From Bradyrhizobium sp. CCGUVB1N3 (GTDB lineage Bacteria; Pseudomonadota; Alphaproteobacteria; Rhizobiales; Xanthobacteraceae), in NCBI RefSeq assembly GCF_024199925.1, contig NZ_JANADR010000001.1:9675501-9739500 (forward strand): a stretch of DNA of 64,000 bases, in the 5' to 3' direction. The stretch's first letter is position 1; every line of letters starts with the position of its first letter. This document shows, in pieces, positions 1 through 64,000 of the stretch. The notes beneath the pieces are model-generated. The model was not told the DNA's origin and ran no database searches. It was given only the letters and a program-made list of their open reading frames with translations. Both the position numbers and the translations under genes were made by a program.

Positions 1-1175
1 CCCGGCGCGATGAAGCGGCCGTCGGACAGCTTTTCGACGACAAACGTCTCCTGATAGGGCTCATCGCCGGGAATGCCCGACTTGCCGCCGAGCGACAGCG
101 CCACGGTCGCACCAGTGCCGGCCGCATGCGCGGCCTTGGCGGAGACCGGATCATAGATCACGCCGGTCGCCGCGCTCGCCTTGTTGCGCACCAGCGCACG
201 CAGCATGCCGGTGGTGTCGGAATCTCCGCCGGCGCCGGGATTGTCCTGGGTGTCGGCGATGATGATCGGCTTGCTGGCGCTCTTCGCAAGCTCCATGGCG
301 TGACGGACACCTTCGTCGGGCGAAAAGATCCTGCCGTCGAAATCGTCCTCATGGCTTTCGATCAGTTTGACGATCGCGTCCGCCGCGCGGTCGGCGTCTT
401 CTTGCGTCTCGCCATAGGCGAACACGCTCGGTCCGCAGTCGCGGAAATCGGCGGCGGGGAAGCCGGGCGCAAAGGATAGCGTCGGCACCGCATCGCTTTC
501 GAGCGCGGCAAGCTTTTCGTAGATGCTTTTGGTGGGCTGGTCGTTGGTGCACTGCCAGCTGATCGGGATCAGGAACGGTACCTGGCGGAACGCCTTGGCG
601 AGGCGCTGCTTGGTCTTAAGAAGCAACGCGAGGTGCCTGGCGCAGGCGCGGCCCGTGTTGGCCATGTCGACATGCGGATAGGTGCGGTAGGCGATCAGCG
701 CGTCTGCGTGTTCCACCATCTCCGGCGTGACGTTGGCATGCAGATCGAGGCTGGCGACGAGGGGAACATCCGGACCGATGACGCGGCGCACGCGTGCGAG
801 AATTTCGCCTTCGCCATCGTCGAGATGCTCGGTGACCATGGCGCCGTGCAGGTCGAGATAGACCGCATCGAGCGGGCCTGCCGCTTTGATGCCGTCGACC
901 ATCACCTTCACGATCCGCTCGAAGGCATCCTTCGTGACATGTGCCGAAGGGCTCGCACCGCAGGCGATGGTGGGGATGAGTTCCCAGCCATTGACCTCAG
1001 CCGCGTCGACGAAACCGGCGAGACCGACATTGATGCCACGCATCACCTTGAGCACATCGGCGCCTTGCGTCATCGCCGGCCAGCCGCCGCCATGCTGGAA
1101 GTCCGCGAACGTCGCCTTCGTCGGAGCGAAGGTGTTGGTCTCGTGCAGGAAGCCGGCGACGGCGATACGGGTCAT
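1..1175 (-). CDS. M81 family metallopeptidase (MlrC/microcystinase-like), C-terminus beyond window
   Basis: The gene reads leftward from an ATG at 1175 and runs off the window edge, so about 391 residues are present and the C-terminus is missing. The protein begins MTRIAVAGFLHETNTF; the HETN motif (residues 11-14), DLHGAM (about 108-113), DLHANV (about 144-149) and YPHVD (about 166-170) are the conserved metal-site blocks of the M81/MlrC family. MlrC finishes the breakdown of the cyclic peptide microcystin; most family members have unknown peptide or amide substrates. It lies downstream of a peptide ABC transporter operon on the same strand, separated by a REP palindrome, so a role in hydrolysing an imported small peptide is likely but inferred. 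Confidence 0.85.
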   Translation of the reverse strand, partial: MTRIAVAGFLHETNTFAPTKATFADFQHGGGWPAMTQGADVLKVMRGINVGLAGFVDAAEVNGWELIPTIACGASPSAHVTKDAFERIVKVMVDGIKAAGPLDAVYLDLHGAMVTEHLDDGEGEILARVRRVIGPDVPLVASLDLHANVTPEMVEHADALIAYRTYPHVDMANTGRACARHLALLLKTKQRLAKAFRQVPFLIPISWQCTNDQPTKSIYEKLAALESDAVPTLSFAPGFPAADFRDCGPSVFAYGETQEDADRAADAIVKLIESHEDDFDGRIFSPDEGVRHAMELAKSASKPIIIADTQDNPGAGGDSDTTGMLRALVRNKASAATGVIYDPVSAKAAHAAGTGATVALSLGGKSGIPGDEPYQETFVVEKLSDGRFIAP

Positions 1176-1477
1176 TCAATTCTGGTCCAACGCAAACGAT
1201 GCGCGCGACGTTACCCGCCTTTGCGGCAAGAGCAAGCAAGGGACTCCATCGCGCCGCGCATGGCCTCAAGCCGTTTTGGGAATGGTGCGACACACGCCAC
1301 TGTTGTTGGGACCGACAAGCAGCCACATCTTCGGAGTCGTCCCGGCGAAGGCCGGGACCCATAACCCCAGGAAGAAGTTTGGCGAAGACTGGTCGTTCGG
1401 GACGCCCACCGAGCACGATGGATAGATTCCGCGGTATGGGTCCCGGCCTTCGCCGGGACGACCAATACGGGAAGATC
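1176..1477. repeat. Intergenic gap with a REP-like palindrome
   Basis: A perfect 28-bp inverted repeat has arms at 1336-1363 and 1435-1462 (arm core gtcccggc/gccgggac) around a 71-bp centre. This form, an arm reading cccggcgaaggccggg, is a common dispersed palindrome in Bradyrhizobium chromosomes. No gene is seen in the rest of the gap. It lies between the ATPase gene and the M81 peptidase and may form a strong hairpin in a readthrough transcript. Confidence 0.75.
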
Positions 1478-3124
1478 TTACGCGCTCGCCGCCGCGCCTT
1501 CCACCGGCCGGAAATTGGCAAAGTCCCAGCCGCGGCCTGGTGCCGCATCGAGCAGGGACCTGGTGTAGGCTTCCTTCGGGTGCGTCAGCACCTCCGCCGC
1601 CGGGCCCTGTTCGACGACGCGGCCGTGCTGCATCACGACGACCTCGTCGCAGATTTGCGCGGCGACACGTAAGTCGTGGGTGATGAACAGGATCGCGATG
1701 CCGAGCCGCTTCTGGATCTCATCGAGCAGTTCCAGCACCTGCGCCTGTACGGAGACGTCGAGTGCGGAGACCGCTTCATCCGCGACCAGCACGTCGGGAT
1801 CGAGTGCGAGCGCGCGCGCAATCGCAATGCGCTGGCGCTGGCCGCCCGAGAACTGGTGCGGATAGCGCGACACCGCATCGGCGGGCAGGCCGACCAACTC
1901 CAAAAGCTCGCGTGCCCGCTTCAGCGCATCGGCGCGCGAGACGCCGTAATTGATTGGACCTTCCGCGATGCTCTCGCCGACGCTGACGCGTGGATTGAGC
2001 GACCGGTAGGGATCCTGGAACACGATCTGGATTTTCTGGCGATGCGGCTGGAGCAGCCGTCGCGACAGGTCGGAGATTTCGCGGCCCGCCAGCCGCACGC
2101 CGCCCGAGGTCGGGTCGATCAGGCGGACGATGCAGCGCGCCACCGTCGACTTGCCCGAGCCGCTTTCGCCGACGATGCCGAGGGTCCGACCCTTGCGAAG
2201 CGTAAGGGTGACCTTGTCGGCGGCGACCACCTCGCGGCCTTTGCCGAAGAAGGTGCGCTCGCGATAGACTTTTCCGAGGTCGTTGGCCTCCAGCACCACC
2301 GGCTCCTTGGTCTCCGGACGCGCCGCGCGCGGCACCAGGCTCGGGACCGAGGCGAGCAGGTTGCGGGTGTACTCCATCGACGGATTGCGCAGGATGCCGT
2401 CGAGCGTGCCGGTCTCGACCAGGCGGCCCTGCCGCATCACCGCGACACGGTCGGCGATCTCGGCCACGACGCCCATGTCATGGGTGATGAACAGCACGGC
2501 GGTGCCGTGATCGCGCTGGAGGTCGCGGATCAAGGTGAGGATCTGCTTCTGCGTGGTGACGTCGAGCGCGGTGGTCGGCTCGTCGGCGATGAGCAGCTTG
2601 GGCTCCAGCACCAGCGCCATCGCGATCATGATGCGCTGGCGCTGGCCGCCGGAGAGGCGGTGCGGGTAGGAGGCGAAGATGCGCTCGACCTGCGGCAGCC
2701 GCACCTGCTCCATCATCTCGAGGATGCGCTTGCGCCGGGCCTTGGCGTCGAGATCGGTGTGGGCCCGCAGGACCTCGTCGATCTGGCGGCCGACAGGAAC
2801 GACCGGGTTGAGCGCGGTCATCGGCTCCTGGAAGATCATCGCCATTTGCGTGGCGCGCAACTGCCGCAGGCGGCGGTCGGTCGCGGTGAGGAGTTCCTCG
2901 CCGACGAGCTTGACGCTGCCGCCGGTGGGCGTGAGCGAGCCCTTCTGCAAAAGGCCCATCACGGTGAGCGAGGTCACCGACTTGCCGGAGCCGCTTTCGC
3001 CGACGAGGCACAGCGTCTCGCGCTCGCGGACCTGGATGGAGATGCAGTCGATGATCTTCGGTCCGCTCGGCGTCTTGCCGATGGAGACGGTGAGGTTGTT
3101 GATGTCGAGGACGGTGCTGGTCAT
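1478..3124 (-). CDS. Dipeptide/oligopeptide ABC transporter, fused double ATP-binding protein
   Basis: 548 residues holding two complete nucleotide-binding domains, equivalent to DppD and DppF fused in one chain. NBD1 has Walker A GESGSGKS near residue 41, signature LSGGQRQRI and Walker B LLIADEPTTALD. NBD2 has Walker A GESGSGKS near 327, signature FSGGQRQRI and Walker B VLVADEAVSALD. Each NBD is followed by the oligopeptide-transporter C-terminal extension. It powers the permeases encoded just upstream (3231-4106 and 4130-5071). A REP-like palindrome occupies the 106-bp gap between this gene and the upstream permease, which is unusual inside an operon. Fused Dpp ATPases are common in Rhizobiales. 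Exact substrate is unknown. Confidence 0.93.
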   Translation of the reverse strand: MTSTVLDINNLTVSIGKTPSGPKIIDCISIQVRERETLCLVGESGSGKSVTSLTVMGLLQKGSLTPTGGSVKLVGEELLTATDRRLRQLRATQMAMIFQEPMTALNPVVPVGRQIDEVLRAHTDLDAKARRKRILEMMEQVRLPQVERIFASYPHRLSGGQRQRIMIAMALVLEPKLLIADEPTTALDVTTQKQILTLIRDLQRDHGTAVLFITHDMGVVAEIADRVAVMRQGRLVETGTLDGILRNPSMEYTRNLLASVPSLVPRAARPETKEPVVLEANDLGKVYRERTFFGKGREVVAADKVTLTLRKGRTLGIVGESGSGKSTVARCIVRLIDPTSGGVRLAGREISDLSRRLLQPHRQKIQIVFQDPYRSLNPRVSVGESIAEGPINYGVSRADALKRARELLELVGLPADAVSRYPHQFSGGQRQRIAIARALALDPDVLVADEAVSALDVSVQAQVLELLDEIQKRLGIAILFITHDLRVAAQICDEVVVMQHGRVVEQGPAAEVLTHPKEAYTRSLLDAAPGRGWDFANFRPVEGAAASA

Positions 3125-3136
3125 GCAATCTCTCCA

Positions 3137-3219
3137 CCGTCGTTCCGGGGCGCGCGCAAGCGCGAACCCGGAACCTCGATATTCCGGGTTCGGTGCTGCG
3201 CACCGCCCCGGAATGACGG
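3137..3219. repeat. REP-like palindrome inside the peptide transporter operon
   Basis: An imperfect double palindrome starting ccgtcgttccgggg and ending ccccggaatgacgg, with an inner inverted repeat acccggaa/ttccgggt. A second copy is at 5227-5309. It lies between the stop of the DppC-like gene and the start of the double ATPase gene. Confidence 0.75.
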
Positions 3220-3230
3220 ACTAAATGGTT

Positions 3231-4106
3231 TCACTTGCCCTCCCGCTGCTTCATGCGGGGGTCGAGCGCGTCGCGGGCGGCGTCGCCGATCAGATTGATG
3301 CTGAGGATGGCGAGCGAGAGCAACAGGCCCGGCCAGAAGATCAGCGACGGCTTGATCTGGAAGAACTGGCGTCCCTCGGCCATGATGTTGCCCCAGGTCG
3401 GCGTCTCCGGCGAGATGCCGGCGCCGAGGAAGGAGAGGATGGCCTCGGTGAGGATCGCGGAGGCGCAGACGTAGGTGCCTTGCACGATCAGCGGCGCGAT
3501 CGTGTTCGGCATCAGGTGGCGCCACATGATCTTTGGCAGGGACGAACCGACGGAGATCGCCGCTTCCACATAAGGCTCTTCGCGCGCGGACAGGACGACG
3601 GAGCGAACCAGGCGCGCCACGCGCGGGATCTCGGGAATGGTGATCGCGACCAGCACGGTCCAGATGCTGGCGCCCGACAGCGACACGACGGCGATCGCGA
3701 GCAGGATGCTCGGCATCGCCATCAGGCCGTCCATGACGCGCATCATGATGGAATCGACCAGCTTGAAGAAGCCGGCGACGAGGCCGATCGCCAGCCCAAT
3801 GGCGATCGAGAGGATCGCCGAGCCGATCCCGATCAGCAGCGAGACGCGGCCGCCATAGATCACGCGCGACAACAGATCGCGGCCGAAAGCGTCGGTGCCG
3901 AGCAGGAATTGCGCGGAGGAGGGCTTCAGCCGCTGCGAGGGCGCGAGCAGGACCGGATCATGCGGCGCGAGGACCGAGATCAGCACGATCAGCGCGAGGC
4001 AGATGGTCGCGGCCGCGATGATCGGCGTTGATGTGAGGAATCCGAATTTTGGCCGCAGCGGCTTCGTGATCGGAATGGACGATTCGGGGAGGGTGTCGAT
4101 CGACAT
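3231..4106 (-). CDS. Peptide ABC transporter permease (DppC-like)
   Basis: 291 residues. The N-terminal OppC-type segment with one membrane helix (about residues 27-47) is followed by LLGTDAFGRDLLSRVIYG, the typical entry block of DppC/OppC proteins, and the binding-protein-dependent transport domain with an EAA loop (YVEAAISVGSSLPKIMWRHL). About six membrane segments are visible. It pairs with the upstream DppB-like permease; the two genes are 23 bp apart, indicating one transcript. The membrane channel imports peptides delivered by the divergent binding protein at 6720-8327. Confidence 0.93.
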   Translation of the reverse strand: MSIDTLPESSIPITKPLRPKFGFLTSTPIIAAATICLALIVLISVLAPHDPVLLAPSQRLKPSSAQFLLGTDAFGRDLLSRVIYGGRVSLLIGIGSAILSIAIGLAIGLVAGFFKLVDSIMMRVMDGLMAMPSILLAIAVVSLSGASIWTVLVAITIPEIPRVARLVRSVVLSAREEPYVEAAISVGSSLPKIMWRHLMPNTIAPLIVQGTYVCASAILTEAILSFLGAGISPETPTWGNIMAEGRQFFQIKPSLIFWPGLLLSLAILSINLIGDAARDALDPRMKQREGK

Positions 4107-4129
4107 GCTTGACCTTGTTTATCCCTGCC

Positions 4130-5071
4130 TCAGTACCGGATCCGCGGATCAAGCAGCGTGTAGGCGACGTCGATCAGGAGATTGACGACGACGTAGATCA
4201 GCGACGTCAGGAGGATCATGGCCTGGATCACCGGATAGTCGCGCGCCAGTACCGCATCCACCGTGAGGCGGCCGATGCCGGGAATGTTGAACACGCTTTC
4301 GGTGACGACGACGCCGGAGATCAGAAGCGCAAAGCCGGTGCCGATCACGGTGATGACGGGAACGGCGGCATTGCGCAGCGCGTGCCGCATCATCACCGCG
4401 ACCTCGCCGATGCCCTTCGCGCGCGCGGTGCGCACGTAGTCCTCGCCGAGCACGTCGAGCATCGCCGCCCGCGTCATGCGCGCGATCAGCGCGATATAGA
4501 TGAAGGACAGCGCGCAGGTCGGCAGGATGATGCGCTCGAAGAACGGGCCGAAACCGGCGGTGATGCTCTTGAAGCCCTGCACCGGCACCCAGCGCAGGTC
4601 GATGGCGAAAATCTCGATCAGGACGTAGCCGACCACGAACACGGGCACGGAGAAGCCGAGCACCGAGAGGCCCATCACGAAGCGGTCGATCCAGGTGCCG
4701 TGCTTCCACGCCGCGATCACGCCGAGCGGCACGGCGACGACGACGGCGAGGATGATGGTGGAGAGCGCGATCGAGATCGACGGCTCGACGCGCTGGCCGA
4801 TCATCTTCAGCACCGGCAGGTTCGAAATCAGCGACGTCCCGAGATCGCCGTGCAGGAGCTTGTTGATCCAGGTGATGAACTGCACGATCAAGGGCTCGTT
4901 GAGGCCGAGCGAGGCGCGAATGCGCTCGAGCCGCTCGGGCGTCGCGTTGTCGCCGGCGAGGATCGCGGCGGGATCGCCCGGGGTGAGCCGGAGCAGGAGG
5001 AAGACGAACAGCGCGACCACGCCCATCACGGGAACGGCGGCGAGGATTCGGCGAACGAGATATCCGAACAA
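4130..5071 (-). CDS. Peptide ABC transporter permease (DppB-like)
   Basis: 313 residues beginning MFGYLVRRILAAVPV, the classic DppB/OppB start: one N-terminal helix, a periplasmic stretch with LTPGDPAAILAGDNATPE, then the transport domain with the EAA loop (DYVRTARAKGIGEVAVMMRH) and terminal LLDPRIRY. It forms the inner-membrane channel with the DppC-like protein encoded 23 bp downstream. The gene lies 246 bp downstream of the M20 peptidase gene; that gap holds a REP-like palindrome. Confidence 0.93.
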   Translation of the reverse strand: MFGYLVRRILAAVPVMGVVALFVFLLLRLTPGDPAAILAGDNATPERLERIRASLGLNEPLIVQFITWINKLLHGDLGTSLISNLPVLKMIGQRVEPSISIALSTIILAVVVAVPLGVIAAWKHGTWIDRFVMGLSVLGFSVPVFVVGYVLIEIFAIDLRWVPVQGFKSITAGFGPFFERIILPTCALSFIYIALIARMTRAAMLDVLGEDYVRTARAKGIGEVAVMMRHALRNAAVPVITVIGTGFALLISGVVVTESVFNIPGIGRLTVDAVLARDYPVIQAMILLTSLIYVVVNLLIDVAYTLLDPRIRY

Positions 5072-5226
5072 AAGTTGAACCCGTCAGATTAGAGTCAAAC
5101 CGGCAGCGCCCACCATCATGGCATGGTTCTGCCGCAAGCCCAAGAATTCAGCAATTCTCGTGCCATCGGGCCCCCACTTTTTGCGATGCAGCCAACGTTC
5201 TTTGCGCGCGTTTTCCACTTCTCTGA

Positions 5227-5309
5227 GTCATTCCGGGGCGATGCGCGAGTATCGAACCCGGAATCTCGAGATTCCGGGTCTGGTCCTGCGGACCATCCCG
5301 GAATGACGG
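5227..5309. repeat. REP-like palindrome, second copy
   Basis: Same architecture as the element at 3137-3219: outer arms gtcattccggggcg and a terminal block containing cccggaatgac, inner arms acccggaatct/attccgggt. It sits 8 bp past the M20 peptidase stop codon, between that gene and the DppB-like permease. Confidence 0.75.
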
Positions 5310-5317
5310 CTTCGCCG

Positions 5318-6448
5318 TCAAGCCAGCGTCGCCAGCAGCCCCGCCATCAATCGCCCGCGCTCGGCGAGGCTGTCGACCTCGATGTGCTCGTCGAGCGTGT
5401 GGGCATTGGCGCCGCGCACGCCCAGGCCGTCGAGGGTCGGAATGCCCATCGCGCCCGTGAAGTTGCCGTCGGAGCCGCCACCGGCGCTGGCATGCGGCAG
5501 CTCGACGCCGAGCTCACGGGCAATCCCGCGCGCCTTCTCGTACAGCGCCATGGTGCCGGCGTCGGGTTCCCAGACCGGACGCGTGACGCCGCGCGTCACC
5601 TTGAAGCCGACATCATTGGTTGTGCCCGACAGCGCCAGCATCTTCTCGACGCCGCGCTCGAGGTCGGCCTGGCGCTTGGCCATGGAGAGCGCCTCGCCGG
5701 TGGCGGTGGTGGCAACGCAATTGACCCATTGTCCGCCATGCACGATGCCGACCGAGAAGGTGCAATCCTCCGTGGTCATCGCGTCGATCGCGAGAATCTG
5801 CCGCGCCATTTCCCGTATCGCGGAACGTCCCGAGGAGAGCGTCGCGCCGGCATGGCTCGGCCGCCCCGTTGCTTCGAGGTTGAAGCGCGCGATCGCGTAG
5901 CGCCCGGTGACGACGCCGTTGTCGGGCCGGCCGGGCTCGGGCACCAGCACGTATTTGTTGCGCGCCGCCTCCGCCTCGATGATGTCGCGGGTCGATGGCG
6001 TGCCGACTTCCTCATCCGGCGTGAACAGCACAGTGATAGGCAGCGGCGTTACGAAGGAGGCGCGGGCCAATTGCCTGATAGCCTCGAGCGAGAGGTAGTT
6101 GCCGCCCTTCATGTCGAAGATGCCGGGGCCGTAACATCTGTTGCCCTCGCGCCGCCATTTCAGCTTCTCGATGGTGCCGACGGGATGCACGGTGTCCATG
6201 TGACCGGCGATCAGGATGCCGGGCTCGCCTTGCTTCGGATGCGGAAAGCGTGCGCGCACGACGCCGCCAAAGCCCTGTCGGCCGGCGATGCGCTCGATCG
6301 TCGCACCCATGATCGCCATGTCGCGTGCGGCGAGGTCGAGCATGCGGTTCACGGCAATCGCGTCCCAGGTCGGACTTTCGCATTCGACCCAGGCGCGCAG
6401 GCCTTGCAGCATGACCTCGGAATCAAAGGGCAGATTGGCCGGATTCAT
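5318..6448 (-). CDS. M20 family metallopeptidase (glutamate carboxypeptidase-like)
   Basis: 376 residues. Zinc-site motifs are seen in order: GHMDTVHP (about 79-86, first His and catalytic Asp), GIFDMKGG (about 110-117, bridging Asp), PDEEVGTPS (about 144-152, catalytic Glu pair), EPGR (about 170) and a late His in ANAHTLDEH. The order and spacing match carboxypeptidase G2/CPG70-type M20A enzymes, which remove C-terminal glutamate or other residues from peptides and N-acyl amino acids. It is probably cytoplasmic, having no signal peptide. First gene of the minus-strand peptide-uptake operon and divergent from the binding-protein gene, so it likely processes the imported substrate. Confidence 0.9.
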   Translation of the reverse strand: MNPANLPFDSEVMLQGLRAWVECESPTWDAIAVNRMLDLAARDMAIMGATIERIAGRQGFGGVVRARFPHPKQGEPGILIAGHMDTVHPVGTIEKLKWRREGNRCYGPGIFDMKGGNYLSLEAIRQLARASFVTPLPITVLFTPDEEVGTPSTRDIIEAEAARNKYVLVPEPGRPDNGVVTGRYAIARFNLEATGRPSHAGATLSSGRSAIREMARQILAIDAMTTEDCTFSVGIVHGGQWVNCVATTATGEALSMAKRQADLERGVEKMLALSGTTNDVGFKVTRGVTRPVWEPDAGTMALYEKARGIARELGVELPHASAGGGSDGNFTGAMGIPTLDGLGVRGANAHTLDEHIEVDSLAERGRLMAGLLATLA

Positions 6449-6719
6449 GGGCGGTCTCCTTCAGCTTCGCAACGCGTGGGGCGCGCATCGCTGCGCGTCG
6501 GGAAACGATCGGCGGAGGCCTTGTAGAGCCAAACGCGCACGCGCGGAGCCCGTGCGTGCGCCTGCATGGGCATGCAGCGAAAGCGGATTGACGCCTTCGA
6601 TGCGCTCTGCAAGTCTCGAAAAGATAAAGGCATTGCATGAGGTTGGTTCGCCTAAAGAACGATCCGAATGCTCAACCAATAACCCGCCTTTGACCAGTTT
6701 CACGTCAGGAGAAACTTCG

Positions 6720-8327
6720 ATGTTCCACTTCTTGCGCCGGGGACGCAGCGCGATCGTCTCCAAACTCGCGCTGTCGGCCGTCGCGCTCACCGCACTGGCT
6801 TCGCCGGTCCTTGCCGCCGGCAAGACCATCACGGCGGTGATGCACTCCGACCTCAGGATCATCGATCCGATCTTCACGACCGCCTACATCACCCGCGACC
6901 ATGGCTACATGGTCTACGACACGTTGATCGCGACCGATTCGAATTTCAAGATCCAGCCGCAGATGGCGGACTGGAAGATCTCCGACGACAAGCTCACCTA
7001 CACCTTCACGCTGCGCGACGGCTTGAAGTGGCATGACGGCACGCCGGTGACGGCCGAAGACTGTGTCGCCTCGCTGCAGCGTTGGGCCAAGGTCGACGGC
7101 ATGGGCCAGAAGCTGATGGACTTCACCGCCAGCCTGGAGGCGACCGACGCCAAGACCATCACGCTGAAGCTGAAGGAGCCCTACGGCCTCGTGCTCGACT
7201 CCATCGGCAAGCCGTCCTCGCGCGTTGCCTTCATGATGCCCAAGCGCCTCGCCGAGACGCCGCCCGACAAGCCGATCCCCGACCAGATCGGCTCGGGTCC
7301 CTTCAAGTTCGTGCAGGCTGAATTCCAGCCGGGCGTGAAGGCGGTCTACGAGAAGAACAAGGACTATGTGCCGCGCAAGGAGCCGTCGAGCTGGACCGCC
7401 GGCGGCAAGGTGGTGAAGGTCGACCGCGTCGAGTGGGTCACGATGCCGGACTCGCAGACCGCGGTGAACGCGCTGCAATCGGGCGACATCGATTTCATGG
7501 AGAACGTTCCGTGGGACATGCTGCCGGTGCTCGAGGCCAACAGCGATCTGAAGATCGAGGTGCTGAACAAGTTCGGCTACCAGACGCTCGGCCGCATGAA
7601 CTTCCTCTTTCCGCCCTTCGACAATCCGAAGGTGCGCCGCGCAGCACTGCTGGCGCTGAGCCAGAAGGACGTGCTGGACGCGCTGGTCGGCAATCCCAAG
7701 TACTACAAGGTCTGCGGCGCCTTCTTCATCTGCGACACGCCGTTCGCAACCGACGTCGGCTCGGAGACGCTGGTCAAGGGCGGCGGCCTGGCGGAAGCCA
7801 AGAAGGCGCTCGCCGAGTCCGGCTATGACGGCACGCCGGTGGTGATCATGGCGCCCGGCGACGTGATCACACTGAAGGCGCAGCCGATCGTGGCGGCGCA
7901 GCAGCTGCGCGAGGCCGGCTTCAAGGTCGACCTGCAGGCGACCGACTGGCAGACCGTGGTGAGCCGCCGCGCCAGCCAGAAGCCGCCGAAGGAGGGCGGC
8001 TGGAACATGTTCTTCACCAACTGGGTGTCTGCCGACGTCTCCAACCCGATCGCCAATCTCTCGATCGGCGGCCTGGGCAAGAAGGGCGGCTGGTTCGGCT
8101 GGGCGGAGGACGCCAAGATCGAGCAGCTCAAGGACGCTTTCGTGCGCGCACCCTCGCTCGACGAGCAGAAGAAGATCGCCACCGAGATCCAGAAGGAAGC
8201 CTATGATCAGGTGATCTACGTCCCGCTCGGGCAGTATCTGGCGCCGAGTTCCTGGCGGAAGTCGATCTCGGGCGTGATCGACGGCCCGGCGACGCCGGTG
8301 TGGTGGAACGTGGACAAGTCCGAATAG
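6720..8327 (+). CDS. Peptide ABC transporter substrate-binding protein (SBP_bac_5 family)
   Basis: 535 residues. The reading frame is open for 500 bp upstream, but the start chosen here (ATG at 6720) is preceded by caggaga and opens a standard Sec signal peptide ending SPVLAAG (about residues 27-33). The mature part carries the DppA/OppA family pattern: PIFTTAYITRDH, AWKISDD-type strand, FTLRDGLKWHDGTPVTAEDC (about 100-119) and GSGPFKF. It delivers peptides in the periplasm to the permeases encoded on the other strand; the 271-bp intergenic region presumably holds both promoters. A strong terminator follows at 8357-8386. Confidence 0.93.
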   Translation: MFHFLRRGRSAIVSKLALSAVALTALASPVLAAGKTITAVMHSDLRIIDPIFTTAYITRDHGYMVYDTLIATDSNFKIQPQMADWKISDDKLTYTFTLRDGLKWHDGTPVTAEDCVASLQRWAKVDGMGQKLMDFTASLEATDAKTITLKLKEPYGLVLDSIGKPSSRVAFMMPKRLAETPPDKPIPDQIGSGPFKFVQAEFQPGVKAVYEKNKDYVPRKEPSSWTAGGKVVKVDRVEWVTMPDSQTAVNALQSGDIDFMENVPWDMLPVLEANSDLKIEVLNKFGYQTLGRMNFLFPPFDNPKVRRAALLALSQKDVLDALVGNPKYYKVCGAFFICDTPFATDVGSETLVKGGGLAEAKKALAESGYDGTPVVIMAPGDVITLKAQPIVAAQQLREAGFKVDLQATDWQTVVSRRASQKPPKEGGWNMFFTNWVSADVSNPIANLSIGGLGKKGGWFGWAEDAKIEQLKDAFVRAPSLDEQKKIATEIQKEAYDQVIYVPLGQYLAPSSWRKSISGVIDGPATPVWWNVDKSE

Positions 8328-8356
8328 GCAGTTCGCATCGGAGGGGTATCACGATG

Positions 8357-8386
8357 ATGGCCGGGATCGTTCGTCCCGGCCATTTT
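8357..8386 (+). terminator. Rho-independent terminator after the binding-protein gene
   Basis: Stem atggccggga / tcccggccat with a 7-nt loop, followed by a short T tract, 30 bp past the stop codon at 8327. Confidence 0.75.
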
Positions 8387-8549
8387 CGTCTGCGCGGCGA
8401 AACCCGCGCTTTTAACCGTTCCAGTCTCTGATTCTTGCCATTTGTTTCTGCACCTGAAATAGAGTGAGCAAACGCGCCACCTTCGCGCGCATCACTTTTC
8501 CCTTTCTCCGATTTGAATTGACGTGCCGATAGATTTTGCATTCCAGGCG

Positions 8550-10148
8550 ATGGCCGAACGCTCGGACTGCGCGCCTGCGCGCTGGCGCCGTCCCTTCCTG
8601 CGCTGGCTCGACGGCGTGGAGGCCGGCTGGGCCGTGCCGCTGCTGCTCATGGCCTTCACCGCAGTCTGGACGCTGTATCTCGTGATCGCCTATCTCGGCG
8701 CCGGCCTGCATCCGGACACGCTCGAGGCCTGGACGCTGGGGCGGCATTTTGCGTGGGGTTATCCAAAACATCCGCCGCTGATGGGGTGGGTGGCGGCTGC
8801 CTGGACCGCGATCTTCCCGTTGAGCGACTGGTCGCTGCAGTTGATGGCGATGGCGAACGCCGCGCTGGCGTTGTGGTTCGTCGACCTGATCTCGCGCCGC
8901 TTCGTGAGCGGGCACAAACGCCTTCTGGTGCTGCTGCTGTTGATGCTGACGCCGGCCTATCAATTCCACGCCCAGCGCTTCAACGCCAACAGCGTGCTGC
9001 TGGCGACCTGGCCGCTCGCGACCTTCTGCTTCCTGCGCGCCTTCGAGACGCGTGCGGCGTGGTGGGCCATTGCAGCGGGTCTTGCGACGGCGCTGGCGAT
9101 GGTCGGGAAATACTATTCGGTCTTCCTGGTCGCGAGCTTCGTGCTCGCCGCAGCGATGCATCCTGCGCGCCGCGCCTATTTCACCTCGGCCTCACCCTGG
9201 ATCTCCACCGTCACCGGGCTTCTGGCTTTGTCGCCGCATCTTTACTGGCTCGCGACCACGGGGGCCCCGACCTTCTCCTATGCCCTGGCGCATGCCAATG
9301 CCGACCTCGTCACGGCATTGGGCGAGGTGAAGTCATTCGCGCTCGGGCTCGTCGCGGCGATGAGCGCTGTGGCGGTCACCTGGGTGATGATTGCGGGCGA
9401 CCGTCTGAAACGCCTGCCGGCCGACTTCGGCGCGATGGATCTGGGATTGAAGCTGCTGTTCTACGTCGCGCTCGGCACGTTGCTCTTGCCGATGCTGACC
9501 TCGCTCGCCATGGGCACGGATCTGCCGTCGCTATGGGCGTTGCAGGGCCTGTTCCTGTTCGTCGTGCTGATCGTGTGCGGCACGCGCTATCCGATCGAGC
9601 GCTTCTATGCCGTCAATGCCACGGTGCTGGTTGCGGGCGTCAGCGTCGTCGCGCTCGTGGTCGTGGCCCCCATCCATGCCGCCTACCGCAACGCGCACGG
9701 CTACGAAGAGGGCCGGGAGTTCTATTCAAAAGCGGCTGTCGAGCTCACGCGGCAGTGGCGCGATCTCACCGGCGTGCCGCTGTCGGCCGTCAGCGGCGAC
9801 GATGCGCTGGCCTTCGCCACCGCCTTCTACAGCCCCGATCATCCGCATTATTCGCGGCCGTTCGCCTATCAATATACCTGGGGCGTGCCGCGCAAGAGCA
9901 CGCTGGAGCGCGGCTGGGCGGCGCTATGCTTCCACGACCAGCCCGATTGCCTCGGCTGGATGGAGCAGACCTCGGCGCGTGCCGGGGATTTCGTCAGGCG
10001 CGAATTCACGCTTCAGGCGGAGCTGCTCGGTCGGGGTGGCGTCACGCGCAAGCTGGTCGCGCTGCTCGTGCCGCCGCATGATGACGGGTCCAAGCCGCCC
10101 GCGAGCGACGCGGATGATTTCAGCGCGAGCAAGCGCGCGCCGCGCTAA
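8550..10148 (+). CDS. Glycosyltransferase family 39-like membrane protein (GT-C fold)
   Basis: 532 residues from the ATG at 8550; a GTG at 8523 would add nine residues. About eleven hydrophobic segments. The first periplasmic loop contains LHPDTLEAWTLGRHFAWGYPKHPPL; an Asp/Glu pair followed by a YPKHPPL-type block is characteristic of ArnT/PMT-type GT39 enzymes, which move sugars from a polyprenyl phosphate donor to lipid or protein in the inner membrane. The large soluble C-terminal part (about 370-532) has YSPDHPHYSRP. Substrate unknown. The gene stands alone between a terminator and the convergent efflux gene. Confidence 0.85.
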   Translation: MAERSDCAPARWRRPFLRWLDGVEAGWAVPLLLMAFTAVWTLYLVIAYLGAGLHPDTLEAWTLGRHFAWGYPKHPPLMGWVAAAWTAIFPLSDWSLQLMAMANAALALWFVDLISRRFVSGHKRLLVLLLLMLTPAYQFHAQRFNANSVLLATWPLATFCFLRAFETRAAWWAIAAGLATALAMVGKYYSVFLVASFVLAAAMHPARRAYFTSASPWISTVTGLLALSPHLYWLATTGAPTFSYALAHANADLVTALGEVKSFALGLVAAMSAVAVTWVMIAGDRLKRLPADFGAMDLGLKLLFYVALGTLLLPMLTSLAMGTDLPSLWALQGLFLFVVLIVCGTRYPIERFYAVNATVLVAGVSVVALVVVAPIHAAYRNAHGYEEGREFYSKAAVELTRQWRDLTGVPLSAVSGDDALAFATAFYSPDHPHYSRPFAYQYTWGVPRKSTLERGWAALCFHDQPDCLGWMEQTSARAGDFVRREFTLQAELLGRGGVTRKLVALLVPPHDDGSKPPASDADDFSASKRAPR

Positions 10149-10186
10149 GGCGCCGATGGAGGAGCGAGCGAAGCTCCTAGCGCGAC

Positions 10187-11437
10187 TCAAGTACCCGCGC
10201 GATGATGCGGCTGGAACAGCCGGCCCTTCTCCACCACGGCGACGACGATGAGCGCGGCCAGCGTGCACAGGAAGAAGCCGGTCGAGAACGGCAGCAATGT
10301 TCCGTCGAAGCTCTGGCCGATCGTCATGCCGACGACGATGCCGAACAGCGTCGTGATCGAGCCGTAGAGCGAGGACGCGGTGCCGGCGATGTGGCCCTGC
10401 GGCTCCATCGCGAGCGCTGTGAAGTTGGCGATCATCATGCCGAACGAGAACATCATCATCGCCGAGAGCACCATGAACAGCCACAGCGGCAGCACGTGGA
10501 GGATCGCGGTGAGCAGCATGAGGCCGGCGACGACGGCATAGCCGACCAGCGCGCCATGCGAGATCACGCGCATGCCGAGGCGGCCGACCAGCCGCGCATT
10601 GGCAAAGCCTGCGATGGCGGTGCCGGCCGCGATCCCCGCGAAGGCGAGCGGAAAATAATGGCCGAGATGATAGATGCCGGTGAACACCTGCTGCGCGCAG
10701 AACACGAAGGCGAACAGCGAGCCGATGACGAAGCCCGCGGCGACCGCGTAGCCGAGCGTCTGCCGGTTGGTCAGGGTCTGGCGGAAGGCGTCGAGCACCT
10801 CGCGCGGCGCCAGCGACTTGCGCTCGCTCTCGGGCAAGGTCTCCGGCAGCCGCAGCACGGTCCAGCCGAGCGCCAGAAGGCCATAGGCCATCAGCACGAT
10901 GAAGATTCCGCGCCAATGCGTCACCAGCAGCACCGCTTGTCCAAAGGACGGCGCGATCACGGGCACGGCGATGAACACCATCATCGCCAGCGACATCACG
11001 CTCGCCATGCGCCGGCCGACATAGCAGTCGCGCACGATCGAGGTTGCGATCACCCGCGTTGCCGAGGTGCCGAGCCCTTGCAGCGCGCGCGCCAGCAGCA
11101 GCGTCTCCAACGAGGGCGCCGCAACCGCCAGCACGCTCGCGATCGCATAGACCGTCATGCCGCCGAGCAGCACCGGCCGCCGGCCGAACCGGTCCGACAG
11201 CGGCCCCATCACGAACTGCCCCGCGCCGAACCCGATCAGGAACGTCGACAGCACGAGCTGGAGATGATTGGCGACGGGAATATGAAATGCCGCCCCGATG
11301 TTGGGCAGCGCCGGCAGCATCATGTCCATCGCGAGCGGATTGAGCGCCATGATCGCGGCGATCACGATGACGAATTCCGGAAACCCCATCGGACGGTGTC
11401 CCGAGGACACCCAACTGTCGGCGTTGACGTCGGACAC
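10187..11437 (-). CDS. MFS drug-resistance transporter, Bcr/CflA family
   Basis: 416 residues with twelve predicted helices. Helix 1 reads IMALNPLAMDMMLPALP, the Bcr/CflA signature; the loop 2-3 motif is GPLSDRFGRRPVLL (MFS motif A) and helix 4-5 carries RALQGLGTSATRV. It probably exports small toxic compounds across the inner membrane using proton-motive force. The gene converges with the glycosyltransferase at 10148, 38 bp apart. Confidence 0.9.
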   Translation of the reverse strand: MSDVNADSWVSSGHRPMGFPEFVIVIAAIMALNPLAMDMMLPALPNIGAAFHIPVANHLQLVLSTFLIGFGAGQFVMGPLSDRFGRRPVLLGGMTVYAIASVLAVAAPSLETLLLARALQGLGTSATRVIATSIVRDCYVGRRMASVMSLAMMVFIAVPVIAPSFGQAVLLVTHWRGIFIVLMAYGLLALGWTVLRLPETLPESERKSLAPREVLDAFRQTLTNRQTLGYAVAAGFVIGSLFAFVFCAQQVFTGIYHLGHYFPLAFAGIAAGTAIAGFANARLVGRLGMRVISHGALVGYAVVAGLMLLTAILHVLPLWLFMVLSAMMMFSFGMMIANFTALAMEPQGHIAGTASSLYGSITTLFGIVVGMTIGQSFDGTLLPFSTGFFLCTLAALIVVAVVEKGRLFQPHHRAGT

Positions 11438-11613
11438 GTAGCTACCTCAGCATTTGCGGAGGTTTGTCTTACTGGGGATGCTGCGGCGCACAACCCACAT
11501 TTGGGGATGGCAGCTAGGCGAGGTGGGAACCCGACAAGAGTGCCGCGCGCTGACGTCAGGAGGGCCGCTGAACAGAAGGCAGTTTGGACGACGATGTAGC
11601 TCTCACGGTCTTA

Positions 11614-11877
11614 TCAAGAAGAGACCCGCAATTTCCGGGCTCGTGCTCTGCTCTCCCAGCGATCGAGCATTTGTCCCAAATCCCCGAGCTCGGCGGGAAC
11701 AGCTTCCGTGCGAGCGAGGGCTTCATTCGAGTTCGCCGGCCGCACCCATTCGGGCTCCCCATAGCCCTTCCACCTGCGTGCCTGTTCGCGCCGTTTTCGC
11801 GAGATATGATCGCGCGTGAAATATCCGGCGGCGAAGGACATCGACAGAAGGACCAGAAGGACAAGAAAGCCCTGCAC
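11614..11877 (-). CDS. Small single-pass membrane protein, hypothetical
   Basis: About 87 residues from a GTG at 11877 (a TTG one codon earlier is equally possible; GGAG lies just upstream). One N-terminal membrane helix (VQGFLVLLVLLSMSFAAGYF) is followed by a strongly basic stretch (RDHISRKRREQARRWKGYG) and an acidic-to-neutral tail. I do not recognise a named family. The orderly helix plus basic juxtamembrane region and the GC3 pattern support a real gene. Confidence 0.55.
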   Translation of the reverse strand: MQGFLVLLVLLSMSFAAGYFTRDHISRKRREQARRWKGYGEPEWVRPANSNEALARTEAVPAELGDLGQMLDRWESRARARKLRVSS

Positions 11878-12461
11878 CAAACTTGACTCCGCTTCTTTCC
11901 GGGAACGACAAAGGGGGGTTACCAGGACGAGGAGCAATTGCAAAATGTATCGCGCTTTTCATTGACGGAAACTTGGCCAAGTTGGGGAAGCCGGTAGAGC
12001 TGGCCGCGATCAGATCTGAATGCGGCGTCCGCCGCGTCTCGTATGCGGTCTAGGCAGGCTTGCGAAACCGCATCGCTCTTCGCCGTCGCAGGCAAACTTG
12101 ACGGGTTTCGCCGCACTCTGCTGCGTGTGAAGCATTTCACACAGTTGTCATCACCGTTGTCGCGTCCATGCTGCGTGTGATGCGAGTGACTGAATCGGTT
12201 GTGAGATTGCCAGTCGACAACCGTGCCACAGTTCCATTTGCTCAATCCTTCATCAACAAACACAGCAAACGTCGTCCGCGCGATCACGTGTTGATTCAAA
12301 TCGACGCGTGATGCACGCCGCGTTGAACCGGGTCGATAGCCAAAAGACCAATTTGCAACTGGAGGTGATAAGCCGCCAGCCGCTACGCAATGGATTGATG
12401 GGGGCGTGGCGCGACGACACGCGAATTGATTCAAAATCAGCCATTTTGAAGGAGCGTTGAA
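11878..12461. promoter_or_regulatory. 584-bp upstream region of the haem peroxidase with an operator-like palindrome
   Basis: No gene is seen. A perfect 7-bp inverted repeat gtgtgaa-gcat-ttcacac spans 12125-12142. The decamer ctgcgtgtga overlapping its left arm (12121-12130) recurs at 12171-12180, so two half-sites are arranged 50 bp apart. This looks like a regulator-binding region for the downstream peroxidase, 320 bp from its start; the regulator is unknown. Confidence 0.4.
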
Positions 12462-14051
12462 ATGTCGGACATGAAAAGCGACCAGTTGCAGGGCGGACAT
12501 GGCGGGCAGGGTTCCGATGCCGCAAGCTTCATGCGCCTGTTGAAGCGCGAGACGTACCAATCGTTGCAGCTCGCCGATCCCGACACGATCGTGAGCATCA
12601 TCGCCAAGACCATCGACCAGGGTCTGGACGATCCCTCCGATACGCCGGACGACGAGGAAAATCCGTTCGTGCCCGCGGCCTACACCTATCTCGGCCAGTT
12701 CATCGACCATGACCTGACGTTCGACACGCGCTCGACGCTCGCGACGCTCCCGCCGGGCCTGTCGAGCTTCCCCAACGACGTGCGCACGCCGCGGCTCGAC
12801 ATGGATTGCCTCTATGGCCTCGGGCCGTCTGCTTCGCCCTTCATGTATGACGAGGACGGGCGACTCGCGACCAACATGGTCCGGCCCTACGACCTGCCGC
12901 GTTCGACGATCTACTACAAGCCCGACGATGCCGGCAGCCATCGCGCCATCATCGGCGATCCCCGCAATGACGAGAATTCCATCGTCTGCCAGCTGCAACT
13001 CGCCTTCATCCACTTCCACAATGCGATGATCGCGTTCTTCAAGTCGCAGGGCCTGACCGGACAAAAGCTGTTCCAGACCGCGCAGCAGGAGGTCCGCTTC
13101 ACCTACCAGACGATCGTCGTCACCGACTTCCTCAAGCGCATCGTGCAGAAGCCGGTCTATGACAGCTTCGTCCAGGACCGGGCGAGCAACGGCGATGCGG
13201 CCTACAAGCTGTACAAGAGGGGCGATCGCACGGCGCTGCCGCTGGAATTCACCGGAGCTGCCTATCGCTACGGCCATTCGGCGATCCGCAACGCCTACCG
13301 GCTCAACGAGAACTTCCAGCGTCGGATTTTCGATGGCGCCGACAACGCCGCCGAAAGCCTGGTCGGCTTTGGCGATCTGCCGGAGAGTCACCGCATCGAC
13401 TGGTCACTGTTCGTCACCGATCAGCTCGCGCCAGGCACCAAGGGCGACAACCCCTCGCAGGTCGGCGGCGTGGACGTGGAGCCCGACAAGCACCGGCTGC
13501 AATACAGCTACAAGATCGACACCAGCCTCGTGAATCCGCTCCTGGTGCTGCCGCCGCGGATCGGCGGACAGGACATGCTGTTCCGCTCGCTCGCGGCGCG
13601 TAATCTCAAGCGCGGCTATAATTTCTCGCTGCCCTCGGGCCAGGATGTCGCCGCAGTGCTCGGCGTGAGCAGCCAGCCGCCTCTGGTATTCGGCGAGCGC
13701 CTCTTGTCGTTCAAGGACATGCCGGAAATGCCGGGTGCGGACGCCAGCAAGCTGGACGCGAAGACGCCGCTCTGGCTCTACGTGCTGGCCGAAGCCCAGG
13801 CCTGCCTCGCCAAGGCCGACGGCACGTTCGACATGAAGATCGAGGACGGCGTCAAGGTCGCCGACAAGGACTCCGACGCCGGCACCCAACTCGGCCCGGT
13901 CGGCGGCCGCATCGTGCTCGAGGTCTTCTTCGGCATCCTCGACGATGACGACAGCTCCGTCGCCAATGCCAGCGGGTGGACCTCCGTCATCAAGCCCGAT
14001 GCGCCCACCATCACGCTGTGGGACATGCTGCGGTATATCGGGGAGGTCTGA
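12462..14051 (+). CDS. Animal-type haem peroxidase (peroxinectin/cyclooxygenase superfamily)
   Basis: 529 residues, preceded by gaaggagcg 6 nt before the ATG. QFIDHDLTFD (about 80-89) carries the distal His of the animal haem peroxidase superfamily. FIHFHNAMIAFF and the following EVRFTYQTIV supply the conserved helix and the catalytic Arg. GAAYRYGHSAIRNAYRLN (about 263-280) carries the proximal haem-ligand His. There is no obvious Sec signal peptide. Such peroxidases oxidise halides or organic substrates with hydrogen peroxide. The long upstream region with a palindrome suggests regulated expression. It is the last gene before the island junction. Confidence 0.9.
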   Translation: MSDMKSDQLQGGHGGQGSDAASFMRLLKRETYQSLQLADPDTIVSIIAKTIDQGLDDPSDTPDDEENPFVPAAYTYLGQFIDHDLTFDTRSTLATLPPGLSSFPNDVRTPRLDMDCLYGLGPSASPFMYDEDGRLATNMVRPYDLPRSTIYYKPDDAGSHRAIIGDPRNDENSIVCQLQLAFIHFHNAMIAFFKSQGLTGQKLFQTAQQEVRFTYQTIVVTDFLKRIVQKPVYDSFVQDRASNGDAAYKLYKRGDRTALPLEFTGAAYRYGHSAIRNAYRLNENFQRRIFDGADNAAESLVGFGDLPESHRIDWSLFVTDQLAPGTKGDNPSQVGGVDVEPDKHRLQYSYKIDTSLVNPLLVLPPRIGGQDMLFRSLAARNLKRGYNFSLPSGQDVAAVLGVSSQPPLVFGERLLSFKDMPEMPGADASKLDAKTPLWLYVLAEAQACLAKADGTFDMKIEDGVKVADKDSDAGTQLGPVGGRIVLEVFFGILDDDDSSVANASGWTSVIKPDAPTITLWDMLRYIGEV

Positions 14052-14133
14052 GCCCGCGAGGCTCACGACAACGCGAGAGACAAGGGCCTGGCGCGCCGCG
14101 CCGGGCCTCTTCGCATCGGAAAGCAGTTTGCGC

Positions 14134-14190
14134 TGGTGCGGGCAGCCGGGTCGAACCGGCACAGCGCTTGCGCACCGAAGGATTTTAAGT
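14134..14190 (-). pseudogene. 3' half of the host tRNA-Leu(UAA) gene (split by the island)
   Basis: On the minus strand this reads from the anticodon loop to the CCA end: core acttaaaat (14190-14182), anticodon-stem 3' strand, variable arm, T-arm gccggttcgacccggc, acceptor 3' strand tgcccgc (14144-14138), then A and CCA (14136-14134). The acceptor strand pairs perfectly with gcgggca at 28803-28797. Joining the two at the 9-bp core gives one normal class II tRNA-Leu with a UAA anticodon. Sequence 5' of the core on this side (tgcaaaaa) does not rebuild the missing half, so this fragment cannot make a tRNA. Confidence 0.9.
14182..14190. repeat. Left attachment-site core (att), 9 bp
   Basis: attttaagt; identical to 28764-28772. 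On the minus strand it is acttaaaat, the anticodon loop of tRNA-Leu(UAA). This is the only sequence duplicated at the two island ends. Confidence 0.85.
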
Positions 14191-14582
14191 TTTTTGCACC
14201 TGAGCTATCTATATGACTTATTTGAATAAATGTCCATCGCCGAACCCTGATGTGTAAGTTTCCGTGTAAGAAATGAGTCCCGGCTTGAAGAATTGTCAGA
14301 CAAATGTGGAAGGAGCTGTGGAAGCAAAATCCTTGCGCAGCGAACGGGCTGGAAGCCTTGACCAGCCGCCACTGTTGGCGGCATTGCCGTTATCGTCTCA
14401 CGTAAGACGATCTACCGAAGCTATGGCTATGACTCTAGGCGTAACTGCCTAACGGATTCTTGCCGCTATTGACGCCCCGGACTCCCTGACTCAGAATTCC
14501 TTCGCATCGCTTTCTGGATGTGTGTTGGAAGGGCCTGTGGTAGGGCCCTTTCTATGTTTTCAGGCGCGAATGGCTGACGACG
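14191..14582. promoter_or_regulatory. Left island end: non-coding, candidate integrase arm-type sites
   Basis: No gene is seen in these 392 bp. gtgtaag occurs at 14252-14258 and 14264-14270; tgtggaag at 14305-14312 and 14317-14324; ttgtcagacaa, an 11-bp palindrome, begins at 14293. The same three words recur near the opposite end (gtgtaaa/gtgtaag at 28661-28675, tgtggaag at 28679-28686, ttgtcagac on the minus strand at 28756-28748). Repeated words confined to both ends are expected for integrase arm sites or excisionase sites. Assignment is inference. Confidence 0.45.
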
Positions 14583-14855
14583 TTAGTGAACGTCAGGCCG
14601 GACCAGATTGAACCCCTCATAGCTGGCGAGACGTGCGCGGTAGTATTCCCGTTCCCGCTCGGCGCCCTCCAGTAGCCCTTTGAACGACTCAAGAATCTCT
14701 TTCTGCTCTGCTTCGGTAAAGGCCGTGGTCGGTTCAGACCAGGTTTCGACGTCCTTCTTGTAGCGTGCGATATTGCTGTCGATAACCGCCAGCCTGGTTC
14801 GCATGTAGGCGAGTTGTTCCGTCCGGTGCTTTTCCAAAAGCTCATCAATGCTCAT
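14583..14855 (-). CDS. Hypothetical island protein, predicted alpha-helical
   Basis: 90 residues from the ATG at 14855 (an in-frame start at 14876 adds seven). The sequence MSIDELLEKHRTEQLAYMRTR onward is rich in Glu, Lys, Arg and Leu with a heptad-like pattern to about residue 80, so a coiled coil is likely. No cysteines in the chosen frame and no catalytic motif are seen. Family not recognised. It lies at the island's left end and may be an accessory DNA-binding or regulatory protein, which is speculative. Confidence 0.55.
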   Translation of the reverse strand: MSIDELLEKHRTEQLAYMRTRLAVIDSNIARYKKDVETWSEPTTAFTEAEQKEILESFKGLLEGAEREREYYRARLASYEGFNLVRPDVH

Positions 14856-14957
14856 GCATTTAGTATGGGGCAGCATAAAGAGAGGTCAAGGCGAGGTGTT
14901 GACGAAAGCCCTGTCTGGACTCACCATACAAATGAGGGGCCTGGTCAAGGGTCCCTT

Positions 14958-15161
14958 CTACTTTTTGGCGCGTGAGTACTTCTTGATGATGCGTGCTCGT
15001 CGCTCTATCGGCGACAATCCTAGGCGATCAAACTCCGCAACCATAGCTTCGGCTTCCTTGCTGGGTTCAATTCCTTCAACCGCGGAGATTTTGGCCCACG
15101 CCTTGCGGCCTACGGTGAAGCCAGCGGGCTTTGAGGAAGGTTTGGGCTTCTTGGTGGCCAT
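14958..15161 (-). CDS. Small basic island protein, hypothetical
   Basis: 67 residues, very basic at both ends (MATKKPKPSSKPAGF at the start and RRARIIKKYSRAKK at the end). The centre GRKAWAKISAVEGIEPSKEA followed by a GLSPIERRARII helix resembles short proteins that are widespread in Rhizobiales genomes and often look like antitoxin or regulator partners; I cannot name the family with confidence. It is upstream of the 90-residue protein on the same strand with a 102-bp gap. Confidence 0.6.
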   Translation of the reverse strand: MATKKPKPSSKPAGFTVGRKAWAKISAVEGIEPSKEAEAMVAEFDRLGLSPIERRARIIKKYSRAKK

Positions 15162-15263
15162 GCTTGCAACCTACGCCGAACGGCTTCTGCTGCCTATGCG
15201 GTTCGGTTTTGACAAAGATTTTTGACAAAACCGTACATCACCTATCGTCCTGTTTCTTGATAT

Positions 15264-16304
15264 TCAAAGACTTGGATCGGCTGACTTCGCCTTGGCCGCA
15301 GGTTTATCTCCCCACCAAACCAGGTTGCCGTTGGCTACATCTAGCAGCCTGAGAAGTGCCTGGTTGGACGGATCTCGAATGAAGACCTGATAGTCGGGCG
15401 CAATTGCTGCCGGGAACGCGACCGCACTCTCAAGTGAAAACATGATGTCGTTGCAGGCCTCGATGGTCTGCAGCACAATATTAGCCAGCCACGGCCGCAG
15501 CGAAGTAAGGGTGGGGTTGTAATAGTGCTCCGGTTTCCAGGAAAAATCCCGGAAGTACCTGGAGCTTGGCTCGACGCAAAAGCCTTTCTCCGTCACGAAA
15601 ATCAGATCAACGCTTGAACCGCCGTGAACAATACCATCCCTCATTGCCCGTAATGACAGGAAGAACGGCGCATGCTTCACGTACACCTCGCTCATCGCCT
15701 GCAGGAGTCCATAATTCTCAACAATCTCTGCCGCTGTCCGAGGGGTCTTATCGTTGAGCACTACCTTCCTGAATGTGTCGGGTAATTTGAACTTCCTCGG
15801 CGCCGGCTTGGCCGTTGCGTCGGTAGGCTGGATACGTTCGTTCCAGAAGTGCGCCATAATCTCCTGCAGGAGATCAAATATCGACCGGGCGATGACGATG
15901 AGATGCTCAACTTCGCTCTGTACGAAGGAGCTGATGAGGTTTTGGTCGATGCTCTCCCGATTTTCATGGAAGTATTCAAGCTTGGCTGCGATCGTTGCCA
16001 TGAGATGGAAATCATCGCAGATACCCGTAGTAAGCTTGAAAACCTCAGGTGAACTCAGGCGCTGCCACATCACATCGACGAACGGGATATGGATGTCATC
16101 AGGCCGAGCTGGCGTTTTCGCCAGGTAGTTCGAGCGAACCACATCAACGACACTGAACTTGACAGGCTGCCCACCAGGACCATCAACCCACTGATTCCAG
16201 GCAGTGCCATCCCAAAGCGGCATTAACAGGATTGTGCGCCCTTGCAGGGCGGCTACGTTAATGTGCGGGAGCTTGGCTAATTCAGCTGGGTTTGCTGTAC
16301 GCAT
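15264..16304 (-). CDS. Hypothetical island protein with an HEPN-like RxxxxH motif
   Basis: 346 residues, no signal peptide. The best functional hint is MRDGIVHGGSSVDL (about residues 229-242): R-D-G-I-V-H fits the Rx4H motif of HEPN ribonucleases, placed after a helical region (LLQAMSEVYVKHAPFFLSLRAM) as in that fold. The rest (LLMPLWDGTAWNQWVDGPGG near the N-terminus) is not recognised. HEPN proteins are frequent effectors in abortive-infection systems, and the neighbours are defence genes, but the fold assignment here rests on one short motif. It is divergent from the truncated gene at 16401, 96 bp away. Confidence 0.7.
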   Translation of the reverse strand: MRTANPAELAKLPHINVAALQGRTILLMPLWDGTAWNQWVDGPGGQPVKFSVVDVVRSNYLAKTPARPDDIHIPFVDVMWQRLSSPEVFKLTTGICDDFHLMATIAAKLEYFHENRESIDQNLISSFVQSEVEHLIVIARSIFDLLQEIMAHFWNERIQPTDATAKPAPRKFKLPDTFRKVVLNDKTPRTAAEIVENYGLLQAMSEVYVKHAPFFLSLRAMRDGIVHGGSSVDLIFVTEKGFCVEPSSRYFRDFSWKPEHYYNPTLTSLRPWLANIVLQTIEACNDIMFSLESAVAFPAAIAPDYQVFIRDPSNQALLRLLDVANGNLVWWGDKPAAKAKSADPSL

Positions 16305-16400
16305 GAGCTTAGGACGTTACTAGGGTTCTGTTCATGCAATAGCGTCGCCTATCTTGGTGAACTTAACAACCTAGCTGACGATTTCTGATAAGCTCAATAC

Positions 16401-17266
16401 ATGCCAAAAAAGAGCGACCCCAAGGACGTCTGGGTGCAGGACGTCGAATTCGTACTGTCGGAATGCGTGCGCATTCAAAAGATCATGTCCGCAGGCAAGC
16501 CAGCAGACTGGATGAAAGAGCTCTCGAACAATGACATGTTGGCTTCGTTGCCGCGCCCCGATCGGGGTATTCTTATCTGTGGTATGGCTGCCTACACTAG
16601 ACTTAGACATCTCGCAGCAACTGCGCTCACACAAAGCGATGCGAAAGGTACAGTCACTCCAGCGAGGGTCTTCGAGGCATTACGCAAGCTCGTCATCCAA
16701 CGGTTCATTTTCGACAATTGGGAGATCGACACCCGAAGAGTAGAAAAGGTAATGGCCGCCGCGGTTAGAGAGGCTAAAAAGAAACGCGCAACCACCACTC
16801 ACTATATCCCGTGCCGGCTGATGTACGCCAAGGATCCTGACACCTTCAACGTCGGGCCCATTACCTTCAGAACAAAGCCTGCATTTAAGAAGGCCATGGG
16901 AAGTCTCTATGAACAATATCTAAAGCAAGAACCATCGACAGCTCGAGATCCTTACTACCTTGATGAAGCCAAGAAATATTACGAGACTTTTAGTTGGATT
17001 GCCGAAGTGCAAATTCAGAACTGCGATGCCGAGATTTCAAAACAAAGGGCAGAACTGGCGGTAACTGCAGCCGTCGATATATTGCATATCGTATTCGGGT
17101 CTTATCATACGAAGAGAATGGCAATCGGTGGCCCTGTTATGGAGAATGACAATCGGGCGCATATGACCTCGTCTGCGGGTTCACTACATGTCTCTCTTTC
17201 TTCCACGTCGACTTCAGCTGTCGGATTTATGGATGGTTGGGGTAAGTTTTTGACTCGCCCTGATAT
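16401..17266 (+). pseudogene. 5' part of a hypothetical defence-type gene, truncated by an IS3 element
   Basis: About 289 native residues from [19 protein letters not shown] up to the IS3 left end at 17267; the frame then runs 76 residues into the IS to a stop at 17495. The block [21 protein letters not shown] (about 133-153) followed by ITFRTKPAF resembles a segment seen in large proteins of unknown function in defence loci. The C-terminal part is absent: the sequence beyond the IS (18588 onward) does not look like its continuation. AT-rich compared with the chromosome. Confidence 0.65.
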
Positions 17267-17316
17267 TGAACCGCCACGGGTTTGCCGGAGGCTCCAACTC
17301 CTGAGAGGATGGAGCC

Positions 17317-17646
17317 ATGACAAGCAAGACGACGAACAAGTTTTCACCCGAGGTCCGGGCTCGTGCGGTTCGGATGGTTCTGGATCATGCGAGCGAGCAC
17401 CCGTCGCGGTGGGCGGCCGTGACCTCGATTGCGGCCAAGATCGGCTGCACACCGCAGACGCTGCACGACTGGGTCAAGAGGGACGAAGTCGATAGCGGAC
17501 ACCGGGCCGGCGTTCCGACCGACATGGCCGAGAAGCTGAAGGCGCTGGAGCGGGAGAACCGTGAGCTTCGGCAGGCGAATGAGATCCTGCGCAAGGCGAG
17601 CGCGTATTTTGCGATGGCGGAGCTCGACCGCCGGTCCAAGCCATGA
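17317..17646 (+). CDS. IS3-family transposase OrfA
   Basis: 109 residues. An N-terminal helix-turn-helix ([20 protein letters not shown], then [19 protein letters not shown]) recognises the IS ends; a C-terminal leucine-zipper-like helix ([20 protein letters not shown]) mediates oligomerisation. The stop overlaps the orfB start as atga at 17643-17646, and orfB is in the -1 frame, so the functional OrfAB transposase would need a -1 frameshift upstream of the overlap. No A-rich slippery heptamer of the usual type stands out. Confidence 0.93.
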
Positions 17647-18548
17647 TCGCCTTCATCGACGATCATCGTGGGGCGCATGGGGTCGAGCCGATCTGCAAGG
17701 TCTTGCCGATCGCCCCTTCGACCTACCACGCCCATGTGGCCAGGCGGCGCGATCCTGCCAGGCTGTCGGCGCGCGCCAGGCAGGACGCTACCCTGAAGAT
17801 CGAGGTTCGGCGGGTGTTCGATGAGAACTTCCGGGTCTATGGCGTGCGCAAGGTCTGGCGGCAGCTCGAGCGGGAAGGCTTCGATGTTGCCCGCTGCACG
17901 GTGGCGCGACTGATGCGGGACATGGGTTTGCAAGGAGTCATCCGCGGCAAACCCGTCAAGACCACGATCAGCGACAAGGCCGCGCCATGCCCGCTGGATC
18001 ACGTCAACCGCCAGTTCAGGGCGCCAAGGCCGAACGTTCTTTGGCTCTCCGACTTCACCTATGTCGCGACCTGGACCGGCTTCGTCTACGTCGCCTTCGT
18101 CATCGATGCCTACGCCCGCAGGATCGTGGGGTGGCGGGTCTCGCGCACGGCGCATGCGGGCTTCGTGCTCGATGCGCTGGAACAGGCCCTGCACGATCGC
18201 CGGCCGGTCCATCGCGGCGGGCTCGTGCACCACAGCGACAGGGGCAGCCAATACGTCTCGATCAAATACACCGAGCGTCTGGCTGAAGCTGGTATCGAAC
18301 CTTCTGTCGGCAGCGTCGGGGACTCCTATGACAACGCTCTCGCCGAAACCATCAACGGCCTCTACAAGGCCGAGGTGATCCATCGGCGCGGGCCATGGCG
18401 CAGCTTCGAGTCCGTCGAGTTCGCGACGCTGGAATGGGTGGACTGGTTCAACAACCGAAGGCTCCTCGAGCCCATCGGCAACATCCCGCCGGCCGAAGCC
18501 GAGCAACGCTACTACGCCATGCTGGAACAACCCGCCATGGCGGCATAA
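17643..18548 (+). CDS. IS3-family transposase OrfB (DDE integrase domain)
   Basis: 301 residues. HTH_21 region near residues 40-95 ([20 protein letters not shown]), then the retroviral-integrase-like core with the catalytic triad visible as SDFTYV (first Asp, about 137), HHSDRGSQY (second Asp) and [11 protein letters not shown] (Glu), followed by [10 protein letters not shown]. Full length and intact, so the element may still be active. Confidence 0.95.
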
Positions 18549-18587
18549 CTTAAACCAAATTGCCTCCGGCAAACCCGGGGCGGTTCA

Positions 18588-18954
18588 AGCCAAGGATCTG
18601 CAACTGCGCTGCGTCGCAGCTAAAGCCGCCAATCCAGAAAGGCGCTTTATTGTTGGGATCGCAATGGACGCCGCCGGCGTGAAAGGTTCATCTGAGGATT
18701 TTGTTTTTATGGATACAGCGGGCTGGACCGCTGAAGAAATCCAGAACGCGCAAAAGATGAGAACGGAGCTTGGATATTTCAAGGAGGGGACCGCAATCAT
18801 GTCTCGGCTCTCAGAGGATGAATATCCAGGGAGTCGGCCTGCGGTTGACGTTCCGAAGCTCGCGAATGAGCTATCTAGCCTGACTGTCTCGGAGTCACTC
18901 CAGCTCGCGGCGATGCTTAAGGACAGGTGGGGGCGGTCGGACTCTGCGACCTGA
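18588..18954 (+). pseudogene. 3' fragment of an unidentified gene, 5' end lost at the IS3 junction
   Basis: The frame is open from inside the IS right end. Native residues begin KDLQLRCVAAKAANPERRF and run to a stop at 18952-18954 (about 121 residues); an internal ATG at 18664 could start a 96-residue product. Features: SSEDFVFMDTAGWTAEEIQ, KMRTELGYFKEGTAIMSRL, and a terminal ELSSLTVSESLQLAAMLKDRW helix. Family not recognised. Because no target duplication flanks the IS, this is probably not the missing end of the gene at 16401. Confidence 0.55.
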
Positions 18955-18980
18955 TTTTGCGGTAGTGGGTATTGCGAAAG

Positions 18981-19006
18981 CCCCGCACCGTTTCCGGTGC
19001 GGGGCA
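18981..19006. terminator. Hairpin after the truncated gene, possibly bidirectional terminator
   Basis: Perfect 10-bp stem gccccgcacc / ggtgcggggc with a 6-nt loop, 27 bp past the stop at 18954. No U tract follows on the plus strand; on the minus strand it is followed by tttcgc, so it may instead end the small gene at 19154-19342. Confidence 0.5.
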
Positions 19007-19153
19007 ACCGACTCTGCACCTTGCGGGTCATCAGCTCTCAACGGACTTCGACCACCGGTATGAGGGTGGTTTCCCTTGTCACGCCAGCGTGCCTGGCCGC
19101 TGCTCCGGGAAGGAATCGCACAGAGCCTGGTCGCTCGTTGCGTCAGGCTCCGG

Positions 19154-19342
19154 TCAGGAGCTTCCTTCCTTGCGCTCGCGGATGACGAGCCGGCCATTGG
19201 CGGGTAGGGCGACGAGTTCAACGTTGAACCCCTTGCCGTCGTCGTGAGGCCAGACTCCGCCGATCTTCGTCCAGAACGCACTATCGCCTTCACCGGTCAC
19301 GACGAAGGCCTCGTGACTCGGCTTCTTTGCTTTCGCAGCCAT
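19154..19342 (-). CDS. Small conserved hypothetical protein
   Basis: 62 residues from the ATG at 19342, chosen because gggag lies 6 nt upstream. The sequence SAFWTKIGGVWPHDDGKGFN, followed by VELVALPANGRLVIRERKE, forms a compact predicted beta-rich fold. Very similar short proteins are common on alphaproteobacterial integrative elements and plasmids, often near transfer or partition genes; function unknown. Stands alone between the IS3-damaged region and the Mrr-STAND gene. Confidence 0.7.
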   Translation of the reverse strand: MAAKAKKPSHEAFVVTGEGDSAFWTKIGGVWPHDDGKGFNVELVALPANGRLVIRERKEGSS

Positions 19343-19670
19343 TGCATTCTCCCATTGGTGAGCCGCCAGGGCGAGCCGTCGGGGAGACAAAAACGTTATC
19401 CGCCGGACATGCCGGCAAGCGGGTGGAAGGATGCTTACCTAAGCGCCTTGTTCGGAGAATTTGCAGATGCGAGAAAGCGCTGCCTGACGAGGTGCCGGTG
19501 CAACGGTTTGTAGGACGGTTGTGAGGGAATTGCCGGCCGCGGCACTAGCGGATAGGGGGACGACCATCGTGTTCGCAGGAGGGCGATATTCCTTTCGTCG
19601 GGGCAAGCTCTGCTGAGCTGTCGGCGCTTCAACGCTTTCCTTAATTGTTGGCTTTGCGCTACCCTAGGGT
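19343..19670. other. Gene-free stretch upstream of the split Mrr-STAND gene
   Basis: 328 bp with no coding pattern, repeat or hairpin that I can support. It presumably holds the promoter of the gene starting at 19671. Confidence 0.4.
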
Positions 19671-19770
19671 ATGTCCTACGATTTTTTCAATTTGTCCCCC
19701 GCCGACTTCGAAGACTTAGCCGCTGACCTGGTTGGTCGGGAGCTTGGAATCCGGTTTGAGGTGTTTGCCG

Positions 19771-19779
19771 CAGGCCCGG
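19771..19779. repeat. IS256 target-site duplication, left copy
   Basis: caggcccgg, identical to 21177-21185 directly after the IS right end. Confidence 0.9.
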
Positions 19780-21176
19780 GAGCTATGCGGGAAACTGGGT
19801 GATGACGGACTGAGATAGGCGGCGTATCGAGGCGGGTGTCGAGCCTGCCAGAACCTCTCAAGGAGAGCGATACGCCATGAACGAGACTAGCAATATTGTT
19901 GCCCTTCGTCAGCCCGACGATATCGACGATCCACTGACCAATATTCTGCGAGCTGGTGCTCGGCAACTTCTGGCGCAGGCCGTGGAGGTCGAAGTCGAGA
20001 CGTTTCTTGCCACGGTGAAGGATTTGAAGCTGGCCGACGGGCGCGCCCGTGTCGTGCGACATGGTTACGGCCCGGCGCGGACGATTGCGACCGGCATCGG
20101 CCCGGTCGAAGTGGCGCGGGCAAAGATTCGCGACCGTGGAGCGGCCAGCGATGGCGAGCGGATCCGGTTCAGCTCGGCGATCCTGCCGCTGTGGGCGCGG
20201 CGCACCCGGAGCCTGGATGCGCTGTTGCCGGTGCTGTATCTGCGCGGCATCTCGACCGGCGATTTCCGGGAGGCACTGACGGCCCTGCTGGGCAAGGACG
20301 CGCCAAACCTGTCGCCTGCGGTGGTTTCTCGGCTGACGGCCGAGTGGCAGGGCGAGTACGAGCGCTGGCAGAAGCGCGATCTGTCGGCGCGACGCTACGT
20401 GTATGTGTGGGCCGATGGCGTCTTCCTGCAGGCGCGCATGGAAGACCACGGCGAATGCATGCTGGTGCTGATCGGCGCGACGCCGGAAGGCAAGAAGGAG
20501 CTGATCGGCTTTCAGGTCGGCGTCCGCGAGAGCGCGCAGAGCTGGCGTGAGCTCCTGATCGACGTGAAGCAGCGCGGGTTGCAAATCGCCCCTGAAATTG
20601 CCGTTGGTGACGGCGCGCTCGGCTTCTGGAAGGCGCTTGACGAGATCTGTCCCGGCACGCGGCACCAGCGCTGCTGGGTGCACAAGACCGTCAACGTCCT
20701 GGACAAGGTCCCGCTCTCGGTGCAGGCCAACATGAAGAAGGACCTGCGCGAGGTCTATTGGGCGCCGAACCGGGCGGCCGCCGAAGCGGCGATCGACATC
20801 TTCGCCCAGAAATATCGCGCCAAGTACGGCCGGGCGGTCGAATGCCTCGCCAAGGACCGCGACGCACTGCTGGCCTTCTACGACTTCCCTGCCGAGCATT
20901 GGGATCACTTGCGCACGACCAACCCCATCGAAAGCGTGTTCGCGACCGTGCGGCACAGAACCGTGCGGACGAAAGGATCGCTGTCGGCAACGACCGCCAG
21001 GCTGATGGTGTTCAAGCTGGTTATCGCCGCATCAAAAACCTGGCGGCGGCTCAAAGGCACAAATCAGTTGCCGAAGATCATCGCAGGTGTCAGATTCAAC
21101 GACGGCATCGAGGTCATCCAAATGCCGGCAACCCACGCCGCCTGATCACCTCGTCACCCAAAATTCTGCATAGCTC
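19780..21176. mobile_element. IS256-family insertion sequence
   Basis: 1397 bp. Left end gagctatgcgggaaactggg, right end (reverse complement) gagctatgcagaattttggg: imperfect terminal inverted repeats. A 9-bp target duplication caggcccgg flanks it on both sides, so this insertion is simple and fairly recent. It interrupts the Mrr-STAND gene. Confidence 0.92.
19877..21145 (+). CDS. IS256-family (mutator-type) transposase
   Basis: 422 residues, the normal length. N-terminal region LLAQAVEVEVETFL with the RHGYGPARTI block; catalytic residues are visible as YVWADGVFL (first Asp), AVGDGALGFWKAL (second Asp) and TTNPIESVFATVRHRT (Glu), with the family marker RCWVHKTVNVLDKVP. Intact and apparently functional; preceded by aaggagagcg before the ATG. 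Confidence 0.95.
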   Translation: MNETSNIVALRQPDDIDDPLTNILRAGARQLLAQAVEVEVETFLATVKDLKLADGRARVVRHGYGPARTIATGIGPVEVARAKIRDRGAASDGERIRFSSAILPLWARRTRSLDALLPVLYLRGISTGDFREALTALLGKDAPNLSPAVVSRLTAEWQGEYERWQKRDLSARRYVYVWADGVFLQARMEDHGECMLVLIGATPEGKKELIGFQVGVRESAQSWRELLIDVKQRGLQIAPEIAVGDGALGFWKALDEICPGTRHQRCWVHKTVNVLDKVPLSVQANMKKDLREVYWAPNRAAAEAAIDIFAQKYRAKYGRAVECLAKDRDALLAFYDFPAEHWDHLRTTNPIESVFATVRHRTVRTKGSLSATTARLMVFKLVIAASKTWRRLKGTNQLPKIIAGVRFNDGIEVIQMPATHAA

Positions 21177-23379
21177 CAGGCCCGGATGGGGGAGTAGACG
21201 GTCGACATACCAAAGGCGGAGCCTCCACTGTTCTCCAGGCCAAGCACTATGCGAGGTCGCCCTATACGGCCCTCAAGTCGCAGATGACCCGTGAGCGCGC
21301 ATCGATCGATAAGCTTCGCCCCTCACGGTACATATTGGCCACCTCGTGCTCCATCACTCCGCCCAACAAGGCAGAGCTGAAATCCATCCTCGGCCCTACC
21401 GTCCTGAATGACTCAGATATTAAGGGCCCAGGTGATCTGAACGGACTACTTAGAAGCTTTCCCGACATCGAAAAGGCCCACATCAAGCTCTGGCTCTCAA
21501 GCGCCGCAATGCTTGAACGCCTGGTTCACTCCTCTGCGCACACGTTCAACGCGCTGACGAAAACTGAGATCGAAGCGAAGATTCGGGTATTCGCACCTAA
21601 TCCGAGCTTCGACGAAGCATTGGGCATCCTGGAGAAGAGGCACGTCCTCATCATCTCGGGACCGCCGGGAGTCGGTAAGACGACTTTAGCCGAGATGCTG
21701 GCCTATGCGTATATCGGTAAAGACTGGGAGCTGGTTGCTATTCGTAGCCTGGACGACGGGCTCAAGTTTCTCGATGACACCAAAAAGCAGGTGTTCTTCT
21801 TCGACGATTTTCTGGGCAAGGTTGCCTTGGACAAGCAGGCGCTGGCTCACAAGGATTCTGATCTAGCGCGATTTATCAAGAGAGTCAGAACGTCTGCCAA
21901 TGCACGTTTCATTCTCACAACACGAGCCTACATTTTTGAGGAGGCGCGCCGCGTTTCGGAGCACCTTGCTGATGAACGACTGGACGTCACGAAATACGTT
22001 CTAGATGTCGGGCTTTATACGCGCCGCATCAAAGCGCGCATTCTGTATAACCATCTGCTGATCGCGGGAACGCCCCAAGCCTACATCGCGGCCCTGATTG
22101 ATAGCGGGGGCCTCAAGAAAATTGTCGACCATAAGAACTACAATCCCCGGGTCATCGAGTGGATGACCGACGCGGAGCACATCAAAGACATCGATCCTCT
22201 GTCATACCCCGCAGCGTTCCTGGCCGGCCTCGCGAACCCCTCGGCTCTCTGGGATACTGCCTTCCGCACCCATATATCAAAAGCGTGCCAGCATCTTCTC
22301 TTCACGCTATTTTTCAGCTCGCAGTATGGCGCTCAGATCGCTGAATTAAGGGCCGCGTACGACAGCCTGCACTCGCAGCTCTGTTCTGCGTTTGGCGATT
22401 CATGGAATCCGAAGGACTTTGAAGAGGCGCTGAAGATTCTTGAAGGCGGCTTCATCGCGATCAACAATCAGGCCGTCAATTTCATCAATCCCTCTCTGCG
22501 CGATTATCTGAATGGGTACCTTCAAGATACCTCCATACTTCTGGAGTGTGCGAAAGCTGCGCAGCAGACCGATTGGGCTCGTAACGTCTGGGAATACTCC
22601 AGGGGATCGGATAAAGAAGACAGAAGCAAGCTCGCGCTGGCCTCACTGGATGTCGCCAACGCCTTTAAGACCCTCCCGGTTTGGTCGCGGACACTGAACA
22701 ACGGGATCACCTACATCAGCGCGGTTGGCATTTCGAGTACCGACCGGATAAGCCTGCTTTTGGAATGGTGGTCTGCAACGAAGGATCAGCGGTTCTGGGA
22801 TGTCGCTATCGCACTGGCCGAAGCCCCGATAGAGGGCTTGGACTCATGGCGCGATGGACCAGAAGCGATAGAATTAATTGGCAAGCTCAGAGACGGGTTC
22901 TACTTTGAAGATCTTCCCGATGCTGAAAAGCTTGCGGATCGTATTGAGGTCGCGGCGATCAAAATGATCCGGGGTCCAATAAACATTGACGAGCTAGAAA
23001 AGATCGCTGACGCCATGGAAAATTGGTCGAGCGCGCTCAGCGACGGGATTACTGATGCTTTGGACGCAGCAATACGGGACCAATTTAGGGAGGTTGCAAC
23101 CGCGGTGGCGGACATCGACTCGGAATCAACGCTGAAAGATCACATCGCGTCGCTCAAGAAGCTAGGTGAGCGTGTGGCACTGGAACCGGTGCAGGTGGAA
23201 TTGGCAGTATCTTACGTGGATGATCGAATCAACGAAGTCGCTGAAGCTGCGGAAAATACTCGCTCGTCTTCGCCCGACCTCCGCACGTCTAGAGGGCCTG
23301 AGCAGTTTGATGATGTTGCCCTCAAGGGACTGTTCACCCAGCTTCTCCAGTAGGGAGAAGACGACCCCAAGGCAAAGCG

Positions 23380-25863
23380 CTAGGTCTCGATTTCGACGAC
23401 GTTCTCAATGCCGATTTGAACAGCAACAGGCGTATAGATGTCCACGTTCTCGTCGGGCGTCGAAATCGACACGATCAACGTGTAGCGCGCCTTCTTGTCC
23501 ACACGCTTTTCGGCGGGACGGGTACGCCACCACCCAAGTGTGGGGAGCACGGCGATATGGTTTCGTTGTGCGAGTTCAGCGGCAGAGCCGCGCCAGATGT
23601 TGGAATGTATGGACCCGTTGGTCGGGCCACGGACGCCTAGCTCCCAGCGCCCGGTCTCGCCAGCGTGGGTTTCGTCATAGTCATCCTCGCGATCGTGCGC
23701 GTTGATGCGGAGCTTGAAATCGTCCAGGGTCTCTGTCGCGCGAATAACCCTGAAGCGGAGCCCATGCGAAGGATATCCGTATTTGCGGTCCCAGCCGCGC
23801 TCTCCGGGGCTAGGCTCGACGAAGTACGACAACGTCACGCGCATTTCCACTGGCGTGTCGAACGGCAAGGCAAGCAGCGCGTCGCGCGGCCAAGGCAACT
23901 CGTGAAATTTGATATCCTTAGTCTTGATGGAGCCGTCCCTGTCCTTGAAGAAAGGTTGGAGACTATCCTCCGCAATCAATGTCAAGGCGTTGCCGGCGCT
24001 GTAGAACAAGCGCTCGGGATCAGGCGCTCCATAACCGAACGTGCGGAGCATGCGTTCCGGGTCGAGACGCCCCTGTCTATCTACGGCGCGCGCCCTCATG
24101 GCGTCGGTCCACCTTGCGCTATGGACGAGCAATCCACGGACAGTTTCGGGCGAATAGTCAGGGTAACGAGCCATAACCCGCGCTGCGAGATTGGCCGCCA
24201 GTGCAGCGGCGGCGCTAGTGTCGTGAAACTCCACAAATGGCGCTTCACCAGCCGCGAACTCGTTGCTCGTTGTGAGCAACTGCAACTCGGGCAGAAACAA
24301 AGGATCGCCGTCGCCTGGGGGCCGTCCCATGTTGCCGGCCTCCATGACGATGTCGGGCTTATATGGGGTCTTCGTCGAGCGCGGCCAGGTCATGGACGTT
24401 TTGCTGGAAGGAGCAAGGTCGCCGCGCGACGCCAGCGGATTCCAACCGAAGTTGACATTGTCATCGATGAAAATCCGATCGGTGTAGCCACCGACCGTCA
24501 AGGCGTTCCACGATTGGCCGGGGTCCTCGATCGAGGAGGCCTCGTTGTAGGCAGGATAGTCTCTCCGGGCTTCGGGCGGCGTGTTGCCAGCCGAGAGAAT
24601 GATAAGCCGACGCGTGTCGTTAATGGCGCCATACGCGAGATTGTCGACAGCTGCTGACCATGAAGTGGGCCGGCCTCTCTCGCGAGCCTCCGCCGAAATA
24701 GCCATACAGAATGCCTTCCGGCGAGCGGCGTCGATTTCGAGCCGCGATATGCCCTCGATTGTTACCGCGCCGTAGAGCTCCGGCCGGTGCGGGTCGGGAG
24801 CGTGATAGAGCTTCAGCGATTGGACACCGTGGGTGATCTCTATCGGGCCGCTACCGGCAAAGAGAGGGGTGAGGTCGCCATAGATAGCGAGCCCGGCCAT
24901 TTGCGTGCCATGCCCGTGCCGATGGCTGTCGTGACCGCCCCAACCGGGCTTAAAACCGTCAACGTCAGTTTCAGCGACAATCGGCGCAAGCAGCGGGTGG
25001 GCGCGGTTGACGCCCGTATCTAGTAGCGCGACGACGGGTGAGCCGCCCGGCAAGGCGCCAAGCCGCTGGATGAACGCGGCAGAAAGGGCGTGCTGGTCGG
25101 CGGCCGGCTGCATGGAATAGAAGTCCGCAGTCACCTTCGCTTTGCGGACTTCGGCGATAACGCCGAGGACATCGGAGGACAGCGCGAGCTGTTCGCGTGT
25201 GCCTCGTACAAGCACAACGGTACGATCGATGAACGACAGGTCGTTTGAGATGACCTCATAGCCGAAATTGGGCGCCGCCTCGCGGAGGACCGCGCTCGGC
25301 GAGTTCTCTCCCTGCATCGCCGAGCGAAGCCAGACTTCCCACGTAATAGCGGTGTTGGCTGCTGGATAAAGCTGGGGCGTATCCGTCCAAAGCTCCGAGA
25401 GTGTCGCCAGCTTGATGTTGGTGATGCTTTCGACCAGCTTTCTATTATCGCGCTCATCGCCGTCTTCGGCGTCGCGATACTTCTCGAATTTGCGAAGCAG
25501 AATTTGAATCTTATCGTCGGGGACGTGTATCGTGGCGTAGGTACGAGCCGTTTCTTCGTCGCGCGTAACCGCCAGCAACTGAATTTTGCTGCGGCGTAGG
25601 TCGAGGCTTTCGAAGGCAAGCGGAAAGCCCGGCTCGCTTTCAAAAGTCAGCGTCAGCCCTGGTGATTCATAGAAGCCGTTTCCGACCTGGGTAGGAAAAG
25701 GGCCGCGCGAGTTTTGCGCGGTCTGCAACGCGTTGATGACGGTCGCTGCATGCTGGGCACGGTCACGGTCAGGAGTGTCAAATTTCGGAGACCGACCACG
25801 ATCAGCGGTATAACGCTCCGTTCCCGCAGCGTCGACGAAGAGCAAATGGGGATACCGTGCCAA
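23380..25863 (-). CDS. ietS: Subtilisin-like S8 serine protease of the IetAS defence/stability system
   Basis: 827 residues. The catalytic triad is complete: Asp282 in VVALLDTGVN, His318 in HRHGHGTQMAGL, Ser550 in FHDTSAAAALAA, with the oxyanion Asn427 in LSAGN. About 260 residues precede the protease domain and 230 follow it. There is no signal peptide, so it acts in the cytoplasm. It lies 12 bp downstream of the AAA+ ATPase gene on the same strand. This pair matches IetA/IetS, first described as a plasmid stability/incompatibility-related pair on the Agrobacterium Ti plasmid and later shown to act against phages. The family match comes from domain content and order, not from a search. Confidence 0.85.
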   Translation of the reverse strand: MARYPHLLFVDAAGTERYTADRGRSPKFDTPDRDRAQHAATVINALQTAQNSRGPFPTQVGNGFYESPGLTLTFESEPGFPLAFESLDLRRSKIQLLAVTRDEETARTYATIHVPDDKIQILLRKFEKYRDAEDGDERDNRKLVESITNIKLATLSELWTDTPQLYPAANTAITWEVWLRSAMQGENSPSAVLREAAPNFGYEVISNDLSFIDRTVVLVRGTREQLALSSDVLGVIAEVRKAKVTADFYSMQPAADQHALSAAFIQRLGALPGGSPVVALLDTGVNRAHPLLAPIVAETDVDGFKPGWGGHDSHRHGHGTQMAGLAIYGDLTPLFAGSGPIEITHGVQSLKLYHAPDPHRPELYGAVTIEGISRLEIDAARRKAFCMAISAEARERGRPTSWSAAVDNLAYGAINDTRRLIILSAGNTPPEARRDYPAYNEASSIEDPGQSWNALTVGGYTDRIFIDDNVNFGWNPLASRGDLAPSSKTSMTWPRSTKTPYKPDIVMEAGNMGRPPGDGDPLFLPELQLLTTSNEFAAGEAPFVEFHDTSAAAALAANLAARVMARYPDYSPETVRGLLVHSARWTDAMRARAVDRQGRLDPERMLRTFGYGAPDPERLFYSAGNALTLIAEDSLQPFFKDRDGSIKTKDIKFHELPWPRDALLALPFDTPVEMRVTLSYFVEPSPGERGWDRKYGYPSHGLRFRVIRATETLDDFKLRINAHDREDDYDETHAGETGRWELGVRGPTNGSIHSNIWRGSAAELAQRNHIAVLPTLGWWRTRPAEKRVDKKARYTLIVSISTPDENVDIYTPVAVQIGIENVVEIET

Positions 25864-25875
25864 GCGTTGTCGCTC

Positions 25876-26871
25876 TTACTTGCGGTTGACGTTCCCGTGC
25901 TGCAGGGCCGCCTTGCGCTCATCGATCGCGGAGAAAAGGTCTTTCTGCGTCAATGCATGTCCTTCGATCAACGCGTGTTTGAGCGCGTCTTGCGTCGCGC
26001 GTGTCACATCCGCGTAGCTCAGACCCTTGGCAAACGTCGCGAGCTTGGCCCAATCGATTTTCCCGCTCGTCTTCGCGCCCGCAATCTTGGCTTCAAATGC
26101 AGTACGAATTTCCTTGGTGGTGGGAAGTGAGTATTGAACGATGTCGTCAAAACGACGGAAGAGAGCCTTGTCCAAAATAGTGGGATGGTTCGTCGCAGCA
26201 ATGATCACGCTATCGGAAGCGTCTTGCTCGACCATTTGAAGGAAGCTGTTCACGACGCGGCGTATCTCACCAACGTCGTTGCCGAGACCCCGTTCTGAAC
26301 CAATGCTGTCGAACTCGTCGAATAGATAAACCGCACGCGTCTGCGCAATAGCGTCGAAGATCAACCGCAGTTTGGCGGCGGTCTCGCCCATGTATCGGGT
26401 GATGAGGCGATCGAGACGTACGACGAAAAGGGGCAGGGCGAGTTCACCCGCGATAGCCGATGCGGTCATCGTCTTCCCGGTGCCTGGCGGTCCGACCAGC
26501 AGTAACTTTTTGCGGGGAGCCAGACCGTGGGCGCGAATGTCACGAATGTTTTTGTGCTCACGGACGACGCGATGCAAAATGCTCTTGGTCTTCGCCGTGA
26601 GGACCAGGTCTCCCAAATGGACTTTGGGATAGGTGACGGTGAGTAGATCCGCGATTTCGCCGCGTGGCTTGGCGAGGGGGATCGGCGACGGTCCGGGGCT
26701 TGGGACGCGAGCGCGCGACTGGTCGATCAGTTCGCGGAGTTCTTCGGCCAGCTTGCCATGTCCGACGCGAGCCTCGCTCGCCGCAATCTGCATCGCGATG
26801 GAGTGGAATTGCGCGTCGTCGCCCGCAGCGAAGGCTTTTATGAGCGCTTTGAGCTGATCGGCGCTAGGCAT
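25876..26871 (-). CDS. ietA: AAA+ ATPase of the IetAS system
   Basis: 331 residues from ATG at 26871; a GTG at 26892 would add seven, but homologous proteins start with a similar MPSADQLKALIKAF segment. N-terminal helical region (1-65), then an FtsH/proteasomal-type AAA+ module: Walker A GPPGTGKT (127-134), pore-loop-like ITRYMGET, Walker B VYLFDEFDS (181-189), sensor 1 AATNHP (226-231) and arginine finger FRRFDD (238-243). It probably senses or unfolds a target and controls the protease encoded next to it. The two genes form an operon downstream of the replacement tRNA. Confidence 0.87.
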   Translation of the reverse strand: MPSADQLKALIKAFAAGDDAQFHSIAMQIAASEARVGHGKLAEELRELIDQSRARVPSPGPSPIPLAKPRGEIADLLTVTYPKVHLGDLVLTAKTKSILHRVVREHKNIRDIRAHGLAPRKKLLLVGPPGTGKTMTASAIAGELALPLFVVRLDRLITRYMGETAAKLRLIFDAIAQTRAVYLFDEFDSIGSERGLGNDVGEIRRVVNSFLQMVEQDASDSVIIAATNHPTILDKALFRRFDDIVQYSLPTTKEIRTAFEAKIAGAKTSGKIDWAKLATFAKGLSYADVTRATQDALKHALIEGHALTQKDLFSAIDERKAALQHGNVNRK

Positions 26872-26965
26872 GGGGCATACTTTGTTGGTCACTGACGAGT
26901 CTAAGCGTAGCTTTCAGATTCTGGCAACTAAAAGTGGCAGAGAGGGTATATTTGTCGTTGATAGA

Positions 26966-27264
26966 TGGTGCGGACGGCCGGACTCGAACCGGCACGGGCA
27001 ATGCCCAACGGATTTTCGTACCAACTACGACTTTCGTCGCCGCCAACCTGGCGTTTGTGGTCTGGACTATCCCTTCACCTTGGCGTTGTCGCTTTAGGTG
27101 CTGCCCGTCTAGTCTCTACACCTTCCCCCAGGATTTAGGGGCTTGGCTCGGGATTACCAGCAAAGGCTTCCCCGAATTTGAGCAGTTCTGCATCCCGGGT
27201 TTCCCGCAGGAGCACTCAATTTTTGGCTTAAGTCCGTTGCGTCTACCAATTTCGCCACGCCCGC
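26966..27264 (-). tRNA. tRNA-Leu(UAA) interrupted by a group I intron; island-borne replacement gene
   Basis: 5' exon 27264-27230 (acceptor gcgggcg, D-arm tggcgaaattggtagacgca, anticodon-stem start acggactt). 3' exon 27016-26966 (aaaatccgttgggc, long variable arm, T-arm gccggttcgagtccggc, acceptor cgtccgc, A, encoded CCA). The 7-bp acceptor pairs with one G-U; the anticodon stem acgga/tccgt is perfect; the loop cttaaaa gives anticodon UAA. It is clearly not a recent copy of the split host gene: acceptor, variable arm and anticodon stem differ, with compensatory changes (G7-C66 here, A7-T66 in the host gene). It starts 54 bp after the integrase stop on the same strand. Confidence 0.93.
27017..27229 (-). 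ncRNA. Group I intron (IC3-like) in the anticodon loop of tRNA-Leu(UAA)
   Basis: 213 nt inserted after the second U of the anticodon loop (cu-U|AAaa), the same position as the classic cyanobacterial and plastid tRNA-Leu(UAA) intron. Core elements in order: P caaattcggggaagcc (27180-27165), Q aatcccgagccaagcccc (27155-27138), R ggtgtagagactagacgggc (27122-27103), S ggtgaagggatagtccaga (27079-27061). P7 pairs gacta with tagtc. P1 pairs exon acuu with intron gagu (intron nt 13-16), giving a U-G wobble at the splice site, and the intron ends in G. The core closely resembles the Azoarcus tRNA-Ile and Anabaena tRNA-Leu introns. No homing endonuclease is encoded. Confidence 0.95.
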
Positions 27265-27318
27265 ATGCCGGGCCCTTCATAACCCGTGTCGGTCCGGTCG
27301 CCAAGGTGTCAGGTGGGG

Positions 27319-28641
27319 TCAGTGCGGTTTGCGACGGGTGTAATTCTTGCCGGTCGGGCGCAAGCGATTTTTCGGAGCCGCAGGCTTTGGTGGCGGGGGC
27401 GACTGCGGCGCAACCTTGTTTTCTTCGTTCCGGGGAACGCGTTTGACGTTGATGGCGGCTGCGCTCAACTGGTTCTTGATGTGCGAGGCGTAGAATTTCT
27501 CGATCATCTCGACGCTGGTGCGGCAGTTCTTGGCAACCTGGTAGATGTCAGCACCTTCCATGAGACGCAGGCAGATGTAGGTATGCCGCAGGCTGTAGGC
27601 CGTGCGGCGCTGCCCTTCGCGGTCGAACTTGAGGTTTTCCTCCTCAAGGATGTTGTTGAACAGCACATGCTGGTCGTTTGGGAAAATGCGATCAGTCGGC
27701 TGGGCCTTGTTGCGCTTTCGCAACCTGAAGAAGGGCATGACGGCGCTGGGCATGCTCTTGCAGTAGCCGACACCGCGCTTGCCGCGCACTTCGATTTCAA
27801 GAATGCGCTCGTCGGTTTCGCGATCCTTGACCACGGTCACGTCGCGATATTCCAGCCGCTTCGCCTCGTCAGGCCGCAGGCCTGTGTTGGCCATGAAGAT
27901 GATGAAGTCATACAGTTCCTGGCCGTGGTAGCGATAGCGCTCCTTTTTGGGATCGTCCGCGCGCTTCGCGGCGGCGAGGTAAAGCTGTCTGTATTCAGTC
28001 GGTGAGAACCAGGCGCGATGGGAAATCTTCCCATTGCTGCGATAGGGCTGCGACATGTCGGGCAGGCTGGCGAGCCAGTCGTGCCGCATGGCTGTCTTCA
28101 AGGTCTGGCGCAGCGCGACCATCTCTTGGTGAACAGTGCCGCGGGCAGGCGGCTTGCCGCGTTTTTCTTTCGATTTCTCGATGCGGTCGATGCGGTATTC
28201 CGCTATCGCGCCAGATGTGACCTGCGAGAGTGGTTTGTCCCCGAAGAAGGGGACGAGGTAGTTGCGCAGGCGCCTCTGGTGGCCTGCGGTGTAGATAGGG
28301 CTGCGTTGCCCCTCGGTGAGAACCGGAAATTCGCGGAGGAATTGTTCTGCGGCGTCCTTGAAAGTCTTTTCGGCGTTGACGGGGACCAGCTTGCCCAGTT
28401 CGCCGCGAATGTGCTTGCCGCGCAATTCAAGATACCACTCCTCGGCAAATTGCTTTGCAGCGGAGAATCCTTCGAGCTTGGTGCTCGCTCTGTGATTTCT
28501 GCCGGAGACATAAGCGGCAACCTGCCAGTGCTTGCTGTCGTTGCTGCGCTTGTAGATGTAGCACTTGCCGCCCATCAGTTCGTAGCGCTCGATCGTGCCG
28601 TCCTTCGCCGGTGGTTGCTGTTCTTGAGTTGCCGTCTCCAT
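27319..28641 (-). CDS. Tyrosine recombinase (island integrase)
   Basis: 440 residues. An N-terminal arm-binding-type region (to about 90) and SAM-like core-binding domain (about 90-190) precede the catalytic domain: Arg256 in NTGLRPDEAKRL, Lys288 in VRGKRGVGYCK, YSLRHTY (Arg352-His353; the first box II His is Tyr, as in many phage integrases) and nucleophile Tyr384 in EMIEKFYASH. The tail is Pro/Lys/Arg-rich. The gene lies 122 bp inside the right att core and points away from it, toward the replacement tRNA. The split host tRNA's promoter lies upstream on the same strand and could add to its expression. Confidence 0.93.
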   Translation of the reverse strand: METATQEQQPPAKDGTIERYELMGGKCYIYKRSNDSKHWQVAAYVSGRNHRASTKLEGFSAAKQFAEEWYLELRGKHIRGELGKLVPVNAEKTFKDAAEQFLREFPVLTEGQRSPIYTAGHQRRLRNYLVPFFGDKPLSQVTSGAIAEYRIDRIEKSKEKRGKPPARGTVHQEMVALRQTLKTAMRHDWLASLPDMSQPYRSNGKISHRAWFSPTEYRQLYLAAAKRADDPKKERYRYHGQELYDFIIFMANTGLRPDEAKRLEYRDVTVVKDRETDERILEIEVRGKRGVGYCKSMPSAVMPFFRLRKRNKAQPTDRIFPNDQHVLFNNILEEENLKFDREGQRRTAYSLRHTYICLRLMEGADIYQVAKNCRTSVEMIEKFYASHIKNQLSAAAINVKRVPRNEENKVAPQSPPPPKPAAPKNRLRPTGKNYTRRKPH

Positions 28642-28763
28642 CGGGAAATCATCCCTTTTTGTGTAAATGTGTAAGCCTTGTGGAAGGGTATTGCAAATCT
28701 AGATTTTCGTCAATCTATTTGATTTTACTGAGTAATTTTTCATTTTAGTCTGACAAAGAAAAA
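28642..28763 (-). promoter_or_regulatory. Right island end: integrase promoter and candidate arm sites
   Basis: On the minus strand ttgacg (28713-28708) is followed after 17 nt by taccct (28690-28685), a plausible sigma-70-type promoter about 45 bp before the integrase ATG at 28641. The words gtgtaaa/gtgtaag (28661-28675) and tgtggaag (28679-28686) overlap this promoter and recur at the left end, so integrase bound to arm sites could repress its own promoter. Inference from position. Confidence 0.4.
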
Positions 28764-28772
28764 ATTTTAAGT
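28764..28772. repeat. Right attachment-site core (att), 9 bp
   Basis: attttaagt, identical to 14182-14190. Inside the island it is preceded by an A-rich run (agaaaaa), matching the T-rich run that follows the left core, so a recombined circular attP would be nearly symmetric around the core. Confidence 0.85.
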
Positions 28773-28803
28773 CCCTTGCGTCTACCAATTCCGCCATGCC
28801 CGC
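28764..28803 (-). pseudogene. 5' half of the host tRNA-Leu(UAA) gene (split by the island)
   Basis: On the minus strand: acceptor gcgggca (28803-28797), D-arm tggcggaattggtagacgca, anticodon-stem strand aggga and loop, ending at the core acttaaaat. Beyond the core the sequence becomes ttttttctttg, which cannot form the other half of the anticodon stem. Its partner is at 14134-14190. Directly upstream (28804-28821) is an 18-bp palindrome, ttgatcc-aacg-ggatcaa, in the native tRNA promoter region. Confidence 0.92.
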
Positions 28804-29024
28804 TTGATCCAACGGGATCAAACACTTAAAGCCCTTGCTGGCCGCCTGGCTTGGGGCCGGACGGGGCGAAGGGTGCCCTTCCTTAAGCGAGCCGGCCGCA
28901 CAAGGCAAAGCCTCAATCCGGGATATGGCGCTTGCGCCTCAATCCGGGATATGGGGCCAAGCCTCAATCCGGACATCTCGGGCTGCTTTAGGCAATGTCA
29001 ATTTACGGGGACTACCAATCCGGC
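28804..29024. repeat. Host DNA right of the island: palindrome and three direct repeats
   Basis: No gene supported. cctcaatccgggatatgg occurs at 28911-28928 and 28937-28954, with a third diverged copy starting at 28962 (cctcaatccggacat); periods are 26 and 25 bp. The palindrome ttgatcc-aacg-ggatcaa at 28804-28821 abuts the tRNA 5' half. Confidence 0.6.
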
Positions 29025-29471
29025 ATGTCTGTTTCGATTCTCAACCGCTGCCGTCCCGCGCTTGCGCTGGTCGTGCTGCTTGCGCTCGGCTCGGGGCTCG
29101 GCGGCTGCGCCAGCGTCGGCGAAACCATCAGCCCGGCCTTCGTCGATCCCGGCAAATACGATCTTTGGGATTGCAAGCAGCTCGCGCCGGAGCGGAAAAG
29201 CCTCGCCAACCGTCTCGTGGACCTTGAGCGGCTGATGGCGAAGGCCGAGACCGGGACAGGCGGCGCTGTGGTCTCCGAGCTCGCCTACCGCAACGACTAC
29301 ATCTCCATTCGTGCGCAACAGAAGCTGCTGGAAGAGAACTGGCGGCGCAACAAGTGCCGCGAGAGCGACATGGTGCCGACGCCCCCGCCGGCGTCGCCTG
29401 TGCCCCCGACCGCCGCCAAGCCTGTGGCGAAGCCGGTACCTGGCTCTAAGTCCAGCAGCGCCGCTCACTGA
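29025..29471 (+). CDS. Putative lipoprotein, hypothetical
   Basis: 148 residues from the ATG at 29025; another in-frame ATG at 28995 adds ten but would lengthen the signal-peptide n-region. N-terminus MSVSILNRCRPALALVVLLA leads to a lipobox LGGC (about residue 25-28), so it should be lipidated and exported. The middle is helical (ERKSLANRLVDLERLMAKAE) and the C-terminus is Pro/Ala/Lys-rich (VPTPPPASPVPPTAAKPVAK), suggesting a flexible envelope-spanning tail. Function unknown; a convergent monooxygenase gene follows. Confidence 0.75.
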   Translation: MSVSILNRCRPALALVVLLALGSGLGGCASVGETISPAFVDPGKYDLWDCKQLAPERKSLANRLVDLERLMAKAETGTGGAVVSELAYRNDYISIRAQQKLLEENWRRNKCRESDMVPTPPPASPVPPTAAKPVAKPVPGSKSSSAAH

Positions 29472-29486
29472 AGTCAGCATCGCGCC

Positions 29487-30689
29487 TCACGCGCGCCAGC
29501 GATAGATCCAGTCCTGACGCGCCAGCATGCGCTCCGGCCCGAGTGCGCGGATCGCAAGATCGCGCGCCAGCGCGAAGGGGCCTGCTAGATGGTAGATGCG
29601 GCCCTGCTGCCGCGCGGTCCGCTGCACGCGCCTGACGCGGGCCTCGCGCGCCCGGCCATAGCGCGCCAGCGCCGCCGCGATGCTAGCTGCGCTCTCGGTG
29701 GCGTTGCCGCTCAGATGCTCGGCGAGCACGGCGGCGTCCTCGATCGCCATTCCTGCGCCCTGTGCGGCGAAGGGCAGCATCGCATGCACGGCATCGCCGA
29801 CGAGCGCGATCGCGCCCTTGCTCCAGCCGACGCCGTCGGGCAGCGTGAACAGCGCCCATTTGCGCCAGCTGTCGACCGCGGTGAGCATCATCCGTGCCGG
29901 ACCCGGCCAGCGCGGCGCCGCGAAGGCGTCCATCACCTCGCGGAGATCGCCCGGCGTGCTCCAGCCCGGCCTGTTCCAGGTGCCGGGCACGACCGCGACC
30001 ACGTTGATCTGGCGTCCGCCTGCGATCGGATAGGCGACGAGATGGGCATTCGGCCCCATCCAGAGCTGCACGCGGCGCGAGGTGTATTCCTTCGGCAGTT
30101 GCGTGGCCTCGAACGTGCCGCGCCAGGCGATCAGGCCGGAGAAGCGCGGCACGACGTCCGGAAACAGATGCTGGCGTACTGTAGACCAGACGCCGTCGGC
30201 GCCGATCAGCGCGCTTGCCACTTCGCTCCGGCGCAACGTGCCGCTGCGATAGACCACGGAGAGTCCCTTGGCGTGCGCGGCGACGTCCTCGAACGTCCCG
30301 CCCAGCCGCAAATCGATATCAGGATGGTCCGCGACCGCGGCGGCGAGCGCCGCTTGCAGATCGGCCCGGTGCACCACCCAATAGGGGGCTCCGGCGCGCT
30401 CGGCGGCCGCCGCGCCCAGCGGCAGGCGCATCAGCTCGCCGCCGGCGCGCGTGCTCATGATGCTGACCGCCTCCGGCGTCACCGCGCGCGAGCCCAGCCG
30501 GTCCTTCAACCCGAGCTCGACCAGGATGCGGCTCGCATTGGGCGACAATTGCAGGCCGGCGCCAACTTCCTCCAGCCGCTCGGCCTTCTCCAGCACGACG
30601 ACGCGAAAGCCCTTGGCGGCAAGCGCGAGTGCGGCCGTCAATCCTCCGATTCCGGCACCGGTAATGATGATCGTTCGGGAGACGGCCAC
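29487..30689 (-). CDS. FAD-dependent monooxygenase (salicylate hydroxylase-like)
   Basis: 400 residues. Rossmann FAD-binding motif GAGIGGLTAALALA (about 11-24), HRADLQAAL motif (about 107), and the second FAD motif ALVGDAVHAMLPFAAQGAGM (about 294-313) identify a class A flavoprotein hydroxylase, which inserts oxygen into an aromatic or related ring using NAD(P)H. Cytoplasmic. No catabolic gene neighbours point to a substrate; it is 20 bp downstream of the CHCC zinc protein gene on the same strand. Confidence 0.88.
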   Translation of the reverse strand: MAVSRTIIITGAGIGGLTAALALAAKGFRVVVLEKAERLEEVGAGLQLSPNASRILVELGLKDRLGSRAVTPEAVSIMSTRAGGELMRLPLGAAAAERAGAPYWVVHRADLQAALAAAVADHPDIDLRLGGTFEDVAAHAKGLSVVYRSGTLRRSEVASALIGADGVWSTVRQHLFPDVVPRFSGLIAWRGTFEATQLPKEYTSRRVQLWMGPNAHLVAYPIAGGRQINVVAVVPGTWNRPGWSTPGDLREVMDAFAAPRWPGPARMMLTAVDSWRKWALFTLPDGVGWSKGAIALVGDAVHAMLPFAAQGAGMAIEDAAVLAEHLSGNATESAASIAAALARYGRAREARVRRVQRTARQQGRIYHLAGPFALARDLAIRALGPERMLARQDWIYRWRA

Positions 30690-30709
30690 CCCTTAGCGGA
30701 TGCCGCCGG

Positions 30710-30955
30710 TCAGGCCACCCTGTCCTTCAGCACGCATTCGGGCGGGCGCGCCTCGCCGGCCTTCAGGTCGGTCGCGAAGCGGTACAGCGTGGAGCAATAG
30801 GGGCAGATGATCTCGTTGTCGTTGCCGAGATCAAGGAAGACATGCGGATGGTCGAACGGAGGGTTGGCGCCAACGCACATGAACTCCTGCGAGCCGATTT
30901 CGATGACGGGGACACCGGCATCGTTGTGGAAGTGCGGGACGACATGGTCGGACAT
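30710..30955 (-). CDS. Zinc-finger CHCC domain protein (NDUFS6-like)
   Basis: 81 residues. The pattern C27...H41...CPYCSTLYRF (about 71-80 region, CxxC) fits the zf-CHCC family, a short zinc-binding protein related to the mitochondrial complex I accessory subunit NDUFS6. In alphaproteobacteria the homologue is widespread and probably helps complex I assembly. Length is typical. Preceded by a strong gatgagttcc region on the minus strand. Confidence 0.85.
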   Translation of the reverse strand: MSDHVVPHFHNDAGVPVIEIGSQEFMCVGANPPFDHPHVFLDLGNDNEIICPYCSTLYRFATDLKAGEARPPECVLKDRVA

Positions 30956-31245
30956 CGGAACTCATCCTGGAGTGGCAATGGCGGCAGACACAATCAAAAC
31001 TGACGCGGCATCATTGAACGCCGCGGACCATACTGGCGGGTGCAGATGATTGCTAGCCCAGCGGAACCGAAAGGTTGCAACTGCCCCATGCTCATTTGCT
31101 CATGCAAATTCGACACAATCTTGTCGCCTCAGAGAAGCCCTTCTTTCGTCGGGGCCGTTGTGTCGCAAATTTGGCATACTATGTCTGTGGGCGAACGAAA
31201 TCCCGGCGGCAGGCGAATTTCCAGGCGAACGTCCAGGCTTTGAGC

Positions 31246-32400
31246 ATGAAGTGGCTGCGAATCAGCACCGCGTTGGCCACCCTCGTGGCATGCAGCGTTG
31301 TCCTCGTGCAGATCGTGCCGCATGCGCGCGAGGCGGGCGCTGTGCTGGCGGCGCAAGACGATCCGGCCGCGCTGTCGGAGCTGCAGCTCGATTCCCTCCT
31401 GGGCAAAAACACGTTGGTCAATACGCCGGGCAAGAACGCCGCGATCGTTCAGGACAATATCGAAGCAGCGCTTGCAGCCCACGATGCCGATCTTGCGAGC
31501 AGCTTCGTCGAGCTCGCGCGCGATCGCAGCATCGCGCTGCCTGACGACCTCTTGAGCCGGGTCGGCGACGCTGTGAGAGAAGAGAATTCCACCTCGCATT
31601 TCGCCAAGCGTTTTGCCACGGGTCTCGTCACCGGCAGTGCCGACGACGTCGCGAGCCTCTCTGGCACCGTGGCCGGCGATCTCTTCGTGATCGGCGACGT
31701 CAGGGACGTTGTGCGCGAGGGCAAGCATCTGGCCATGGGCGAGGAGACCGACCGCCTCGTGCTCGGGCTCGCCGCGGCCGGTCTTGCGGTGACGGCGGCG
31801 ACCTATGTCTCGGTCGGCGGTGCAGCGCCGGTGCGCGCCGGCCTGTCGCTGGTCAAGGACGCCCGCAAGGTCGGGCGGCTGGGCGAGGGGCTTGCGGCTT
31901 GGGCCGGGCGCTCGGCGCGCGAGGTGGTGGACACCCCGATGCTCCAGAACGCGGTCGCCACCGGCTCGGTGCTGCGGCCGGGCGAGACCGCGAGCGCGAT
32001 CAAGGCCGCGTTCCGGGTCGAAAAGGCGGGCGCACTGGTCAGGCTCGGCAAGGACGTTGCCCGTGTCACCGAAAAGGCGGGCACCCGCGGCGCGCTCGAT
32101 ACGCTGCGCGTCGCCGAGGGGCCGAAGGACGTCGTGCGCGCGGCGCGGCTTGCAGAAGCGAGCGGCGGCAAGACCCGCGCTATCCTGAAGCTGCTCGGCC
32201 GCGGTGCGCTGTTGCTCGCAACCGGCGCATTCGATCTCGCACTGTGGCTGTTCGGCGCGCTGGTGACGCTGTTCGGCGTCCTGTCCTCGATCAAGGCCAC
32301 GACCGAGCGGCTGACGCAGGCCTGGTGTGACCGCAGGCGGGCGCGGCGGTTGCGCCGGGCGCAACTTGCGCTGGCGGGCGCAGCCGTCAGCGCGCTTTAG
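31246..32400 (+). CDS. Hypothetical membrane protein
   Basis: 384 residues from ATG 31246; the frame is open to 31075 but that part lacks coding character. N-terminal signal/anchor helix (ISTALATLVACSVVLVQIV), a soluble region with SGTVAGDLFVIGDVRDVVREG, two hydrophobic stretches (VLGLAAAGLAVTAATYVSVGG about 166-186 and GRGALLLATGAFDLALWLFGALVTLFGVL about 327-355, the latter probably a hairpin), and a basic C-terminus (CDRRRARRLRRAQL). No family recognised. Confidence 0.8.
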   Translation: MKWLRISTALATLVACSVVLVQIVPHAREAGAVLAAQDDPAALSELQLDSLLGKNTLVNTPGKNAAIVQDNIEAALAAHDADLASSFVELARDRSIALPDDLLSRVGDAVREENSTSHFAKRFATGLVTGSADDVASLSGTVAGDLFVIGDVRDVVREGKHLAMGEETDRLVLGLAAAGLAVTAATYVSVGGAAPVRAGLSLVKDARKVGRLGEGLAAWAGRSAREVVDTPMLQNAVATGSVLRPGETASAIKAAFRVEKAGALVRLGKDVARVTEKAGTRGALDTLRVAEGPKDVVRAARLAEASGGKTRAILKLLGRGALLLATGAFDLALWLFGALVTLFGVLSSIKATTERLTQAWCDRRRARRLRRAQLALAGAAVSAL

Positions 32401-32406
32401 GTTTTC

Positions 32407-32458
32407 GTTTGAGCAGGATCTTTTCGGAAAACCGCCACACACTTTTCCGGATCATGCT
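32407..32458. repeat. Rhizobial palindromic repeat, short form
   Basis: gtttgagcaggatcttttcggaaaaccgc... to ccggatcatgct: outer words gagca and atcatgct, inner arms cggaaaa/ttttccgg. Related to the longer elements at 36091-36185 and 41501-41596. Lies between the membrane protein and the hydrolase. Confidence 0.6.
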
Positions 32459-32498
32459 TTAAGATCATCCTCTCCCCAACAGACGCGGACTTAAGTTG

Positions 32499-33254
32499 AT
32501 GCCGAGCTTTCACAACGGCGCAGTCGAAATTGCCTATCTCGACGAAGGCGAGGGTGACCCGATCATCCTGGTGCACGGCTTTGCCTCGAGCAAGAACGTG
32601 AACTGGGTCTATCCGACCTGGGTCTCGGAACTGCGCAAGAATGGCCGCCGCGTGATTGCGCTGGACAATCGCGGCCATGGCGAGAGCGCAAAGCTCTACG
32701 ATCCCGCGCAATATTCCATTCCGGCCATGGCGGGCGACGTGCTCGCGCTGATGGACCATCTCGGCATCCCGCAGGCCGACATGATGGGCTATTCGATGGG
32801 GGGGCGGATGACCGCCTGGCTCGGGCTCAACGAGCCGCAGCGCCTGCGCTCGGCGATCCTCGGCGGCATCGGCATCGGCGGCCTGATCGAGGGCACCGGG
32901 CCCGGCGAGAACGTGGCCGAGGCGCTGGAAGCGCCCTCGCTCGACGACGTCACCGATCCCGTCGGGCGCACGTTCCGTGCATTTGCGGATCAGACGCGCT
33001 CCGACCGCCAGGCGCTCGCCGCGTGCCTGCGCGGCACCCGCGATCTGATGAAGAGGGAGGAAGCCGCACGCATCGACGTGCCGGTCCTGATCGCCGTCGG
33101 CACCACCGACGATGTTGCGGGCTCAGCCTCGGCGTTGGGAAGGATCATTCCCGGTTCGGAAGTGCTTGATATCCCGAACCGCGATCACATGCGCGCGGTC
33201 GGTGACAAGGTCTACAAGACCGGCGTGATCGACTTCCTGTCTCGCCGCGGCTGA
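32499..33254 (+). CDS. Alpha/beta hydrolase
   Basis: 251 residues. Oxyanion motif HGFASSK (about 24-30), nucleophile elbow GYSMGG (Ser about 96), acid Asp in GTTDD and His in NRDHMRAV (about 231). Spacing fits a standard esterase/epoxide-hydrolase-like enzyme; substrate unknown. Its 3' end overlaps the 3' end of the convergent membrane-protein gene by 132 bp. Confidence 0.88.
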   Translation: MPSFHNGAVEIAYLDEGEGDPIILVHGFASSKNVNWVYPTWVSELRKNGRRVIALDNRGHGESAKLYDPAQYSIPAMAGDVLALMDHLGIPQADMMGYSMGGRMTAWLGLNEPQRLRSAILGGIGIGGLIEGTGPGENVAEALEAPSLDDVTDPVGRTFRAFADQTRSDRQALAACLRGTRDLMKREEAARIDVPVLIAVGTTDDVAGSASALGRIIPGSEVLDIPNRDHMRAVGDKVYKTGVIDFLSRRG

Positions 33255-34616
33255 GTCCTCGTCTGCCGGCTCGTCCCTGCCGAAGGCGCGCGCCAGCGCC
33301 GTCAGCACGACGAAGGTCGCAAGCCACACCATCCGCGCGCCGTAACGGTCGTGCGGGCCCGAGATGACGGCGCAGATGAAGGCGTTTCCGAGCAGCGCCA
33401 GCGTCACGGTCGATGCGAGCAGCGTCAGGTCGTCGAGCCGCCGGCTTGCCAGCGCATGGCCGAGCAGGGCGACGAGCGCCAGCATCGAGGCGAGTGCGAC
33501 CGGTACGTGCAGCCAGTTGACGTCATCGAAATCGATGTCCCAGTGCTGCTGCCGCGCCGCGCGCATCGGCGCGATCTGGGCCGGGATGTAGCGCTCGATG
33601 ATGCCGTAGGTATGGGGGATCCAGCCATTGGTGCCTTCGCCGGTCCCGACATGCAGCAATTGCTGGCCCATGGCGCGGAGTGCCGCGCCCGCCTGCCAGG
33701 CCGGGTAGTCGGCGAGCGAATGCACGACGATGTAGCTCATCTCGTCGTTCATCCCCTCGAAGCGGCCGAGCGTGTTGAACATGCTGTTGCCCCACAGAAA
33801 TTCGTCCGCGGTCGCCGGCAACTCATTGCGGTAGGGGCAGAGCTTGAAATTCTCACGCGGGCAGTGATCGCCAAGATAGCGCGCCACGATGCCGTCCTGC
33901 ATCATGCGGCCGAAAGCGACGCCGTAGCCGCCGGGCGTCCAGGCCCATTGGCCCGACAGCGCGTGGTTCGCCATGACCAGCATGGCCCCGCCTGCGACGA
34001 TGGTCAGGCTGCCCTGCGCAAGTCCTGCAAGGGGAAGGCGCTTGCCGAGCAACGGCCGCACCAACCAGCCGGCCGCGCAAAGCCCGAACAGGACGCCGAG
34101 TGTCGCGCTGTGGGTCGCTGCGGCAAAGGCGGTGAAGGCGAACAGGGAGATTCGCTCGATGCCCGAGATCCGGTCGCCCCCGATCACCAGGATGAACAGC
34201 GACAGCACCGAGAGCCCGGCGAAGATGTCGGTGAGCAGCATGCTGGCAAGCCAGGGCAGCGCGGTCGACAGGATCAGGAGCAGGCTGATCGCGACGAAGC
34301 GGAAGGTCTGCATCAGGCCGAGCACGCGGAGCGTCAGTTGCAGCAGCCACAGCGTTGCCAGCGACTGTGCGGCGAGGTTGAGCCAGAAGCTCGAGCCCTC
34401 GCCCATATGCAGATAGAGCCCGAACACCGTCGAGCGGCTCGGGACCAGATAGCCCTCATACCAGCGCGCCAGATAGCCGCCGGTGTCCCATTGAAGCAGC
34501 GGGTAGCCGTTCCAGAACGCCGGCGCGATCAGGAGGAGGGGCAGGGCGACGGCGGCGAGCCGCAGCCACAAGGACCCCGCGGCGCGGGCGCGCAAGATGT
34601 CGGTGGTGATGCTCAA
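33123..34616 (-). CDS. Polytopic membrane protein, hypothetical
   Basis: 497 residues from a TTG at 34616 placed just after cggagacga (a TTG at 34649 would add eleven). About ten hydrophobic helices and a large loop with NEGLPATADEF-type and DHCPRENFKLCPYRNELP segments. The overall shape recalls GT-C membrane glycosyltransferases, but no Asp/Glu donor-loop motif is secure. The last 44 residues are encoded antisense to the hydrolase gene, a 132-bp tail-to-tail overlap. Convergent with 32499-33254. Confidence 0.75.
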   Translation of the reverse strand: MSITTDILRARAAGSLWLRLAAVALPLLLIAPAFWNGYPLLQWDTGGYLARWYEGYLVPSRSTVFGLYLHMGEGSSFWLNLAAQSLATLWLLQLTLRVLGLMQTFRFVAISLLLILSTALPWLASMLLTDIFAGLSVLSLFILVIGGDRISGIERISLFAFTAFAAATHSATLGVLFGLCAAGWLVRPLLGKRLPLAGLAQGSLTIVAGGAMLVMANHALSGQWAWTPGGYGVAFGRMMQDGIVARYLGDHCPRENFKLCPYRNELPATADEFLWGNSMFNTLGRFEGMNDEMSYIVVHSLADYPAWQAGAALRAMGQQLLHVGTGEGTNGWIPHTYGIIERYIPAQIAPMRAARQQHWDIDFDDVNWLHVPVALASMLALVALLGHALASRRLDDLTLLASTVTLALLGNAFICAVISGPHDRYGARMVWLATFVVLTALARAFGRDEPADEDSAAARQEVDHAGLVDLVTDRAHVIAVRDIKHFRTGNDPSQRRG

Positions 34617-34901
34617 ATCGTCTCCGTCGTCTCTCGACCATGCCCGCAATAACGGTTTGGGTGAAATTCACCAATAGTTTGACGCTGCCGAGCTTGATTT
34701 TGGCAAAACGCTGACCACCTTCAACGAACCTTTGCAACGAACCTTGCCGTATCAGGGGTGCTGCAAGAAAGTCTTTTGATTCAACACGTTGACGGGCTTT
34801 CGGCGGCAACCCGGTGTTCACTCTCAGGCAAGCCGGCAGCGACAGGGCACGCTAGATTGTGCTATAGGCCAAACCAAACGAGCGAATTTCGAGAGCACGC
34901 C

Positions 34902-35726
34902 ATGGCAATGCATCAGGTCAATCCGGCAGGAAAGCTCGCCGCGCTCGATCCGATCTGGGATCGGATCCGGGGCGAGGCCGAAGACATCGTCCAGCGCGAG
35001 CCCGAGCTTGCGACCTTCATCTATTCGACCGTGCTGCATCACAGTCGGTTGGAAGACTCGGTCGTGCACCGGCTGGCCGACCGGCTCGATCATGCCTCGC
35101 TGTCGGGCGATCTCGTGCGACAGACTTATAACGAGGCATTGCGCGACGAGCCCGATCTTGGCAACGCCTTCCGCGCCGATCTCGTCGCGGTTTATGACCG
35201 CGATCCCGCGACCTCCCGCTTCATCGACCCCTTGCTCTACTTCAAGGGCTTTCACGCGATCCAGACCCATCGTCTCGCGCACTGGCTCCATCTGAAGGGC
35301 CGCAAGGATTTTGCGTATTATCTCCAGAGCCGCGCCTCGGCCGTCTTCCAGACCGACATCAATCCGGCCGCGCGCATCGGCCGCGGCATCTTCCTCGACC
35401 ACGCCACCGGTTTCGTCTGCGGCGAGACCGCGCTCATCGAGGACGACGTCTCGATCCTGCACGGCGTCACGCTCGGCGGCACCGGCAAGGAGAACGAGGA
35501 CCGCCATCCGAAAATCCGTCACGGCGTCATGATCGGTGCCGGCGCAAAGATCCTCGGCAATATCGAGGTCGGCCACTGCGCGCGCATCGCGGCCGGTTCG
35601 GTCGTGCTCGAGGCTGTGCCGCACAACGTCACCGTTGCCGGCGTTCCCGCCAGGATCGTCGGCAAGGCCGGATGCGCCGAGCCGTCGCGCACCATGGACC
35701 AGATGATCAACGCCATGGGGCTGTGA
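34902..35726 (+). CDS. cysE: Serine O-acetyltransferase
   Basis: 274 residues from ATG at 34902. N-terminal CysE helical domain (about 10-140, with RLEDSVVHRLADRL) followed by left-handed beta-helix hexapeptide repeats: FQTDINPAARIGRGIFLDHA, VCGETALIEDDVSILHGVTL, GGTGKENEDRHPKI (the substrate loop with catalytic His/Asp), and IAAGSVVLEAVPHNVTVAGV. It transfers acetyl from acetyl-CoA to serine, the first step of cysteine synthesis, in the cytoplasm. The final acidic/hydrophobic tail (MDQMINAMGL) could dock with O-acetylserine sulfhydrylase. Confidence 0.96.
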   Translation: MAMHQVNPAGKLAALDPIWDRIRGEAEDIVQREPELATFIYSTVLHHSRLEDSVVHRLADRLDHASLSGDLVRQTYNEALRDEPDLGNAFRADLVAVYDRDPATSRFIDPLLYFKGFHAIQTHRLAHWLHLKGRKDFAYYLQSRASAVFQTDINPAARIGRGIFLDHATGFVCGETALIEDDVSILHGVTLGGTGKENEDRHPKIRHGVMIGAGAKILGNIEVGHCARIAAGSVVLEAVPHNVTVAGVPARIVGKAGCAEPSRTMDQMINAMGL

Positions 35727-35873
35727 TATGGGACTTTGATCCCGGTTTGACCTGAATCGGGGCCTTGCCTTCCGGCCCCGATCGTCCCCAGAATTCTTTG
35801 GGAATTCATGCTGGCGGTTCGTCGCGTCTCGTCCTAAAACCCCGCCCCGTTAGATTTGGATTGGAGACTTGCC

Positions 35874-36092
35874 GTGGACATCAAAGAAGTGAGGAAGCTC
35901 GACGCGTATCTGAAGCGCGTGTTCGGCAATCCCAAGATTCGCGTCCAGCCGCGGATCAAGAAGGACGATTCCGCCGAGGTTTATATCGGCGAGGAGTTCA
36001 TCGGCGTGCTGTTCGTCGACGACGAGGACGATGATCGCTCGTTCCAGTTCCAGATGGCGATCCTCGAGGACGATCTCATCGATCAGGAATGA
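35874..36092 (+). CDS. DUF3126 family small protein
   Basis: 72 residues from a GTG at 35874 preceded by ttggagactt; a TTG at 35856 is less likely. The sequence MDIKEVRKLDAYLKRVFGNP with VYIGEEFIGVLFVDDEDDDR and a terminal acidic stretch is the DUF3126 pattern, conserved next to cysE in many alphaproteobacteria. Function unknown; the linkage suggests a link to cysteine metabolism or simple conserved synteny. Confidence 0.85.
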   Translation: MDIKEVRKLDAYLKRVFGNPKIRVQPRIKKDDSAEVYIGEEFIGVLFVDDEDDDRSFQFQMAILEDDLIDQE

Positions 36093-36185
36093 GCCTGATC
36101 TGGACCCGAAGGGCCGCGTTAGCGCAAAGTGTGAAGCAGTTTTCCCTCGCGACAACGCGGAACGCGTTTGCGCGGAGATCATGCT
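36091..36185. repeat. Rhizobial palindromic repeat, long form
   Basis: Starts gagcctgatctggacccgaa and ends gcggagatcatgctc, with the inner word gcgcaaagtgtgaagc. Nearly identical to 41501-41596. It begins at the stop codon of the DUF3126 gene. Confidence 0.8.
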
Positions 36186-36196
36186 CAAACGATAAC

Positions 36197-37552
36197 CTAC
36201 GCTAGGACCGCTGCGGTGTTGCAGCTCCGTTCGGGGTTACGCATCCATCGCGGCGAGCATGTCCGGGATCGTGACGAATTTCTCCCGGGCTTGCCGAGCA
36301 GGGCTCCCCTGCGTTTCTCGGCCGCGTCGATCGCGGTCCAATCCGGATAGCTCACGATGCGTGCGACGCGGCCAGCGAGGCGCGCGAGCAGTGCATCGGG
36401 AGTGTCCGGACGCGGCCGCCGATCGGCAAGGTCGGCCAGCACGGTCTCAGCCGTCGCAATCCCGCAACCGCGATTGGTGCCGATCGTGCCGTTCGGTCCG
36501 CGCTTGCTCCATCCGCAGGCATAGAGGCCCTCGACCAGGGAATGACCGATCGCGACGCGTCCGTCGATGTTCGCATGGACGCCGCGATGCGCGTCATAGG
36601 GAACACCGGCAACAGGCGCTGTCCTCCGGCCAACGCTGCTGAACGAGAGGCCGCACGCGATGTCCTCCACGTTGCCCGACCGGTGCCTGAACGAGATAGT
36701 CTCCAGGCGGCCTCGTCCGATGATTGCGACGGGTGACAGACCAAACCGAAAAACACAGCGCCGCGGCTTCGCGATGGCCGCCTGCGAGAACGCGCGCAGC
36801 AGCGACAGCTTTTCGGCCAGCTCTGGATCATCAGCGCGTTGCGGCTCGAATTCATCGGGCGTGACGTCGCGCGCCTCGACCGAGGTGTCGCATGCGCTCA
36901 ATTCGAGAAAGTCACGCAATTCCTTCGCGGTGAATTTGGCCTGCGCCGGCCCGCCGCGGCCGACGACGTACACGTTGCGAATCCGGCTTTCCGCCAAAGC
37001 CTCGAGCGCATGGCGCGCGATGTCGGTCTGGCGCAGCTCTTCGGCCGTTTTCGCAAGAATGCGCGCAACATCGAGCGCGACGTTGCCATGGCCGATCACG
37101 ATCGCCGCCTCATGGTCAAAATCGAACTGGCGATCGCGGAAATCGGGATGCCCGTTGTACCACGCGACGAAATCGCCGGCGCTGTGGCTGCCGGGCAGTG
37201 CTTCGCCGGGGATGTCGAGGGCCCGGCTCAGTTCGGCGCCTGTCGCGAGCACAATGGCATCATAGGCCTCGCGCAACTCGTCGACCGTGACGTCATCTCC
37301 GACCGTAACGCCACCGATGAAGCGAAAGCCCGGCGTTCCGGCGATGCGGTCGAAGGCGGTCGTGACCTGCTTGAGCTTCGGATGGTCGGGCGCAACGCCG
37401 AACCGCACCAGCCCATATGGCACCGGAAGCCGTTCGAACATGTCGACCGCGACCGCTGTGCCCGAGCGCAACAACGCCTCGGCCGTGTAGAAGCCGCTCG
37501 GTCCGCTGCCGACGACGGCGACGCGGCGTGCGCTTGCAGCCGAGCCAATCAT
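36197..37552 (-). CDS. Ferredoxin-NADP reductase, adrenodoxin reductase-like (frameshifted C-terminus)
   Basis: 451 residues. FAD motif GSGPSGFYTAEALL (15-28), the adrenodoxin-reductase block ERLPVPYGLVRFGVAPDHP (about 40-58), NADP motif VIGHGNVALDVARIL (about 151-165) and C-terminal YACGWSKRGPNGTIGTNR (about 345-362). It passes electrons between NADPH and the ferredoxin encoded just upstream (atga overlap at 37549-37552). The end departs from the family after LLGKP: one extra C in the run at 36284-36289 would restore REKFVTIPDMLAAMDA and a stop at 36237-36239. So a 1-nt deletion (real or sequencing) replaces the last 16 residues by an unrelated 29-residue tail. Confidence 0.88.
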   Translation of the reverse strand: MIGSAASARRVAVVGSGPSGFYTAEALLRSGTAVAVDMFERLPVPYGLVRFGVAPDHPKLKQVTTAFDRIAGTPGFRFIGGVTVGDDVTVDELREAYDAIVLATGAELSRALDIPGEALPGSHSAGDFVAWYNGHPDFRDRQFDFDHEAAIVIGHGNVALDVARILAKTAEELRQTDIARHALEALAESRIRNVYVVGRGGPAQAKFTAKELRDFLELSACDTSVEARDVTPDEFEPQRADDPELAEKLSLLRAFSQAAIAKPRRCVFRFGLSPVAIIGRGRLETISFRHRSGNVEDIACGLSFSSVGRRTAPVAGVPYDAHRGVHANIDGRVAIGHSLVEGLYACGWSKRGPNGTIGTNRGCGIATAETVLADLADRRPRPDTPDALLARLAGRVARIVSYPDWTAIDAAEKRRGALLGKPGRNSSRSRTCSPRWMRNPERSCNTAAVLA

Positions 37553-37854
37553 CGGCCCAGCGCCTGCCTGCGTTCGTCGGCGCCTGGAAGGGGCGGCAGG
37601 CGCGCGCTGAGGACAGGGGTTTCAGCGGCGCGTTTGCGGTTGACGTCGATCCAGAACTTCTTGTCCGCGGCGAGGCGGTAGTCGGGCTCGATCGCGCCGA
37701 CCGGGCATGCCGGCGCGCAGCCGCCGCAGTCGATGCAATTCTCCGGATCGATATAGGTCATGGCGTCGTCGACGTGGAAACACTCCACGGGGCAGACGGT
37801 GACGCATTCCGTGTATCGACATCCGCGGCAGTTGTCGGTGACCACATATGTCAT
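37549..37854 (-). CDS. Ferredoxin, 7Fe/8Fe FdxA type
   Basis: 101 residues from ATG 37854. TDNCRGCRYTECVTVCPVEC and NCIDCGGCAPACPVGA carry the Cys ligands for a [3Fe-4S]/[4Fe-4S] or 2[4Fe-4S] pair, in the arrangement of FdxA/ferredoxin I, followed by the usual C-terminal extension. It sits 2 bp after the oxidoreductase stop and overlaps the reductase start, so the three genes are translated as one operon. Role: electron carrier between the reductase and the molybdoenzyme. Confidence 0.93.
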   Translation of the reverse strand: MTYVVTDNCRGCRYTECVTVCPVECFHVDDAMTYIDPENCIDCGGCAPACPVGAIEPDYRLAADKKFWIDVNRKRAAETPVLSARLPPLPGADERRQALGR

Positions 37855-37856
37855 CG

Positions 37857-39998
37857 TCAGGCTCCGCTGACTTGAGTGCCGCTGACTTGGACGAGGATGT
37901 CCGAGAACGTCGGCGCACGGCCGAGGTCGGCGAAGGCGGGAGGCGTCAGTGCGTGGACCGTTGCGCCCTTGCGATTGGAGCGCTGCCAATAGCCGGACGG
38001 AGCCACCACGACGCCCGGCATGATGTCCGATGAAACGGTCGCAAAAGCCTCGAACGAGCCCCGATCGTTGAACACGCGAATGGGCGCGCCCGCGACGATC
38101 CCGCGCTGTGCCGCGTCGTGCGGATTGAGGAGCACTGCCTGCTCCTCACCGGCCTGGGCGATCTGGGCCGGCAGGTTGCCGTAGTTCGAATTCAGGAAGG
38201 CGTGGCTCTTCGGCGAAATCAGGCTGAGCGGATAGCGCGTGGCGAGCGCGGGCGCCGTGCGCGCGTTCTCGTTCGGCGGGATGTAGTGGGGCAGGGGATC
38301 GACCGCCGTGCCGTCCTGGTCGCCATTGTAGCCTTGGCGGAACAGTGGCACCACGAAGTTGCCGCCGCCGGCGATCGTCGACTTGAATTCGCACTTGCCG
38401 GAGGCAGTCGGAAAATTGCCCTCGCGATGCGGCGCCCAGTCGCCAGGTGCCGGCATGTTGAGGCGCGCATAGCCCTTGGCCTTGACGTCATCGAGCGTGA
38501 TGCCCTCGAGGACCGGGTTGCTCCAGTCCAGCGAACCTTCGATCATCTCGTCGTCGGTCCGGAAGAAGGCCGGGTCTGTGATGCCCATTGCGCGCGCGAG
38601 CCGGCGGAACAGTTCGGTGTTGGGAACGGCTTCGCCGAGCGGCTCGATCGCCTGGTTGTTGTAGGACAGGTACAGGTGTCCCCAGGAGAACATGATGTCC
38701 TTCTGCTCGAGCTGGGTGGTCGCCGGCAAAACGATGTCGGCGTATTTTGCGGTGTCAGTCAGGAAGTGTTCGCTGACGACGGTGAAGAGATCCTCGCGCT
38801 CCAGTCCCTTTTCGAGCTTGCCCTGTTCGGTCACCATCGCCATCGGATTGGCGTTGTAGACGAATAGCGCCTTGATCGGCGGGTCGAAACCGAGTTCGCC
38901 GGTCAGCGCCGCGCCGAGGCGCCAGGAATTGAGCACGCGCATCTTCTCGGGCTGGAGATCGGGACGCATCAGCACGTCCCATCTGACCGGGAAGGCCCAG
39001 ATCGGAAGCTGGAGCAGGCCGCCACCGACATGCTTCCACGCGCCGATCAATCCCGGAAGGCAGGCGATCGCGCGCACGGTCTGGCCGCCGCCGGCATGCC
39101 GCTCGACTGCGACGCCGATGCGCACGACGGCGGGCGGCGTGGTCGCAAATTCCCTCGCCAGCCTGACGATGTCGTCGACGGGAATGCCGGTCTCCTGCGA
39201 CGCGAATTCGGGGGTGTAGCTCGACACCCGCTCCGCCAGCTCATCATATCCGACGGTGTGCTTGTCGACGTAGTCGCGATCGACGAGGTTCTCCTTGATG
39301 ATGACGTGGATCATCGCGAGTGCGAGCGCAGCGTCAGTGCCGGGACGGATCGGGATATGCCAGTCGGCGAGGCGCGCGGTGCGGGTCTTTACGGGATCGA
39401 TCACCACGAGCTTGGCGCCGGCCTTCTTCGCCTGCTCGATGAACGGCCAGTGATGCGAGTTCGTGCTCAGCGTATTGCAGGCCCACAGGATGATGTATTT
39501 CGAGTGCACGAAGCTTTCGGGATCGACGCCCGGCGTGTGTCCGATCGTCATCATGTAGGCCGTGCATGAGGCGGAATCGCAGAACGTGCGCTCCAGAACC
39601 GTCGCGCCGAGCTTGTTGAAGAGGGGATCGCCGACGTTCAGCCCGTTGATGATGCCCTGCGTGCCCAGATAGCTGTAGGGCAGGATCGCCTGCGCGCCGT
39701 GCTCGGCGATAACAGATTTCCAGCGCGATGCGATGGTCTCGATGGCTTCGTCCCACGAGATCCGTTGAAACTGCCTCGAGCCTTTCGGGCCGACCCGCTT
39801 CAGGGGATGGAGGATGCGCTTGTCGCTGTAGACGCGCTCCTCATAGTTGTTGACCTTCACGCAGAGCCGTCCACGCGTGAACGGATGATCGGGATTGCCG
39901 CGGACGGCGATGGCCTTGCCATCCTCGACCGTGGTCAGGATGGAGCAGGTGTCCGGGCAATCGTGGGGGCACGCGCCAATTACCGTGGTCCGGGCCAT
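37857..39998 (-). CDS. Molybdopterin-dependent oxidoreductase (DMSO reductase superfamily)
   Basis: 713 residues from ATG 39998 (ggagag 5 nt upstream). N-terminal [4Fe-4S] motif C10-x3-C14-x3-C18...C46 (CPHDCPDTC, GRLCVK). Moco-binding segments include FCDSASCTAYM, ILWACNTLSTNSHHW, VVIDPVKTRTA, and the C-terminal molydopterin dinucleotide-binding domain with LNPHDAAQRGI. There is no Tat signal, so it is cytoplasmic. It resembles uncharacterised soluble family members near anaerobic dehydrogenases; substrate unknown. With ferredoxin and ferredoxin reductase it would form a NADPH-linked redox system, likely controlled by the divergent AraC gene. Confidence 0.9.
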   Translation of the reverse strand: MARTTVIGACPHDCPDTCSILTTVEDGKAIAVRGNPDHPFTRGRLCVKVNNYEERVYSDKRILHPLKRVGPKGSRQFQRISWDEAIETIASRWKSVIAEHGAQAILPYSYLGTQGIINGLNVGDPLFNKLGATVLERTFCDSASCTAYMMTIGHTPGVDPESFVHSKYIILWACNTLSTNSHHWPFIEQAKKAGAKLVVIDPVKTRTARLADWHIPIRPGTDAALALAMIHVIIKENLVDRDYVDKHTVGYDELAERVSSYTPEFASQETGIPVDDIVRLAREFATTPPAVVRIGVAVERHAGGGQTVRAIACLPGLIGAWKHVGGGLLQLPIWAFPVRWDVLMRPDLQPEKMRVLNSWRLGAALTGELGFDPPIKALFVYNANPMAMVTEQGKLEKGLEREDLFTVVSEHFLTDTAKYADIVLPATTQLEQKDIMFSWGHLYLSYNNQAIEPLGEAVPNTELFRRLARAMGITDPAFFRTDDEMIEGSLDWSNPVLEGITLDDVKAKGYARLNMPAPGDWAPHREGNFPTASGKCEFKSTIAGGGNFVVPLFRQGYNGDQDGTAVDPLPHYIPPNENARTAPALATRYPLSLISPKSHAFLNSNYGNLPAQIAQAGEEQAVLLNPHDAAQRGIVAGAPIRVFNDRGSFEAFATVSSDIMPGVVVAPSGYWQRSNRKGATVHALTPPAFADLGRAPTFSDILVQVSGTQVSGA

Positions 39999-40191
39999 GG
40001 GTCTCTCCGTTTCCCGATTCAAGACGGTGAAGGATGCGGCGGCCGGGCGCGGCCTGGCTTTTCAAAACGTGCGGTGTTGTTGTCCCGGACTGCTCTCGGC
40101 CCGTGGACGGCCGGTCGGATCTCTGGCATGGTAATTGCTGGACCCAGCAATACCTTTTTACCCACATCGCGTTATCTGGCGGAGATTCCCG

Positions 40192-41091
40192 ATGGGTATG
40201 CTTGGCAACTCTGTCGATAAATATGTTACCGGCAGAATGCTTCAGACGTCCAACGACCGGCGATGGGGGCACCTCCTCGCCGAGCGATGGAGCCATGAGC
40301 CGGGCGATCTGCCGCCGCAGTTGCCGCGCGACACCGAGATCGCGATCCTGCTGCGGGGCAACTCGGTCGTCGACCGGGAAGGCGCGGGAATGCGGCAGCG
40401 GACCTTCGGGAGGAAGGGCACCGTGTGGCTCTGCCCGGCCGGCATCCGCGAAGACTTCATCCGTGTCGAGAACCAGATGCAGGAATGCCTGCATCTCTTT
40501 CTTCCCGGCAAGCCGTTCGACGACACCATGCTCAGGGATCTCGACATCGACCCGTCGGGAATCTCGATCCGCTACGAGAGTATCGATCAGGACATGTTCA
40601 TCGAGCACGTCGCGGACCGGATCCTGAAGGAGCTCGAACAGGAGACCTCCACCGGCCGGCTCCTGATCGAAAGCCTCGGGCGTGCCTTGTCAGCCCATCT
40701 GGTGCACGCGTACTCGGCCACGGCGGTCAGGCTGCGGCAACTCAATGCGGGTCAGCGACCGCTCGACGCCAGGCGGTTGTCGCGCGTGACGGAGTTCATC
40801 GACGCATCCGTCGAGCGCGATTTCACGGTCAAGGATCTGGCGTCGGTGGCGTGCATGAGCCCTGCGCATTTCTCCCGCAGCTTCAAGGCGGCGACCGGTG
40901 CGGCGCCGCATGAATATGTCAGCCGTCAGCGTCTTGATCTCGCCAAGCGGCTGCTGGCCACCAGCGATCGCCCGCTCGTCGATATCGCCTATGCCGCGGG
41001 ATTTTCCTCGCAGGCCAATTTCAACCGCGCCTTCCGCAAGGCCGTCGGTACGACGCCGAGCCTTTATCGCGCGCAGAAGGTTCGCGATTGA
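40192..41091 (+). CDS. AraC family transcriptional regulator
   Basis: 299 residues from ATG 40192 (gcggagattcccg upstream); an ATG at 40198 and earlier in-frame starts are less likely. N-terminal sensor domain (about 1-190), C-terminal tandem HTH: DFTVKDLASVACMSPAHFSR with SFKAATGAAPHEYVSRQRLD, then DIAYAAGFSSQANFNRAFRK and the terminal GTTPSLYR. Divergent from the molybdopterin oxidoreductase operon with a 193-bp shared intergenic region, so it is the likely activator of that operon. Effector unknown. Confidence 0.9.
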   Translation: MGMLGNSVDKYVTGRMLQTSNDRRWGHLLAERWSHEPGDLPPQLPRDTEIAILLRGNSVVDREGAGMRQRTFGRKGTVWLCPAGIREDFIRVENQMQECLHLFLPGKPFDDTMLRDLDIDPSGISIRYESIDQDMFIEHVADRILKELEQETSTGRLLIESLGRALSAHLVHAYSATAVRLRQLNAGQRPLDARRLSRVTEFIDASVERDFTVKDLASVACMSPAHFSRSFKAATGAAPHEYVSRQRLDLAKRLLATSDRPLVDIAYAAGFSSQANFNRAFRKAVGTTPSLYRAQKVRD

Positions 41092-41161
41092 CGCGGCGGG
41101 TCGCCGATGGTCGAGAAAATTGCATCCCCTCGTGCTGCGGGCTCTTAATCCGTTAGACCCT

Positions 41162-41401
41162 TCAATTGTGGTGGACTTTCTTGGAATGAGATGCGCGCTG
41201 CTTAAAGAGACGGCGCCGATTCATATCGCAGTATGTATTCCACCGGCCGGATGCTGAAGCCAGACACTGCTCCCTTGTCTGGTAAGAACAGTCGCCAGAG
41301 GCGCCAAGCCCTCCGCCATAGACACACCAGGGATAATCGTGTGCAGCATGAGCGGTGGTGACGGCTGCTGATAGCGTCAGTGCGACTATGATCGTGCGCA
41401 T
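41162..41401 (-). CDS. DUF3551 family secreted small protein
   Basis: 79 residues from ATG 41401, preceded by cggaggtacg. Signal peptide MRTIIVALTLSAAVTTAHAA, then DYPWCVYGGGLGASGDCSYQ with TREQCLASASGRWNTYC: the paired Cys and YPWC motif define DUF3551, a family largely confined to Bradyrhizobium and relatives. Function unknown; probably periplasmic with disulfides. Confidence 0.88.
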   Translation of the reverse strand: MRTIIVALTLSAAVTTAHAAHDYPWCVYGGGLGASGDCSYQTREQCLASASGRWNTYCDMNRRRLFKQRASHSKKVHHN

Positions 41402-41500
41402 CGTACCTCCAATGGAAAGCGGGAGTTTGTGACCGCCATGAGCGGGCGCAGAAACAGCAAAGTGACTGTTGAGCTGGATCAAACGTTTGCAGCTCGCTAG

Positions 41501-41596
41501 AGCATGATCCGGACCCGAAGGGCCGCGTTAGCGCAAAGTGTGAAGCGGTTTTCCCTCGCGACAAACGCGGAACGCGTTTGCGCGGAGGTCATGCTC
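41501..41596. repeat. Rhizobial palindromic repeat, long form, second copy
   Basis: gagcatgatccggacccgaa ... gcggaggtcatgctc, about 95% like 36091-36185, with outer arms gagcatga/tcatgctc. Followed by a short aacgcgatgacg... catcgcgcttta inverted repeat up to about 41649. Confidence 0.8.
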
Positions 41597-41645
41597 AAAC
41601 AACAACCTAAAACGCGATGACGATTCATCCTAATCTCATCGCGCT

Positions 41646-42332
41646 TTAGCGTGTCAGGCCCCTCTCATATGCAAGGAGGCGATCGGTCAGCCCTTCCGGA
41701 TTCGACAAGGCGACGAGATGGCCACCGGGAATTTCCTCTACCTCCTTTCCGAGCCTTTCACGCGCGACACGCCGTTGAAATTCGACCGGGAAAAAACGGT
41801 CGTCTCTTGCCGCAAGAACATGAATGGGGATGTCGGGCCAGCGCTCGAAGCGACACGGCTCGCCGAAAACGGCGTCGGCTTCCTCGCGTGGTTGTTCCGG
41901 GCCGGCGCGCAGCACGTCCTGCGGAACGTCGTGCAGAAAATAGGTTGCCACATCGAATTCCGTCGCATAGCCGCGGCGCGTCGCGGCTTTCTGCCGCGCT
42001 TCGACCGCTCCTGTGGCGCCCCACCACGCACCAGCGGTCTCGCCGGGCTCGGGGATCATCGCGTTGACGAACACGGCCATCCGCACGGGCGCACGCACGC
42101 AAACAAGCGGCGCCGTGAAGCCCGCCAGCGACTGGGCGACGAGTATCACGCCGCTTCGTTTCGCGATCGCGCGGATGACGATGTCCGCATACGCCGCGAG
42201 ACCGGAATTCCCATCGTCGCCTGGCAGATCGACCGCGATGGCTTCGTGCCCCGCCGCGCGAATGAGCGGGGCCACGCGGTGCCAATACCAAGCCATGCCG
42301 CCTGCCCCGGGGACAAGGACGAATGTTCCCAT
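41646..42332 (-). CDS. Alpha/beta hydrolase (EstC-like)
   Basis: 228 residues from ATG 42332, preceded by ggaggagaact. N-terminus MGTFVLVPGAGGMAWYWHRV is the short HGxx-variant start of the salicylate-esterase/EstC-like group; nucleophile elbow LVAQSLAGF (Ser about 79), acid Asp in AARDDRFFP and His in IPGGHLVALSNP (about 209). Cytoplasmic, substrate unknown. Length is normal for the group. Confidence 0.88.
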   Translation of the reverse strand: MGTFVLVPGAGGMAWYWHRVAPLIRAAGHEAIAVDLPGDDGNSGLAAYADIVIRAIAKRSGVILVAQSLAGFTAPLVCVRAPVRMAVFVNAMIPEPGETAGAWWGATGAVEARQKAATRRGYATEFDVATYFLHDVPQDVLRAGPEQPREEADAVFGEPCRFERWPDIPIHVLAARDDRFFPVEFQRRVARERLGKEVEEIPGGHLVALSNPEGLTDRLLAYERGLTR

Positions 42333-42662
42333 ATGAGTTCTCCTCCGTTGGTGCCGGAATAGTTGCCCAACGAGCTCGCCCCGCTTGATCAGGATTGATC
42401 TTACTACGATGTGAGGCTGGGCTGGTTGGCGCCTACGGGCCCACAAGCTGCCTTCATGGTTCGCTCGGCGATGCGAAGCATCGTCCGGAGACGCGCCGCA
42501 AGTGGCGCTCCTCGCCATGAGGGTCTAAGATTTTGCCGCGAACATGCCCTCATCCTGAGGAGCCTGCTTAAAGCGGGCGTCTCGAAGGATGGGCCGCAAG
42601 GAAAGCTCTTGCCGGGTTCTTTTCAAATGCGATTGCCCTGAAAAATACAGCGCGGAGGCGGC
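42333..42662. repeat. Intergenic region with a rhizobial REP-like repeat
   Basis: Between about 42547 and 42595 lies ccctcatcctgaggagcc ... ggcgtctcgaaggatggg, a common Rhizobiales palindrome (outer arms ctcatcct/aggatggg). No gene is seen in the remaining sequence. Confidence 0.6.
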
Positions 42663-42914
42663 ATGAGGTATTTGACCGCGAGCGTCGTCGCGATTGGGCT
42701 AGCGAGTGTTCCTGCCGTAGTGAGCGCGCAGGTGGACTGCGCCACGATACCTCGCGGACCGGCGCGCACCGATTGCTACCTCGCCCTGAGCCGGTTCTAT
42801 CAGGGACAATCGGAGCTGGCCGCTGCCAGAGCGCAGGCGCAATCAGACGCCGCGTGGTATCGGGCAATGACGGGAACGGACCCTCCGAAATTTAAGCCGC
42901 ATCGCCGGAAATAG
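42663..42914 (+). CDS. Small secreted protein, hypothetical
   Basis: 83 residues; ggaggcggc precedes the ATG. Signal peptide MRYLTASVVAIGLASVPAVV with cleavage near SAQ, two Cys in VDCATIPRGPARTDCYLALS, then a helical region and a basic end. Family not recognised. Confidence 0.7.
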   Translation: MRYLTASVVAIGLASVPAVVSAQVDCATIPRGPARTDCYLALSRFYQGQSELAAARAQAQSDAAWYRAMTGTDPPKFKPHRRK

Positions 42915-43382
42915 GGGTTGCACACGCTGCACCGGCCTTGCGACGCTCTCGCCTGCCACCACTCGCTGCGCCCAAGATCGGCCGTGCGTCGGTTACCGGG
43001 CACTCCGCACCAACGGTCCCACAACGGGCGGCCGCTACGGGACCGTTGGCGCGATGCCTATCGGGTTGCCGATACGCACCCCCATAGAACGCGACAGAAC
43101 CGAAGCGTGCAATTGTCCCTAGAGACAATTGTCCGTGGTGATTAGAGCAAATGCTCCCAACGCGTACCGAGACCGCCGCTGCCGTGCGGTTTCCGGGAGT
43201 AGACCGGACGTGGTTCAGGTCACGGCAGAAGGTCTGTCTGTGACCCAAAGCGCCATGGGGCGCAGGCTGAGCTACCCAGCCGGATCGCGTCGGCTCGAAG
43301 CGATTGATCGTTCCACGTGACGCACCAACACTCGTGCACTACGATACAGGAGGGGGCTCGCTTGATCCGTTGGAGAGCAACC
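42915..43382. other. Gene-free stretch with a short inverted repeat
   Basis: 468 bp without a supported gene. caattgtc (43110-43117) and gacaattg (43124-43131) form an 8-bp inverted repeat with a 6-nt spacer, and aattgtcc is repeated directly after it: an operator-like arrangement 250 bp before the next gene. Confidence 0.4.
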
Positions 43383-43670
43383 ATGGCCTACGCGATCATT
43401 CATCACTTCCCCGGCGGCACGAAAGATCAGTACGAGAAGTCGATTGCCGCCGTACATCCGAGTTCGGGCGGCCTTCCGGCGGGTCAGATCTTCCACACCG
43501 CGGGGCCCACGCCGGGTGGTTGGACCGTGATCGCGGTGCACGATACGAAGGAAAGCTGGGAACGGTTCCGCGAACAGATCCTCATGCCGCGCTTGAAGCA
43601 GGGCATCGCAGGGGGGTTGGCCGGGCCGCCGCAGGAAACCGCGTTCGAGACGCAGACGCTCAACATGTAG
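43383..43670 (+). CDS. Small dimeric alpha+beta barrel-like protein, hypothetical
   Basis: 95 residues from ATG 43383 (ggagagcaacc upstream). MAYAIIHHFPGGTKDQYEKS with GWTVIAVHDTKESWERFREQ looks like the antibiotic-biosynthesis-monooxygenase/dabb-type ferredoxin-like fold common in short stress or degradation proteins. The fold call rests on strand/helix pattern only. No operon partner. Confidence 0.7.
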   Translation: MAYAIIHHFPGGTKDQYEKSIAAVHPSSGGLPAGQIFHTAGPTPGGWTVIAVHDTKESWERFREQILMPRLKQGIAGGLAGPPQETAFETQTLNM

Positions 43671-43713
43671 CGTCGCTATCATCGCCAATCAGGTGGAGCA
43701 GCTGCTGGCCGGA

Positions 43714-44568
43714 TCAGCGCACCGACCACGGCCATGCCAACAACGATTGCGGTTTCTTGGCCTGCGATCGCTCCGCGGTTGGCGCCGGCTTTTGCGTCTG
43801 GGCGACATTGGCCGGCTGCCGCGGACGCGGCAGTGGTATTTCGGGCATCACCTTTGGCTCTTCGGGGCTCACCTTTGGTGGCGTCTCGGGCATCGCCTTT
43901 GGCTCTGAAGCGTTGGCGACGACCTGGGCGAGTTGTTCCTGGCTCGTATTCAGCCGCTCGGCAAGCATCTGGCTTTCGTGAGCCATCTCGACCTGGTCCG
44001 CCTTGATCTGGTCGATGATGCTGTTGTTGCGTGCGCTTTCATCTCGGCTCGCCTTGAGTTGGCTCGCGAGATTTTCATTGTCGCTGACCAATTGGTCTTG
44101 CCTCGCCTTGAGCTTTTCGACCATTTGGCTCAAGGCAGCGACGTCGCGCGCGATCGGTTGGAGCTGCTGCGCCAACTCGGCATGCAGGGCAACGACAGTC
44201 GGCGCGACGTCTTTCGGCGCGGCGACGTCAGGCGTGGCATGTGTCAGACGCGTGGTGTCGGCGGGGGCCACCATCGCAGTATCAACGGGGGATGACCGCC
44301 ACGCCGCAGCGATACCAATGGAAACCGCCAATAGAGAACCGACGAACGCGACACGGCGCCAATCAGCCAACCGCCAATCAGCCAATCGCCAATTTGCCAA
44401 TCGATGAATCGCTGCCAGGGGGGCGCGAGACGTCTCCATGCTGGTCGGCGGGATGCTGGTCGGCGGGTCCCAAGGACTGACTCCCGCTTCGCGTGCCAGG
44501 TTCGAAAGCTGTTCCTCCAGGCTTGCGACCTGTCCTTCCGGGAGCTTGTCGTCCAGCGCGGAATTCAT
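43714..44568 (-). CDS. Membrane-anchored coiled-coil protein, hypothetical
   Basis: 284 residues from ATG 44568 (cggagcagcca upstream). Cytoplasmic N-terminus, a striking LANWRLADWRLADWR tandem repeat (encoded by 44357-44403) just before the single helix VAFVGSLLAVSIGIAAA (about 76-92), then a long coiled coil with LAQQLQPIARDVAALSQMVE and KLKARQDQLVSDNENLASQL, and a Pro/Lys-rich C-terminus. Same topology as the protein at 48627-49124. Function unknown; such proteins are numerous in Bradyrhizobium. Confidence 0.75.
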   Translation of the reverse strand: MNSALDDKLPEGQVASLEEQLSNLAREAGVSPWDPPTSIPPTSMETSRAPLAAIHRLANWRLADWRLADWRRVAFVGSLLAVSIGIAAAWRSSPVDTAMVAPADTTRLTHATPDVAAPKDVAPTVVALHAELAQQLQPIARDVAALSQMVEKLKARQDQLVSDNENLASQLKASRDESARNNSIIDQIKADQVEMAHESQMLAERLNTSQEQLAQVVANASEPKAMPETPPKVSPEEPKVMPEIPLPRPRQPANVAQTQKPAPTAERSQAKKPQSLLAWPWSVR

Positions 44569-44909
44569 TGGCTGCTCCGTATCAAATGCATTGGCATCCG
44601 CCTGAGAGCGATCCACGCATCTGCGCCACGGCGAAGCTGACATTCAACGGAACGCAGATGGTTCTTGAGCCTGCGGCGCTTCTCAGGGATGAGCATGCAA
44701 CTGCATGTCAATCGTTTTCTTACCAACCCGGTTTAACGCAGCCGAGAAGGCGGAACTATGTTCACGGCCGGAGAACTACGGAAGGAACCCTGACCCGTCG
44801 GGAGAACGAAAATTCGTCGCCGGGTTTCTCAACTCTCGGCTCTAAGTCCTAGGCTCGCGATTCCGTAGACACACGGGGAAACGACTCCGGCGCGGGGTTT
44901 GCACCAGTG

Positions 44910-45239
44910 CGTAGGATGGGTGGAGCGCAGCGATACCCATCATCTCGCCCTCGGCTCCGGCGCACGTTCACCGAACGCATCATCGTGACCTGAGACGTTG
45001 CTGGCTCAATCTTCGGGATAGATTCCGAGCTTCACCATCCGATGAAAGGACGACGCATCTCCCTGAACGCGATCCGCAATTTATCGATGTGCTCCGTCGA
45101 TAACCGTAGGCGGCGTTCTGCCAGGTTGATGGTGAAGAAGAAGCTGCCTCCAGCGATGAAGTTGCGGCGGTAGTCGGTCATGGCGGGAGGTTAGCACAGC
45201 GTGGCTTGATGGGTATCGCTGCGCTCCACCCATCCTACG
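44910..45239. repeat. REP pair enclosing a transposase relic
   Basis: Perfect 32-bp inverted repeats at 44910-44941 and 45208-45239 (word gatgggtatcgctgcgctcc on the right arm) enclose 266 bp. This is the arrangement of REP palindromes around a REP-associated tyrosine transposase gene, reduced here to a stub. The rest of 44569-45425 has no supported gene. Confidence 0.75.
45032..45181 (-). pseudogene. REP-associated tyrosine transposase (RAYT), N-terminal relic
   Basis: 49 residues: MTDYRRNFIAGGSFFFTINL, then AERRLRLSTEHIDKLR and a frame break after IAFREMRRPF. This is the conserved N-terminus of RAYT/TnpA-REP proteins (normally about 150-180 residues with a downstream HxH and catalytic Tyr). 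Everything after about residue 45, including the catalytic residues, is missing. The relic lies inside the inverted REP pair. Confidence 0.75.
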
Positions 45240-45425
45240 GGCTGTGATGTGTTGCCGCATCGTTCAAATCGATCAGCGCGATTGTCCGCAAACAGTTGGA
45301 CGATCGGGCGGCAGGCGCCGAACAAGGCCGCTCGGCTGCGGCGGCACCGGCAACAATCTGTGAATGGGAAAGTGATCGCTGTGATCTAAATTGACGTCGA
45401 TCCTCATCGAAGACGTCATGGCAAG

Positions 45426-45905
45426 ATGGACGCAAAGCTTCCTGAAATTGAAGACCTGACCGTTGAGTCGGGCCTGCCTGCAATCATCGCCAAGCTTCAG
45501 TTCGCGTTTTGGGGACCCCTGACCGGCCACAGCTCGGCCGCGGAGTACGAGCAATTTTTGTGCTTCGCTGCGCGTTCGCGTCAATTGCCAACGGTTCTGG
45601 TCGCTAGGTGCGGCGAGGCGCTTCTCGGCTCGGTCAATTTGCTCGTACACGAGATGACGATACGCCCCGGGCTCTCGCCCTGGATGGCACAACTATTCGT
45701 GCCTGGCGCAGAGCGCAGCCGAGGCGTCGGAAGGGCATTGATAAATGCTTCGCTTGTCCGCGCCGCTGAGTTGGGATTCCCGCGACTATATCTCTACACG
45801 TCGGGCACATTGCCAGCGTACTATGCTGCCCTCGGCTGGAAGCCGATCGAGGAGCTCGAATACCTCGGCAAGATGCGCACCGTGATGGCATTCGGTCTGC
45901 TCTAG
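45426..45905 (+). CDS. GNAT family N-acetyltransferase
   Basis: 159 residues. The acetyl-CoA-binding motif is LFVPGAERSRGVGRALINAS (about 98-117; the R/Q-x-x-G-x-G/A type loop), followed by LYLYTSGTLPAYYAALGWKP, the typical GNAT strand 5 and helix. Substrate unknown, cytoplasmic, monocistronic. Confidence 0.88.
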   Translation: MDAKLPEIEDLTVESGLPAIIAKLQFAFWGPLTGHSSAAEYEQFLCFAARSRQLPTVLVARCGEALLGSVNLLVHEMTIRPGLSPWMAQLFVPGAERSRGVGRALINASLVRAAELGFPRLYLYTSGTLPAYYAALGWKPIEELEYLGKMRTVMAFGLL

Positions 45906-46101
45906 CAGTGGGGCTGGCGCGACACGATCGGCGCGGCCGGCTTGAGGTGCGCCATGATGCCATCGTGCCCCTGATTTGCCCGACGTGTCAACTGATATTC
46001 GTAAAATACGAAATTCGTTATGTTGGCGTCCGGCTACTTTGCATGGGGTTGTTTTCGACATTTTTGATTGGAGGCTTCACGGCAGGGCAGGGAGGTCGCG
46101 C

Positions 46102-46812
46102 TCAGCCCTTCGGCCCGCGCAGCTGCGCCGTCAGCCTGTCCATCGCCTCCGCCACGTCGCGCCACTGCGACAGCCAGCTTCGGGGAAATCGGAAGGTGAG
46201 GTCGGCGCCGTCGACGCGGCGCTCCGAAAGGCACATGCCGGGGGTGGCCGCATCGCGCGTGCAACGCGCGGTCAGCACGGGGCTCGTCGCGGAGAACAGA
46301 TCCTCGCTGGCATAGGGCGTGTCGGTGCGGAACATCCGCATCGTCAGCCCGTCCTCCGGCGAGGTCGCGGCCTGATCGAGATAGCGCGGATAGATGGTGC
46401 CGACCCGCAGCTCCGGCGCAAGTGCATCGTGATGCGCCGCGATCGACAGGAAGATGCGGTCGATCGGCTGCATCGTCGCCTCCGCCGCATCGGCGGTGAC
46501 ATGCTTCGGCGCGCCCGGCACTTCGAGCGAGGGGTAGAGGAAATCGATGTCGATGCGCTCCTGCGGTCCGGAGTGCCGCTGGATCTTCATCCGGATCGCC
46601 GCCGTCGGCACGTTGAACAGCGTGCCGCCGACGCTGACCGGCAACCTGTCCGGCGCGCTCGCGCCGACCACCGTCCCCCAGGTCGGCCACAGGAGATAGG
46701 CGACAACGGCCACCGCGCCTGCTGCGAACACGCCGCCGAGCACGAGTGGGGTGAGATGCGCTCTTGTCCGGCCCTGACGGCCGCGGGTGGAAGTTGCCGA
46801 GAACACGCTCAT
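46102..46812 (-). CDS. Hypothetical membrane-anchored protein
   Basis: 236 residues. Short basic cytoplasmic N-terminus, one helix (LTPLVLGGVFAAGAVAVVAYLL, about 20-41), then a periplasmic domain with two Cys (ARCTRDAATPGMCLSER, about 187-203) likely disulfide-bonded. Internal repeats are not seen and no family is recognised. GC3 pattern supports coding. Confidence 0.75.
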   Translation of the reverse strand: MSVFSATSTRGRQGRTRAHLTPLVLGGVFAAGAVAVVAYLLWPTWGTVVGASAPDRLPVSVGGTLFNVPTAAIRMKIQRHSGPQERIDIDFLYPSLEVPGAPKHVTADAAEATMQPIDRIFLSIAAHHDALAPELRVGTIYPRYLDQAATSPEDGLTMRMFRTDTPYASEDLFSATSPVLTARCTRDAATPGMCLSERRVDGADLTFRFPRSWLSQWRDVAEAMDRLTAQLRGPKG

Positions 46813-47033
46813 TTACTGGGGTCGCCGGAATGAGATCGCCGCAGAGTCGGCCGCTGGCCGACGAATCAACCGCGAATATGCCACGCGGCGGGGGTTCCGC
46901 GCAGCCTGCCGCGCCCCATGGGGGGATGACGCCGGCGGGGCGCTCCGTTAACCTTTTCTTAAGACTAATGTAGCGTTAAGCGGCACTTTTTGTCACAGGA
47001 AGGGGCCAGCGTTGCGTATGGGCGGAACTTCCG

Positions 47034-47363
47034 ATGACTCCTGAGACCTTGAATTCCTTCTTCTCCATCTGCATCGGGTTCGCGCTCGCGGGTGCGCTCG
47101 TGAACGGCTACCAGGCCCTTTCGCAGCGGACTGCCGGCTTCGGGCTGTTGCAGGAGGGCGTGGCGCCGAAGACCTTTGCCGCCGTGCCGTTCCTGGTGTT
47201 CGCGGCGCCTTTCATCATCATGCGCAACACGCTGCGCGGTGCGCGGCTGGAAAGCCGCCGCGTCGAATTCGTGATGATGGCGACCATCATCGCGGGCTTC
47301 TGGAGCATGATGAGCGGCACATTCTTCCTGATGACGTTGCGTGCCGCCGGCGTGCTGGCCTGA
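47034..47363 (+). CDS. Small conserved membrane protein, hypothetical
   Basis: 109 residues with three hydrophobic helices: FFSICIGFALAGALVNGYQA, FAAVPFLVFAAPFIIM and FVMMATIIAGFWSMMSGTFF. A conserved alphaproteobacterial membrane protein by general appearance; no function known. Starts 7 nt after ggcggaact. Confidence 0.75.
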   Translation: MTPETLNSFFSICIGFALAGALVNGYQALSQRTAGFGLLQEGVAPKTFAAVPFLVFAAPFIIMRNTLRGARLESRRVEFVMMATIIAGFWSMMSGTFFLMTLRAAGVLA

Positions 47364-47452
47364 GCGCGCGCCTCGCGGCTGTCTGCTAAGCGCCGCCCTT
47401 TGCTTGAACGTCACCGCTCCGCTATGCCAAGGTTTCCTGACAGGAGACCTCC

Positions 47453-47983
47453 ATGGCGATCTACGAGCTTGACGGGCAGGCGCCCGACCTTCCCGCCGAC
47501 GGCAATTACTTCATCGCCGACACCGCAACCGTGATCGGCCGCGTGCGCCTCAAGCCCGGCGCCAGCGTCTGGTTCGGCGCGGTGCTGCGCGGCGACAATG
47601 AGTGGATCGAGATCGGCGAGGGCTCCAACGTGCAGGACGGCTCGACCTGCCACACCGATCTCGGCTTTCCGCTGGTCATCGGCCAAAACTGCACCGTCGG
47701 TCATAACGTGATCCTGCACGGCTGCACCGTCGAGGACGGCGCGCTCGTCGGCATGGGCGCGATCGTGATGAACGGCGCGAAGATCGGCCGCAACAGCATC
47801 GTCGGCGCCGGCTCCGTCATCACCGAGGGCAAGGAATTTCCCGAACGCTCCCTGATCATCGGCTCGCCGGCGCGGGTGATCCGCACGCTCGATGACGCGC
47901 AAGTCGCGAGGATGGGCAGCGCGGCGAAGTTCTACGTCGCCAACGGCCCGCGCTTCAAGAAAGGCTTGAAGCGGATTGGCTGA
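47453..47983 (+). CDS. Gamma-class carbonic anhydrase family protein
   Basis: 176 residues of left-handed beta-helix hexapeptide repeats. Metal-ligand histidines appear in STCHTD and [11 protein letters not shown], with [20 protein letters not shown] upstream, matching the YrdA/CaiE/gamma-CA family. The enzyme hydrates CO2 or serves as an acyltransferase-like protein; activity is not assured for this subgroup. ggagacctcc precedes the ATG. Confidence 0.93.
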
Positions 47984-48004
47984 GGCCGGGCGGCGTGTCG
48001 TCGG

Positions 48005-48223
48005 TCAGCGGGATCGGGTCTTGCTTTCCTTGGTCTTTGCCGCCGGTCGATCGACCGCTGCGCTCTTGCGCAGCGCGTCCTTCAGGTCGGCCGGTATGCC
48101 GTGCTTTTCCAGGAGGTCTGCGAAGGCCTCGTCGGCCAGATCCTGAAGAGTCTCCATGCGGTCGCGCGCAAGCTGCTTGAGCTTGCCGAACGTGTCCTCG
48201 TCGAATGCGATCAGCTTGCGCAT
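48005..48223 (-). CDS. Small ribbon-helix-helix-like protein, hypothetical
   Basis: 72 residues from ATG 48223. MRKLIAFDEDTFGKLKQLAR followed by RMETLQDLADEAFADLLEKH resembles a CopG/Arc ribbon-helix-helix DNA-binding domain (short strand then two helices), with a basic Lys/Arg-rich tail. Possibly an antitoxin or regulator; no toxin gene is adjacent. Confidence 0.7.
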   Translation of the reverse strand: MRKLIAFDEDTFGKLKQLARDRMETLQDLADEAFADLLEKHGIPADLKDALRKSAAVDRPAAKTKESKTRSR

Positions 48224-48626
48224 GACCGTCGCGGCCTCCCTGGTCAAATCGTGCGTGACGGAAATGTTCCGGAACGCGCCTGTGCGCCCATCGTTGGCAT
48301 GGGATCCGGTGGAGATCGAGACAGGTCGGTCGACTCGGCGGTCGATGCGGAGAACAGGCAGATCGACAAGACGGTGAAAAGCATCCGCCGCGGCTGCTGA
48401 GCTGGCAGGGACGGGCCGACCGCTTAAGTGTTTGAAAAGGGGCCGTAAAAAACAAGGCCGTTGACGCAATATACCGCCAACGACCTTGCCAGCCCCGGAT
48501 ATTGAAATTGGCTCACGCCATCCGGTAGTGGCCACCATGACGCGGAATCATACGGGGGAATGTGATCTAGTTCACAAGCCGCAAAATTTTGGCGCAGGGG
48601 ACAGGAACAAATCGTCGCAGGCCGGA
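48224..48626. other. Gene-free stretch
   Basis: 403 bp with no supported gene. A run near 48437-48465 (gaaaaggggccgtaaaaaacaaggcc) and an A/T patch may be a transcriptional signal, but nothing definite. Confidence 0.35.
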
Positions 48627-49124
48627 TCAGCTCCGCGATTTGCTCCGCCTGCGCAGGCTGGCATGGCGGCGCGCTGGTTTCTTGCGGGCAACCGACGGCG
48701 TCTCGGTCTCCGTGGCCTGTGCGCTGGCGAAGGACTGTTTGAGCCCGTCGATCGATTCGGTCAGGGTCGCGACCTGCTCCGACAGGCGTTTGGTGTCGGC
48801 CTGCTGCGAGGCGAGCAGGCGTTTGACCGTCAGAAGCTGGTCCTGCACCACCTGAAGCTGGTCGATGGATTCCTGCTGGGTGGCTTCCAGCCCCTTGGTC
48901 TTCTCGACGAGCTGCTCGGAGGCCTGCGCGGTGCGCGCCTGCAGCAGCCGGGCGGTGACCACCCGGTCGGACTCCGGGGCGGTGCCGGTATAGACGCGCC
49001 AGATCGCGATCGAGGTGACCCCGGTGATGAGCAGGAGCAGGGCCGCAGCCGTGAGCGCGATCGGCTGGCTGCCGAGACGGGTGAAGGCGCTGGTTCGCGC
49101 ATCGCGCGGTGCGAGATCGATCAT
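48627..49124 (-). CDS. Membrane-anchored coiled-coil protein, hypothetical
   Basis: 165 residues from ATG 49124. One helix (IALTAAALLLLITGVTSIAIW, about 22-42), then coiled-coil segments EQLVEKTKGLEATQQESIDQ with LQVVQDQLLTVKRLLASQQA and ADTKRLSEQVATLTESIDGL, and a basic Arg-rich C-terminus. Same design as 43714-44568. Function unknown. Confidence 0.75.
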   Translation of the reverse strand: MIDLAPRDARTSAFTRLGSQPIALTAAALLLLITGVTSIAIWRVYTGTAPESDRVVTARLLQARTAQASEQLVEKTKGLEATQQESIDQLQVVQDQLLTVKRLLASQQADTKRLSEQVATLTESIDGLKQSFASAQATETETPSVARKKPARRHASLRRRSKSRS

Positions 49125-49287
49125 CGCTGACAAAGCCCAAAAATGAACTGAAATGGCGAAGACCAGCGGCAACGGCCGCCGGGGCGTCCCGAAAACGTTA
49201 CATTTCGGCAGGAAATGGGACCAAAAAGAGGCTAAGGGCTGAAAAAAGGGCCGTTGTGGCCGAAAGAGGCCGTTTGGGCCGTGGGAT

Positions 49288-50019
49288 TCAGGGCTGAAAG
49301 CCGCCCATCGGCCCCAAATAGGGCTTCGTCCGGGGCGCCGCATAGGGGCCGAGCCGCGACGTCTTCAGCCCGAGTCGCACCAGGGCTTCAGCGAGCGGGA
49401 CGGCGGCGGCGACGCCGTCGACGACGGGGAGGCCATGCTTGTTCGCGAGCTCGACGGCGAGGTCGGCCATGCCGGCGCAGCCCAGGACAATGGCCTCCGT
49501 GCGGTCCTCGCGGATCGCCTCCGTGATCTCGCTGGAAATCTTGCCGAGCGCATCGGCATTACGCTCTTCCAGCGCGAGCACGGGGACCTCGGCGGCACGG
49601 ACGCGGGCGCAGCGCTCGGCAAGGCCGTATTTCCGCAAATTATGCTCGATCGGCACGATGGAGACACCGAGCGTCGTCACCACCGAGAAGCGCGCCGCGA
49701 TCAGGCTCGCCATGTGGAAGGCGGCTTCGCCGATGCCGATCACCGGTGCTTTTGCGATCGCACGCGCCGCATCGAGGCCGGTGTCATCGAAACAGGCGAT
49801 GATGTGGGCGTCCGCGCCATCGCGGTCGGCATCGCGGATGCAGCCGAGCATGCCGGGCACGGCGAAGGCTTCGTCGTAGAAGCCTTCGATCGAGACCGGG
49901 CCCATCGCGGGCTGGCGGGCATCGATCACTGTGTCCGGCAGGGCGACGGCGCGGGCGGCCGCGGCGATCTTCGCCGTCATCGCGGCCGTGGTGTTGGGAT
50001 TGACGATGTGGAGCCGCAT
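49288..50019 (-). CDS. Aspartate/glutamate (hydantoin) racemase family protein
   Basis: 243 residues from ATG 50019. MRLHIVNPNTTAAMT is the typical start; catalytic Cys pair in ACFDDTGLDAAR (about 75) and VLGCAGMADLA (about 181), plus GxGEAAFH. Family members racemise hydantoins, aspartate or related amino acids in the cytoplasm. It lies 4 bp after the last permease gene of the ABC operon, so it likely acts on the imported compound. Confidence 0.88.
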   Translation of the reverse strand: MRLHIVNPNTTAAMTAKIAAAARAVALPDTVIDARQPAMGPVSIEGFYDEAFAVPGMLGCIRDADRDGADAHIIACFDDTGLDAARAIAKAPVIGIGEAAFHMASLIAARFSVVTTLGVSIVPIEHNLRKYGLAERCARVRAAEVPVLALEERNADALGKISSEITEAIREDRTEAIVLGCAGMADLAVELANKHGLPVVDGVAAAVPLAEALVRLGLKTSRLGPYAAPRTKPYLGPMGGFQP

Positions 50020-50023
50020 CAGG

Positions 50024-50905
50024 TCACACAAGTCCCTTGCCGGCATCAGAGCCCTTAGCGGCCTGCCGCTTGTTCAGCACGTGGATGGCGCCGAGTGAAA
50101 GGGTGATCACCGCGAAGGAGACCGCGGAGATGATGGTGCCGAGCGCGTAGATGTCGGGCTTCGTCACCGTGGTGGTGAGGCCCTGGAGATCCAGCGGCAG
50201 TGTGTTCACCGAACCGATCGCCTGGCTGGAGCGGGCGAGTTCGTCCCAGGACAGCGTGAAGCCGAACAGCCCGATGCCGATCACGGAAGGAAGGATGATC
50301 GGCAGCACGACGTGACGGAAGGTCTGCCACGGCGTCGCGCCGAGATCGCGCGCTGCTTCCTCGAGCCTGGGGTCGAAGCGGTTGAAGATCGCGAACATGA
50401 TGAGAAGGCCGAACGGCAGCGTCCAGGTCAGATGAGCACCTAAGCCTGAGGTGAGCAGGCCCATCGAGGTCTCGAAATTCTCGTTCCAGTGCGCCTTGAT
50501 GAGGTCGTCGATGATGCGGAATTCCAGGGAGATGCCGAGCGAGGTGATGATGGAGGGAACAATGAGGCTCGCGATCGCCGAATAGAACAGGATGCTCTGC
50601 GCCTTGAACTTGCGCCGGAAGGCCATGCCAGCGGCGACCGACAGCACGACGGTGACCGCCATCACGACGAGGCCCAGTAGCAGCGAGCGGCGGAAGGCGG
50701 CGCCGAGATCGACGATGCCGGTGCCCTGGAACAGCTTTGAGAGCCAGTAGGTCGACATCCCGTTCATCGGGAAGGTGAGGCCGCCCTGCGGTCCCTGGAA
50801 CGACAGGATGTAGATCGCGATCATCGGGCCGTAGAGAAACAGCACATAGGCCGCGAAGAACACGGCGAGCACGTAGAAGCTGCGCGGGCGTCCCTCTCGC
50901 ATCAC
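50024..50905 (-). CDS. ABC transporter permease (PotC-like)
   Basis: 293 residues, about six membrane helices; starts MMREGRPRSFYVLAVFFAAY. The EAA-type loop EEAARDLGATPWQTFRHVVL (about 192-211) and IALSWDELARS-like region are typical of spermidine/putrescine-type inner-membrane permeases. Overlaps the upstream permease gene by 4 bp, so translation is coupled. Confidence 0.93.
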   Translation of the reverse strand: MMREGRPRSFYVLAVFFAAYVLFLYGPMIAIYILSFQGPQGGLTFPMNGMSTYWLSKLFQGTGIVDLGAAFRRSLLLGLVVMAVTVVLSVAAGMAFRRKFKAQSILFYSAIASLIVPSIITSLGISLEFRIIDDLIKAHWNENFETSMGLLTSGLGAHLTWTLPFGLLIMFAIFNRFDPRLEEAARDLGATPWQTFRHVVLPIILPSVIGIGLFGFTLSWDELARSSQAIGSVNTLPLDLQGLTTTVTKPDIYALGTIISAVSFAVITLSLGAIHVLNKRQAAKGSDAGKGLV

Positions 50906-51861
50906 AGCTCCTTCCTGATGTCGACGATACGCGACATCATGGTGATGATCAGGAAGGTGATCGCGAGCAGGATCACGGCGTTTGCCGCAGCCGCCGGGAA
51001 TTGCAGGGCGTTGAGCCGGGTCTCGATGATCTTGCCGGCGGCGGCGATCTGCTGCCCGCCCATCACGCCGATGGTGATGAAGTCGCCCATCACGATGGTG
51101 ATGACGAAGATCGAGCCGATCACGATGCCGGGCTTGGCGAGGGGAATGATGACGTTGACGAGCGTCTGGAACCCGGTGGCGCCGGCGTCATAGGCGGCCT
51201 CGATCAGCGACTTGTCGATGCGCACCATCGAATTGAAGATCGGCACCACCATGAAGAAGGTAAAGAGGTGCACGAGCGCCAGCACCACGGAGAACTCGGA
51301 ATAGAGCAGCCACTCGACCGGCTGGTCGATCACGCCGACCTTGAGCAACCCGGAATTGACGAGGCCGTTGCGGCCGAGCAGCGGGATCCAGGCGATCATG
51401 CGGATCACGTTCGAAGTCCAGAACGGGATCGTGCAGAGCAGCGACAGGCCCATCTGCCAGGTCTTGGACTTGATGTGGAAGGCGAGGAAGTAGGCGACCC
51501 AGAAGCCGACGAACAGCGTGATCGCCCAGACCATGAAGCACAGCTTCAGCGTCTTCACATAGGTCTTGCCGATCGTGCAGAGCTCGGGGAGCTGCGCGAT
51601 GCAGCCTTCGAACGTGTCGGTGTAGCCGCGCCCGGAGAAGGCCGGCAGCAACTGGTATTCGTTGTAGTCCCAGAAGGAGACGATGACGACGAACACCAGC
51701 GGGATCAGGAAGAAGGCGAGGAAGACGATCATCATCGGCCCGGCCTGGAGCCAGGAGAAGAAGGAGGGCGACAGACGCGCCGCTTTCTGGCGCGTCTGTG
51801 CTGATCCCCGGGCGAGGCCCGGGGATGTCTGTTGCAGGAGCTCGTCGGACGTGTCCGTCAC
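50902..51861 (-). CDS. ABC transporter permease (PotB-like)
   Basis: 319 residues from the GTG at 51861, which overlaps the binding-protein stop as gtga (51858-51861); an upstream open frame to 52053 only shadows the binding-protein gene. Six helices, PotB-type start (FFSWLQAGPMMIVFLAFFLI), periplasmic Cys pair region (EGCIAQLPELCTIG) and EAA loop EAAYDAGATGFQTLVNVIIP (about 234-253). Confidence 0.93.
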   Translation of the reverse strand: MTDTSDELLQQTSPGLARGSAQTRQKAARLSPSFFSWLQAGPMMIVFLAFFLIPLVFVVIVSFWDYNEYQLLPAFSGRGYTDTFEGCIAQLPELCTIGKTYVKTLKLCFMVWAITLFVGFWVAYFLAFHIKSKTWQMGLSLLCTIPFWTSNVIRMIAWIPLLGRNGLVNSGLLKVGVIDQPVEWLLYSEFSVVLALVHLFTFFMVVPIFNSMVRIDKSLIEAAYDAGATGFQTLVNVIIPLAKPGIVIGSIFVITIVMGDFITIGVMGGQQIAAAGKIIETRLNALQFPAAAANAVILLAITFLIITMMSRIVDIRKEL

Positions 51862-53147
51862 GCTGCGATGAACTCGTTCCACTTGCGGACCATGTAGTCG
51901 TTCTCGTCCATGACCGCGTTCCAGCAGGCGACGCCGCCCATGCGGTCCTCGTACGAGCCGCCGTCGCGCACGGCACCGGCCTTCTCGAGCAGCGAGCCGT
52001 CGGGCGCCTTGATGTCCTTCTCGGCGGGCTTGCCTTCCATCCAGTAGGCCCACTCGTAGGGCTCCATGTGCGCCTTCGCGGTCGAGAGCACCGCCGAGTA
52101 GTAGCCCTGGCGGTTAAGATACGCGCCGGCGTAACCGGACAGGAACCAGTTGACGAACTCATAGGCCCAGTCGAGCTTCGCGCCCGACACGCCCTTGGAG
52201 ACGCAGAAGCCCGAGGCCCAGGAGCGGTAGCCTTCCTTCAGAGGCTGGAAGGTGCAGGCAATGCCCATCGAGCGCACCTTGGTGACGGCCGGTGACCACA
52301 TCGACTGGATGACAGTCTCACCCGACGCCATCAGGTTGACGCTCTCGTTAAAATCCTTCCAGAAGGCGCGGAACTGACCAGCCTTCTTGGCTTCGGTCAT
52401 CACCTTCATGGTGAGATCGATCTCTTCCTTGGTCATGTTGCCCTTGTCGGCATATTTGTACTTGCCGGTGGCTTCCACGACCATCGCCGCATCCATGATA
52501 CCGATCGAGGGGATGTTGAGGATCGAGGCCTTGCCCTTGAACTCGGGATTGAGCAGCTCGGCCCACGAGCTGATCGGCCGCTTGATGAGATCGGGACGGA
52601 TGCCGAGCGTGTCGGCATTGTAGACCGTCGGGATCAGCGTTACGAACTCGGTCGCGGACTTCGAGAAGGTCTTGGAGTCCTTGCCTTCGAGATAGAGCAC
52701 CTTCCAGGGCGCCGTGCCCTGATTGCCAATCTTCTTGCCGCCGGGCGTCTCGCCCTTGGTGAAGACGGGCGTGATGTTGTCGAATTCCTTGATCTTCTTG
52801 GCATCGAGGGCAAGGATGTTGCCGGAGGGCACGAGCTTCTTCAGCGAGAAATATTCGGTGTCCAGCACGTCGAAGGAGTTCGGCTGGGTCATCACGCGCT
52901 TGGTGACGTCGTCGGTCGTCGCGGTGATGTATTCGATCTTGATGCCGGTGTCCTTCAGGCACTGTTTCGAGATGTCATCGCCCTCGTTCACGGCGGTGCC
53001 GAGATAGCGCAGCACCTTCGGCTCGGCCGACATCACGTAGGGGAAGCCGGTGATGGCGCCGGAGCCGGCGGCGAAACCTGCGAGGCCCGCGGTCCCCTTC
53101 AACAATGTACGGCGGCTGACGCCGGTCTTCCTCGTCGTCTCTGTCAT
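51858..53147 (-). CDS. ABC transporter substrate-binding protein (spermidine/putrescine type, Tat-exported)
   Basis: 429 residues from ATG 53147 (aggag 8 nt upstream; the GTG at 53156 is less likely). A twin-arginine signal (SRRTLLKGTAGLAGFAAGSG) exports it folded to the periplasm. The mature part (VLRYLGTAVNEGDDISKQCL and DVLDTEYFSLKKLVPSGN) fits the SBP_bac_8/PotD group. It captures the substrate for the PotB/PotC-like permeases; substrate is probably a polyamine or small N-compound, not proven by sequence. Confidence 0.92.
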   Translation of the reverse strand: MTETTRKTGVSRRTLLKGTAGLAGFAAGSGAITGFPYVMSAEPKVLRYLGTAVNEGDDISKQCLKDTGIKIEYITATTDDVTKRVMTQPNSFDVLDTEYFSLKKLVPSGNILALDAKKIKEFDNITPVFTKGETPGGKKIGNQGTAPWKVLYLEGKDSKTFSKSATEFVTLIPTVYNADTLGIRPDLIKRPISSWAELLNPEFKGKASILNIPSIGIMDAAMVVEATGKYKYADKGNMTKEEIDLTMKVMTEAKKAGQFRAFWKDFNESVNLMASGETVIQSMWSPAVTKVRSMGIACTFQPLKEGYRSWASGFCVSKGVSGAKLDWAYEFVNWFLSGYAGAYLNRQGYYSAVLSTAKAHMEPYEWAYWMEGKPAEKDIKAPDGSLLEKAGAVRDGGSYEDRMGGVACWNAVMDENDYMVRKWNEFIAA

Positions 53148-53191
53148 ATCAGTCACTCCTCTGTGTTGCGCATTTTCTGGACTGGATGGCG

Positions 53192-54178
53192 CTATTGCAG
53201 ACGCTGCGCCTTGGCGGGATCCCAGGTGGCCAGCACGCGATCACCCGGACGGAAGGGGTGGGCGTCAAAGGTGGCCTCGGGAACGTGGGAGAACAGGACG
53301 GTGCCGTCGTCGAGCGTGAGCGAGACTGCGACGTAGGAGCCCTGGTACTCGGTCTCGGTCAAAAGCGCCGGCGCGCCGAAGGCGCCGTCCGCGATCGGCT
53401 TGATGCCGAGCTGATCGGCGCGCACCGCGATCGTCTGGCCGGCATCGGAGAGCACGTTGTGTCCGCCGATGAAGCGCGCGACGAACTCGGTCCGCGGATG
53501 ATGGAAGATGTCGCGGGCACTGCCCTGCTGCTCGATCCGTCCGCCGTTCATCACCACGATGTGGTCGGCAAGCGCCATTGCCTCCTCCTGGCCGTGCGTG
53601 ACCTGGATGAAGCTGATGCCGAGCTCGCGCTGCAGCCGCTTCAACTCGCCGCGCATCCTGACGCGCAGGAAAGGGTCGAGCGCGGAGAGGGGCTCGTCGA
53701 GCAAGAGGATCTGCGGCTCGGTGATCAGGGCGCGGGCCAGCGCCACGCGCTGCTGCTGGCCGCCGGAGAGCTGCGCCGGCAGGCGCGCGGCGTAGGGCGT
53801 CATCGCCACCAGTTCGAGCAGCTCGCCGGCGCGCTTGTGGCGCGTCGCCCGATCGATGCCCCGCATCTTCAGCGCGAAGGCGACGTTGTCGATCACGGTC
53901 AGGTGCGGAAACAGCGCGTAGGACTGGAACATCATCGCCGTGCCGCGCTTGGCCGGCGGCAGGCCGGTGACGTTGTGGGGGCCGAGGATGATGTCGCCCT
54001 CGCTGACCGCCTCATGGCCGGCGATCATGCGCAGCGTCGACGTCTTGCCGCAGCCGGAGGGGCCGAGCAGGCAGCAATAGGTGCCGGCCGGGATCTTGAG
54101 GTTGACGCTGTCGACCGCCAGCGTCGTGTCGTAGCGCTTGGTGACCGAGACCAGTTCAAGGGCGGCGGGAAGGGCCAT
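53192..54178 (-). CDS. ABC transporter ATP-binding protein (PotA-like)
   Basis: 328 residues from ATG 54178. Walker A LLGPSGCGKTSTLRM (about 37-51), Q-loop MMFQSYALFPH, signature LSGGQQQRVALARAL, Walker B ILLLDEPLSALD, switch His in VTHGQEEA, and a C-terminal TOBE-like regulatory domain (about 250-328). Energises the Pot-type transporter. First gene of the minus-strand operon; 288 bp before the divergent GntR gene. Confidence 0.95.
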   Translation of the reverse strand: MALPAALELVSVTKRYDTTLAVDSVNLKIPAGTYCCLLGPSGCGKTSTLRMIAGHEAVSEGDIILGPHNVTGLPPAKRGTAMMFQSYALFPHLTVIDNVAFALKMRGIDRATRHKRAGELLELVAMTPYAARLPAQLSGGQQQRVALARALITEPQILLLDEPLSALDPFLRVRMRGELKRLQRELGISFIQVTHGQEEAMALADHIVVMNGGRIEQQGSARDIFHHPRTEFVARFIGGHNVLSDAGQTIAVRADQLGIKPIADGAFGAPALLTETEYQGSYVAVSLTLDDGTVLFSHVPEATFDAHPFRPGDRVLATWDPAKAQRLQ

Positions 54179-54466
54179 GGGGCTCCCAGGGAAAGGGCGA
54201 TTTACCGCTTTCCTCGGCAAGGCCCGTGCCAAGCGGAAGTCCGCGGCATTTTTTCGGAACTGCGCAGCAATGTCAGAACGTTAGCCCGGAGACGGCAAAT
54301 CCGGGCGGCGCGGCGGTGGCCGCTATGGAGCATTATGCACACAAAATGATCAGGGATTGTATAAAGTTTCGCCTGTCATTGGATACGGCTGGTCGACTAA
54401 CCTTTGGAGCCTGATTTGAGGATCGAGCCCCAAATCAACGAGCCCACATTCAACAAGCCAAAATCT

Positions 54467-55186
54467 ATGGCCGCCAAAGCTCAACCGAAGTCTGACACAT
54501 CGCTCGCGGCCGACAATGGCAGTGACCGCGTCAGCCGTATCCGGGAGGGCGTGACGACCGCGATCCTCGAGCATCGGCTGCTGCCGGGCACCAAGCTCGG
54601 CGAGGACGAAATCGGTGAGATCTACGGTGCGAGCCGCACCCTGGTCCGCACCGCGCTGCACCAGCTCGCGCATGAGGGGATCGTCAGCATCGAGAAGAAC
54701 CGAGGCGCCTTCGTTGCGCGGCCAACGCCGGCCGATGCGCGAGAGGTGTTCGAGGCGCGGCGGTTGATCGAGCCGTCGATCGTCGATCACGCCATCGACG
54801 CGGTGTCGCCGGATTGGCTTGAGCGCTTGCAACAACATCTCGCCGAGGAGCACGCGGCGGAAACCCGCGGCGACGCCAGAGCCTCGATCCGGCTGTCCGG
54901 CGAGTTTCACCGGCTGGTCGCCGAGATGTCCGGCCACAGCATCTATGCCGGCTTTCTCAAGGAGCTGATCGCGCGCTCCTCGCTGATCATCCTGCTCTAT
55001 CGCCGCCACGACACGCCCGCCTGCGGTACCAGCCATCATGCCGAGATCGTCACCGCAATCCGCAGGCAGGACAAGCCGCAGGCACGCGAGCTGATGCTCT
55101 CACATCTCACGGAGATCGAAGCCGAGCTGTTTCTGAAAGAGCCGGCGGCCGACGAGCCGCGGCTTTCCGACGTGCTTGGCGCCTGA
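54467..55186 (+). CDS. GntR family transcriptional regulator (FCD domain)
   Basis: 239 residues from ATG 54467; upstream TTG codons at 54404/54414 would lengthen the N-terminus. Winged HTH: LPGTKLGEDEIGEIYGASRT then RTALHQLAHEGIVSIEKNRG; followed by the all-helical FCD ligand-binding domain with a metal-binding set (Asp/His in FEARRLIEPSIVDH, HRL, HHAEIVTAIR). Divergent from the Pot-type ABC operon and most likely its repressor. Confidence 0.9.
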   Translation: MAAKAQPKSDTSLAADNGSDRVSRIREGVTTAILEHRLLPGTKLGEDEIGEIYGASRTLVRTALHQLAHEGIVSIEKNRGAFVARPTPADAREVFEARRLIEPSIVDHAIDAVSPDWLERLQQHLAEEHAAETRGDARASIRLSGEFHRLVAEMSGHSIYAGFLKELIARSSLIILLYRRHDTPACGTSHHAEIVTAIRRQDKPQARELMLSHLTEIEAELFLKEPAADEPRLSDVLGA

Positions 55187-55234
55187 GGAACGCAAGCCTG
55201 CGGCGGACGGTGGGGCCACGCCTGAGGCCTAGCG

Positions 55235-55462
55235 TCAATGCAAGCTTTCACTTTCGGCGGCGAGCTGTCCGTCTTGTGTGATCTCGTATTGGCCGTCTCG
55301 CTTCCTCATCCACCCGGACCTGACCATCTCCCGCGCGGTCTGAATGGAACAGATCGGATGGTTGCCGCCGGGGTGATACAGCCTGTCGTTGCGGACAACC
55401 AGATGCCCGTAGAGCTGAGCCTGGCGCAGTGCCCTGCGCATTCCGGGCGAAAGGTTTTTCAT
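55235..55462 (-). CDS. Small hypothetical protein
   Basis: 75 residues. MKNLSPGMRRALRQAQLYGH then WMRKRDGQYEITQDGQLAAE has a winged-helix-like feel (helices followed by an EITQDG beta-wing), but this is only a pattern impression. Codon usage supports coding. Opposite strand to the GntR gene. Confidence 0.65.
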   Translation of the reverse strand: MKNLSPGMRRALRQAQLYGHLVVRNDRLYHPGGNHPICSIQTAREMVRSGWMRKRDGQYEITQDGQLAAESESLH

Positions 55463-55675
55463 GTCGCTTCAAGCCACCCCCATGTCCTCGGCACTTTGTG
55501 CTTCAGGAGGTCGAACGAGATGCGCAACTGCTCGAGTGATTGGGCGGCTGCGAAGTCCGGTCGGACTGCAAGGCGACGCGCAATCGGTTACGCGCATGGT
55601 GGCGATCCTCCGGCCGCAATTGAACGATCTCGGAGCTCGGCTGTTCCTTTCTTCGGAACCGATTTCGAGCCGACG

Positions 55676-55777
55676 TCAAATTATGCCCAATAGGATGAAA
55701 CACCCGACCTCAACCAGGAAAACGAGGCCGGTGACCACCGACATGAGAAAGACATCGCCCGGCGTCAGGAAGTGCAT
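55676..55777 (-). CDS. Very small membrane protein (33 residues)
   Basis: From ATG 55777 (gtgaggcgagcc upstream) to a TGA at 55676-55678: MHFLTPGDVFLMSVVTGLVF then LVEVGCFILLGII. Nearly the entire chain after residue 9 is one membrane helix. The start, the clean hydrophobic profile and a plausible ribosome site support it; no other evidence. Confidence 0.45.
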   Translation of the reverse strand: MHFLTPGDVFLMSVVTGLVFLVEVGCFILLGII

Positions 55778-55892
55778 GGCTCGCCTCACCACTTGCGAGC
55801 CCCCATTGGCAATTCACATATGTTAGAAAAGTTTCGGTTCCCCGGTGGGTAACGTACGCGAAAGCGCGGCGGCCTTCGCCGCAAGCGCGCCC

Positions 55893-56522
55893 CTAGGTCT
55901 CTACCGGGATAAGGGAGGCCACTTCCCGATCCCGCGGTTTTTCGCTTGCCGCAAGGCCGCCAGCAACGCCGGTGCGGTCGGCGGCGGGACGGTTCTGGCT
56001 CATCTTGCGCTTGCCCTCGAACCGGCTGACGGGAATGCGCACGCCCACGATCCCACGCAGCTGCGCGGCGATGAAATCAGCAGGCGCGTCGCCGACCGCC
56101 CAGGGCTTGGTGCGCGAGCCCTCATGGAGGTTCGTCAGCCGCGTGACCACCTCGAGCAATCGTTCGCTCTCCTCGAAGAACTCAACCGGGCCATAGGCGT
56201 GGACGGCAATATAGTTCCATGTCGGCACCACCTTTCCGGTTTCCTGCTTGGTGGCGTACCAGGAGGGCGTCACATAGACTTCCGGACCCATGAAGATCGC
56301 GAGAGCTTCGCCGATGGGCGCGGCACGCCATTGCGGATTGGCCTTCGCCAGATGCCCGTACAGCACCCCGTTCTCGCTTTCGGTCTCATCCAGGAATAGC
56401 GGCAGGGGTGTCGCGGCCGGCCCTTCCACCGTGGCCGTGACCAGATTGGCGAGGCGGGCGGAGCGGATCGTGGCGCGGATGCTCGCGATATCGTCATCCC
56501 TGAAGGCAGGGGGCACATACAT
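55893..56522 (-). CDS. FMN-binding negative transcriptional regulator (PaiB family)
   Basis: 209 residues from ATG 56522. MYVPPAFRDDDIASIRATIR, the block LYGHLAKANPQWRA (about 58-71), and PSWYATKQETGKVVPTWNYI (about 86-105) are PaiB signatures; these proteins are FMN-binding split-barrel regulators. It lies 60 bp downstream of the MocR-type regulator on the same strand and is probably co-transcribed. Confidence 0.93.
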   Translation of the reverse strand: MYVPPAFRDDDIASIRATIRSARLANLVTATVEGPAATPLPLFLDETESENGVLYGHLAKANPQWRAAPIGEALAIFMGPEVYVTPSWYATKQETGKVVPTWNYIAVHAYGPVEFFEESERLLEVVTRLTNLHEGSRTKPWAVGDAPADFIAAQLRGIVGVRIPVSRFEGKRKMSQNRPAADRTGVAGGLAASEKPRDREVASLIPVET

Positions 56523-56582
56523 GGTGGTTCTCCGTTCTCGGGCCCGAGATAACCCCAAGGCTGGTATGTCGGAAACTGCCAG

Positions 56583-58118
56583 TTATCGAAGATTTTGGTA
56601 GTCCAGTTGCCGGCGCCTCTGCCGCGTCGCGTGGCGCGTCGAGCGCAGCTGCTCGACCGCTTGCACCAGGAGCTCGCAGCCGCGCTCGATCTGGCGGGTC
56701 TCCAGCGCGGCGTAGCCCATGACGAGGCCGACGACATCCGGCCGATGCCGGCGAGCCTGGCGCCGCTGATCGAACAGGGACGAAACAGGGTAGATGCCGA
56801 CTCCTTTGGCGAGGGCAGCTTCGATCAATGCCGCTTCCGACGTCGGGGGCAGATCACGAAACCAGACCACGACATGCAAACCGGCCGCGGCGCCGTCGAT
56901 CTGGATCCGGTCGCCAAATCGGCGGTGCAAGGCATCGAGCAGGGCTTGCCTGCGTTCGCCGTTGCGCCGTCGGGCGCGTCTGACGTGGCTGTCATAGACG
57001 CCGGTCTCGAGCATCGTCGCAAGCGCGTCCTGCCCGGCCAGCGGCGTGTGCCTGTCCATGATCAGCTTGGCCGCGGCGAACGCCGACCGAAGTTCTGGCG
57101 GCACGACCAGATAGCCGATCCGCAGCGTCGGCGAGAGCGTCTTGGAGACCGTCCCGAGATAGATGACGTTCTCGCTGCCTTCGAGGGCGTGCAGAGGGGG
57201 AACAGGTTTGGTGTCGTAACGGTACTCGCTGTCGTAATCGTCCTCGATCACGTAGGCATCGAACTTTCGTGCCCAAGCGAGCAATTGATGCCGGCGCCCG
57301 ATCGGCATGACGGCGCCGAGCGGAAACTGATGCGACGGCGTCACGTAAGCGAGCCGTGCTTCGGTCTTCACAAGCTGCTCCGTATCCAGTCCGTCCGTGT
57401 CGACTGGAATTGAGACCGCGAGCGCACCCGTGGCCGAGAAGACGTGACGCGCCATCAGGTAGCCTGGATTTTCCATCACGAACCGATCGCCCGGGTCGAG
57501 CAGAAGCCGCGCGCACAGATCGAGCCCTTGCTGCGAACCGTTCACGGCGATGATCTGGTCGACCTCGCAGCGGACGGTCCGGGTGCGCCAGAGATAGGCT
57601 CGCAGTGCCGTTCGCAGCCGCCGCGAGCCGGAGGGATCATCGTAGGTCAGTTTTGTGGGCCTGCGGGTCATGGCGGCGACCACCGCTCTTTTCCACGCGA
57701 GCACGGGAAAGTCCGATGGTGAGAGATCACCGTAGCGAAAGTTTGCAATGAAGTTGCGAGATGGTTCGCTCGGGCGGGGCGCGACTTGGCTCAATCGCTG
57801 ACCGTATGTCGAGAGCCGTACCTTTCGCGATGACGGGCGTGACCGGGTGTCCCGGTTCCGCGCCTCGGCAACAGCCTTCGCGACGCGCGGCCTTGCCCCA
57901 GGCCGAACATCGATGAAGCCCTCCGCAGCGAGTTGCTCGTAGGCGACCGTCACGGTCGAGCGTGATACGCCGAGTTCGCCGGCGAGCGCGCGCGAGGAGG
58001 GCAGCAGACCATCGGCGCCGTACACGCTTTCCAGGATCTGATCCCTGAGCGCTTCATAGATCTGGCGCGCGCCCATTTTCCGGATGCGCTTCTGAGCGGG
58101 CGTCTTGGTCTGGACCAT
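56583..58118 (-). CDS. MocR/PdxR-type PLP-dependent transcriptional regulator
   Basis: 511 residues from ATG 58118. N-terminal GntR winged HTH (ILESVYGADGLLPSSRALAG then LGVSRSTVTVAYEQLAAEGF, about 30-85) fused to an aminotransferase fold: PLP-site features GSQQGLDLCARLLLDPGD, VIEDDYDSEYRYD, and the Schiff-base Lys in GTVSKTLSPTLRIGYLV. Regulates transcription in response to a PLP-bound amino acid. Followed by the PaiB gene, an arrangement often seen in proteobacteria. Confidence 0.93.
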   Translation of the reverse strand: MVQTKTPAQKRIRKMGARQIYEALRDQILESVYGADGLLPSSRALAGELGVSRSTVTVAYEQLAAEGFIDVRPGARPRVAKAVAEARNRDTRSRPSSRKVRLSTYGQRLSQVAPRPSEPSRNFIANFRYGDLSPSDFPVLAWKRAVVAAMTRRPTKLTYDDPSGSRRLRTALRAYLWRTRTVRCEVDQIIAVNGSQQGLDLCARLLLDPGDRFVMENPGYLMARHVFSATGALAVSIPVDTDGLDTEQLVKTEARLAYVTPSHQFPLGAVMPIGRRHQLLAWARKFDAYVIEDDYDSEYRYDTKPVPPLHALEGSENVIYLGTVSKTLSPTLRIGYLVVPPELRSAFAAAKLIMDRHTPLAGQDALATMLETGVYDSHVRRARRRNGERRQALLDALHRRFGDRIQIDGAAAGLHVVVWFRDLPPTSEAALIEAALAKGVGIYPVSSLFDQRRQARRHRPDVVGLVMGYAALETRQIERGCELLVQAVEQLRSTRHATRQRRRQLDYQNLR

Positions 58119-58227
58119 CGAAAATTCAAAAAACCGGCTATTTGGCGATGCCAGTCTGCGGCCATCCGGTCCTGATGCCAAGCGGTTCCGATGCACGACG
58201 GAGCCGTCGAAGCTTTTGCTGTGGGCC

Positions 58228-58264
58228 CAAAAAGTTGCGGCCAGCCATTGGGGGATGGCTGGCC
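58228..58264 (-). terminator. Rho-independent terminator of the BTLCP gene
   Basis: On the minus strand: stem ggccagccat / atggctggcc (58264-58239) followed by gcaacttttt. Confidence 0.75.
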
Positions 58265-58336
58265 GCGCGCGAACCGGTCTGGGACGGGGAGGGGTGGGGA
58301 TGTGACCGGGTCGCGTAACTCGCTTGTTGGTTCCTG

Positions 58337-58963
58337 CTACTGATCCTTGGCGCTGGCGGTGGAGACCGCCGGCTTGGTATCGCCGAGCGAGACCCAGACG
58401 TTGGGATCGCTCTGCGACTGGCGCTTGACGAAGCGGTAGCCGGTCTCGGTCCAGGCGACGACATTCTCGTTCTGATTGTCGAGAATGAACTCACCCTTGT
58501 CGGTCTTGACCGTCAGCACCGCGTGTCCTTCACCCTTCTTGTCGCGCACGACGGTGATCAGCAGGGCCTCGCGGGGCCATCCGGCATCGATCAGCATCTT
58601 GCGCTTCAACAGCACATAGTCCTCGCAGTCGCCGTAGCCGTCGGTCGGCAACGACCACTTCTCGATCACGCCCCAGTGCTCCATGTCGGTCAAAGGCTTG
58701 ACGGTCTCGTTGACCCAGCGATTGACCTTCAGCAGATCGCGCCATGCCGTCTGCGACATCACGATGTCGCGCGGCTGCGACGGACCGCCCTGGCATTGGG
58801 CAGCATTGTCGTTACAGAACTCGACCCAGCCGATCGGCGCACGCGTGCTGTCGCCGAGGCTCGCGTAGAGCAGGCGGCCTTCGCCGGCCTGCACCGTCGC
58901 GCTGATCCCGAAGAGCATGGCGCCAACCGCCAGCCCTTTCCCCTGTCCCCTGAAGTCGAACAT
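58337..58963 (-). CDS. Bacterial transglutaminase-like cysteine peptidase (BTLCP)
   Basis: 208 residues from ATG 58963. N-terminal signal region (GLAVGAMLFGISATVQAGEG), then the papain-like core: Cys in YGDCEDYVLLKRKM (about 121), His in KGEGHAVLTVKT (about 157) and Asp in FILDNQNENV (about 171). The family (DUF920) is common in Rhizobiales; some members, such as LapG in other bacteria, cleave large adhesins under c-di-GMP control. Here a c-di-GMP link is only suggested by the PilZ gene upstream, which is a separate transcript. Confidence 0.9.
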   Translation of the reverse strand: MFDFRGQGKGLAVGAMLFGISATVQAGEGRLLYASLGDSTRAPIGWVEFCNDNAAQCQGGPSQPRDIVMSQTAWRDLLKVNRWVNETVKPLTDMEHWGVIEKWSLPTDGYGDCEDYVLLKRKMLIDAGWPREALLITVVRDKKGEGHAVLTVKTDKGEFILDNQNENVVAWTETGYRFVKRQSQSDPNVWVSLGDTKPAVSTASAKDQ

Positions 58964-59294
58964 CGTGGCCCCCGTTTCTTGTTGGGACCACAATTGCCAC
59001 GAAGCTTTTGCGTTGCCGCTAAGTGAGCCAAGTCAAGTCGAGACGAATGAAAGTAAAACGAGCGCTGAATTCGACTTTTACTTGAATATATTTCGAATAA
59101 AATTTGAGAATACTGCAATTGAGTAAAATTGTAGGCGTTAACGCGGAAAACCCGGGGAACTCAGCGTTTTCGCTCCGCACTGCCGCCCGCGTTAACCGGC
59201 TGCCGCATGCGCGCGAGATGCGAAAAAGGCGGCGTCCGCGCTGCGGAGGCCGCCTTTTTTTGCTCGATTGCTGGATTTTTCGGGCGGTTGCGCT
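58964..59294. other. AT-rich intergenic region with a strong terminator
   Basis: 331 bp. An AT-rich stretch near 59040-59130 upstream of the BTLCP gene probably carries its promoter. The terminator at 59223-59259 ends the PilZ gene. No gene is seen. Confidence 0.5.
59223..59259. terminator. Strong terminator, probably bidirectional
   Basis: aaaaaggcggc / gccgccttttt, 11 perfect pairs, with an inner 5-bp stem tccgc/gcgga and a 3-nt loop; T runs on both strands. Ends the PilZ gene on the minus strand. Confidence 0.85.
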
Positions 59295-59906
59295 TTACCG
59301 CGCGGTAACGCTCTCTTCGAGAGTCTCGATCGGCTGCTCGTGGACGAACTCGAGCGCAAAGCCGTCTTCGAGATTTCTGACCACGCGGCCCTGCACGCGG
59401 CCGAGCATGACCTGCGATTTCAGCGGCGGGCGGTTCTCCGCGGCAATGGCGGCGCCGGACAGCGACAGGTCGATGATGCGACAGGTCATCTTGGTGCCGT
59501 CCTCGAGCGTGAGCACCGCGATCGGGTTGCGCGGCACGATACGGTCGTGGCGGCGATCCTCCGGCAAATTGAGGATATCGCGGTTGGCGAGCCAGGTGAG
59601 CTGGGCCGCCAGCTTGTCGCGCTTGCGGGGCGTCGCACCCACCGTCATGGCGAAGCCATTGTCGATAATGCGGGTGATCTTGCCCTCGACGCGGCCGATA
59701 TGGTCGAGATAGGCGACCACGCGATCGCCGACATTGCCGATGCCGGGGGCCAGCAGGGCCAGTCCGCCCGGTGACATGTTGATCACCTGGCAGGGGAATT
59801 CACGGCGGTCCGGCAGCATGTAGCGGCCGAGCAGGTGAACCTTCACCCGCTGGAAACGCCGACGTTCCTCGGCGGCCGGAAGAAATTTTTTGTTCGCCAA
59901 CGCCAT
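59295..59906 (-). CDS. Tandem PilZ domain protein (c-di-GMP binding)
   Basis: 203 residues from ATG 59906. Domain 1: ERRRFQRVKVHLLGRYML (RxxxR-type, about 14-31) and QVINMSPGGLALLAPG (D/NxSxxG). Domain 2: RIVPRNPIAVLTLEDG (about 121-136) and CRIIDLSLSGAAIAAENRPP (DxSxxG). Both have the c-di-GMP-binding arrangement, the second more canonical. Cytoplasmic c-di-GMP effector; target unknown. Confidence 0.88.
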   Translation of the reverse strand: MALANKKFLPAAEERRRFQRVKVHLLGRYMLPDRREFPCQVINMSPGGLALLAPGIGNVGDRVVAYLDHIGRVEGKITRIIDNGFAMTVGATPRKRDKLAAQLTWLANRDILNLPEDRRHDRIVPRNPIAVLTLEDGTKMTCRIIDLSLSGAAIAAENRPPLKSQVMLGRVQGRVVRNLEDGFALEFVHEQPIETLEESVTAR

Positions 59907-60014
59907 TTTCACTACCCGACCCCCGCCCGGGCGGAGTCCCAACGACCGTAAGGTGCACAGGGTTAACGCGCCGTTAGCGGGACACGCCGGACGTGCAGAT
60001 TGGTGGGGCGGCGG

Positions 60015-61259
60015 TCATGCCCTCCAGGCCGCGCGATAATAAAGGACGAGCAGCAGCGCCAGCAGGACGGCGGCCGACAGGGCGAGCGACCAGTGAATGC
60101 CGATCGCCGCGCCGAACAGGCCGACGGTGATGCCGCTGAAGGCCCGCATCCCGAGCCCGGCCATGTTGAACAGGCCGACGACGCGGCCGCGGATATCGGC
60201 CGGCGCGTTGAGCTGCACCAGCGCCTACGCCATGGTGTTGAACGACAGCTCGAAGAAGCCGGCGGCAAACAGCAGCATGATTGCCAGCGGATAGATACGC
60301 ACCGATGCGAAGGCGAGTAGCGAGACGCTCCACAGCATGGCCAGCGTGATCGCGGTCCGCGGCGTACCCTTGAGCCGTCCCCACGATTCCAGCGCAATGC
60401 CGGCCAGCAGCGCGCCGGCGGCGTCGGCCGCCAGAAGGACGCTGTAGGATACTCCGGGATCGCCATGGCCGAGATCGCCGGCAAAGCCCGGCATCTGCGC
60501 GTGGTAGGCGTTGCCGATCATGAAGGAGGTGAGCCCGGCCAGCCACGTCATCGCAGTCAGCACCGGCTGCGTGCCGATGGAGCGGATCGTCAGCACGATG
60601 TCGGCAAGGCCGCGGACGGCGAAGTGCCGCACTGCGACGCTTTTGTCCCGCGCCGGCGCCGGGAACAGCCAGAGCAGCATGGGCAGGTAGAACAACGTAT
60701 TGAGGATGATGCCGTGCGACGACCCGAGCGTCAGCATGATGACGCCGCCCACGGCAGGGCCGACCAGGATGCCAAGGTAGCGCGCCATCGCATTCAGACG
60801 CACCGCGCTCGGTAGATCGGCAGGTCCAACGAGGTCGTAGAGCAGGAGCTGGTTCGGCGTCTGCCACAAGACGCCCGCGCAGCCATGGATGACCAGCAGC
60901 AGCATCGCGTGCCACATCTGGATCGTATCGGTGATGAAGAAGATGCCCCATCCGGTGGATGCGACGATGAACAGCAGCATCCCGCACTGGATGATGCGGC
61001 GCGGATCGAAGCGGTCGGCGAGGCTGCCGACCGCGACGGAGAACAGCAGGAACGGCAACCAGTGCGACAGCACCGCAAAGCCCGCGAGCGCCGGCGAGTG
61101 GAATTTCTGGAACACCACCCAATAGCTGATCACGTGCTCGATATTGTCGGCCATCATGGCCAGCACGTAAGCCATGAACTGCGCGCGATAGGGCCGCGAC
61201 TGCATCGCTGCGAACGAGCTCGGTGCAGCCGCCGGTTTCGTCGAGGTGTGAATGTTCAA
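60015..61259 (-). pseudogene. MFS transporter gene interrupted by an in-frame amber codon
   Basis: From a TTG at 61259 (or ATG 61205) the frame encodes a standard MFS protein with ten helices visible (SHWLPFLLFSVAVGSLADRF, motif A-like) to an amber codon at 60225-60227 in ELSFNTMA-*-ALVQLNAPAD. Translation in the same frame continues 69 residues to a normal end at 60015 (VVGLFNMAGLGMRAFSGITV). A CAG-to-TAG change explains it. Full length would be about 414 residues, so the last two helices are lost unless the stop is read through. Confidence 0.8.
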
Positions 61260-61396
61260 TCGATCACCCGGGTAAGAACCTGGCCGGCTTGGGGTTACGC
61301 CCTGACGCCCTTCGCGGTTGGCATCACGCCGAACCTCACATAGGCTCCACCGCAGCCCGCGACATTCAACACAAGACGGGCAGCGAGGAAATAGCC

Positions 61397-62548
61397 ATGG
61401 AGTCAATCCGCGTATGCACGCATGCTGGGCCGGGCGCTGAACCCGTCATCCGCACCGTGCCGTGGCCGAAGGTCGGGAAGAAGGCCGCGTTGATCAAGGT
61501 CGGCGCCTGCGGCGTCTGCGGCACCGACCTGCACATTCTCAGGGGACATTGGCCGAAGCCGCTGCCCTGGCCGTTCACGCTCGGACACGAACTCGGCGGC
61601 GTCATCGTCGAATGCGGCGACGAATTCACCGAGGACTTCATGAGCAAGCCGCTTCACGTCGGATCGAAGGTGATGATCCCGCCGCTGATGCCCTGCGGCC
61701 GCTGCTACTACTGCATCCATTATCCGGCGACGGCCAACAAGTGCCTGACGCCCGTCTATTACGGCCGCTATCTCGGCTTCGACAAGGCGCCGCATCTGTG
61801 GGGCGGCTGGGCCGAATACGTCTATGTCGATCTCGACCTGCTGCCGGGCACCAAGATCTACAAGCTGCCCGACGACATGTCGCTGCGTCTGGGCGCGCTG
61901 TCCGAACCGCTGACGTCCTGCATCCGCGCCTTCAACCGCGCGAGCCGCGCCGGCGGCTTCACCTGGGGCGACACGGTCGTGATCCAGGGTTCGGGTCCGA
62001 TCGGCATTCTGGCGGTCGCGGCTGCGCGGGAGATGGGAGCAGGGCGCGTGATCTGCGTCGGCGCTCCGGAAGAGCCGCGGCTCAAGCTCGCGCGCGAGTT
62101 CGGTGCGGAGGCGACAGTGAATATCGAGGAGCTGAAGACGCCGCAGGATCGCATCAAGGCCGTGCGCGACATCGTCGGCGGTTTCGGCGCCGATCTCGTG
62201 ATGGACTGCTCGGGCCATCCCTCTGCCGGCCCCGAAGGCATCGAGATGCTGCGCGACGGCGGCACCTATGTCGAGATGGGCCAGTTCACCGATGCCGGAT
62301 CGATCGAGACCTCCTGGCATCGCATCTGCACCAAGGACCTCAACGTGCTCGGCTCCTGGGGCTTTACCGGCAACGACCTGCCGCTCGGCGTCGACATGCT
62401 CTACCGCACGGCGGGCAAATATCCATGGTTGAAGATGCAGACGATCTATCCGTTCACGGAACAGGGCGTCGCGCAGGCGGTCGCGGATGCGATAGCGATG
62501 AAGACGGTGAAGTCGACCATCGTGCCTTGGCCGGAATTGGTGGGGTAG
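61397..62548 (+). CDS. Zinc-binding alcohol dehydrogenase (MDR superfamily)
   Basis: 383 residues from ATG 61397 (gcgaggaa upstream). Catalytic zinc site: GACGVCGTDLHIL (about 36-48) and TLGHELGG (His about 62), structural zinc Cys set MPCGRCYYCIHYPATANKC (about 100-118), and NAD(P)-binding GSGPIGILAVAAAREM (about 200-215). A medium-chain dehydrogenase similar to threonine/sorbitol dehydrogenases; substrate unknown. Confidence 0.93.
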   Translation: MESIRVCTHAGPGAEPVIRTVPWPKVGKKAALIKVGACGVCGTDLHILRGHWPKPLPWPFTLGHELGGVIVECGDEFTEDFMSKPLHVGSKVMIPPLMPCGRCYYCIHYPATANKCLTPVYYGRYLGFDKAPHLWGGWAEYVYVDLDLLPGTKIYKLPDDMSLRLGALSEPLTSCIRAFNRASRAGGFTWGDTVVIQGSGPIGILAVAAAREMGAGRVICVGAPEEPRLKLAREFGAEATVNIEELKTPQDRIKAVRDIVGGFGADLVMDCSGHPSAGPEGIEMLRDGGTYVEMGQFTDAGSIETSWHRICTKDLNVLGSWGFTGNDLPLGVDMLYRTAGKYPWLKMQTIYPFTEQGVAQAVADAIAMKTVKSTIVPWPELVG

Positions 62549-62700
62549 AGGAGTTGCTGTCGGGTGGGTTGGAATCCACCCTGCGTTCGAGCCAGCCGCG
62601 CGTCGCCCTTTCACCGCCCAAAAAGTTCCATCAGGAATCCGCGAGATATCCCCGCTGAGGTGAAACTTAAGCCCAAGTTCCGGCTTTCACTTCTCGGGAG

Positions 62701-63219
62701 ATGACTGTGAAGCGAATCCTGAAACCCCTGACTTACATCCTGGCCGTCGTCTACTTCCTGGTGGACGCGGTCTTCATGTCCGTGGCGAGGCCCATATCGC
62801 GCTGGCTTGGGCGGCATCTGGAATTCAAGCGGTTACGCGCCTGGATCAGATCGCTGCCGCCTTATCCCTCGCTCGCCCTGTTTTCCGTGCCCGTGATCGT
62901 CCTGGAGCCCGTCAAGCCCGTGGCAGCCTACCTCGCCGCAACGGGCCAGATTGTCAGCGGCGCTGTGGCTTTCATCATCGGCGAATTGCTCAAGCTCGTG
63001 CTGGTCGAGCGCCTGTTCCATCTGACGCGCGACAAGTTGATGAGGATTCCGGCTTTTGCCTGGGCTTATGGGAAGTTCGCCGAGGTGAGGGCATGGCTGC
63101 AAGCAACCGAGGCTTGGCGTGCCGTCCGCGCCTTGAGCCGCGCGGCGCGGGACCTTGTCGTGCAAGCCAAATCGAGGCTCGTCGGTGGCGTCAGCAAGCT
63201 CGCGACCTTTCGGGACTAG
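62701..63219 (+). CDS. Hypothetical membrane protein
   Basis: 172 residues from ATG 62701; cgggag lies directly against this ATG, so the GTG at 62707 (spacing 6) may be the real start, giving MKRILKPLTYILAVVYFLVD. Two hydrophobic regions (TYILAVVYFLVDAVFMSVA and IVSGAVAFIIGELLKLVLV) and a basic, helical C-terminus (ALSRAARDLVVQAKSRLVGG). Family not recognised. Confidence 0.7.
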   Translation: MTVKRILKPLTYILAVVYFLVDAVFMSVARPISRWLGRHLEFKRLRAWIRSLPPYPSLALFSVPVIVLEPVKPVAAYLAATGQIVSGAVAFIIGELLKLVLVERLFHLTRDKLMRIPAFAWAYGKFAEVRAWLQATEAWRAVRALSRAARDLVVQAKSRLVGGVSKLATFRD

Positions 63220-63242
63220 CGCTCGATAGAGCAATCTGCCCT

Positions 63243-63596
63243 TCAGGCGAGCTTGCGCGGTGCCGCGGTTGCCTTGTCTCCGGTGTTCGGCGTGCCGGTC
63301 GGCTCAATCAACAGAAGATGAACCTCTTCACGCGCCACGGGGCGATGTTCGACGCCCTTGGGGACGATGTAGAGCTCGCCTGGCTCGAGCGTCACCGTGC
63401 GATCGCGCAATTCGATGTCGAGGCTGCCTTTCAGGACGAGAAAGAAGTCGTCGGTGTCCGCGTGGCTATGCCAGGTGAACTCTCCCTTCACCTTCACCAC
63501 CATCACGTCGCAGTCGTTGAAGGTGGCGACGGTGCGCGGAGACCAGAACTCCCCGAATGTCGCGAGCTTGTCGGCAAGCGATATCTTGTCGGCCAT
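63243..63596 (-). CDS. Cupin domain protein
   Basis: 117 residues. Cupin motif 1 GEFTWHSHADTDDFFLVLKG (about 38-57; His-His-Glu-like set) and motif 2 LEPGELYIVPKGVEHRPVA (about 70-88). A single small beta-barrel metal-binding domain; enzymatic or binding role unknown. Confidence 0.9.
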   Translation of the reverse strand: MADKISLADKLATFGEFWSPRTVATFNDCDVMVVKVKGEFTWHSHADTDDFFLVLKGSLDIELRDRTVTLEPGELYIVPKGVEHRPVAREEVHLLLIEPTGTPNTGDKATAAPRKLA

Positions 63597-63806
63597 GCAT
63601 CACCCGTGTTGCGTTGATCTCGTGCAGTAGCGATTTGGGATCGAACTGCTGACGCGACAAGGGGAAACCGGGTTGTCTTGGGATCCCTGGGTTGCTGCCC
63701 AGCAGGTTCGTTGACCTAGGTCAACATTCTCAGAACCAAAAGAATCTCATGCTGCACCACCATCATCTTGCCAGCGGATCGGCATCACATTCGTCGAGCG
63801 AGCAAC

Positions 63807-64000
63807 ATGAGATTTCCAGCAGGGGTCGTCGCGGGAATGCTCTTGCTCACAGGCACGGCGACGAGCCATGCCGTGGTTCGCATTACGAATGATCGAGGCG
63901 GACAGATTGGCTACTACATCGAAAGATACGAGAAATTGCGTGCCTCGCGTCAATCGGTCGTCATCGACGGCCTTTGCGCCTCCGCCTGCACGATCGTCCT
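63807..64000 (+). CDS. Secreted protein, C-terminus beyond window
   Basis: 65 codons are present from ATG 63807 to the window end. Signal peptide MRFPAGVVAGMLLLTGTATS with cleavage near SHA, then VVRITNDRGGQIGYYIERYE and VVIDGLCASACTIV. The serine in SACTIV with the preceding VVIDG resembles a ClpP/crotonase-like serine region found in short secreted Bradyrhizobium proteins, but the sequence is too short to decide. Confidence 0.7.
   Translation, partial: MRFPAGVVAGMLLLTGTATSHAVVRITNDRGGQIGYYIERYEKLRASRQSVVIDGLCASACTIV

What the first reader, a model, noticed from the sequence alone, without database searches (positions are those of the whole stretch)
14182..28772. Island that breaks a tRNA-Leu(UAA), replaces it, and shields the replacement with a group I intron
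The sequence shows a host tRNA-Leu(UAA) cut in its anticodon loop by an island bounded by the 9-bp core attttaagt, with neither end rebuilding the tRNA. It also shows a full, divergent tRNA-Leu(UAA) inside the island, next to the integrase, with a group I intron at the very base step that corresponds to the core. Integrases that target tRNA genes usually carry the missing part so the gene is restored; here restoration is replaced by supply of a spare. The inference is a three-part system: destructive integrase, replacement tRNA, and intron as an att mask that stops the integrase from using the spare as a third att site (which would delete 26966-28763 or capture related elements).
Basis: partly seen in the sequence, partly recalled or inferred. 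Interest (0 to 1): 0.97.

Follow-up and report, generated by a model that had tools for sequence, protein, structure and literature searches.

The report
Island brings a shielded spare tRNA
A mobile DNA island wrecks an essential tRNA gene of its bacterial host and pays for it with a spare copy that is altered exactly where the island's own integrase would cut; related islands in other bacteria do the same, with an intron or with a small sequence change.

Summary
A 14.6-kb island sits in the anticodon loop of a host tRNA-Leu(UAA). A 9-bp core (ATTTTAAGT) lies at both ends and neither junction rebuilds the gene. Beside the integrase is a complete tRNA-Leu(UAA) split at U34/A35 by a group I intron. 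No uninterrupted tRNA-Leu(UAA) was found in the genome, and the broken 3' half has decayed further.

It is one of a family. Of 81 loci with this integrase, 46 have a spare tRNA within 500 bp downstream on the same strand; in 40 of them the broken target is visible too. In 37 of those 40 the spare differs from the target at the crossover core: intron (11), C32U (17), pair 30:40 (8) or pair 31:39 (1). On the integrase tree the kind of change switches 12 times by parsimony.

Destructive integration with a rescuing tRNA is already published for phages as tRNA-dependent lysogeny. New here: a non-phage island family, the intron, and the regularity that the spare is altered at the integrase's own site. 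That this blocks recombination is inferred, not shown; 3 of 40 spares and some phage spares lack it.

The parts
14134..14190 (-). 3' half of the host tRNA-Leu(UAA), attL side, decayed (one base fewer in the T arm and one anticodon-stem difference against L262)
14182..14190 (.). core ATTTTAAGT, left copy (tRNA positions 31-39)
14252..14269 (-). two arm-like repeats (TTACAC) near the left end
15264..26892 (.). cargo: IetA-like ATPase (25876-26892 -), IetS-like S8 peptidase (23380-25863 -), nSTAND3/PDC-S73-like protein (21284-23353 +), IS256 (19877-21145 +), IS3 (17317-18548 +), two proteins without hits (16401-17495 +, 15264-16304 -)
26966..27264 (-). spare tRNA-Leu(UAA), complete, with intron
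   Evidence: ARAGORN, intron mode
27017..27229 (-). group I intron, 213 nt, between U34 and A35; last base G
27276..27304 (-). promoter-like TTGGCG-17-TATGAA in the gap between int and the spare tRNA
   Evidence: 8 of 12 matches; below the 9-of-12 threshold, which did not report it
27319..28641 (-). tyrosine integrase, 440 aa
   Evidence: PHROG 1, integrase, 2.6e-30
28661..28674 (-). two arm-like repeats (TTACAC) upstream of int
28764..28772 (.). core ATTTTAAGT, right copy
28764..28803 (-). 5' half of the host tRNA-Leu(UAA), attR side

Best explanation
The island is a site-specific integrative element whose tyrosine integrase crosses over in the anticodon loop of tRNA-Leu(UAA). Its attP shares only about 9 bp with the tRNA, so integration destroys the gene (shown by sequence). 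The element carries its own tRNA-Leu(UAA) directly after the integrase gene, probably with its own promoter, which keeps UUA decoding going (no uninterrupted copy found: shown; function: inferred). The spare would itself be an att site: crossover with the neighbouring attR would delete the integrase, and a second element could insert into it and kill the cell. The spare therefore carries a tRNA-compatible change in the crossover site: here a self-splicing intron that splits the overlap in DNA but vanishes in RNA; in relatives C32U or a changed pair 30:40 or 31:39 (the changes are shown; that they block recombination is inferred from the overlap-homology rule for tyrosine integrases). Once the native gene decays the host cannot lose the spare; spares without an integrase stand at or next to the native locus in some relatives.
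For: Anatomy and empty site. No uninterrupted Leu(UAA) found in the genome. Co-occurrence: 46 of 81 loci. Target versus spare: 37 of 40 differ within 30-38. Pairs whose 5' halves are identical except for the change: L120/L121, L123, L274 (C32U) and L124 (intron). Near-identical integrases (L133, L142, L143, L148, L151) attack stems of different sequence while their spare always has U32. Kind of change switches 12 times by parsimony over 42 rows of a quick tree. U32 in 18 of 28 intronless Leu(CAA) spares against 20 of 155 host genes that fit two strict patterns, p = 3.6e-8, relatedness not corrected. Later, separate samples: all 6 spares with a visible target are changed (L274; L276, L277, L278, L283, L282). 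Promoter-like sequence before 46 spares: mean 8.0 matches, shuffled 6.1. Published phages: Gaia, Fionnbharth and LeBron spares also differ in or next to the loop.
Against: L117, L158 and L150 have spares unchanged in 30-38. Phages Krueger, Chaser and Gabriela carry spares with GACTTTTAATC, the core seen in the Krueger and Chaser attP; plasmids from Chaser and Gabriela still give transformants (PMC10865867, section 9), so an unchanged spare is not fatal. U32 occurs in host genes without this integrase within 1.5 kb (0 of 20 adjacent). Stem changes are not clustered on the tree (10 changes, shuffled mean 10.5) and some integrases tolerate stem variation, so a stem change alone may not mask. Two other intron copies exist in the genome. 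No splicing, expression or recombination data.
Confidence: 0.74

Rival explanations
1. The spare is real, but its differences from the target are incidental: it was picked up from other bacteria, and the intron is an ordinary resident of anticodon loops.
For: Group I introns in bacterial tRNAs are known at this position (recalled). U32 exists in about 13% of class host genes that fit the two patterns (20 of 155). Some phage rescue tRNAs are unchanged at the core.
Against: Spares otherwise identical to the target in the 5' half but changed at the core (L120/L121, L123, L124, L274). Different kinds of change in closely placed integrases (L096/L104; L107 against L099/L106; L124 against L145/L156). 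U32 enrichment.
Confidence: 0.2
2. The change guards mainly against other elements (exclusion of competitors at the same tRNA), not against the element's own integrase.
For: Related elements L106 and L099 attack opposite forms of pair 30:40 and each supplies the other form. In archaea introns are proposed to bar other elements (PMC3293823, passages).
Against: The change is made against the element's own target in 37 of 40 cases; competitors with the same core would give the same pattern, so the two are hard to separate.
Confidence: 0.12
3. A classical tRNA-restoring island lost its restoring half by decay, and the intron-bearing tRNA is chance cargo.
For: Classical members exist in the same integrase family (18 of 81 loci).
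Against: The same order int-tRNA in 46 loci on one strand; only 2 changes between replacers and classical members over 63 rows; open integrase frame and arm-like repeats at both ends in the window.
Confidence: 0.03

Closest known systems
tRNA-dependent lysogeny of actinobacteriophages (Guerrero-Bustamante and Hatfull 2024, PMC10865867; abstract, sections 6, 9, 10, 11 and passages read)
   Same: Tyrosine integrase, core of 8-17 bp in a tRNA gene, no rebuilt tRNA, element-borne tRNA of the same isotype that rescues the host; in Gaia a tRNA-Leu(CAA) downstream of int.
   Different: There temperate phages. In the parts read there is no intron-bearing rescue tRNA (the word intron occurs once in the text, in a passage not shown to me) and no rule on how the phage tRNA escapes the integrase, only a speculation that a plasmid tRNA gene served as attB in mixed colonies (section 9). 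Here non-phage islands, mostly alphaproteobacterial, with no relative of the integrase at 1e-10 among 50,697 phage records, and an intron or core change in 37 of 40 spares.
Prophage Lj965 of Lactobacillus johnsonii (named in the discussion of PMC10865867; original papers not seen)
   Same: Reported not to rebuild the tRNA and to code for a cognate tRNA.
   Different: A prophage of a Gram-positive; nothing seen on an intron or core change.
tRNA introns as protection of att sites in archaea (Randau and Soll 2008, not read; Sugahara et al. 2012, PMC3293823, passages read)
   Same: An intron in the att site of a tRNA gene is proposed to stop further integration and to help the resident element.
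   Different: Archaeal introns in the host target gene; here a group I intron in the element's own spare, with other changes at the same place in related elements.
Element with reversed tRNA orientation (Zhao and Williams 2002; title seen in a reference list; paper not held)
   Different: There the element is said to rebuild the gene (recalled); here it is not rebuilt.
Group I introns of bacterial tRNA-Leu(UAA) (cyanobacterial type, recalled)
   Same: Insertion between U34 and A35, Rfam RF00028.
   Different: Carried by mobile islands next to an integrase.

Membership tests
tRNA-dependent integration (tRNA-dependent lysogeny) | tyrosine integrase acting in a tRNA gene with a short core | tested here: met
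   PHROG 1 integrase 2.6e-30; 9-bp core
tRNA-dependent integration (tRNA-dependent lysogeny) | neither junction rebuilds the tRNA | tested here: met
[quoted passage not shown]
tRNA-dependent integration (tRNA-dependent lysogeny) | host has no other functional gene of that isotype | tested here: inconclusive
   no uninterrupted copy found; other intron copies exist: C2:101094 (A31-C39 mismatch) and C1:7609034 (U27-U43 mismatch)
tRNA-dependent integration (tRNA-dependent lysogeny) | spare tRNA needed for survival of integrants | not testable with these tools
   -
tRNA-dependent integration (tRNA-dependent lysogeny) | element is a temperate phage | tested here: not met
   no phage structural gene among the nine island proteins scanned; 0 of 50,697 phage records match the integrase at 1e-10; 1 IMG/VR contig at 38% identity
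Group I intron | covariance model match over gathering score | tested here: met
   57.2 against 50 bits
Group I intron | U before the 5' splice site and terminal G | tested here: met
   exon ends CTT, intron ends TACG
Group I intron | self-splicing | not testable with these tools
   -
Classical tRNA-restoring island | element sequence restores the tRNA | tested here: not met
IetAS defence (cargo) | adjacent IetA ATPase and IetS subtilase | tested here: met
   (IetA 1.5e-75, IetS 3.9e-40); NCBIfam equivalog cut-offs not reached

The most novel reading that the evidence does not exclude
Self-immunity of the spare is a general tendency of destructive integrators: an element that breaks a tRNA gene and supplies a substitute is under selection to make the substitute a non-substrate of its own integrase. 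Evolution has solved this repeatedly with different tRNA-neutral edits: a group I intron, a swap of nucleotide 32 (in either direction), or a switch of pair 30:40 or 31:39. The group I intron then has a selectable function, as a mask present in DNA and absent in RNA. Phage records point the same way in part: the spares of Fionnbharth, LeBron and Gaia are changed, while those of Gabriela and Chaser, whose plasmids gave mixed colonies that the authors tentatively ascribe to tandem integration into the plasmid tRNA, are unchanged; Krueger and Faith1 are also unchanged in the loop, with no colony data seen.
Probability: 0.6. Interest if true: 0.9.

Novelty: new variant of a known kind. Interest (0 to 1): 0.82.

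Why it matters
It gives a bacterial group I intron a plausible selective role, explains how an element can carry a copy of its own target, and turns an old proposal (tRNA introns guard att sites) into a testable one: natural pairs such as L123 or L124 differ from the target, over the 5' half, by one base or one intron. It also suggests elements that make themselves hard to lose, because the native tRNA decays while the spare is kept, and a route by which an essential host tRNA gene can be replaced.

Tried and rejected
C32U as an element-only mark: rejected, 20 of 385 class genomes have it in a gene with no such integrase within 1.5 kb. The intron as the only mask: rejected. A phage origin: no hit in 50,697 phage records. 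Solved structures: no informative hit. Pfam and NCBIfam gave no family for the integrase. RNA folding of the whole spare gave z = -2.07, 7 of 200 shuffles as good: weak. A first genus pattern was too strict (103 of 242) and was replaced by a wider one (208 of 242). One intron tree omitted the native copies because of a regular expression and was redone without L124. In one search L155 (read out of frame) was left out of the tree, and L117, L158 and L150 out of the count of changes. In some searches the expression found the L107 spare at a wrong place; its true reading is. Baudelaire, the phage with uniform colonies, was not among the 60 rows shown in either or 111 (215 records match), so that prediction is untested. 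The attP of Gabriela and LeBron and the host gene of M. smegmatis were not looked at; the host core is inferred from other attP sites. Paper searches: (1 paper; 0; 0; 1; 11; 1; 15 of 26 listed; 0; 15 of 54 listed), 87 (15 of 20 listed). Apart from PMC10865867, no title or abstract start in those listings mentions a rescue tRNA carried by an integrating element, and none mentions an intron-bearing or core-altered one; only open-licence papers are held, and I read parts of four: PMC6563490, PMC8371274, PMC3293823 (passages) and PMC10865867.
Full report
What is there. On the minus strand a host tRNA-Leu(UAA) is cut in its anticodon loop. Its 5' half lies at 28764-28803 and its 3' half at 14134-14190, and the 9-bp core ATTTTAAGT (tRNA positions 31-39) stands at both ends. 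ARAGORN in plain mode finds no tRNA in the window. L262, a genome of the same genus, has the intact gene between both matching flanks. Joined on paper, the window's halves have one base fewer in the T arm than L262 and a stem difference, so even clean excision would probably not give back a normal tRNA. The genus is inferred to be Bradyrhizobium: contigs of same-genus handles have the lengths of named Bradyrhizobium contigs (157745, 288695 and 402731 bases).

Ends of the element. TTACAC on the integrase strand occurs five times in 64 kb: twice upstream of int, twice near the left end, once inside int; the other strand has none. These look like arm-type integrase sites on both sides of attP. 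In the 200 bp upstream of int, 48 of the 80 fetched loci have two or more such repeats (TWRCACA), against 8 of 1600 random pieces of the same loci.

The spare. 26966-27264 is a complete tRNA-Leu(UAA) with a 213-nt intron between U34 and A35 (Rfam RF00028). For 46 loci with a spare downstream of the integrase, the 70 bp before it were scored for a promoter: mean 8.0 of 12 matches against 6.1 in shuffles (one of the 46, L107, was scored at a wrong place). The window's own is TTGGCG-17-TATGAA, 8 of 12, below the threshold of the consensus scanner.

The host depends on intron copies. The genome (10.44 Mb, 3 contigs) has 51 tRNA hits; the Leu anticodons found are CAA, TAG, CAG and GAG. Intron-bearing copies: the window; C2:101094 (96% identical, integrase in two pieces); C1:7609034 (86%, integrase in pieces with a stop); and a fragment at C1:7672458. 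In 242 genomes of the genus an uninterrupted Leu(UAA) matches in 208. Of the 34 without, 28 have a full-length intron copy; the six others are G006, G034, G126, G164, G219 and G237, of which G034, G164 and G219 are at most 80% complete. Of the 208 with it, 8 have a full-length intron copy and 2 more a truncated one. This is a hand tally; only three candidates per genome were scored. Fisher p = 1e-22 (computed with 10), relatedness not corrected.

The family. The integrase finds 80 loci in named genomes (the best 80 of 151), mostly alphaproteobacterial, some in Acidobacteria. With the window that makes 81. 46 have a spare tRNA within 500 bp downstream on the same strand: 13 with intron, 28 intronless Leu(CAA), 1 intronless Leu(UAA), 3 Ser(CGA), 1 Leu(UAG). 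18 are classical, with a tRNA or tRNA 3' end upstream (ARAGORN: 11 tRNA-Met, 2 tRNA-Arg; 5 seen only as a 3' end) and no spare. 9 have a broken 5' half but no spare nearby (one of them, L152, ends about 200 bp after int). 8 show neither (two of these start at a contig end). Classes were assigned by me. Several rows are near copies (L120/L121, L136/L137, L111-L113, L087/L088), so the counts are not independent. L220 and L226 of the genus set are the same contigs as L082 and L081 and were not counted again.

Target against spare. In 40 of the 46 the broken target is visible too. Within positions 30-38 the spare is interrupted by an intron in 11, has U32 where the target has C32 in 17, has a switched pair 30:40 in 8 (6 Leu, 2 Ser) and a changed pair 31:39 in 1 (L159). 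Three show no change there: L117 and L158 (changes at 27-29 only) and L150 (28 only). Not in the 40: L084, L119 and L154, whose target half was not recognised (L119 has an upstream sequence resembling a tRNA with both halves whose acceptor strands do not pair), and L086, L091 and L094, whose upstream site looks like a free attP; against that site their spares are switched at 30:40 or 31:39. Later, separate samples: L274 (IMG/VR, 38% identical integrase; only C32U in the 5' half) and the class draw. There 14 of 385 genomes have the integrase at E <= 1e-40; of 15 places outside the own genome 5 have a spare (L276, L277, L278, L283 with Leu(UAA) and intron, L283 running off its contig; L282 with Leu(UAG), 31:39), 7 are classical, L275 has a 5' half-like sequence but no spare found, L286 is a fragment and L289 shows no tRNA. 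So 6 of 6 spares with a visible target are changed.

Why this looks like masking. (1) Pairs that differ in the 5' half only at the core: L120/L121, L123, L274 by C32U; L124 by its intron. (2) L133, L142, L143, L148 and L151 have almost the same integrase and attack stems of different sequence, but their spare always has U32, so nucleotide 32 is what separates spare from targets. (3) By parsimony the kind of change switches 12 times over 42 rows of a quick tree, with different kinds in closely placed rows (L096 intron, L104 U32; L107 intron, L099 and L106 stem; L124 intron, L145 U32, L156 stem, where starred branches force at least 6, 7 and 6 changes for intron, U32 and stem). (4) U32 is present in 18 of 28 intronless Leu(CAA) spares and in 20 of 155 class host genes; the host patterns fix the neighbouring pairs, which the spares need not share, so the comparison is not like for like. 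Host U32 genes are not near this integrase, 0 of 20. (5) The 7-bp overlap of tRNA-targeting integrases matches the anticodon loop (PMC8371274, passages), and overlap mismatches are typically strongly deleterious (PMC10865867); exceptions (CTnDOT, NBU1) are named there.

Against it. Three of 40 spares are unchanged at 30-38. Of the phage spares examined, Krueger and Chaser keep the GACTTTTAATC of their attP; Gabriela has the same core (its attP was not fetched); Faith1 keeps the loop (its attP has G31). Fionnbharth (31:39), LeBron (31:39, against the core of the other phages) and Gaia (C32 against U32 in attP and in the host 3' half seen through Courthouse) are changed. The paper reports mixed colony size for Gabriela and Chaser plasmids and speculates about tandem integration into the plasmid tRNA, and uniform colonies for Baudelaire (section 9); the Baudelaire record was not found.

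After the integration. In 14 genomes an intron-bearing Leu(UAA) with the host stem (AGGGA) stands at the native locus, judged by the upstream flank in 14 and by the downstream flank too in 10, without this integrase within 3 kb (L231, L233-L237, L239-L242, L245-L247, L267). In others the element-type tRNA stands there without the integrase: L216, L227, L228 (both flanks), L217, L218, L225 (upstream flank). In the intron tree L244, which has an integrase remnant of another branch, lies inside the native group, so some native copies may be leftovers of elements rather than direct intron gains; this is open.

What is known. Destructive integration with a rescuing tRNA is published as tRNA-dependent lysogeny (PMC10865867), with a Lactobacillus prophage named as an earlier candidate. 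A review says in passing that tRNA genes are restored in all integration events (PMC8371274). Introns as att protection were proposed for archaea (PMC3293823). I therefore file the finding as a new variant of a known kind: island-borne, with a spare altered at the integrase's own site, in this case by a group I intron.

Cargo. The island carries an IetA/IetS-like pair and a PDC-S73-like nSTAND protein, so it is probably a defence island; two insertion sequences lie inside.

Noticed in passing
window 21284-26892: Cargo looks like an IetAS anti-phage pair plus a PDC-S73-like nSTAND protein.
   Followed up: partly
window 17601-17717: ALIL pseudoknot of the IS3 element (Rfam 115.5 bits).
   Followed up: no
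L124:7914-8229: Intron, probably group I, in a tRNA-Leu(CAA), apparently between U33 and C34, in a Rhodospirillaceae MAG (ARAGORN; not checked with Rfam).
   Followed up: partly
L147, L150, L160: The same arrangement with tRNA-Ser(CGA): broken 5' half upstream of int, spare with strong promoter-like sequence downstream.
   Followed up: partly
L159, L282: Leu(UAG) replacers in which the broken tRNA half faces the other way relative to int.
   Followed up: partly
L099 and L106: Related integrases with mirror-image target and spare at pair 30:40; each one's spare has the form the other attacks.
   Followed up: no
L093, L136, L137, L146: Leu(CAA) genes with U32 about 2 to 9 kb downstream of int instead of next to it; L144 has a C32 gene there, perhaps native.
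   Followed up: partly
L013 upstream of 9029 (G000:C2): The second copy of the element on the 348-kb contig ends in a degenerate core inside other sequence, perhaps a secondary attachment site.
   Followed up: no
L119, upstream of int: A sequence resembling both halves of a tRNA-Leu(UAA), with acceptor strands that do not pair, lies where other elements have only the 5' half.
   Followed up: no
L294, L296 (phages Chaser, Gabriela): Rescue tRNA-Lys genes with the core GACTTTTAATC in the two phages whose plasmids gave mixed colonies in the published work.
   Followed up: partly
L249 (G190:C44): An intact Leu(UAA) and a decayed intron copy about 1.3 kb apart, native upstream flank, no integrase found.
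   Followed up: no
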